IMG/VR virus record: IMGVR_UViG_3300025816_000064
Coordinates: 1-26,202 of that record
DNA length: 26,202 nt
Direction: 5' to 3' (one strand)
Origin: a virus
Of this stretch, positions 1 to 26,202 are shown one piece after another; position 1 is the stretch's first letter, and every line of letters begins with the position of its first letter. The notes beneath the pieces were generated by a model that was not told where the DNA came from, did not search any database, and was given only the letters and a program-made list of their open reading frames with translations. The position numbers and the translations under genes are program-made.

Positions 1-1
1 A

Positions 2-3000
2 GCAAAGGAAGCTGCAAAGCTGGGTGTAAGGCAAGCACTAAAGGCTAAGATTAAAAACTTTGCATCACCTGCAGTTTTAAAAAGTCTAGCTGCAGAAGGT
101 ACAGTTGCAGGTGCAGGTGGTGCATATCAAGGTTATGAAAAACAAAGTGTAGAGAAGGACATTGGTCTACGTAAAGAGATTGATCCTACCACTGTTGCAT
201 TACAAGGTATACTAGAAGGCACGATAAGTCCTGTTGCAGGTGTAGCTGCTAGTATGTTAGGAACTGCTGTAGCAAGACCTGCTAAGTCTGGCTTTGATAT
301 GGTAAGAAATAATATACCTGCTGTTGAAAGAGCATCTTCATGGATGGAACGTAATCTTTTGCCTACCGCAGGTGTGTCTGAAGTTCAGCGTAGACTTATT
401 GAACGTAATGCAGGACAAGCATCTTCACTTAAAGATCAAGCTGATAAACTTACAGAACAATTTAATACAGTTTTGTCTAAGTCCTTTACTCCTGAAGAAG
501 TGCAGGGTGAGAGTAGTTTAATTAACAAAGCATTGCAGGGTGATGCAACTTCTATTAGAGAAGTAACTGCAAAGGATGCAGAAGCAGGTAGAATTATAAA
601 TGACTTTTTTGATCTACGAGAAGAGTCATTTAGGTATGGTAGAGATGCTGCATTAAACAAACAAACAAAAGGAATTTTTGATAAAGATTCTAACTACGTT
701 CGTAGTGTTCCTGAAGCGTATGCAGTAAATAAAAGAACACAAAACTTTGATGAATTTATAAAAGATAATCCAACTATTCTTACAGAATTAAAATCTTCTA
801 TGGCAGCAGACCCAACAAATGTGCGGTGGGAAAAGTACACTAAAGAATATATCACAACTGATGGACGTATAATTAGTAATGCAGATGAGAATGAATTTGT
901 TTTACAAGCAGCTAAAAATTTATACCAACCGTCACGTAGTATGCGAAAAGAAACAGGTTCATTTGAAAAGAAGTTAGATCAGGATGCACTTCCTAATGTT
1001 GTAAGAAAAATACTTGGATATAATAATCGTCCTGCTTTGCGTATAACAGAAACAATCAACGGTATTGTAGATACAGCAGCAAGAGCAAACACTGCTAGAG
1101 ATATTGTTAATGATGCACTAAATAGAGGTTCTGCTATTGCAGCTAAAAGTCCAGCAGAAGCAAGAGAAATATTTAGGCAGAAGTTTCCTGACCAAGATAT
1201 AAGTGATGTTATGTCTGTTACTGGCACAGTTAAACCTGCTAAATATCAAGGTAGTGAGATTGAAGAGACGGTTATGAATGTACCGTTTCAACGCATAGAT
1301 GAAAAATTAAAAAACATCTACATAACAAAAGATGAGGGTGTAAGATTAAAGGAACTATTTGATACAAATTTCTTTGGTCATCAAGCTGCAGAAAAAGATA
1401 ACCTAATTGGTACAGCTATGCGGTCTTTCTTAGGCACACAGGCTTTTGCCAAAGCAGGTAAGACAGTTTACAGTCCTATCGCTATGATGCGTAATGCTAT
1501 AGGTGCTGCAGGTTATGCTGCATCTAGTGGTAACACTAAAGGATTGATTGATGGTGGTAGATATATAGGTAATCTACTAAAGAAAGGTGGTACAAATAAT
1601 TCTGAGTTAAGAACAGCTATACGAGAGTTTCAAGATTTAGGTTTACAAGGATCAAACATTGATCTTAATCAAACTTTAAGACGATTTGGTGATGTTACTG
1701 ATAACATGGATGATGGTAATATCATGCAAAAGTTTATGGTTAGTGGTGGTCTAACTACATTTGGTAAACCGGGTAAGGCAGTTGCTAAAGCAGCAAGAGA
1801 ATCATACGGTGCTATTGATGATGCTGCTAAATTTTCAGTATTTATGAATGAAAGACAACAAGCTAAAAAAGTATTTGATTCCTTTTCTCCTGAGATACAG
1901 CAAAGAAAACTAGCAGAGTTTCAACAGCAGTACAGTGTTATAAATCCTACACGTGAAGACTATATCAACGAGCAAGCTGCAATTAAGACAGGTAATGTAA
2001 CACCACTATATGGTCGCATTCCTCCGTTGTTAGAAAAGATGCGAGCATTTCCTATCATTGGTTCATTTACTGCCTACCCTGCAGAACGTCTACGTAACGT
2101 ATATCAAATTCTTAAAACTGGAACTGACGAAATGGTTGAAGGTTTTGAGACAGGTAATGCAGCTTTACGTAATCAAGGTATTAAAAGACTTGCTTCTTTA
2201 TATGCAGTGCAGGGTGCGATATACACAGGTGCATATGGTATTAATGCTGCTCTTGGAGAGAACGAAACAGTAGATAAGATGAGAGCAAGTCTACCTGATT
2301 GGCAGAAAAATTCTGCACTGATTGTAACGGGTAGAACAAAAGATGGTATGCCTACATATGTAGATGTTAGTTATCTAAATCCTGATCAATATGTTATTGG
2401 AGGTATTGTACCTCTTATGATGAAAGCATCACGTGGTGAAGATGTGAGTAAAGATTTAGATGAGTCTATTGTTCAAGCAGGAAAGAAACTATTTGAACCT
2501 TATGTGTCTCCTTCTCTTGCACTAGAAGCAGCTATGGATTTAGGTAATGTAGTTACGGGTAAATCAACTGACGTTGCCAGAGACTTAGCCTCTATGGGTA
2601 AATCATTAGAACCGGGATATACTAAGTTTGTACGAGATATGGCACAAGATGCAGAAGCATTTGAGAAGTTTGGTACTCCCGGTTCAGATGTAGAACGGTT
2701 CTTCTATCCTCAAAGGTTTGGTACAGTAGATGAACCTGCTGAAGGATTTATTGATTTACTACAAAAGAATGGTTTAGGTTTTCCCGGTTTAAGAGAAGAG
2801 GTATTTAATCCTAAGAGAGTTATGGGATATACTCTTAATACAATTAATTCTAATGCACGGCAGAACTTTAATAGTTTTACAGGTAAACTTGCTGACATGC
2901 TTGCTGATCCTAGATCAAGGTATGACTATGAAGAAGTTATGAAAGAATATAATGAAGTTCTTCAAGAGCAATTTACTGCACAACAAGCTATTCGTAAATT

Positions 3001-3307
3001 GTTTCAAGACATGGATGGGATAATAGGCAAACAAGAATTAATAAAAGATTTAAACTCATATGATCTACGTGGTGTAGTACCATCTAAAAAGGTTATACGT
3101 GGTATTTTAAATGGTCGTGCTGCACCTACTACAAAAGCAGACAAGAGACAATTTTGGTTAGATATAAATAGAAACTTATATGAGAAAACTGGTGAGTACT
3201 ACACTCAAGAGATAGCAGATTTAAGACGAAACATGGCTAAACTAGAAAACTTTTACCGTGGTGCTGATCTACGTGGTGATCCACCAGAATTACAAATTGG
3301 AGAATAA
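2..3307 (+). CDS. Large virion protein, probable internal/ejection protein (5' truncated)
   Basis: The frame is open from base 2 with no stop, so the first in-window ATG (254) is not the real start; 1101 residues are visible and the N-terminus lies outside. The protein is long, rich in Ala, Gln and charged helix, with only short hydrophobic stretches (for example around SPIAMMRNAIGAAGYAA and ASLYAVQGAIYTGAYGINAA). That is the look of the very large internal virion or DNA-ejection proteins near the end of the structural operon in T7-like and marine podoviruses. I see no lytic transglycosylase or protease motif in the visible part. It is followed after 2 bases by another structural gene on the same strand. 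The role is inferred from size, composition and position; a tail or polyvalent protein is possible. Confidence 0.8.
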   Translation, partial: AKEAAKLGVRQALKAKIKNFASPAVLKSLAAEGTVAGAGGAYQGYEKQSVEKDIGLRKEIDPTTVALQGILEGTISPVAGVAASMLGTAVARPAKSGFDMVRNNIPAVERASSWMERNLLPTAGVSEVQRRLIERNAGQASSLKDQADKLTEQFNTVLSKSFTPEEVQGESSLINKALQGDATSIREVTAKDAEAGRIINDFFDLREESFRYGRDAALNKQTKGIFDKDSNYVRSVPEAYAVNKRTQNFDEFIKDNPTILTELKSSMAADPTNVRWEKYTKEYITTDGRIISNADENEFVLQAAKNLYQPSRSMRKETGSFEKKLDQDALPNVVRKILGYNNRPALRITETINGIVDTAARANTARDIVNDALNRGSAIAAKSPAEAREIFRQKFPDQDISDVMSVTGTVKPAKYQGSEIEETVMNVPFQRIDEKLKNIYITKDEGVRLKELFDTNFFGHQAAEKDNLIGTAMRSFLGTQAFAKAGKTVYSPIAMMRNAIGAAGYAASSGNTKGLIDGGRYIGNLLKKGGTNNSELRTAIREFQDLGLQGSNIDLNQTLRRFGDVTDNMDDGNIMQKFMVSGGLTTFGKPGKAVAKAARESYGAIDDAAKFSVFMNERQQAKKVFDSFSPEIQQRKLAEFQQQYSVINPTREDYINEQAAIKTGNVTPLYGRIPPLLEKMRAFPIIGSFTAYPAERLRNVYQILKTGTDEMVEGFETGNAALRNQGIKRLASLYAVQGAIYTGAYGINAALGENETVDKMRASLPDWQKNSALIVTGRTKDGMPTYVDVSYLNPDQYVIGGIVPLMMKASRGEDVSKDLDESIVQAGKKLFEPYVSPSLALEAAMDLGNVVTGKSTDVARDLASMGKSLEPGYTKFVRDMAQDAEAFEKFGTPGSDVERFFYPQRFGTVDEPAEGFIDLLQKNGLGFPGLREEVFNPKRVMGYTLNTINSNARQNFNSFTGKLADMLADPRSRYDYEEVMKEYNEVLQEQFTAQQAIRKLFQDMDGIIGKQELIKDLNSYDLRGVVPSKKVIRGILNGRAAPTTKADKRQFWLDINRNLYEKTGEYYTQEIADLRRNMAKLENFYRGADLRGDPPELQIGE

Positions 3308-3309
3308 CT

Positions 3310-4092
3310 ATGGGTATACCATCATCAGTTACAAGATTTGGCAAGAACGAACCATTTGATTTACAGGTATCTCGTAATCAAATATATGATCACAAGATCA
3401 TCTTTAAATTTGGATTTAATCCAGATATTAACGGTTCTGAAGAAACTATCTGGGATGCTGGTGGTATCTATGCTTATCCATCTGCAGCTACTGTAATGAA
3501 AGTTTCATCTGGTTCTACTAATGATACTGCTGCAGGTACAGGAGCAAGGACTATTCTTGTTCAAGGTCTTGATGCAGACTACAACGAGGCACAGGAAATT
3601 GTAACTCTCAATGGTCAGACAGCAGTAAATACTACCACCTCTTTTCTTAGAGTAACCAGAGCATATGTTCTGACAGCAGGATCAGGAGGTACAGCAGCGG
3701 GTAATATCTATGTGGGTGTAGGCACTGTAACTACTGGTGTTCCTGCTACTATCTATGCTCAGATTACACTGGGAGAGAATCAAACTCTTATGGGACTTTG
3801 GACAGTACCTGCAGGTTATACAGGATACTTTGATCATTTTAATGTGGCAACAGGTACAACAAATGCCAATCAGTACGTCTCTATCAGAGCAATACAAAGA
3901 AATTTTGGTGGTGTATTTAGAACTATGATAAAACAAACTATTGGGTCTGGTGGTGTAGCAGACTTTGTTATTAAATATCCAATTGAAGTACAGGAAAAGA
4001 CTGACCTTGAGATGAGAGCATCTAGTTCAGGGTCAAACAATCTTGTGTCTGCTGACTTTTCTGTTGTCTATATTAAGAATGAATCAAACTAA
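3310..4092 (+). CDS. Virion structural protein (hypothetical)
   Basis: 260 residues, starting 2 bases after the stop of the large virion gene. Composition is beta-rich and full of Gly, Thr, Ser and Asn, with few Cys or Lys, typical of phage tail, fibre or head-decoration proteins. The middle (about residues 70-140) is low-complexity Gly/Thr/Ala sequence; the C-terminal third (about 150-258) alternates hydrophobic and polar residues as in a beta-sandwich. No enzymatic motif is visible. The stop shares one base with the next ATG (TAATG), so the two are translationally coupled. I recognise no named family; the structural role is inferred from composition and context. Confidence 0.75.
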   Translation: MGIPSSVTRFGKNEPFDLQVSRNQIYDHKIIFKFGFNPDINGSEETIWDAGGIYAYPSAATVMKVSSGSTNDTAAGTGARTILVQGLDADYNEAQEIVTLNGQTAVNTTTSFLRVTRAYVLTAGSGGTAAGNIYVGVGTVTTGVPATIYAQITLGENQTLMGLWTVPAGYTGYFDHFNVATGTTNANQYVSIRAIQRNFGGVFRTMIKQTIGSGGVADFVIKYPIEVQEKTDLEMRASSSGSNNLVSADFSVVYIKNESN

Positions 4093-4478
4093 TGGAAATG
4101 GATGCGCAGTTTCTGTTTCAAGTTGGAGCAGTAGTTGCATCACTGTCTGGTGCATGGGCATTAGTACGTGCACAGGTAAATACATTGAAGGCAACTCAAG
4201 AAGAAATTAAAGGTCATGTTGATGAGGTAAATAGAGAACTTGATGAAACAGAGAATAATGTAGCTGTACTAAGACAACAAATAAAAGTACTATCTGATAT
4301 TCTTAGTCCAGATAATCTCGCTGCTGAACATAAAAGAAAAGGTCAGGTTCAGGAACAAATTAAAAAATTACAAGAAGAAGTGACAACTTTACAACACATG
4401 CACAATGGTCGTCATCCTTTTATAGATGAACTAGCTAGCAGTCATCTTCAACGTAATCCTCATTCTCCACAGAAGTAA
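4092..4478 (+). CDS. Small membrane-anchored coiled-coil protein
   Basis: 128 residues. Residues 5-25 are a hydrophobic segment (FQVGAVVASLSGAWALV) that can span a membrane, and residues 27-105 are a long charged coiled coil with heptad spacing. The start forms a TAATG junction with the structural gene before it. It is the last gene of the rightward operon, and its last 44 bases overlap, tail to tail, the terminase small subunit on the other strand. The topology resembles an i-spanin, but a separate spanin pair lies 400 bases away, so a minor virion or ejection protein is as likely. Function unknown. Confidence 0.75.
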   Translation: MEMDAQFLFQVGAVVASLSGAWALVRAQVNTLKATQEEIKGHVDEVNRELDETENNVAVLRQQIKVLSDILSPDNLAAEHKRKGQVQEQIKKLQEEVTTLQHMHNGRHPFIDELASSHLQRNPHSPQK

Positions 4479-4884
4479 ACCAAGAGCATTTAAGAAACAT
4501 CTTAGATGCTCTGTCTTCTCCTAATATCTCTAAGCTATTAACTATCTCCTGTTCTAGTTCAGCAATAGATTTAACAGCTTCTTCTTCCTTTGTAGAACGA
4601 ATGCGGGACAATACCTCTAGTGCTTTGATTGCACTGTTGGTATGTCCTGCACTCTTAGCATAATTGTATTGGTTTTCTACCTCTGCAATAACGTCAATGC
4701 GTGTCTCAAGTTCCTTCTCAAGTTCCTCAATACGCTCGTTAATCTCAGGTCGTTGCTTTAGTCTATGACCCTGTGTATGTGCGGATACATCTGAATATCC
4801 TGCAGCTTTAGCAGCTTCAGTAGCATTACGGTACATCACATAGGCTTGACAGAACTTCTCCTGCTTTAGATTAAGTTCCTTCAT
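4435..4884 (-). CDS. terS: Terminase small subunit
   Basis: 149 residues. The N-terminal 60 residues match the small-terminase HTH region: LKQEKFCQAYVMYRNATEAA followed by AGYSDVSAHTQGHRLKQRP, the pattern of Terminase_2-type DNA-recognition domains. A charged helical stretch (about 55-110), which in this family forms the oligomerisation coiled coil, and an acidic tail follow. The protein would bind the packaging site on phage DNA and load the large terminase, which is not in this window. The ATG overlaps the o-spanin stop as ATGA. Its 3' end runs 44 bases into the convergent plus-strand gene. Sitting at the end of a lysis cassette is a known arrangement for a late gene. Confidence 0.8.
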   Translation of the reverse strand: MKELNLKQEKFCQAYVMYRNATEAAKAAGYSDVSAHTQGHRLKQRPEINERIEELEKELETRIDVIAEVENQYNYAKSAGHTNSAIKALEVLSRIRSTKEEEAVKSIAELEQEIVNSLEILGEDRASKMFLKCSWFTSVENEDYVEDDC

Positions 4885-5066
4885 TTACAAAACTTTTCCC
4901 ATGTAAGGTTATGACTTAGTATCTGACGAGCAGTATCGTTAGAGATAGAATCAGCATCACTGATAAGAATTGGAAAGGACCAACTACAGAACGCCGCCTC
5001 TCCTCCAACGCTTTCGCAACCGCTTAATAACATCACCGTCAGACATACGGCTAACTTCGTTTTCAA
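4881..5066 (-). CDS. Rz1-like o-spanin lipoprotein (TTG start)
   Basis: Read from the TTG at 5066, this is a 61-residue lipoprotein: a basic MKTK start, a short hydrophobic core and the lipobox LLSGC, with the lipidated Cys at residue 17. The TTG has AGGAAAG 8 bases upstream. The frame also runs upstream to an ATG at 5147, but that would put about 27 charged residues before the signal peptide. The mature part carries a pattern I associate with small Rz1-like proteins of alphaproteobacterial phages (ILISDADSISNDTARQILSH). It starts inside the i-spanin gene in another frame and overlaps it by 83 bases, the classic Rz/Rz1 nesting. Its role would be outer-membrane disruption after peptidoglycan breakdown. 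Confidence 0.75.
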   Translation of the reverse strand: MKTKLAVCLTVMLLSGCESVGGEAAFCSWSFPILISDADSISNDTARQILSHNLTWEKFCK

Positions 5067-5205
5067 TTTTATTTCTTTCCTGTGTATTCTTAACTGCCTG
5101 TTCAAGTTCTTTCTTCTGTGCATTATCTCTTCCTGCCTTAAACGCAAAGACTAAAGGCAGTATCTTTGTAAAGATATTTAGCACAGAAGAAAATAAAGAA
5201 AGCAT
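4984..5205 (-). CDS. Rz-like i-spanin
   Basis: 73 residues: an N-terminal hydrophobic anchor (about residues 3-22, SLFSSVLNIFTKILPLVFAF), then a charged helical region (25-60) predicted as a periplasmic coiled coil, ending in a very basic tail. This is the topology of an i-spanin, which sits in the inner membrane and pairs with the o-spanin lipoprotein. The o-spanin gene starts inside this one in a different frame. The start ATG shares a base with the holin stop (TAATG). The family was assigned from topology and context, since spanins share little sequence. Confidence 0.75.
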   Translation of the reverse strand: MLSLFSSVLNIFTKILPLVFAFKAGRDNAQKKELEQAVKNTQERNKIENEVSRMSDGDVIKRLRKRWRRGGVL

Positions 5206-5447
5206 TAGTCTACCTTCTCAGTTGTACCTTTAATAACCTCAACCTCTTCAGGTTTTACTTCAGGCTTTCCTGTTTCTTTGGCTTTACCAATGGTAAGACT
5301 AAGAAATTCTACAGCCTTGTATATTTTTCCAAGAACTGTATCAGGATCAGGTGTTTTAGTTCCTGCAATGATAAGACTTGCAATTGTAATAACACCAGTA
5401 ACAGTGCTAAGAATAACGTCTGAATTATTAGTAACAAGTTCAAGCAT
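5205..5447 (-). CDS. Putative holin
   Basis: 80 residues with one clear transmembrane helix (about residues 11-30, ILSTVTGVITIASLIIAG), then TPDPDTVLGKIYKAVEFLSL and a charged C-terminus. The TPxxDT...GKIY...IGKAK pattern is common in small membrane proteins next to spanins in alphaproteobacterial phages and is usually annotated as holin-like. A good SD (AAAGGAG) precedes the ATG. It is directly upstream of, and coupled to, the i-spanin and o-spanin genes, so holin is the natural reading. No endolysin is adjacent; it must lie outside the window or be unrecognised here. With one helix it would be a class III-like holin or pinholin. Confidence 0.65.
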   Translation of the reverse strand: MLELVTNNSDVILSTVTGVITIASLIIAGTKTPDPDTVLGKIYKAVEFLSLTIGKAKETGKPEVKPEEVEVIKGTTEKVD

Positions 5448-5458
5448 TTGATTCTCCT

Positions 5459-7756
5459 TTAAGCTGCCTGTTTAGTAATTAGATTAGCATAATAAACTTT
5501 ATCTGCTTGCTTTGAAGTTTTGAAAACTTCAGCAACAAGAGTGTTCTTACTATACATAAAGATATTCATTTCAATAGCATCATTGTCAAATAGTTTTTCA
5601 CAATCCTGTGCCATTGCAAGAAGTTCACCAGTAGTCCAAAACTCTGAACCGTTTGTCTCTACCTTCATGTACTTGTTTCTACCATCTTCTAACTTTTCTT
5701 TCAGATCAATAGCTGTCTCATCAGGGAATGAACAGTCAAAACCAAACAGATGAAAGTTTCTAAAGCCAAAGATATGCATCATGCCTATTGCTCTCATTGC
5801 TGCACAAGTACCACCATTAACAAACGTAGTGTCTTCAGGTACATTTAGTTTCTCATTGATCTTTAGACTCTTACCTTCTTGATTCTTTACTGTGTTAGCT
5901 ACTGCCTGTGAGTAAGCGTGCCATCCATACACCTGATCAGTCTTAGACTGCAGCAATTTTGTAACTGAAGGATCAGTCATTGATGCAATGAAGAACATTG
6001 TACTAGGATCAACCGTCTCAAACAGAGTGGACCGTACAACACCATGTGTACTTTCACCTTCAATAGGTCGAGGGTCTAGTATAACACATGCCCATGGTTT
6101 TATACCAGCCTTGAGCAGCTTTGGATAGCTATGCTTTACGCAGACAATTCGTCCATTTGTTTTCTTTTGTAGCTTCTTCAGTTCCTTAAAGTCAATAGAT
6201 GATCCACCAGATACAATGATAGCATGTTCGTCATGTACGTGACAGTTACGGATCATGTCCCAACTGCTGATAAGTTCTACATTCTTATTAATATTGTCAA
6301 CTATGTTATCCTTTGGTACAGAATCACGTGGCTGTACTACAATAGGTACACGCCTAAACTCTACAGGTAAATCAGGTAAGTCATCATCATTCAGTAGCAC
6401 TGCTAGGTGTGTATGTCCACCATCTTTTACTCTGTCCTGTGAAGGAAGAACTGTAATACGTTTACCCTTTAAAGACTTTACAAAACGGTTTACTGTCTGA
6501 TGTTTCTCGTCAACAATCTTTCCTTCCTGATCTTTGGAAAAGAAATTATTGAAGACAATAACAGGAACATGGTCAAGGTTATCATAGTCTGCCTTCTTTG
6601 TTTTCTCGCTGTTGCCACCATCAATGAATGCAAAGGATACATTCTTTAACTTACTACGGTGTTTCTTTAGTGTCTTCTTACTATCACCCTTGTACAAGTT
6701 AAAGGTAAACGTCTTATCTTTTTCTTTCATCTTCTCTGCAAATTCTGTAAGACGTTTTGTCACAGCTTCCAAGGCATTGTGTGCTTTATCGTTAAACTCT
6801 AACTCGTCTGTTTCTGTTGTTGCATTTTCAAATAGATCAAAGCCTGTGTAGTGTAGTGTATCAGTCTTCTCAAACGCAGCAAGGGACATTTCAATAGCAC
6901 GTCCACCATTCCATGTACCTACTTCTACGATACTATCAGTAGCATATGTACGTACCAGATCAGCAAGCTGACGATAGCGAGGAAGATTAACATCAGGTGT
7001 AACTTCTTCCTTAGATATTTTCTGCTTTAGATTACCCTTATAGTGTACCATATACTCAGATAGTGGAGAGTTGGTAAAGGCAGCAAGACCTTTTACATTA
7101 GGTGTTAGGTTCTGTGCCTTCATACCATGAGCAAGATATATTTTTAATAGTCGTTCAAAGATAAAACCATCGTGCCACTCACGATACGATACTACCTCAC
7201 CAATATCATAGCATCCTCGTAGGTCAGCTAATAGATAGTGAGGTGACTCATAGTCAAGATTGAAAGCAATAAAAGAAGTTTCACTATAGTCAACGTCTTT
7301 CCTACCTAAGTAAACCAACTCTGCTTTTTGGGAAACAAAGGTATCTAAATTTTTCTGAGAGAAAGGCTTAGTGGTTACTGTATCAGCATCCAACCAGATC
7401 ATCCATCCACCCTTTGCCTCTTTCTCACCAATCTCTAAGGATAGGTCAGTCATAGCATATACTTTGTGTGACCACTTGATAGCATCCATACGCCAGTTGT
7501 ACTGCATATTGCCACCCTCAGTACCATCATGGTCTTTCATTCTTTCTCTATAGTCAAGCATGTCTTGAACATCATTTAGATTACGATACTCAATAACTTC
7601 TGACTGTGGAAAGTCAGCTACTAATTCTTCAGGGCAGTCATGGTAGTATGCTATTAACTTTAGATCGTTCTTCCAAAACTTTTCCACTGACTCTAGCATA
7701 TTCTTAGCGTAGCTTACATAACCACTAGCACTAAATGATGTTACAAACTTAGTCAT
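5459..7756 (-). CDS. Three-domain glycosyltransferase / SAM methyltransferase-like / DUF115 (MAF-like) protein
   Basis: 765 residues from the ATG at 7756 (a GTG at 7765, with GGGAG nearby, is the alternative). Three parts are visible. Residues 1-245: a glycosyltransferase-like fold with WLDADTVT carrying a DxD metal/nucleotide-sugar motif near residue 124. Residues 255-460: a Methyltransf_24-like domain with motif I IVEVGTWNGG (about 276-285) and FIDGGNSEKT (about 377). Residues 500-690: a DUF115/MptE-like domain as in MAF glycosyltransferases, with AIIVSGGSSIDF, a VILDPRP strand end and FHLFGFDCSF. The gene overlaps the upstream glycosyltransferase by 8 bases. It probably builds or attaches a sugar to a virion or host surface protein. 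The domain calls are pattern-based and the substrate is unknown. Confidence 0.75.
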   Translation of the reverse strand: MTKFVTSFSASGYVSYAKNMLESVEKFWKNDLKLIAYYHDCPEELVADFPQSEVIEYRNLNDVQDMLDYRERMKDHDGTEGGNMQYNWRMDAIKWSHKVYAMTDLSLEIGEKEAKGGWMIWLDADTVTTKPFSQKNLDTFVSQKAELVYLGRKDVDYSETSFIAFNLDYESPHYLLADLRGCYDIGEVVSYREWHDGFIFERLLKIYLAHGMKAQNLTPNVKGLAAFTNSPLSEYMVHYKGNLKQKISKEEVTPDVNLPRYRQLADLVRTYATDSIVEVGTWNGGRAIEMSLAAFEKTDTLHYTGFDLFENATTETDELEFNDKAHNALEAVTKRLTEFAEKMKEKDKTFTFNLYKGDSKKTLKKHRSKLKNVSFAFIDGGNSEKTKKADYDNLDHVPVIVFNNFFSKDQEGKIVDEKHQTVNRFVKSLKGKRITVLPSQDRVKDGGHTHLAVLLNDDDLPDLPVEFRRVPIVVQPRDSVPKDNIVDNINKNVELISSWDMIRNCHVHDEHAIIVSGGSSIDFKELKKLQKKTNGRIVCVKHSYPKLLKAGIKPWACVILDPRPIEGESTHGVVRSTLFETVDPSTMFFIASMTDPSVTKLLQSKTDQVYGWHAYSQAVANTVKNQEGKSLKINEKLNVPEDTTFVNGGTCAAMRAIGMMHIFGFRNFHLFGFDCSFPDETAIDLKEKLEDGRNKYMKVETNGSEFWTTGELLAMAQDCEKLFDNDAIEMNIFMYSKNTLVAEVFKTSKQADKVYYANLITKQAA

Positions 7757-8486
7757 ATTGTTCACTCATCTCCCTGTATAATTCATTCCATTCTTTTGCA
7801 TATTGATTATCAATATCTCTTTTACCTTCCCAGTTTCTAAACAATGGTCCTCCTGTTGTAAAGTGTACACACTTAGGATCAATGTCTTCAGATGAATGAC
7901 CATCAAGCCAGTTCCATTCTTCAGATACTTGACTTACTGTCTCTGCCCAACACATACCATGTAACCAACTTCCGCTACTGGTGTTTACAGAAGACACAGT
8001 TAGTTCATTTAGTTCTGGATTACCACAGTTAAACAACATAAAACTTGACCAGTTCTTTCTAAAATAATTTTGTTGTACTTTATTTTTCATTTTATATTTG
8101 TCAGTAGGTTGGTACTTATGATGTACACAAGCTACAGAAAATTTTCTATTATAGAAGATATTAAATAATTTATTTATATCGTCTCTCATGTACATATCAC
8201 AGTCCATAAACAACGCATGTCCTTGATGTACATTCAGAAATGGTACAAGAAAACGTGTGAAACTAAACTCAGTAGAAAATGGTTTACCGTCAAATGAATC
8301 TACCTGCTGACCATCCTTTATAATTTTTGTTCGCCAGTATAAACCTGTTCGCCTTAAACTATCCTGTTTTAGTCTAACAATATTTACAGGTGATGAAGCA
8401 TATTTATTTATACTGTATTCAAGAACGTCACAGTAAGTTTTTTCTGTAGGGTCATAACCTATGTAAACTGTAGGAATACTACTCAT
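7749..8486 (-). CDS. GT8-like glycosyltransferase
   Basis: 245 residues from the ATG at 8486, which has AGGAAG 6 bases upstream; a TTG further up at 8504 is less likely. The N-terminus (IPTVYIGYDPTEKTYCDVL) is the usual start of small GT-A glycosyltransferases. FMDCDMYMRDDI at residues 93-104 holds the DxD motif (D95, D97) that binds Mn and the nucleotide sugar. A C-terminal WLDGHSSEDIDPKCVHFT stretch resembles the late His of GT8-type enzymes. It overlaps the acidic 78-residue gene before it by 8 bases and the three-domain glycosyltransferase after it by 8, so the two sugar enzymes are made together. Acceptor unknown. Confidence 0.75.
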   Translation of the reverse strand: MSSIPTVYIGYDPTEKTYCDVLEYSINKYASSPVNIVRLKQDSLRRTGLYWRTKIIKDGQQVDSFDGKPFSTEFSFTRFLVPFLNVHQGHALFMDCDMYMRDDINKLFNIFYNRKFSVACVHHKYQPTDKYKMKNKVQQNYFRKNWSSFMLFNCGNPELNELTVSSVNTSSGSWLHGMCWAETVSQVSEEWNWLDGHSSEDIDPKCVHFTTGGPLFRNWEGKRDIDNQYAKEWNELYREMSEQYD

Positions 8487-8715
8487 CAGTATCTTCCTCT
8501 TCAATCTTTTCTGTAAGTTCTTTAAATGTAGTAAACTGTGAAGGCACCATAAAATATTCTAGTGTTGTTAGCATAGCATTCTTTAACTCATCTTCAATCA
8601 GATCACTACTAAGATCATCTATTATAACTGTCTTTAATATTTCTACAACAAGATTATCACAGGTAGTAGTTGTTAAATCTATTTTAATTGTTGGTTCAGT
8701 ATCTAAAAAACTCAT
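8479..8715 (-). CDS. Small acidic hypothetical protein
   Basis: 78 residues, acidic, largely helical, no Cys pair or membrane segment. ATG at 8715 with AAAGGAA upstream. The start lies only 12 bases past the U-tract of the hsp20 terminator, leaving no room for a promoter, so this gene and everything after it depends on read-through or antitermination. Its 3' end overlaps the glycosyltransferase start by 8 bases. I recognise no family. Confidence 0.65.
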   Translation of the reverse strand: MSFLDTEPTIKIDLTTTTCDNLVVEILKTVIIDDLSSDLIEDELKNAMLTTLEYFMVPSQFTTFKELTEKIEEEDTDE

Positions 8716-8726
8716 TGTATTCCTTT

Positions 8727-8764
8727 AAAAAAAGGGGATGCGCTTCAGATAATAGCACACCCCC
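8727..8764 (-). terminator. Intrinsic terminator after hsp20
   Basis: On the minus strand GGGGGTGTGC (8764-8755) pairs with GCGCATCCCC (8743-8734): ten pairs with two G-U, an 11-base loop, then seven T (8733-8727). It starts 12 bases after the hsp20 stop. This is a textbook Rho-independent terminator and the clearest one in the window. Confidence 0.85.
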
Positions 8765-8776
8765 TAAGTATTATGT

Positions 8777-9193
8777 CTACTTTATTGCGATCAACTTAGG
8801 TTGTTCTTCTTCAGGAACAACTTCTTCCAATGTAATAGTAAGAAGACCATCCTTTAAGTCTGCGTCTCTTACTTCCATAGTATCAGACAGGGAGAATGAT
8901 TTACGGAACTTACGTGCCGCAATGCCTGATACAATATAGTTTCTATTATCATTGCCATCTCTATCGCCAACAATATTAAGAATACTATCCTTCAATTCAA
9001 TTGAAATATTTTCTTTTGAGTAACCAGCAACAGCAAGTGTTAGCTTATAAAAATTATCATCCTTTTCTAAATCATGCGGAGGGAATGCACCAACATTACT
9101 TGGCACATGCTTGAACAAATCTTCAAAGGTAAATCCCAACATATAGTCTGGGAGTGTCATACGATTTTTGTTAATATAGTCAATAAAGTTCAT
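8777..9193 (-). CDS. Hsp20 / IbpA-like small heat shock protein
   Basis: 138 residues from the ATG at 9193, preceded by AAGGAG; the frame extends upstream to 9250 but that start has no ribosome site. The alpha-crystallin domain covers about residues 35-125: PPHDLEKDDNFYKLTLAVAG, YSKENISIELKDSILNIVGD, the IbpA-type GIAARKFRKSFSLSD and DGLLTITLEE. The PKLIAI end resembles the C-terminal I-x-I/V motif that docks oligomers. It would hold unfolding proteins in the cytoplasm during infection. Hsp20 genes are known in marine cyanophages and other marine phages. It has its own promoter (9251-9279) and terminator (8727-8764), unlike its operon-bound neighbours. Confidence 0.92.
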   Translation of the reverse strand: MNFIDYINKNRMTLPDYMLGFTFEDLFKHVPSNVGAFPPHDLEKDDNFYKLTLAVAGYSKENISIELKDSILNIVGDRDGNDNRNYIVSGIAARKFRKSFSLSDTMEVRDADLKDGLLTITLEEVVPEEEQPKLIAIK

Positions 9194-9250
9194 TGTTATC
9201 TCCTTGTTAAGCAAGTTAGTTTGGCACACCACTATGGTCGTACCATGCAC

Positions 9251-9279
9251 ATACTACTACAGTATACAATCGTTGTCAA
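9251..9279 (-). promoter_or_regulatory. Sigma70-like promoter of hsp20
   Basis: Minus strand: a perfect -35 TTGACA (9279-9274), a 17-base spacer and -10 TAGTAT (9256-9251, 4/6 match). It lies in the intergenic space between the oxygenase and hsp20, about 58 bases upstream of the hsp20 ATG. A small inverted repeat, ATGGT-CGT-ACCAT (9234-9246), sits at the expected transcription start and could be an operator or 5' hairpin. Confidence 0.7.
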
Positions 9280-9287
9280 GAAAAAAG

Positions 9288-9854
9288 TTAAGTAAACTTT
9301 TCTCCTCTAAACCAACAGACAAATGAACATCGTTCACCTTCTTTTACTTTTGTAATACGATGATAGACAAAGGAAGGAAAGACAGCAATGCTGCCAGTTT
9401 TTCTCATATCTTTAAGTGTAGCAAACCTGTCTCCAGATTGAGGATGCACCCACTTCTGTACCTGTAAATCACCACCCTTAAACTCACTGTTAAGTGTGAC
9501 ACACACTGCCAGCTTTCTTCTGTAAGGATCAGAGGGTAGTTCTACGCCAGCATCCATGTGCCAATCGTAGAACTGTCCCTTGCCATAGAAGGAAATCTGT
9601 GGAGTTTCAAAACAATTTATGTGAAAGTTCCAGCCAGCTTCCTCGTTAGCTGTCTCTGCGTACAGTTGCAGAATGGAAGTTAGTTCAGGATTTTCTAACC
9701 AAGCAAGTCTACTATTTCTTACCTTTTCAAGTAGAACACTATTGCCATTCTGAGATACATCCGCTTCCTGACTGTCTAACTCCTTAGCAATACCTATTAT
9801 ACCGTTGCATAGTTCTTTTGGTAGTACCTCTTTATAAGTGTGATACGTAAGCAT
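9288..9854 (-). CDS. 2-oxoglutarate/Fe(II)-dependent oxygenase (PKHD type)
   Basis: 188 residues from the ATG at 9854, which forms TAATG with the RNR stop; a TTG at 9866 is the only longer choice. The double-stranded beta-helix iron site is visible: H99-x-D101 in YDWHMDAG and distal H165 in PSFVYHRI, with R175 in KEGERCSFVCWF positioned to bind 2-oxoglutarate. This matches the PKHD hydroxylase (PiuC-like) family, common in marine phages with unknown targets. The enzyme would couple 2-oxoglutarate decarboxylation to hydroxylation of a protein, nucleotide or small molecule. Translational coupling to RNR suggests, but does not prove, a role near nucleotide metabolism. Confidence 0.88.
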   Translation of the reverse strand: MLTYHTYKEVLPKELCNGIIGIAKELDSQEADVSQNGNSVLLEKVRNSRLAWLENPELTSILQLYAETANEEAGWNFHINCFETPQISFYGKGQFYDWHMDAGVELPSDPYRRKLAVCVTLNSEFKGGDLQVQKWVHPQSGDRFATLKDMRKTGSIAVFPSFVYHRITKVKEGERCSFVCWFRGEKFT

Positions 9855-11539
9855 TAAACTCCGCAACTCCCTCCGTGTCCAGTAATATCACAAATGTCAT
9901 GTGTCTCAAGTCCTTCCTCAAACTCTTCACCTAGTTTATCAACAGCTTCAGTATAAGGTACTGATGTTAGTGGTTGCCCACCACGACATGAATCAGGGTA
10001 TACAGTAAAGCCACGTAAGCGATGTGCGTAAGAGGCAAGAGTATCAGTAAAATCCACAACAGTATCTTCATTGTTTAGCTTACTTCCCCACGATGGTAGA
10101 TTAATAGTAGAGGATATGGACATATCTACATAGTCTTGAACATCAGCTTGGAACTTAATACGTCTTTTGTAATCCCCTGCAAGATCAAGAGCAGACTCAA
10201 TTTTATCTGGTTTAGTTCCATAAAGATCAATCAATTCTTGTGCTGCACTATCTACTACATACTGGTAGTGCCAGCGTGTACCACCTTTTAAATACCTACG
10301 TTTATATGCTACAGCAAAGATTGGTTCTACTCCTGTGCTTGTACCCGCAAGAATACCAATGCTTCCTGTAGGTGCAATAGCACGGTTAGCTACTGGTCTA
10401 CTAATATCCATTTCATCAGCAGTCTTTTTAGAAGTATCATCAGTCACTCCTTTATAAACTCCTAACCATTGGTGTAGTTCATCAGTAACTTCATACTTAT
10501 AACCTCTCTTAATTAACCACTCATGCATACCCATTAGACCTAGACCCAACCTACGATTCTTCGTCCGTACTTTATAGACTTTATCATAAGGTAGCTTTGC
10601 TTTAAGAGTACCGCACATAAGAAACTTAGTAGCTAAGTGAACAATATCTTTAAACTCTTTTAGATTATCTACTCTTCCAAGGTTGACTGAACCTAAGTTA
10701 CATACATCCGAATCGTCCTGCGAAGTAACTTCAGTACATGCATTACGTAGTGTTTCATTTTCTTTATCAAAGAAGTTAAAAGAGAATCCCGGTTCGGCGG
10801 TTTGTAAGGCTTGTCGTACATTCTGCTTAAATGTAGTCCCAACATCACCTGTCTCCCAATAGTTAATTAACCATTCAGTATCGTAGTTCACGCTGATGTT
10901 TGTCATGTCCAGAGGAGCTATGTAGTTAAAATCTTGTTCCTTTACCTGACCGATAGTAAAGCCTGTGTTACCAACGGGCATGTCATACCAGTTCTTACTG
11001 ACCAGAAACTTTTCTACATCAGCATGTTTCCAGTTCATACTGGCATAGATAGCTGACCTACGACTACCACCCTGCATTACCCTTCGACCAATTTCGTTGA
11101 TCATTAGCATCTTAGGTATAGGACCAGAAGCAAGACCACCAGTACCTGACAACACTCTACCTTCCTCGCGGTATACAGAGTAGTCAACACCAATACCACC
11201 TCCTGTCATCAGACATGACTCACTCTTCCATGATAGGTCTGCCCAATCTTCACGTGTATCTTCTTCTGCTTTCAAAAGATAACAGTTGTTAAAGAACTTG
11301 TTAGGTCTACCAGCATAGTACAAGTACCTACCACCGGGAATAAATTTTAGATCAGTTATATATTCTTTAAGCTGATCTATCTCATCTTGTTTTAACTGAG
11401 GAGAACAAACATCTTCTACCAGTACAGAGGCTAGGCTTGCCCATGTTTCACAACCATGATGTGCATACTTATGTTTGAAGATATCCTCACTAAACTTGGA
11501 ACGGAACATTGGATTTTCATTGGATCGAAATGTAGGCAT
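9854..11539 (-). CDS. nrdJ: Class II (adenosylcobalamin-dependent) ribonucleotide reductase
   Basis: 561 residues, reducing ribonucleotides to deoxyribonucleotides for phage DNA. The disulfide-forming pair is C86 (FNNCYLL) and C280 (DVCNLGSVNLG). The radical site is N266-A-C268-T-E270, a NACTE variant of the usual NPCGE. Other family blocks are GLGLMGMHEWL and PTGSIGILAGTSTGVEPIFA. Cys550 and Cys559 in the C-terminal tail can shuttle electrons. No NrdB-type small subunit or class III glycyl-radical motif is near, and the short length fits the B12-dependent class of marine phages, so activity would rely on host cobalamin. The ATG has a good SD (AAGGGAG). The stop overlaps the oxygenase start. 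The class was assigned by motifs and the missing partner. Confidence 0.88.
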   Translation of the reverse strand: MPTFRSNENPMFRSKFSEDIFKHKYAHHGCETWASLASVLVEDVCSPQLKQDEIDQLKEYITDLKFIPGGRYLYYAGRPNKFFNNCYLLKAEEDTREDWADLSWKSESCLMTGGGIGVDYSVYREEGRVLSGTGGLASGPIPKMLMINEIGRRVMQGGSRRSAIYASMNWKHADVEKFLVSKNWYDMPVGNTGFTIGQVKEQDFNYIAPLDMTNISVNYDTEWLINYWETGDVGTTFKQNVRQALQTAEPGFSFNFFDKENETLRNACTEVTSQDDSDVCNLGSVNLGRVDNLKEFKDIVHLATKFLMCGTLKAKLPYDKVYKVRTKNRRLGLGLMGMHEWLIKRGYKYEVTDELHQWLGVYKGVTDDTSKKTADEMDISRPVANRAIAPTGSIGILAGTSTGVEPIFAVAYKRRYLKGGTRWHYQYVVDSAAQELIDLYGTKPDKIESALDLAGDYKRRIKFQADVQDYVDMSISSTINLPSWGSKLNNEDTVVDFTDTLASYAHRLRGFTVYPDSCRGGQPLTSVPYTEAVDKLGEEFEEGLETHDICDITGHGGSCGV

Positions 11540-11544
11540 GTATT

Positions 11545-11859
11545 CTATTCTCCCTTAGTTACATGATCGTGGGCATAAAGCATGATTATCGCATAGTGAA
11601 TAATCTTTAGCAAGTCCTTCCTGTTCTTTCCTTCTTTGTTACCATACCTCTTCCAGTATTTTAATATGTTACCCATAACAAAACCTTCACCATGCCCACT
11701 GTCTAGTATTACATCAGTGGCTTGGTACTTACCTTTTGCATAGTGTTCCTTATATGTAGAGGTAACATACTCATGTATCTCATCTATGTATTCTCCTTCA
11801 TCAAATTTAAAATTAGGAAGTGATGCATATAGTTGTGCAATTTCTGTATCTCTATCCAT
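11545..11859 (-). CDS. DUF3310-like protein
   Basis: 104 residues from the ATG at 11859 (GGAG 8-9 bases upstream); the same frame reads on to 11973 but that is inside another gene. The C-terminal half, with GEGFVMGNILKYWKRYGNKE followed by RKDLLKIIHYAIIML, matches the DUF3310 pattern (a gly-asn-(a/i)-x-KY-x-x-R core then DL-x-K-A-x-x-Y), found in many phages beside replication genes. DUF3310 proteins are sometimes labelled nucleotide kinase, without good support. It lies 5 bases before RNR, in the nucleotide/replication operon. Confidence 0.7.
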   Translation of the reverse strand: MDRDTEIAQLYASLPNFKFDEGEYIDEIHEYVTSTYKEHYAKGKYQATDVILDSGHGEGFVMGNILKYWKRYGNKEGKNRKDLLKIIHYAIIMLYAHDHVTKGE

Positions 11860-11869
11860 CTTTCTACTC

Positions 11870-12214
11870 CTAGTCAAATGTGAGGACTGCGTTGATACGC
11901 CTACGAACATATTTAATCTCCTTAGATTTAATAACCTTGAATGCAAAGCTACGAACATACTCTGCATCCACACCTGCTATATCACAGACAGTACTAAAGT
12001 CTTCAGCAGTTACACCAACTGAAGCAAAGAACCATGCCTTTGCAGCATCACGTGCTGTCTTAGACTCGATTGACTCTCTGTTATTTTCTGGTTTAGTTGC
12101 ATCAAGCATTGCCTGTAAGACAACACCAAGAAACAATATTTGTTCAGGACTTGTTGTTTTGTTTTCTACTAGACTTTCTATTTCTACCAGAAACTTTTCT
12201 GTTCCTTCTCTCAT
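11870..12214 (-). CDS. Hypothetical protein
   Basis: 114 residues, mostly alpha-helical, no Cys pair or membrane segment; the last third is basic (KVIKSKEIKYVRRRINAVL), which could contact nucleic acid. Its first 71 bases overlap the end of the endonuclease I gene in another frame, a long overlap for this genome. The ATG at 12214 has no strong SD, so translation may be coupled to the nuclease gene. I do not recognise a family. Confidence 0.7.
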   Translation of the reverse strand: MREGTEKFLVEIESLVENKTTSPEQILFLGVVLQAMLDATKPENNRESIESKTARDAAKAWFFASVGVTAEDFSTVCDIAGVDAEYVRSFAFKVIKSKEIKYVRRRINAVLTFD

Positions 12215-12584
12215 CTAACCAACTGTCGGGAATACCATCAGAGAGTTTACAAAATATAAAGTCATTCTTCTTACACCAATCTGCATAGGTAGTCTTCGCT
12301 CCTTTGTTTAGTTTATTGTTAGGGTTATCAAATACAAATCTTACATCCAAGTCAGGATTAGACTGCCTAAGAAAAAGATGTTTCTTTCTATCGTCAAGAG
12401 TAAACCTTCCCTTCACCTCTAGTATAATACCAGAGGGTAGAATAAAGTCAGGAAGATATTTCTTAGATTCAATCCACATATACGGAATATAATGTGGTTC
12501 AAACTCAAAGTCAACATTCAAAGCTATCAGATAGTCTGCTGCTCTACGTTCAGAGCGTGATCTAAATTTGTATTTCTGGGACAT
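12144..12584 (-). CDS. Endonuclease I (T7 gp3-like Holliday junction resolvase)
   Basis: 146 residues, close to the 149 of T7 endonuclease I. The catalytic set of the T7 enzyme (E20, D55, E65, K67) is matched by E12 in FRSRSERRAADYL, D46 in YLPDFILPSG, and E56 and K58 in IILEVKGRF. It resolves branched DNA and, in T7, also helps degrade host DNA before packaging. The tail is very basic (RRNRKVSGRNRKSSRKQ). Its ATG overlaps the end of the exonuclease gene by 23 bases. Family assignment is firm. Confidence 0.92.
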   Translation of the reverse strand: MSQKYKFRSRSERRAADYLIALNVDFEFEPHYIPYMWIESKKYLPDFILPSGIILEVKGRFTLDDRKKHLFLRQSNPDLDVRFVFDNPNNKLNKGAKTTYADWCKKNDFIFCKLSDGIPDSWLDERRNRKVSGRNRKSSRKQNNKS

Positions 12585-13419
12585 TCGGTTCGCGATCTAC
12601 ATTAGTTAGATACTTGATATTGTTTGCGTACTGGAACGCACGTAGTCCTTTACCATTGTTAGCATCCGACCAACAATCAAACTTATGAGGGCAATAGTTA
12701 CAACCAACAGATAACTGCATATTCCCAGACTTACCGTCAGGAACATCATCATAACAACGAGCAGGTGGTTCACTATCTTTGATAGCGTTTCTAAGATAGT
12801 CAATCTTTTGTGAAGCATTTATCATCTCCATCTGATGAACAGGACAATAAGCTATCTGGCCTGTTGTCTTATCAATGACAACCCATCCAGCTTCTTTAGC
12901 ATTGTTAGCTTGAGCATACGCAGATAATTGTGCGACATAGCCAAACGGATCATCTTTGAATACCATACCCTCAGTAAACTTCTTAAAAGAAAAGGACGAT
13001 GCACTCTTAAAGTCAACAAGAACATCATCAACTACCGCATCTTGATGACCAACAACATCATTTAGTACTACCTGTTTCTGCTGATCAGTTACTTTGTGAC
13101 CAGATGTTTTGGAAAGAAAGACAAGAAGTGCTTCAAGGATATCTCCATATAGGAACTTGATGTAGTCAGACCCAGATAGTTCTTCCTGTTCAGTTGACCT
13201 GACAGAGTACCATGTCTTACGTGCTGGCTGACCAATCATGGATAGCCTTAAATTATTTCTTGGCTTTCTTTCCTGAGTAAGAGAAGCGACAACAGCATCA
13301 GTAACATCCTTGGCAAACTCTTGCAGAACATTAGCAGGAATTTTTGTAGGTTCATTACTGGTGAATAGACTGTATATGTCCTCTACCAAAGTATCAATTG
13401 TTTTCTGTGCTGTTGTCAT
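12562..13419 (-). CDS. RecB/Cas4-type PD-(D/E)XK exonuclease
   Basis: 285 residues. The nuclease core reads E96 (YGDILEALL), D127 (VVGHQDAVVDD), then D136-x-K138 (VLVDFKSASS) and the RecB-motif Q164 (GYVAQLSAYAQ). Near the C-terminus are C222 and GCNYCPHKFDCW (C240, C243, C249), the C-x2-C-x5-C arrangement that holds a [4Fe-4S] cluster in Cas4/AddB-type nucleases; here C222, not an N-terminal Cys, would be the fourth ligand. It takes the place of the T7 gp6 exonuclease beside endonuclease I and SSB, and should degrade DNA for recombination or host breakdown. The start ATG follows the HTH gene stop by 4 bases. Confidence 0.85.
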   Translation of the reverse strand: MTTAQKTIDTLVEDIYSLFTSNEPTKIPANVLQEFAKDVTDAVVASLTQERKPRNNLRLSMIGQPARKTWYSVRSTEQEELSGSDYIKFLYGDILEALLVFLSKTSGHKVTDQQKQVVLNDVVGHQDAVVDDVLVDFKSASSFSFKKFTEGMVFKDDPFGYVAQLSAYAQANNAKEAGWVVIDKTTGQIAYCPVHQMEMINASQKIDYLRNAIKDSEPPARCYDDVPDGKSGNMQLSVGCNYCPHKFDCWSDANNGKGLRAFQYANNIKYLTNVDREPNVPEIQI

Positions 13420-13423
13420 TGTA

Positions 13424-13639
13424 TTATACTACTGCTTCTGGTTCAGCTATTAACCTATAGCGAGTATACGAATCACCTTCTGGTGTTTTAGCAGTGACAG
13501 TATCAATATCAAAGCCACGATTACGAAGGCGAGAAATATCTGCTGTTAAGTTCTCTGACCATCCACGTTGAATAGCAGTCTTACGTGTAACACGCATCCG
13601 CTTACGCAAAGCACCGAGTAGTTTACCTTCATTAGTCAT
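13424..13639 (-). CDS. Small helix-turn-helix protein
   Basis: 71 residues. The pattern GKLLGALRKR, TRKTAIQRGW, ISRLRNRGFDIDTV resembles the small winged-HTH proteins of phages (Pfam HTH_39-like), in which the RxRG-x-I turn leads into the wing. It could be a regulator or a replication accessory protein. The ATG at 13639 has AAAGGAA upstream. It sits just after the structured intergenic element at 13679-13741, so it could be the gene that element controls. Confidence 0.7.
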   Translation of the reverse strand: MTNEGKLLGALRKRMRVTRKTAIQRGWSENLTADISRLRNRGFDIDTVTAKTPEGDSYTRYRLIAEPEAVV

Positions 13640-13678
13640 AGTCTATTTCCTTTGTTGAGTTGGTTACATAATCTGACA

Positions 13679-13741
13679 GTCCCTCTCCACACCTGCCAGC
13701 AATCGTTGCTCTAATATAGTAGCAACCCCGTGTGTAGGGAC
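13679..13741 (-). other. Structured intergenic element (nested inverted repeats)
   Basis: The 104-base gap between SSB and the HTH gene holds three nested inverted repeats: outer GTCCCT/AGGGAC (13736-13741 with 13679-13684), middle CACAC/GTGTG (13730-13734 with 13688-13692), and inner GTTGCT/AGCAAC (13721-13726 with 13705-13710) around a 10-base loop. The total span is 63 bases. It has no U-tract and lacks tRNA T-loop and anticodon arms. As RNA it would form one long bulged stem, like an RNase III site, an mRNA-stabilising structure or a small RNA. Which of these is not decided by the sequence. Confidence 0.55.
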
Positions 13742-13743
13742 GG

Positions 13744-14214
13744 TTAGAACGGAACTTCCTCACCTGCTTGTTCGTTATTTCCTACAGTGTAACCACCTTC
13801 TACTGCAGAGAAATCATTATTGTCACCGTATGAGATAAGATCAACAACCTGCACACCCATCAGGTCAGAAGCTACACCTGTCTTCTTGTTGTATTCCCAA
13901 TCATATGTAGCAAACTTAACATTTACCATACTACCGTTACCAATAAGACTACCGTCCCAGTTATTATTCTGTGAGTCTTTAACGATAGGTGCAGGACGCT
14001 CAGAGCCATCACGCTTATATACTTTGCGCTTGATCTTTACAAAGTCTCCTCGATCATCACCCTTGTTCTGCACGTTAAGACCAAGGCTTTCAACCAAACT
14101 CTTAGTATCCTCATCTAAACAAACATCGACAGAGTATACTGGTTCGTAGGTTGTGTTGGGAGAAAGAATGCTTGCCCAATAAGCCTTACCAGAAATAATA
14201 TGTACATCACTCAT
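13744..14214 (-). CDS. Single-stranded DNA-binding protein (T7 gp2.5-like)
   Basis: 156 residues from the ATG at 14214 (AAAGGAAAG upstream; the longer frame to 14265 has no ribosome site). The body is an OB-fold-like beta protein with the gp2.5-type stretches RGDFVKIKRKVYKRDGSERP and GSLIGNGSMVNVKFATYDWE. The tail is acidic and ends EEVPF: a terminal aromatic after acidic residues is the gp2.5 hallmark for binding polymerase and helicase. It coats ssDNA and coordinates the T7-type replisome encoded next door. It has its own promoter (14276-14304) and is followed by the structured element. Confidence 0.85.
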   Translation of the reverse strand: MSDVHIISGKAYWASILSPNTTYEPVYSVDVCLDEDTKSLVESLGLNVQNKGDDRGDFVKIKRKVYKRDGSERPAPIVKDSQNNNWDGSLIGNGSMVNVKFATYDWEYNKKTGVASDLMGVQVVDLISYGDNNDFSAVEGGYTVGNNEQAGEEVPF

Positions 14215-14275
14215 GTTAACTTTCCTTTCAAGTTTAGTCGCCACACCATGTGGCTTTTCATTCAACGATTTGCAC

Positions 14276-14304
14276 AGTATGCCTGATCACATTCACAGAG
14301 TCAA
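14276..14304 (-). promoter_or_regulatory. Sigma70-like promoter of the SSB gene
   Basis: Minus strand: -35 TTGACT (14304-14299, 5/6), a 17-base spacer, -10 CATACT (14281-14276, 4/6). It overlaps the stop of the upstream nuclease-like gene and lies about 60 bases before the SSB ATG. The layout (17-base spacer, similar distance to the start) matches the hsp20 promoter, suggesting both highly needed proteins get an extra host-polymerase promoter. Confidence 0.55.
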
Positions 14305-14891
14305 GCACTTTTTTTCAGTGGTTGTAACTTTTTTACTACTTCTTCATAGTCCATCAACTCCTCTTGTCCTACATTGTAACAGGGTCTAAATAATTTACCG
14401 TCTGCTCTGTTAAAGTTCTCTTCTTTAATAAGCATATGGCATGGGTAAAATCCTCTTATCATAAAGTTATTATCAGATAGCTTTACAACCAAGGCGAATA
14501 GATCAATAACTCCAAGACACTTATTACTTACAGCAAGTAGTCTACCGTTCACATGGTCTGTTGTCTTAACGTCAACAGTAAGACCATCAAGAAGTAAATC
14601 TCCTTTGTCAGTTCCTCTTTCCATTGAACGTATTCCAACATCCATAACACCATGTGGATACTCACCAATCATTTTGTACAGTGCCAACTCTCCAGCAACA
14701 CCAATGATATCAAACTTATAAGGATCATTCTTATCTCGTTTAGCAGCAGTGTCCTTTACATTATTCTTTCTGTTACTGTCATAGCGTATCTTACCTATCT
14801 CAGTGTACAATTTAATTTCAGTATCTTCAAGATGTATCAGTGTGTTTCTGACCAGTTCTGGCCTATCTTGTATTCGCTGTCTAGTGGACAT
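14301..14891 (-). CDS. PD-(D/E)XK-like nuclease (putative)
   Basis: 196 residues. A restriction-endonuclease-like core can be read: E68 in IGVAGELALYKM, D98 in GTDKGDLLLDG, then D107-x-K109 in LTVDVKTTD, the order E...D...DxK of PD-(D/E)XK enzymes. The N-terminal 60 residues are basic and helical. No close named family is recognised. Its start overlaps the end of DNA polymerase by 55 bases in another frame, so it belongs to the replication operon; a recombination or DNA-degradation role is inferred. Fold assignment is moderate, activity unproven. Confidence 0.7.
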   Translation of the reverse strand: MSTRQRIQDRPELVRNTLIHLEDTEIKLYTEIGKIRYDSNRKNNVKDTAAKRDKNDPYKFDIIGVAGELALYKMIGEYPHGVMDVGIRSMERGTDKGDLLLDGLTVDVKTTDHVNGRLLAVSNKCLGVIDLFALVVKLSDNNFMIRGFYPCHMLIKEENFNRADGKLFRPCYNVGQEELMDYEEVVKKLQPLKKSA

Positions 14892-16558
14892 TTTATTTTT
14901 AAAACCTTTTCTGTTTGTTTCATTGCCAGTTTAGTTAGTTCACCAAACCTGTCAGCTTGTGGTTTGTATACCTCATGCTGATACTCATCGTGTATAGACG
15001 CAACTAACTCAGCCTTAACATTATGCTTACGCACCAGAGTATTTATATCTACTAGCCACTGCTTACAGATAACTGCACCTGCGCCTTGAATAAGAAGATT
15101 AACTGCTGCATGTTGGTTGCGAACCTTCAACCATCTACCATCAAGACCTTTAAGATAACCTCTTCGACTTGCCTTGTCAACCCTTTCTCTTAACAAAGCA
15201 AGAGCAGGTACGTTACCAAGAAATGTATCTATCAGACGCTGACCGTCCTGTGATGTACCACCAACGATCTGTCCTATCTTTGCTGCACCTGCACCATAGA
15301 TAAAGGCATAGATAAATGTCTTGGCTTGATCACGTGTATCAAGACCTGCTGCCTTTTGATTTGCTGTATGAATGTCACCTTCCACAACTTCTTTTGTAAA
15401 GGAAGGATCGTTAAGATAGTGTGCTAGTGCACGTAGCTCAAGCGAAGAAGCATCGCAACCAACAAGAACATTAGCTGCATCTCCAACAGTCCAGCATTCC
15501 CTACACTCCTTACCATACGGTGAGTAAGATGCAGGAACTTGTGCCATGTTTGGAGAATGGTGTGCCATCCTACCAGAGATAGCACGTAATGTAAGAACTT
15601 GTCCATGTACTTTACCGTCCTCATGTACTGCATCAATCCATGACTGAACCTGTGCAATACGTTTCTTTAATGTAAGATACTCTGCAATCATCTGTGCTTC
15701 AGGGATATCAACTCCGCGAAGCACAGATTCATCTACGATTGCATGTCCTTTTTCTGTAAATTTATTAGGTTGCCAACCACACTTTACTAATCGACTAACG
15801 ATCTGCTGACGGGAGGCAAGATTAAATGTTTGGTAGTTGATAGATATGTGCGGTCCTGCAACTGTTGTCGGGTCTTGTATATGCCGCAGACCCACAGAAG
15901 AAAGACTACCATCTTTTTTGTAACGAGGTGTAATTTCTTTAACCGCCACAGGAATAGGAATAAATCTTGTTTGAACTTCTCGTTCCAACTTAAACGACTT
16001 ATCCTGTAGGTGTGCGGTAAGGCTAGTTGCTTTCTGTAAATCAAGAGTAAACCCATTCCTTTCTTGTTGACTGACCAACGCACGTATCTTGTACTCAAGA
16101 TCAATAGCACGACGATCAATCTTTTGTATGTCTGGTTGAAGGTTAATCCAAACCCGTTCAGTTATGTCCACATCCCTCTTACAGTATGTGATCATCTCAT
16201 CAGACAGGTGGCTAAAGTCTTTGAACTTAATCTTGTTGAACTGGAGTTTATCACCCCATGCCTCAAGAGAATGTCCGTTCTCTCTTACAGGATCAATTAG
16301 TTGTGACAGTAACAAAGTGTCTTCTACCTGTGACAGTTTGATCTGTGTACCTAACAGTCTGTTAAGAACAGGTGCATCAAATGATATACCATTGTGCATT
16401 ATAAACTTGTTTACTCGTTTAGCAAACAGGGGAAACGTAGTAATACACTGATCACCTTTCCAAACATGATGCTTACCTGTCTCTCTATCCTTTGCTACAA
16501 TACAGTACACCAGTGTAGCATCGAGAGAATCAGTTTCAATGTCCAGTACTACATCCAT
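14837..16558 (-). CDS. DNA polymerase, family A (T7-like) with 3'-5' exonuclease
   Basis: 573 residues, shorter than T7 gp5 (704). Exonuclease domain: Exo I D6-x-E8 (VLDIETD), Exo II IMHNGISFDAP (N56, D61), Exo III Y125-x3-D129 (YCKRDVD). Polymerase domain: motif A VGCDASSLELR (D369), motif B RDQAKTFIYAFIYGAG (R409, K413, Y417), motif C SIHDEYQHEV (H523, D524). Y417 sits at the E. coli Phe762/T7 Tyr526 position; Tyr or Phe there is associated with virulent phages, Leu with temperate ones. There is no DnaJ-like insert. The ATG forms TAATG with the helicase stop. A palindrome copy lies at codons 14-17. Confidence 0.95.
   Translation of the reverse strand: MDVVLDIETDSLDATLVYCIVAKDRETGKHHVWKGDQCITTFPLFAKRVNKFIMHNGISFDAPVLNRLLGTQIKLSQVEDTLLLSQLIDPVRENGHSLEAWGDKLQFNKIKFKDFSHLSDEMITYCKRDVDITERVWINLQPDIQKIDRRAIDLEYKIRALVSQQERNGFTLDLQKATSLTAHLQDKSFKLEREVQTRFIPIPVAVKEITPRYKKDGSLSSVGLRHIQDPTTVAGPHISINYQTFNLASRQQIVSRLVKCGWQPNKFTEKGHAIVDESVLRGVDIPEAQMIAEYLTLKKRIAQVQSWIDAVHEDGKVHGQVLTLRAISGRMAHHSPNMAQVPASYSPYGKECRECWTVGDAANVLVGCDASSLELRALAHYLNDPSFTKEVVEGDIHTANQKAAGLDTRDQAKTFIYAFIYGAGAAKIGQIVGGTSQDGQRLIDTFLGNVPALALLRERVDKASRRGYLKGLDGRWLKVRNQHAAVNLLIQGAGAVICKQWLVDINTLVRKHNVKAELVASIHDEYQHEVYKPQADRFGELTKLAMKQTEKVLKIKCPLDSEYKIGQNWSETH
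16506..16517. repeat. Palindrome copy inside the DNA polymerase gene
   Basis: TACACCAGTGTA (TACAC-CA-GTGTA), the same core as the six junction palindromes at 21.2-26.2 kb, here in codons 14-17 of DNA polymerase (minus-strand reading GCTACACTGGTGTAC). It is 41 bases after the polymerase ATG. It could be a regulatory site or a chance match in coding sequence. Confidence 0.45.
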
Positions 16559-18207
16559 TAGAGTGCCTCTTCTAAGTTATCTTCCTCCCCATTATCACCT
16601 AGATTATCTACCTCTGTCAAGCGTCCAGTGTCAGCGTTGAAGAACAAGTGACAAGCAACACCAGTATCTCCTGCGTATCTGTTCTTCAGTACGCGAATGG
16701 TAGTGGTGTTAGCAATGTTAGGATCATCAGATTGTTGGTCACGTTCCATAGCCACCACTCCGTCTGACAGTTGCGCTATGCTTTGACTGCCCCTAAGATG
16801 AGCGAGACTAACTTCCTTACCATCTTCATGTCCCTTGTCACCACTACCTCTACGTAAGTGAGAGACAAGCAGCAGTGCTACATTAGTTTCTTCTACGATA
16901 GATCGTAGCTTAGTCATTAGGTTATCAATATTTCTACGCTCATCATCACCCTCTAGTCCTGACACAAGAATGGATAGGTGATCTAAAATTATCCACTTAC
17001 AGTCCAATGCTTTGATCATGTAACGAATGCGACCAAGTATCTCATCAGTCTTCATGCTACCAAAGTGATCGAATGCAAAGAACCTGCGTGTACCTACAGT
17101 TGCTTTTTGCCACGTATTCAAATCTTCACGGCTGAACTGTTCACGTATCTCTCTGATGTATAGTCGAGCGTTAGCTTCAACTGACATGAGATGAAAGATA
17201 GTTGAACGTACATTCTCTTCTAAAGAAATAACACCAATGTTTTCTTCTGTGTTATTAAGAAGATGATGCATAAGTTCACGCATAACACTTGACTTACCTG
17301 TACCTGTACCTGCCGTAAATGTAACCAGTTCTCCAGTACGAATACCATAGAGTTTATCATTGATACCTTGCCAAGGATATAGACAAGTCTTGTAGTCACC
17401 TTCCTCGTATAGCGCATCACCCATGTCAGCAAGGTTAAGAATACCTGCTGGTGTGTACATCTTAGCGTTCCACCATGCGCGGGTAAACTCTTCACGCTTA
17501 CCGTTCTGAATGTACTCACATGCATCCTTGTACTCAAGGTGTACGATCTTGCATTGGTTAGGTTCAAAGAGAGAGGCAACCTGCTTTGCTGCCTTGCGTC
17601 CTGCGTCATCATTATCAAAGCACAGAACGATGTTATCATACTGCGATAGGTATTGAAGGTTTGCTTTACAGTTACGTAGAGCAGATGCTGCACCATCCTT
17701 GATAGAAAGGACAGGCCATTTACTGCCAAGCATTTCGTATGCGGCAAGCGCATCTAGTTCACCCTCACAGATGGTAACGTACTTACCGCCCTGATTGAAT
17801 AGGTTCTGTCCAAAGAGTGTACCCTGTCCGACATTCCCAATAGCACGTATATCTTTTGGTAGGTTACGAACCTTATCACCTACATGGTTGTTGTCACTAT
17901 CATAGTAAGGATATAGATGTTGGATAATCTTATTAGAGTTATCTTTTATTGTACGTACATTATATTTCTTACAAGTAGCCTCTGATATTTTACGATCAGG
18001 AATGCTAGTGATCTGTCCGTTAACACTCATGGGTCGTACTGTACTTTGTTGTTGTGGTTGAACTGACATGCTATCATCCTTTGATTTAAAATAAGTTGAA
18101 CAACTGTAACACCAAGAATGTCCATCGCTGTATGTCATACATGCATCACTGGATGGACACTCAGGGCAAGAACCGCGCTTTACTACGTGACTTTCTGTTT
18201 CCATCAT
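16558..18207 (-). CDS. Primase-helicase (T7 gp4-like)
   Basis: 549 residues, near the 566 of T7 gp4. N-terminal zinc ribbon C14-x2-C17...C33-x2-C36; TOPRIM primase motifs E148 (ICEGELDALA) and DNDDAG (198-203); linker; then a DnaB/RecA-like helicase with Walker A GTGTGKSS (300-307), Walker B IILDHLSIL (about 406-414), sensor H450 in LLLVSHLRRGSG, and HLRGSQSIAQLSDGVVAMER. It makes primers and unwinds DNA at the fork with the family A polymerase. Two adjacent ATGs (18207, 18204) overlap the stop of the preceding small gene. The stop overlaps the polymerase start, so the replisome is made in fixed order. Confidence 0.95.
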   Translation of the reverse strand: MMETESHVVKRGSCPECPSSDACMTYSDGHSWCYSCSTYFKSKDDSMSVQPQQQSTVRPMSVNGQITSIPDRKISEATCKKYNVRTIKDNSNKIIQHLYPYYDSDNNHVGDKVRNLPKDIRAIGNVGQGTLFGQNLFNQGGKYVTICEGELDALAAYEMLGSKWPVLSIKDGAASALRNCKANLQYLSQYDNIVLCFDNDDAGRKAAKQVASLFEPNQCKIVHLEYKDACEYIQNGKREEFTRAWWNAKMYTPAGILNLADMGDALYEEGDYKTCLYPWQGINDKLYGIRTGELVTFTAGTGTGKSSVMRELMHHLLNNTEENIGVISLEENVRSTIFHLMSVEANARLYIREIREQFSREDLNTWQKATVGTRRFFAFDHFGSMKTDEILGRIRYMIKALDCKWIILDHLSILVSGLEGDDERRNIDNLMTKLRSIVEETNVALLLVSHLRRGSGDKGHEDGKEVSLAHLRGSQSIAQLSDGVVAMERDQQSDDPNIANTTTIRVLKNRYAGDTGVACHLFFNADTGRLTEVDNLGDNGEEDNLEEAL

Positions 18208-18398
18208 ATCTTCACGATCCTATAAACAGTTTCGTTTCTGTTACCATACACAGTTAGCTTACGCCTACTACGGTTTAGTTTGTTATCATATTTAAGATGG
18301 GTAGTCAAGGACTTTATTGAATCAAGAACATCATACATCTCGTCTAGTGTTCCTGTATCAACAGCTTGGTTGTTGGTCTTGTTCACTAGACGGTACAT
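18204..18398 (-). CDS. Small hypothetical protein
   Basis: 64 residues, basic C-terminal half (NRSRRKLTVYGNRNETVYRI), likely beta-rich. The stop TGA overlaps the two helicase ATGs, so it is coupled to the helicase. Its first 41 bases overlap the 52-residue gene before it. No family recognised. Confidence 0.6.
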   Translation of the reverse strand: MYRLVNKTNNQAVDTGTLDEMYDVLDSIKSLTTHLKYDNKLNRSRRKLTVYGNRNETVYRIVKI

Positions 18399-18516
18399 AC
18401 TTTTTATCCTTGTGTTTAAATTTACGAGAATAGAGTGTCTTGTCCTTGACTACCTTGTGTCCCAGTGCATGCATCCAACGCCAGTTAGGATCACGCTGCT
18501 TGGCTTTCTTCTTCAT
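18358..18516 (-). CDS. Small basic phage protein, 52 residues
   Basis: A 52-codon frame with ATG at 18516 behind AGGAG, encoding a very basic protein (KKKAKQRDPNWRWMHALGHK, then VVKDKTLYSRKFKHKD). The run of Lys and Arg and the RDPN...K-x-x-Y-x-RK pattern recall the tiny, widely shared basic proteins of tailed phages, often next to replication genes. It fills an apparent gap between the helicase region and ThyX. Function unknown; nucleic-acid binding is a fair guess from charge. Confidence 0.65.
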   Translation of the reverse strand: MKKKAKQRDPNWRWMHALGHKVVKDKTLYSRKFKHKDKKYVPSSEQDQQPSC

Positions 18517-18521
18517 CGCAC

Positions 18522-18698
18522 TTACTCCTCTTGGTTGTTTAGTAACTCATCGACAAACGCCATGTCACCTGCCATAATCTCCTCTGTTTCAATGGAAGCT
18601 AACTTCTTTGCTTCCTTTCTGTTATAACCTTCTTCCATATAAGTAGACAGCAACTCACGGAAGATTGTCTTACGATCTTTTTCCCACAGGTTTTTCAT
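18522..18698 (-). CDS. Small hypothetical protein, 58 residues
   Basis: 58 residues, acidic and helical (TYMEEGYNRKEAKKLASIET). The ATG at 18698 is coupled as ATGA to the stop of the 48-residue basic gene before it, and its stop is 5 bases before the next small gene. The tight spacing on both sides supports a real gene. No family recognised. Confidence 0.65.
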   Translation of the reverse strand: MKNLWEKDRKTIFRELLSTYMEEGYNRKEAKKLASIETEEIMAGDMAFVDELLNNQEE

Positions 18699-18841
18699 TT
18701 ACCCTGTCCTCTGTACCTTTTCCAGTTCTTACGCTTATGTTTATTTTTTGGATTAGTATTGTTTGAATGACCAATGCTTGTCTGTTGGTGTTTCTTCAGT
18801 TCAATCTTTGTATTAGTTCCTATGTCTTTTTTACTTGCCAT
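18695..18841 (-). CDS. Small basic phage protein (RGQGK-type), 48 residues
   Basis: 48 residues, strongly basic, with the recognisable core KHQQTSIGHSNNTNPKNKHK and the end WKRYRGQGK. Small proteins with a TSIG...KNK-x-KR...W-x-x-YRGQG pattern occur in many tailed phages near replication genes and have no known role. The ATG at 18841 overlaps the last 11 bases of thyX; its TGA is coupled to the next gene. Shape and charge suggest RNA or DNA binding. Confidence 0.75.
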   Translation of the reverse strand: MASKKDIGTNTKIELKKHQQTSIGHSNNTNPKNKHKRKNWKRYRGQGK

Positions 18842-19499
18842 TAGTTAATGCTTCCCATGATACAGGATATAAATCCTTAATGATTGCGTTCCAATTTTCT
18901 GCTAGTTCTTGTATCTCTTTTTGTGCGTGCTTGTCAATACGTAACTTGTAAGCACGTGCAAATGCAGCAAGAGAACCAGTAACATAATAACTCGTATACA
19001 TAGACTGAGGCAAGACCATACGTGCCTGTTCAGGACACACACCCTTTCTTAGTAACTCTTGATACGTCCAACTGCATGTATCTATAGCTTGTTTGTAGTA
19101 GTCTACCATAAGATTATAAGGATTAATATCTATCTCTTTCTCACTACTACCTTGCTTGGCATTGTCTGCTTTACCTCTCCACGTATCTGGAGTGTAAAAC
19201 TCTGGAGTATCGTCAACATACCGTCTACTAACTTCATTATAACTAAATCCTATTGTATGTTTGAACCTTTGTCTTGCAACAAAGATAGGGATAGTTTCAC
19301 GTAGTGTTATCATACAATGTGTGAATGGTGTGAAGTGATTGTGCTTGGCAAGGTAACGTATCAACGCAGCATCCTTCGATGACAGTTCCTTACGTACACT
19401 ATGGTTTACTTCCCAATCACTTTCTTTATCAAAGGATACCCGCGCTGCATTAACAACAGTTAAGTCTGTACCTAGACAAGATATAAGTTCAGCTTGCAT
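18831..19499 (-). CDS. thyX: Flavin-dependent thymidylate synthase ThyX
   Basis: 222 residues, the usual ThyX length. The signature is complete in a His-to-Gln version: RQR-x7-S at R76-R78...S86 (ARQRFKHTIGFSYNEVSRRY), with N88, E89 and S91-R93-Y94. The second block, PEQARMVLPQSMYTSYYVTG, carries the Arg that contacts dUMP. It makes dTMP from dUMP with FAD and methylene-tetrahydrofolate. With the dCMP-deaminase-like enzyme upstream (dCMP to dUMP) and the class II RNR it forms a dTTP supply line. It overlaps the coiled-coil gene before it by 11 bases and the basic 48-residue gene after it by 11. Confidence 0.95.
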   Translation of the reverse strand: MQAELISCLGTDLTVVNAARVSFDKESDWEVNHSVRKELSSKDAALIRYLAKHNHFTPFTHCMITLRETIPIFVARQRFKHTIGFSYNEVSRRYVDDTPEFYTPDTWRGKADNAKQGSSEKEIDINPYNLMVDYYKQAIDTCSWTYQELLRKGVCPEQARMVLPQSMYTSYYVTGSLAAFARAYKLRIDKHAQKEIQELAENWNAIIKDLYPVSWEALTNGK

Positions 19500-19665
19500 T
19501 TAGTTTTCTTTCTGATAGTTTTTCTAATTCAACTTCTGTTATAGATAGTTTTTCTTTTAGATAGTCTACTTGCTCTTTGAGAACTTTAACTTTTTTGTAT
19601 TCAGTATACAGTTGTTTGTTCAGTTCCTTTATTTCATTCCTTGCTAGGTCAAGTTCTGTTGTCAT
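19489..19665 (-). CDS. Small coiled-coil protein, 58 residues
   Basis: 58 residues, almost entirely a charged coiled coil (MTTELDLARNEIKELNKQLY, then EQVDYLKEKLSITEVELEKL). The ATG at 19665 overlaps the stop of the preceding gene as ATGA, and the end overlaps the thyX start by 11 bases. Too short to appear in many annotations, but both junctions support it. Function unknown; a self-assembling or partner-binding helix. Confidence 0.7.
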   Translation of the reverse strand: MTTELDLARNEIKELNKQLYTEYKKVKVLKEQVDYLKEKLSITEVELEKLSERKLNAS

Positions 19666-19997
19666 GTTAGAAACTCCTTAACAATTCTGTCTCGTATATT
19701 CGATATACCTTTTGCAATATCAAACAGATCGTCACGCTGTAGTTTACCCGTCGAGTCATTATACTTTACCTTCCATTCGTCTCGATCAGCTTCAATATCA
19801 TTTACTAAATCTAGTAAATCATTTAATTCTTTAACTAAACTAGGCATAACTCCTGTCTTGTAGTCTGTCATTCTTCTTTCCTCGCTGTCAATCAAACCCT
19901 GAATATAGATACGTACTCTTACTGGATCAAGATGTTTTATTTCTGTTATTGATATTTCTTTGAGAAAGTTTTTCAGATCATGTAGTAGTACCATCAT
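19662..19997 (-). CDS. Hypothetical helical protein
   Basis: 111 residues from the ATG at 19997 (a second ATG follows at once; a longer TTG start at 20021 would run into the preceding gene). Highly helical and charged, no Cys, no membrane segment. The stop is coupled to the 58-residue coiled-coil gene. No family recognised. Confidence 0.65.
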   Translation of the reverse strand: MMVLLHDLKNFLKEISITEIKHLDPVRVRIYIQGLIDSEERRMTDYKTGVMPSLVKELNDLLDLVNDIEADRDEWKVKYNDSTGKLQRDDLFDIAKGISNIRDRIVKEFLT

Positions 19998-19998
19998 G

Positions 19999-20310
19999 TT
20001 AGAAGCTGTCCGTAAATCCAAAGTCAGGATACTCTTTCAATACCTTTTTAAGTTTTGGTTTGAATGACTTACTCTTTGTTTCTAACATATGGATTGTACA
20101 TCCAAGTTCAAAGCACAGATAGTCAATGTCTTCTTCTCTGAACATCTGCTTTGTGTTATCTACATAGTCGAGAGCAAGATCATCAATAGAAATTTTCTTG
20201 ATTGGTTTTACACCATAGTCTGCATCAAGATAGAAGGCAACATACAGACCATCGTTATGCATCTCTAGTTGCACACCAATGTCTTCAATCTTAAAGCTAC
20301 CTTTGATCAT
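19999..20310 (-). CDS. Hypothetical protein
   Basis: 103 residues, acidic first half and Lys-rich C-terminal part (KSKSFKPKLKKVLKEY). The ATG at 20310 overlaps the deaminase stop (ATGA). The beta-rich start GSFKIEDIGVQLEMHNDGLY gives no family match I recognise. Coupled to the deaminase, so made with the nucleotide enzymes. Confidence 0.65.
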   Translation of the reverse strand: MIKGSFKIEDIGVQLEMHNDGLYVAFYLDADYGVKPIKKISIDDLALDYVDNTKQMFREEDIDYLCFELGCTIHMLETKSKSFKPKLKKVLKEYPDFGFTDSF

Positions 20311-20705
20311 AACTGTTCTAGTCCTTTCTCTGTTGTGTAATAAACTTTACGTAGACCAAACTCTACGATGCACCTATAACATCCCTTACATGGTTTTGCA
20401 AGAGTTGTTTTGAATTTGTTTGTACGTTCATGTTCTCTCTTCACACGTACAACAACCATCGTACACCTAGACAGGTCATCACCTACTGTACGTACTGCGT
20501 TCTTGATTGCAGCTACCTCTGCGTGCAGGTGTATGGCATGTTCATGCTTGCCATACTTGGCTTGAAACGGATCAGTCTTGTACGAATTAACACCAAGACC
20601 TACAAGATTATTCTTATACCATACACCTGCCGCAAGACGATAGCAACGAACTGGATCAGTGATATCTTCTGCCACTCTGGCAAGTAGATCAATCGCCTTT
20701 TCCAT
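20307..20705 (-). CDS. dCMP/cytidine deaminase-like enzyme
   Basis: 132 residues from the ATG at 20705 (an ATG at 20729 is possible but lies well inside the previous gene with no ribosome site). The zinc site is H61-A-E63 (IHLHAEVAAI) and P105-C106-x2-C109 (AKPCKGC), the HAE/PCxxC signature of the deoxycytidylate/cytidine deaminase superfamily. The HAIHLHAE context is dCMP-deaminase-like, so conversion of dCMP to dUMP for ThyX is the best guess. Extra Cys residues (C112, C21) may be structural. The start overlaps the previous gene by 17 bases. Confidence 0.85.
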   Translation of the reverse strand: MEKAIDLLARVAEDITDPVRCYRLAAGVWYKNNLVGLGVNSYKTDPFQAKYGKHEHAIHLHAEVAAIKNAVRTVGDDLSRCTMVVVRVKREHERTNKFKTTLAKPCKGCYRCIVEFGLRKVYYTTEKGLEQL

Positions 20706-20880
20706 TCGGATACTCAATGTTCTCTCCATGTTGTTTGAGTGTAGCGATAAAGTTAGCATGATCCATTAACACATTTAGAATAGATTGTCTAGGTACTTTT
20801 ACTTCCCTTGCATTCTTTCTTGCTTTGTCTACTGCCTGATGCAATAGGTCAAAGTCTTTGTCACTTGTGTACAGTTTCAT
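20689..20880 (-). CDS. Small hypothetical protein
   Basis: 63 residues from the ATG at 20880, which is preceded by GAGGAG almost in contact; a GTG at 20913 (74 residues) is the alternative and would overlap mazG. Helical and basic in the middle (KARKNAREVKVPRQSILNVL). It lies between mazG and the deaminase and overlaps the latter by 17 bases. No family recognised; start uncertain. Confidence 0.55.
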   Translation of the reverse strand: MKLYTSDKDFDLLHQAVDKARKNAREVKVPRQSILNVLMDHANFIATLKQHGENIEYPNGKGD

Positions 20881-20896
20881 CCTCTCCTCATTTATG

Positions 20897-21214
20897 TTAC
20901 CTGTTATTGCCACTACCCTTTAGAGTATTTCTTTTCTGTCTGTCCTGTAATTTCTTGACGTTTAGTTCTGCTACCTCTGAAAGATTTGTACCAACCATGT
21001 ATGCCATCTCTGATACAAACCACAGTACATCACCCAGTTCTTTCTTCATGTCAGTTATTGGTAATGCTTTACCATCACCTCTGATCCACTTAGATACAAG
21101 TGATGCAACCTCTCCTGCTTCAGATGCAAGGCCAGTAGCTAGATACTCAAAGGCTTTCTCCTTTGGATAGACAGCAGTTGAGTGTGCTTTATTTTGGTAT
21201 TCATTCAAGTTCAT
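20897..21214 (-). CDS. MazG-like nucleotide pyrophosphohydrolase
   Basis: 105 residues from the ATG at 21214 (AGGA about 9 bases upstream; a TTG sits two codons earlier). The EExxE-type metal motif is E32-x2-E35 in LASEAGEVASLV, followed by E59-x2-D62 in KKELGDVLWFVSEMA, the standard MazG helix arrangement. It hydrolyses NTPs or dNTPs to monophosphates plus pyrophosphate; marine phage MazG proteins are common and may prefer dNTPs such as dGTP/dCTP. It sits in the nucleotide block, after the 18-base hairpin at 21242-21279. Confidence 0.9.
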   Translation of the reverse strand: MNLNEYQNKAHSTAVYPKEKAFEYLATGLASEAGEVASLVSKWIRGDGKALPITDMKKELGDVLWFVSEMAYMVGTNLSEVAELNVKKLQDRQKRNTLKGSGNNR

Positions 21215-21241
21215 ATACAAAATCCTATGGTAAGTAATGTA

Positions 21242-21279
21242 GGGACAAGCCTACTACACTGGTGTAGCAGACCTGTCCC
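21242..21279. repeat. 18-base imperfect inverted repeat containing a palindrome copy
   Basis: Arms 21242-21259 (starting GGGACA) and 21262-21279 (ending TGTCCC) pair at 15 of 18 positions around TG. The centre is the palindrome CTACAC-TG-GTGTAG (21254-21267). It fills the gap between the 62-residue acidic gene and mazG. No U-tract follows on either strand, so it is not a normal terminator. It could be an operator extended into an RNA hairpin. Confidence 0.6.
21254..21267. repeat. Junction palindrome copy 1 (CTACACTGGTGTAG)
   Basis: Six-base arms CTACAC/GTGTAG with TG in the middle, in the intergenic space upstream of mazG. See the copies at 23535, 24721, 25435, 25892 and 26146. Confidence 0.75.
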
Positions 21280-21290
21280 ATTACAACAAT

Positions 21291-21479
21291 CTAGTGGATG
21301 TGGTTTAAGTAGGAAGGAACTTCAACGTCGTAGTCATCTTCCCATTCTTCAAGACCGTTTAGAAAGTCATTGATATCCTCAATGTCTACCTCTTCCAGAT
21401 AGTCTGCGTCCACAACATCCATGAGGTATGCACGCATATAATTTGGAATGTCTCTGTGGTCTTTGTAATTGTAAACCAT
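21291..21479 (-). CDS. Small acidic protein
   Basis: 62 residues, very acidic (MDVVDADYLEEVDIEDINDF, then LEEWEDDYDVEV), with Tyr-rich ends. The ATG at 21479 has AAAGGA upstream. The charge pattern is that of phage DNA-mimic or inhibitor proteins, but I have no family match. It is followed by a palindrome-bearing hairpin. Confidence 0.65.
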   Translation of the reverse strand: MVYNYKDHRDIPNYMRAYLMDVVDADYLEEVDIEDINDFLNGLEEWEDDYDVEVPSYLNHIH

Positions 21480-21502
21480 AACAGTATCCTTTCTATTTGT
21501 TG

Positions 21503-22402
21503 TTATGCTACTTCAAGATAGTCAGCAAACACCTTGCTGCCAAGCCACTTGCTTACCTGCTCTTGACGCTTGAACAGTGTACCATTATCACCTGCCTTAG
21601 TCAAGTCGAAGCGACCATCATCACCGTGGCTGGCGTAGTGTGTCATAGCTGACACAACGGAGAAGACATTCTTGCCACGTGTCTGTACCTCATCCATGTA
21701 CTGTGCGAACAGACGATCAGACAATCCATTACGCTTTTTAGGATCGTCCACCGTACCAGTGGTGAGTGAACGGAACAGGTTCATAACCTTACGACTGTCA
21801 TAGATGCGAGTGTCTGCCCACTCTTGATACTGATTGACGATGTGTTTGTGACGCTCGATGCTGTCATCGAATGCCTGAATAAACCCATCGACTTGGAAGT
21901 TCTTGGTGTGTCGCTTACGTGCTACATCAAACTGTCCACCAATCTGTCCATTGGTGCAGAAGAAATCAATCACTCCACCATAGAAGACAACAGAAGAAGA
22001 ACCATCAAAGGTATTCTTCATAATGTACCGCAACCCAATGTCAGTACTGTGTCCTGTTTTAGTTTCAACAGTACGTTTCATCTTAGGTAGAATGTACTCT
22101 GCATAGCAGACTGCACCGCCTTTGGTGACATGATCTTTGATCTGTACATCCTCCAACACTGATGGGTCGAAGTGGTTTACCATCTGTTCTTGCAAAGGTA
22201 TGAGAACTTCCTCGTTCTCAACGACACGGTAGTTAGACTTGACGATGGACAGACACGTGTCTTGATCGGTCCAGCCATCACCCTTGGTCAGCATCTTGTA
22301 GTTGTCAGGGACAAGACCGCTGATGATACCAACAACATCCTGTTCAAAAACAGGAAAGAAAATTTCACGGTCGTTCTTTGTCGTAAGATGTTCCAACATC
22401 AT
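21503..22402 (-). CDS. DUF932-like (phage/plasmid TIGR03299-type) protein
   Basis: 299 residues with a strong SD (AAGGAG) and double ATG. Matches the general pattern of DUF932 proteins: an N-terminal LSIVKSNYRVVENEEVLIPL, a middle block GLRYIMKNTFDGSSSVVFYG followed by FFCTNGQI, and a helical end. DUF932 proteins occur in phages and plasmids; their function is not established. It is the first long gene of the accessory block, with a promoter-like site and inverted repeats at 22428-22482 just upstream. Base composition here is richer in G/C than neighbouring genes by eye. Confidence 0.75.
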   Translation of the reverse strand: MMLEHLTTKNDREIFFPVFEQDVVGIISGLVPDNYKMLTKGDGWTDQDTCLSIVKSNYRVVENEEVLIPLQEQMVNHFDPSVLEDVQIKDHVTKGGAVCYAEYILPKMKRTVETKTGHSTDIGLRYIMKNTFDGSSSVVFYGGVIDFFCTNGQIGGQFDVARKRHTKNFQVDGFIQAFDDSIERHKHIVNQYQEWADTRIYDSRKVMNLFRSLTTGTVDDPKKRNGLSDRLFAQYMDEVQTRGKNVFSVVSAMTHYASHGDDGRFDLTKAGDNGTLFKRQEQVSKWLGSKVFADYLEVA

Positions 22403-22427
22403 ATAACTCCTTGTACTTGGTTACTTT

Positions 22428-22464
22428 AATATAAGAATAACAACTGTCTTATATTGTTATTCTT
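22428..22464. repeat. Two overlapping inverted repeats upstream of the DUF932-like gene
   Basis: Perfect 11-base arms AAGAATAACAA (22433-22443) and TTGTTATTCTT (22454-22464), and perfect 9-base arms AATATAAGA (22428-22436) and TCTTATATT (22447-22455). The two pairs share bases, so only one hairpin can form at a time. They overlap the stop of the lipoprotein gene and lie 26 bases before the DUF932-like ATG. Confidence 0.7.
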
Positions 22465-22482
22465 TCTTTTCTATGTTGTCAA
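22453..22482 (-). promoter_or_regulatory. Possible sigma70-like promoter of the DUF932-like gene
   Basis: Minus strand: perfect -35 TTGACA (22482-22477), an 18-base spacer and -10 AACAAT (22458-22453, 4/6). It lies inside the end of the lipoprotein gene, so the hexamer also encodes Leu-Asp; a chance match is possible. If used, the start of transcription would fall between the arms of the 11-base inverted repeat. Confidence 0.35.
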
Positions 22483-22612
22483 GTCTTTTCTTTACATCTT
22501 CTAGTTGTGTGTAATTCAACACACTATGTACACTAGAAGTAAGTAACATAGCAGGTGTTAGACAACCTGACAAGACTGTTGTTGCCACCATGATGGCGAT
22601 CCATTTTTCCAT
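22457..22612 (-). CDS. Small phage lipoprotein, 51 residues
   Basis: 51 codons from the ATG at 22612, with AAGGAAGG 8 bases upstream. Residues 1-17 are a short type II signal peptide ending in the lipobox VLSGC (C17): MEKWIAIMVATTVLSGC. The mature part has a Ser/Leu segment and a charged helix (YTQLEDVKKRLDNIEKKE). It should be anchored in a membrane facing the periplasm. Small phage lipoproteins of this kind can block superinfection (as T5 Llp does), but that role is only a possibility here. It starts 55 bases inside the end of the preceding gene. Confidence 0.7.
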   Translation of the reverse strand: MEKWIAIMVATTVLSGCLTPAMLLTSSVHSVLNYTQLEDVKKRLDNIEKKE

Positions 22613-23052
22613 GTAGCAAACCTTCCTTTGTCTCCAATGTAATAGTCACGGTACGCCTTGATAACATTGATACTTTTATATTCGTCAGGCATACACTGCG
22701 GCGGGTCAATCCAACCCTCTTCTCGTAACTCGTATGGTAGTTGCATTAGATTACAAACAATTCCTTTTCTTTCTGTTGCATGTATTTTTCTGTATCTTTT
22801 TGTGTACTCACGACAAGTGTTAGATAACAGTCTATACAACCAACGGTAGTGATGTACACTTTGTCTTGCCCACACTGCTGACGGGTGATTCTTGTGCGTG
22901 GACTTGTAACATTCGATGCTTGGCACACCGTCAAGTTCATGGTGTGCAGTTGATAGTAGTTGTGCATACTCAAGAATCATCTTGACAACGTGCTTGTCGC
23001 AATGATATGCTGCACAAATTTCTGGGTTGTTGTGTAAGTAAAAGATATTCAT
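22558..23052 (-). CDS. Conserved phage protein with a CDKHVVKM motif
   Basis: 164 residues beginning MNIFYLHNNPEICAAYHCDKH, then VVKMILEYAQLLSTAHH, and later THKNHPSAVWARQSVHHYRW. I recall this N-terminal pattern (CDKHVVKM-x-x-E-x-x-QLLSTAH) from many marine and cyanophage proteins without a known function. The conserved Cys and His residues (C18, H21, H36, H37, H53, H56) could bind a metal or form a catalytic site. The ATG overlaps the stop of the gene before it (TGATG). Possible roles include nucleic acid or nucleotide chemistry; none is shown. Confidence 0.75.
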   Translation of the reverse strand: MNIFYLHNNPEICAAYHCDKHVVKMILEYAQLLSTAHHELDGVPSIECYKSTHKNHPSAVWARQSVHHYRWLYRLLSNTCREYTKRYRKIHATERKGIVCNLMQLPYELREEGWIDPPQCMPDEYKSINVIKAYRDYYIGDKGRFATWKNGSPSWWQQQSCQVV

Positions 23053-23231
23053 CAGTCATTCTCCTCTAACGATTCAATAATGTCTTTCATCTGAAAGCCA
23101 AGACGAACAAGTCCTTCGACATATTCATCCTTGCTTATTACTTTATAGTCATAGAGTGTACGCATTCTATCCACCTTACGCTGCCAAAATTCTTCGACAG
23201 GTACTACATTATTATCGTTCCGCTTCTTCAT
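23052..23231 (-). CDS. Small hypothetical protein, 59 residues
   Basis: 59 residues from the ATG at 23231; the frame is open further upstream to 23357, but that part overlaps a better gene in another frame. Charged and helical with two short amphipathic stretches (FWQRKVDRMRTLYDYKVISK, then GFQMKDIIESLEEND). The KVISKDEYVEGLVRLG turn resembles small helical phage proteins. The start overlaps the previous gene by 20 bases, and the stop forms TGATG with the next gene. Confidence 0.6.
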   Translation of the reverse strand: MKKRNDNNVVPVEEFWQRKVDRMRTLYDYKVISKDEYVEGLVRLGFQMKDIIESLEEND

Positions 23232-23370
23232 ACGACATACCATGCTTCTCTCTCCATGTGTCACAGTACTCCTCGTACCGTGACTTGCATACCATAGGAT
23301 CGTAGTACCATCTTGGCATACGATTATACCTACGTTCCAATTCGTCACACCATTCATAGAACGTCATCAT
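23212..23370 (-). CDS. Small Tyr/Arg-rich protein, 52 residues
   Basis: 52 residues, two ATGs at the start, GAGGAAAC upstream. Rich in Tyr, Trp, Arg and Glu (WCDELERRYNRMPRWYYDPM, then KSRYEEYCDTWREKHG), with C8, C28 and C36. It overlaps the small membrane gene before it by 4 bases and the 59-residue gene after it by 20. It was hidden under a longer spurious frame. No family recognised. Confidence 0.65.
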   Translation of the reverse strand: MMTFYEWCDELERRYNRMPRWYYDPMVCKSRYEEYCDTWREKHGMSYEEAER

Positions 23371-23531
23371 CTTTTAAGTTTCCTCATATAATAACTGCAT
23401 AGCATAAGTATCATACCATACAATAGAACACAAACTGAAAGCCAATGCTCTTGCACTGACTCGTTGTGGTATGTGCCGCCAATACCTGCGACAGCACACA
23501 CCACACCAACGAATAACATAAAGTTAGCCAT
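23367..23531 (-). CDS. Small two-helix membrane protein, 54 residues
   Basis: 54 residues with two hydrophobic segments (NFMLFVGVVCAVAGIGG and LSVCVLLYGMILMLCSYY) joined by a short polar loop, ending in MRKLKR. This is a hairpin inner-membrane protein with both ends likely in the cytoplasm. Holin or superinfection-exclusion functions are possible, but a holin already sits in the lysis cassette. The ATG follows the palindrome at 23535-23548 by 3 bases, with no other clear SD. Confidence 0.65.
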   Translation of the reverse strand: MANFMLFVGVVCAVAGIGGTYHNESVQEHWLSVCVLLYGMILMLCSYYMRKLKR

Positions 23532-23745
23532 CTGTTACACCAGTGTAATCTGTGGATAACTGGATACGACTATCCTCTCCGTAGCCATCTTTGTAGAGGG
23601 TAGCAATCTCTCGTTCGTTACCATCCTCATCGATGGCAACGACAGAAACGGTGTGAAAATAACCCGCCTCTGATGCAGAAGGTACAGTATTCTGCATCAG
23701 TTTTAGTTCTGACACACCAAATACATTTGTTGGTCCAACTCTCAT
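23524..23745 (-). CDS. Small hypothetical protein
   Basis: 73 residues, mostly beta-strand-like (FHTVSVVAIDEDGNEREIAT). Its end overlaps the small membrane gene by 8 bases, and a junction palindrome lies within its last codons (YTGV). No SD stands out. No family recognised. Confidence 0.55.
   Translation of the reverse strand: MRVGPTNVFGVSELKLMQNTVPSASEAGYFHTVSVVAIDEDGNEREIATLYKDGYGEDSRIQLSTDYTGVTDG
23535..23548. repeat. Junction palindrome copy 2 (TTACACCAGTGTAA)
   Basis: Six-base arms TTACAC/GTGTAA around CA, overlapping the end of the 73-residue gene and ending 3 bases before the ATG of the two-helix membrane protein. Confidence 0.75.
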
Positions 23746-23750
23746 CAGTC

Positions 23751-23966
23751 TTACTCCTCTTCCAGTAGTTTCTTCACTTGTGTTTCATCGTATTCAATTT
23801 GGATATCAAGAGTATCCCAATCGAAATCGTTTGTGTCTGCTGCTTGGTCTTCTGCTTTCATACGAATAAAGCCTCGCTCCGTATCTGTCAAGGGACGATC
23901 ACTCTCAACTGTAATGACAGTTGATTGCTGCACGGTACGGTATACCGTTACTTCGTATTCACTCAT
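23751..23966 (-). CDS. Small protein, tandem paralogue A
   Basis: 71 residues from the ATG at 23966 (AAAGGAGAGG upstream). Its N-terminal half closely matches the neighbouring gene at 23983-24201: EYEVTVYRTVQQS, then ESDRPLTDTE, then IRMKAEDQA. The two form a tandem pair, read in order B then A. The beta-strand start and acidic helical end suggest a small adaptor fold, but I recognise no family. Confidence 0.7.
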   Translation of the reverse strand: MSEYEVTVYRTVQQSTVITVESDRPLTDTERGFIRMKAEDQAADTNDFDWDTLDIQIEYDETQVKKLLEEE

Positions 23967-23982
23967 CACACTTTCCTCTCCT

Positions 23983-24201
23983 TTACGTAAGATAGTATCC
24001 ATTACCATCATAGATTGTTACATCTACTTTGTCATCTACTTCTTCATTTTTCCAATCGTAATCAGACAGTTCACCTGCCTCATCCTCTGCCTTTCGGCGA
24101 ATGTATTCTATTTCAGAATCGTTTAGTTCTCTATCACTTTCAATCGTGACAGTAGCACTCTGTTGAACAGTACGATACACTGTCACTTGATACTCCTTCA
24201 T
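23983..24201 (-). CDS. Small protein, tandem paralogue B
   Basis: 72 residues from the ATG at 24201 (GGGAG about 8 bases upstream). Sequence EYQVTVYRTVQQSATVTIES, then ELNDSEIEYIRRKAEDEAGE, mirrors paralogue A. The ATG overlaps the preceding stop as TGATG. The C-terminal ends differ, so the pair has diverged after duplication. Function unknown. Confidence 0.7.
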   Translation of the reverse strand: MKEYQVTVYRTVQQSATVTIESDRELNDSEIEYIRRKAEDEAGELSDYDWKNEEVDDKVDVTIYDGNGYYLT

Positions 24202-24380
24202 CACAAATTCTCCCGTATCTGAATCGTTATCATCACTGCCAGTGACTCTATCTTGTCTTGAATATCAGTGTCAAGTTCAAATCCATAGGCTTGTCCTATG
24301 TCTTCGTACACCTTGTCAAATGCTTCCACCACATCTAGATACAGCATGTGGTGATGCGCTTCGTTACCTTCATGTGACAT
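24201..24380 (-). CDS. Small hypothetical protein, 59 residues
   Basis: 59 residues with a His cluster near the start (EAHHHMLYLD) and an acidic helical body. ATG at 24380 with AAGGA upstream; the stop overlaps the next ATG (TGATG). The His triplet could bind a metal. No family recognised. Confidence 0.6.
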   Translation of the reverse strand: MSHEGNEAHHHMLYLDVVEAFDKVYEDIGQAYGFELDTDIQDKIESLAVMITIQIRENL

Positions 24381-24391
24381 GATCTTAGTCC

Positions 24392-24592
24392 TTAGATAAA
24401 AGCCTTATTTATACCAGTTAGTTTGTACGTCCAAAATAATTCGGCACGGTACATCTTTTCATCTTCGTATAGGTGTTCCCATTGTGTTGTAAACCCTCTA
24501 TCGTTTACAGAATCCTCCTCAATCTTATAGTGAAATTCTTGAATCTCTTCGTCTATAATCTTTTCCCATTCGTTCATTTTTCTTTCGCTCAT
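24392..24592 (-). CDS. Small hypothetical protein, 66 residues
   Basis: 66 residues from the ATG at 24592 (the open frame runs to 24742, but that part overlaps the zinc-ribbon gene). Acidic and aromatic (MNEWEKIIDEEIQEFHYKIE, then WEHLYEDEKMYRAELFWTYK). It overlaps the zinc-ribbon gene by 68 bases in another frame; an ATG at 24577 would shorten the overlap. No family recognised. Confidence 0.55.
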   Translation of the reverse strand: MSERKMNEWEKIIDEEIQEFHYKIEEDSVNDRGFTTQWEHLYEDEKMYRAELFWTYKLTGINKAFI

Positions 24593-24716
24593 GTAACATC
24601 TCTTCTCGTTTGAGATAACATTTAGGACAATACAGCTTGCCCTGCTCAATGATGATTGCCACATCTTTGCAGACATGGCAATCATCTTCGATGTAGTTCC
24701 TATCTTTTGTGGACAT
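24525..24716 (-). CDS. Zinc-ribbon protein
   Basis: 63 residues with a four-Cys zinc ribbon: C13-x2-C16 (CHVC) and C30-x2-C33 (CPKC), followed by a very basic tail (KREEMLHERKKNERMGKDYR). Likely binds nucleic acid or a host transcription protein. The ATG lies only 4 bases after a junction palindrome (24721-24734) and has no SD, so the palindrome's position may set its expression. Overlap with the next gene is noted there. Confidence 0.65.
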   Translation of the reverse strand: MSTKDRNYIEDDCHVCKDVAIIIEQGKLYCPKCYLKREEMLHERKKNERMGKDYRRRDSRISL

Positions 24717-24720
24717 TCTA

Positions 24721-24734
24721 CTACACTAGTGTAG
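24721..24734. repeat. Junction palindrome copy 3 (CTACACTAGTGTAG)
   Basis: Perfect 14-base palindrome. It supplies the TAG stop of the 229-residue gene and ends 4 bases before the zinc-ribbon ATG, with no SD between. Confidence 0.85.
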
Positions 24735-25415
24735 TGTATCAATTACAAAACCAGTCGTATCTTTCTTGGCCTTGCCTTTGGCATATAGTGCTACGACTAC
24801 GTTATCAGGATCAAGAAATCGTAGGTCATCTGCGTCACCGTCTATGACCTTTCGTCCCAAAAACTCTTTGGGAATATTGTTCTTGTCCCTAAATACTACC
24901 GCCATGTTAGCACCATAGTCATTAGCGTATCGCACTACATTGTCTCGATATGCATCGTTCGCTTCCGAGTAAGACAAGGTCAAGTGATAGTTACTAGGCC
25001 AGTTCTTAGCTACCCTGTTGTATACTTTGGTGTAGTCATAGAACTGAATAGCAGGATAGTCTAGTATAATATCTTTCCAATTATAGTCAGACGTTCCATT
25101 CAGTCGCACTACTGGCTGTATACCTTTACGCTCACAATATTTCTGGAACTTGTCCAAGTCTTTGCGTAGTAGCGTGTCAAATTCTTCTGGCACTTGTAAC
25201 AGTAGTTTAGACTTTCTATGCCTAGCAGCTTGCACATTATTAAATGCGCCGCGACCTGCTGTATTCAAGCATCCCGCTTTGCACCCAGCTTGCCTCGCCA
25301 TAGGACATAGGAAATCATCCGGCAGGAGGTACAGAATAGCAGTCAAATATTCTGACCCATCGCCCTTGATAGTTTTTGCATTGTTTCCTACGCCAATCAA
25401 TTTGTAGTTACTCAT
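24726..25415 (-). CDS. Cys-motif phage protein of unknown function (229 residues)
   Basis: 229 residues. The N-terminal part holds FLCPMARQAGCKAGCLNTAG, giving C37-x7-C45-x3-C49, then RGAFNNVQAARHRK. The rest shows strand-like segments spaced like a (beta/alpha) barrel: VVRLNGTSDYNW, AIQFYDYTK, YHLTLSYSEAND, MAVVFRD, VIDGDADDLRFLDP. I recall similar proteins with a CP...C...CLNTAGRGAF core in many phages, with no known function. The three Cys could bind iron or zinc; the layout hints at a radical-SAM-like or aldolase-like barrel, but the canonical CxxxCxxC is absent. The stop lies inside a junction palindrome. Confidence 0.75.
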   Translation of the reverse strand: MSNYKLIGVGNNAKTIKGDGSEYLTAILYLLPDDFLCPMARQAGCKAGCLNTAGRGAFNNVQAARHRKSKLLLQVPEEFDTLLRKDLDKFQKYCERKGIQPVVRLNGTSDYNWKDIILDYPAIQFYDYTKVYNRVAKNWPSNYHLTLSYSEANDAYRDNVVRYANDYGANMAVVFRDKNNIPKEFLGRKVIDGDADDLRFLDPDNVVVALYAKGKAKKDTTGFVIDTLH

Positions 25416-25434
25416 TGCCTTGTTTCCTGTTCTG

Positions 25435-25448
25435 TTACACTAGTGTAG
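25435..25448. repeat. Junction palindrome copy 4 (TTACACTAGTGTAG)
   Basis: 12-base perfect core TACACTAGTGTA, between the stop of the 86-residue gene and the ATG of the 229-residue gene. Confidence 0.85.
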
Positions 25449-25449
25449 T

Positions 25450-25710
25450 CTACCATTCTCTCGGCTGTCTGAATCTGCGCAACTTATACTCTTTTCCATT
25501 CATCCGGCAAGTCCCGCCATTTTCAAACAGTCTAGCAGGTAAACTTATACTGCCGACTCTACAGTAACGTCCCTTTACATCGTGTCCCATGATAAAGACA
25601 CGTTCAAATCCGTTGGCATGATCATTCCTCGCCGCTGGTATACTACCTGCCGCGCCATACTCGAACGGTGTTTCCTTACCGTCTATGTAAAGTGTTTGGT
25701 TATATTTCAT
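25450..25710 (-). CDS. Small hypothetical protein
   Basis: 86 residues, basic, with paired beta-like strands (TLYIDGKETPFEYGAAGSIP, then GRYCRVGSISLPARLFENGG) and two Cys. The ATG follows the stop of the 52-residue gene by 4 bases. No family recognised. A junction palindrome follows directly. Confidence 0.6.
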   Translation of the reverse strand: MKYNQTLYIDGKETPFEYGAAGSIPAARNDHANGFERVFIMGHDVKGRYCRVGSISLPARLFENGGTCRMNGKEYKLRRFRQPREW

Positions 25711-25714
25711 TGCA

Positions 25715-25873
25715 TCAATCCTCTAACCATTGTTTGAACGTCTTGGGAAACTCGTCACGTGCCACGCACCATATGTAGCATTCGTAACGCTCCACCAACT
25801 TAGGCGGCGCGTCCCGTTGCATAAGTTTTTGGTGGTGCAAAAACCTACGGATACTCGCATTCGTCTTGAACAT
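25715..25873 (-). CDS. Small basic protein, 52 residues
   Basis: 52 residues, basic start (MFKTNASIRRFLHHQKLMQR), then an aromatic-rich region with two Cys (ERYECYIWCVARDEFPKTFK). The ATG at 25873 is preceded by AGGGAAAAAGAGAA, nearly the same leader as the 75-residue gene at 26124. A junction palindrome sits just upstream. No family recognised. Confidence 0.6.
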   Translation of the reverse strand: MFKTNASIRRFLHHQKLMQRDAPPKLVERYECYIWCVARDEFPKTFKQWLED

Positions 25874-25891
25874 TTCTCTTTTTCCCTTCTG

Positions 25892-25905
25892 TTACACTAG
25901 TGTAG
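25892..25905. repeat. Junction palindrome copy 5 (TTACACTAGTGTAG)
   Basis: 12-base perfect core; it supplies the TAG stop of the 75-residue gene and lies 18 bases before the ATG of the 52-residue gene. Confidence 0.85.
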
Positions 25906-26124
25906 CGTGTCGATGTATTTCTTTGCAGCTTGAATGCCTACAATGTAATCGTCCGCATCGTTTGGCGCAGGGTAATATACAATCTCCCACCCGTCGTTAG
26001 TTTTCACGGCTATTTCTTCGACGTGCATATCATCATCAAGGCTATGCCTATGCTGTGCTATAGATATTTCATAGCCTCTATATTGAAGACGAATATTGTT
26101 CATGTCGTATTTAAATTCAGCCAT
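25897..26124 (-). CDS. Small hypothetical protein (75 residues)
   Basis: 75 residues from the ATG at 26124 behind AAGGGAAAAGAGAA (a second ATG at 26142 is part of that leader). Beta-rich with an aromatic centre (IRLQYRGYEISIAQHRHSLD, then EIVYYPAPNDADDYIVGIQA). Its end, DTLH-stop, is written within a palindrome, exactly as in the 229-residue gene. No family recognised. Confidence 0.65.
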   Translation of the reverse strand: MAEFKYDMNNIRLQYRGYEISIAQHRHSLDDDMHVEEIAVKTNDGWEIVYYPAPNDADDYIVGIQAAKKYIDTLH

Positions 26125-26145
26125 TTCTCTTTTCCCTTTCATACG

Positions 26146-26159
26146 CTACACTAGTGTAG
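26146..26159. repeat. Junction palindrome copy 6 (CTACACTAGTGTAG)
   Basis: Within the 16-base perfect palindrome GCTACACTAGTGTAGC (26145-26160), just upstream of the 75-residue gene. A small GCGG/CCGC hairpin (26170-26188) lies just beyond it; no gene is visible in the last bases of the window. Confidence 0.85.
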
Positions 26160-26202
26160 CAGATTGTGAGCGGCTTAGGATAAACCGCCCGCGTACTTGC
26201 TA

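Follow-up and report, generated by a model that had tools for sequence, protein, structure and literature searches.

A phage protein that joins GT-A glycosyltransferase, methyltransferase and MAF-like domains, with a methyltransferase segment exchanged as a cassette

Results

Gene and Neighborhood

The window, the whole stretch of DNA that was analyzed, is a 26.2-kb uncultured virus record from IMG/VR. It contains a T7-like phage gene set (endonuclease I, DNA polymerase A, primase-helicase, ThyX, and ribonucleotide reductase), as well as genes for a Cas4-type exonuclease, Hsp20, and a 2OG-Fe(II) oxygenase. Megablast of the window against annotated phages gave no match, and its DNA polymerase is closest to those of Pelagibacter phages HTVC103P/104P/115P (47–49%). 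The gene of interest, for which an earlier note had given the correct coordinates but no strand, is a 765-residue open reading frame (ORF) on the minus strand, with its ATG at 7756 and its stop at 5461–5459. The plus strand over 5459–7756 has many stops in the given frame. A longer form starting from a GTG at 7765 was discarded, for homologs give it no support. The features of the locus are as follows.

5459..7756, minus strand: fusion protein, GT-A + methyltransferase + MAF/MptE (ORF, translation, Pfam, 139 distinct full-length homologs)
7007..7756, minus strand: domain 1, GT-A glycosyltransferase, residues 1–250 (predicted fold and invariant motifs)
6365..7003, minus strand: domain 2, class I SAM methyltransferase of the Methyltransf_24/TylF type, residues 252–464 (Pfam, fold, residue states)
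5462..6364, minus strand: domain 3, MptE-like/DUF115, i.e., MAF central domain, residues 465–765 (PF01973, PseD model, isolated-domain model)
6317..6859, minus strand: exchangeable cassette, residues about 300–480, second half of the methyltransferase plus linker (nucleotide identity between relatives)
7749..8504, minus strand: GT8-like partner gene (PF01501, E 3.4e-4, below cut-off; PHROG 28018, E 1.4e-44)
5205..5447, minus strand: small hydrophobic ORF in the holin position (cluster 20 in relatives; PHROG 9685, weak)
4881..5147, minus strand: Rz-like spanin (PHROG 1275, E 3.5e-16)
4435..4884, minus strand: terminase small subunit (PF03592, E 1.2e-16; in 67 of 81 contigs by clustering)

Pfam matches and predicted folds both support the three-domain fusion that the earlier note had proposed. 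Conservation extends over the full length of the frame in 139 distinct proteins, with pairwise dN/dS mostly between 0.01 and 0.15, so that this architecture is not the product of a chance reading frame. The protein is without a transmembrane stretch.

The fusion has a constant partner. The 3' end of the GT8-like gene overlaps the fusion ATG by 8 nt in the window, and all 80 loci that could be read at this point have such a gene upstream, which bears out the pairing noted earlier from the window. In seven loci of one clade (L038, L040, L042, L045, L052, L059, and L063), an HNH homing-type endonuclease gene of 169–171 codons sits between the two. Since the spanin and terminase small subunit genes follow the fusion, its earlier placement in a lysis-packaging block is a fair description; the slot of the small hydrophobic ORF is filled elsewhere by other small hydrophobic holin-like genes. 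The recurring order is ribonucleotide reductase (with or without an R2-like gene), 2OG oxygenase, Hsp20, GT8-like gene, fusion, holin-like gene/spanin, terminase small subunit, and then convergent tail genes, with optional genes dropping out in some relatives. The Hsp20 chaperone gene (8777–9250), inside the block, is shared by roughly half of the relatives and occurs in HTVC104P too. The ribonucleotide reductase (561 residues, 9854–11539) gives a partial, below-cut-off match to adenosylcobalamin-dependent NrdJ models, and an R2-like subunit gene adjoins its counterpart in other lineages of the group. A dCMP/cytidine deaminase-like protein is encoded at 20307–20759, within the replication block.

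Distribution

We found the full-length architecture in 139 distinct uncultured viral proteins in IMG/VR, where pattern scans returned about 300 related stretches per query and an alignment scan at least 597. Each of 20 long contigs carries exactly one MptE-like domain, always within an ORF of 764–808 residues. A pattern scan of GTDB genomes gave no relative. INPHARED yielded no fused relative and only the glycosyltransferase domain, in Pelagibacter phage Mosig and podophage ct7QV12; separate searches of INPHARED with the methyltransferase and MAF parts returned nothing. In BFVD, the automatically named UniProt entry A0A6J7X5Q0 from an uncultured Caudovirales phage can be aligned to almost the entire model (31% identity, E 8.8e-56) and looks like a full-length member, whereas other "MptE-like" or "methyltransferase domain" proteins of uncultured Caudovirales have only one or two domains in common with the fusion. 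A search of the literature found no functional study or description of the fusion family, which is thus present in databases but, as far as we found, apparently undescribed. The fusion frame is broken by a stop or frameshift in two loci (L012:4105-4513 and L068:8331-9915), which may be assembly errors or real losses.

The Three Domains

Domain 1 has a single, subthreshold Pfam match, to GT2 (E 0.035), and its AlphaFold model matches GT6 alpha-1,3-galactosyltransferase, blood-group GTB, and LARGE1. It contains a DxD motif (D123-A-D125) and an E193-W194-x-D196 motif, in which D123, D125, E193, W194, and D196 are unvaried across the 139-row set. By its modeled fold and DxD motif, domain 1 is a GT-A enzyme, with no CAZy family by sequence. 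For all three domains the structural matches are those of AlphaFold models, and sequence-profile searches against PDB chains gave no significant relative.

Domain 2 of the window scores E 2.6e-5 with Methyltransf_24 (PF13578), 0.8 bit under the cut-off. This family is matched in all 32 representative relatives (best 5.4e-12) and TylF (PF05711) in 9 of them. The AlphaFold model of the domain has structural matches in TrmR and in the mycobacterial sugar O-methyltransferase MeT1, and the motifs expected for SAM binding are present: motif I (E278-x-G-x-W-N-G-G), D307, and D379. The metal-dependent sugar O-methyltransferases TylF/NovP/MycE and MeT1 have the same fold and the same Methyltransf_24/TylF Pfam match, from which the phage domain differs in being fused inside a larger protein and in having variants without putative metal ligands. 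In MycE-type enzymes, the Mg ligands and histidine are D275, H278, and D304 (PMC9275233). The phage residues D379, H382, and D403/D404 are laid out similarly, with the D379/H382 spacing equal to that of D275/H278, and by this analogy form a putative metal site. No substitution at H382, D403, D404, or G421 occurs in 123 of the 139 proteins, which thereby have the metal ligands and DxxH histidine of a metal-dependent O-methyltransferase, as judged from this analogy. The window does not: D379 is kept, and N382, N403, and N404 replace H, D, and D. It is one of 16 proteins, a sample value because scans kept the best 80 loci per query, in which D403/D404 has become NN (NG once); H382 is also N in nine of these, the window among them. 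We refer to the two states as DD and NN. The window methyltransferase is therefore probably inactive or altered, if the analogy with MycE holds. The earlier note had named motif loss in homologs as evidence against its reading; the glycosyltransferase and MAF motifs turn out to be invariant, whereas the methyltransferase metal site has been lost in the 16 proteins above.

Domain 3 is matched by MptE-like PF01973 over cut-off in the window (E 7.6e-17) and in 32 of 32 relatives. Its motifs KHSYP (541–545), LDPRP (560–564), STHG (569–572), and WTTGELLAMAQDCE (707–720) are invariant among homologs. The PseD model NF050051 gives 27.9 bits (E 8.7e-7), far under its 670-bit cut-off, so that by sequence domain 3 is a distant relative only of that model. 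Folded alone with AlphaFold (pTM 0.81), the domain finds as its best match the MAF structure 5mu5 (E 7.3e-8, 302 of 310 residues, TM 0.57, 14% identity), followed by archaeal HPPK/MptE (M. jannaschii, 206 columns) and SteA, with the CstII sialyltransferase ninth. The C-terminal DUF115/MptE-like fold anticipated in the earlier note is thus borne out in the model, and MAF and MptE share one fold. According to this model, the protein has the PF01973/MAF_flag10 domain with a CstII-like fold that is central to MAF.

Bacterial MAF acts on flagellin, and at its N-terminus is a degenerate Rossmann domain in which weak methyltransferase motifs can be seen (PMC11339370). The phage protein shares with bacterial MAF (5mu5, PseD, C. 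botulinum Maf) the MAF_flag10/PF01973 domain and the CstII-like fold. A Rossmann domain precedes it in each case, which in the phage protein is a methyltransferase, a possible homolog of the MAF N-domain that gives no Pfam match to it. The phage protein differs in its extra N-terminal GT-A domain and in having a recognizable, often intact methyltransferase. It also has no long helical domain at its C-terminus, and genes for flagellin or nonulosonates are absent from its surroundings. It ends 45 residues past the last conserved motif, without the C-terminal helical bundle of MAF, and no flagellin is found among the genes scanned around the fusion. Since it scores under the model cut-off and has neither the nonulosonate context nor the helical domain, we do not file the protein as a MAF flagellin glycosyltransferase. 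An alignment of the full model to 5mu5 (557 columns, rmsd 16 Å) was rejected as evidence that the methyltransferase domain corresponds to the MAF N-domain.

Exchange of the Methyltransferase Cassette

A comparison of close relatives showed that they exchange a segment of the methyltransferase in cassette fashion, which the earlier note had not foreseen. Nucleotide identity between L004 and L085 is 0.93–1.00 up to residue 300, drops to 0.64–0.77 at residues 301–480, and returns to 0.86–1.00 afterward. At the protein level, L004 shares with L010/L085 97–98% identity in the glycosyltransferase domain and 94–95% in the MAF domain but 67–68% over residues 301–455. Since synonymous sites diverge as well, with dS rising from 0.10/0.27 in the flanks to 1.55 in the cassette, the segment has been replaced by recombination rather than merely having changed faster as protein. 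Conversely, L004 and L086 are 97% identical in the cassette and 89% in the glycosyltransferase domain. Two more clades show the same swap pattern (L026/L027 vs. L035, which is the contig of L094; and L310 vs. L315/L318/L320). Among 247 close pairs, which are not independent, the methyltransferase is swapped in 15, all from these three clades and every one DD vs. NN; the glycosyltransferase is swapped in 8, every one DD vs. DD, and the MAF domain in none.

Changes between the two states number at least four as forced by the methyltransferase tree and at least six by the flank tree. These trees suggest about four origins of NN, given an ancestral DD state, and its movement between backgrounds. 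One common source for the NN alleles of distant clades was rejected, as they do not cluster and are no more identical to each other than their flanks are. Between NN forms, dN/dS in the cassette is 0.04–0.14, close to that of the flanks and a sign of continued purifying selection, and E278, G280, G285, D307, and D379 are invariant in all forms, NN included. Separate NN clades share L321F (three of four) and loss of G421 (three of four), and an equivalent set of DD sister rows has no rare residue in common; random draws of four DD rows, with up to 62 shared rare residues, are too confounded by relatedness to provide a strict null.

Sugar Supply

A GDP-mannose 4,6-dehydratase (Gmd) scores above its curated cut-off in 6 of 35 contigs tested, all of one clade, and where examined its gene lies a few kilobases upstream of the fusion on the same strand. 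Four of these six contigs also encode a DegT-family protein; the one examined has its best match in ColD/WbdK (E 5e-95) and carries SHH at the position of the PLP lysine of aminotransferases. The loci concerned are L431:5342-7592, L432:9303-10322, and the contigs of L114, L115, L116, and L124, in which Gmd, with or without the DegT-family gene, is inserted upstream of the Cas4-type exonuclease gene. By homology, these genes predict GDP-6-deoxy- or 3,6-dideoxysugars. Known MAF enzymes use nonulosonic acids, which these phages do not make, since NeuB is absent from 20 long contigs. Lineages without Gmd must depend on host sugar nucleotides. Of the compact "synthesis-and-transfer machine" suggested earlier, sugar synthesis is no function of the fusion protein, which includes no nucleotide-sugar enzyme, although the one clade just described has Gmd, and partly ColD, close by.

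Discussion

The explanation we favor, to which we assign as a whole a probability of about 0.5, is that a lineage of T7-like marine phages uses the fusion as a multi-site glycan enzyme, soluble and cytoplasmic, which builds a virion or host glycan much as chlorovirus A064R does but with a MAF-type transferase added. In the first step, the C-terminal MAF-type transferase, of GT42/GT29-like fold, would place a sugar on Ser/Thr of its target, most likely one of the structural proteins of the virion. Extension by further sugars would fall to the GT-A domain at the N-terminus and to the GT8-like partner translated along with the fusion, and the methyltransferase domain would cap the glycan by O-methylation. 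The DD or NN state would set methylation, with NN phages, that of the window included, leaving the glycan unmethylated or using the domain differently. In the window phage, where the metal site is lost, the fusion is then probably not a working three-activity machine.

The closest functional parallel is A064R of PBCV-1, in which one viral polypeptide likewise combines a SAM methyltransferase with two glycosyltransferase domains. It builds and methylates the end of the major-capsid-protein glycan, and natural loss of its domain 3 leaves that glycan unmethylated (PMC9614988). Exchange of the phage cassette could diversify the glycan much as these natural A064R mutants do. A064R differs in its domain order (GT-GT-MT), its lack of a MAF domain, its origin in a virus of algae, and its product, an N-glycan made with UDP-L-rhamnose (PMC9614988), and the likeness, at least two glycosyltransferase domains plus a methyltransferase in one viral protein as modeled here, is drawn as one of working rather than of descent. 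Together with the precedent of mycobacteriophages, which glycosylate their capsid and tail tube (PMC12363180), A064R favors a virion target, as do the lysis and packaging neighbors and the solubility of the protein. Several points weigh on the other side. The genes are at the end of the replication-gene strand rather than with the tail genes. A change of host O-antigen would account for the GDP-deoxysugar genes equally well. These sugars are also not the nonulosonic acids of known MAF enzymes, and the match to 5mu5 is of low identity, with a TM of 0.57.

Gmd and ColD together make GDP-colitose for O-antigen in known bacteria, and the presence of Gmd and, in part, of a ColD-like GDP-4-keto-6-deoxymannose 3-dehydratase with His for the PLP lysine in one clade suggests that the enzyme might instead act on the infected cell, building or capping one of its glycans (O-antigen or flagellin) so as to prevent superinfection or change the cell surface, with the virion unglycosylated. 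The usual action of MAF on bacterial flagellin (PMC11339370) and the position of the gene after replication genes fit such remodeling, which we nevertheless regard as somewhat unlikely because the protein is soluble, its neighbors are a holin-like gene, a spanin, and a terminase, and no polysaccharide export or polymerase gene was recognized among the neighbors scanned. Nor need domain 3 be a transferase: PF01973 is named for MptE, and the second and third structural matches, M. jannaschii HPPK and SteA, would suit an MptE-type kinase/pyrophosphotransferase or an inactive scaffold, leaving only the glycosyltransferase domain active, with or without the methyltransferase. We consider this improbable, given that 5mu5 aligns over 302 of 310 residues compared to 206 for HPPK, that the NCBIfam match is PseD and not an MptE model, and that the neighbors are glycosyltransferases, with no folate gene recognized in the window. 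Finally, some phage glycosyltransferases decorate modified DNA bases, and a 2OG-Fe(II) oxygenase is encoded nearby (9288–9866). That the fusion decorates a modified base of the phage genome is very hard to credit, since the oxygenase, by its matches to 2OG-FeII_Oxy_3 and PHROG 61, is of an auxiliary type common in phages, the thymidylate synthase is an ordinary ThyX, no base-hydroxymethylating enzyme was found, and the sugar genes of relatives are for GDP-deoxysugars.

How the cassette should be read is a separate question. Our tentative proposal, to which we give somewhat less than even odds, is that it is a dimorphic, recombining element, with an intact (methylating) and a metal-site-less (nonmethylating or re-tasked) form that arose repeatedly and is swapped, acting as a population-level switch of the virion or host-surface glycan. 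As for the NN form itself, its residues point to a retained but altered role, probably without metal-dependent methylation and possibly in SAM, sugar, or structural binding. Alternatively, NN cassettes might be decaying, nonfunctional remnants, which would challenge only the altered role. The replacement of the putative Mg ligands and catalytic His would be expected of a remnant, and bacterial MAF offers a comparable case, since its N-terminal Rossmann domain is degenerate and carries methyltransferase-like motifs (PMC11339370). Such decay seems unlikely to us in view of the flank-like constraint among NN forms, the five invariant residues they keep, the L321F and G421 changes shared by independent origins, and the movement of NN cassettes by recombination. 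The NN phage forms may even parallel how the degenerate N-domain of MAF arose, although this is conjecture by analogy.

If the favored explanation is correct, these widespread and uncultured marine phages produce a glycan of their own, protein-linked or on a surface, by means of one multi-site enzyme. That enzyme would be the counterpart of A064R among bacterial viruses and would employ a MAF-type transferase, a type known elsewhere from bacterial flagellin. Likewise, a cassette with repeated, coordinated loss of its metal site would amount to natural on/off variants on near-identical backgrounds, which would make the effect of glycan methylation on phage fitness directly testable.

Unfused relatives offer a glimpse of how the fusion may have been assembled. 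Pelagibacter phage Mosig EXVC030M (Mosig_00188–00191) has a homologous glycosyltransferase domain (26% identity) adjoining a homologous GT8-like gene, but these are separate genes, found among methyltransferases that are FkbM (PF05050) and not Methyltransf_24, with no MAF domain nearby. Of 82 Mosig-type loci, 69 have the unfused glycosyltransferase homolog together with this GT8-like gene. In podophage ct7QV12, the glycosyltransferase adjoins a methyltransferase and a DegT sugar aminotransferase directly before the terminase. We infer from these unfused arrangements that the glycosyltransferase/GT8-like pair is probably the older unit, which the methyltransferase and MAF domains joined in the fusion lineage. 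The methyltransferases of Mosig and ct7QV12 were checked as the source of the fused domain and rejected. The Mosig glycan operon (L139:10620-16487) comprises two FkbM methyltransferases, the glycosyltransferase, the GT8-like gene, an annotated sulfotransferase, and another glycosyltransferase, beside ribonucleotide reductase genes.
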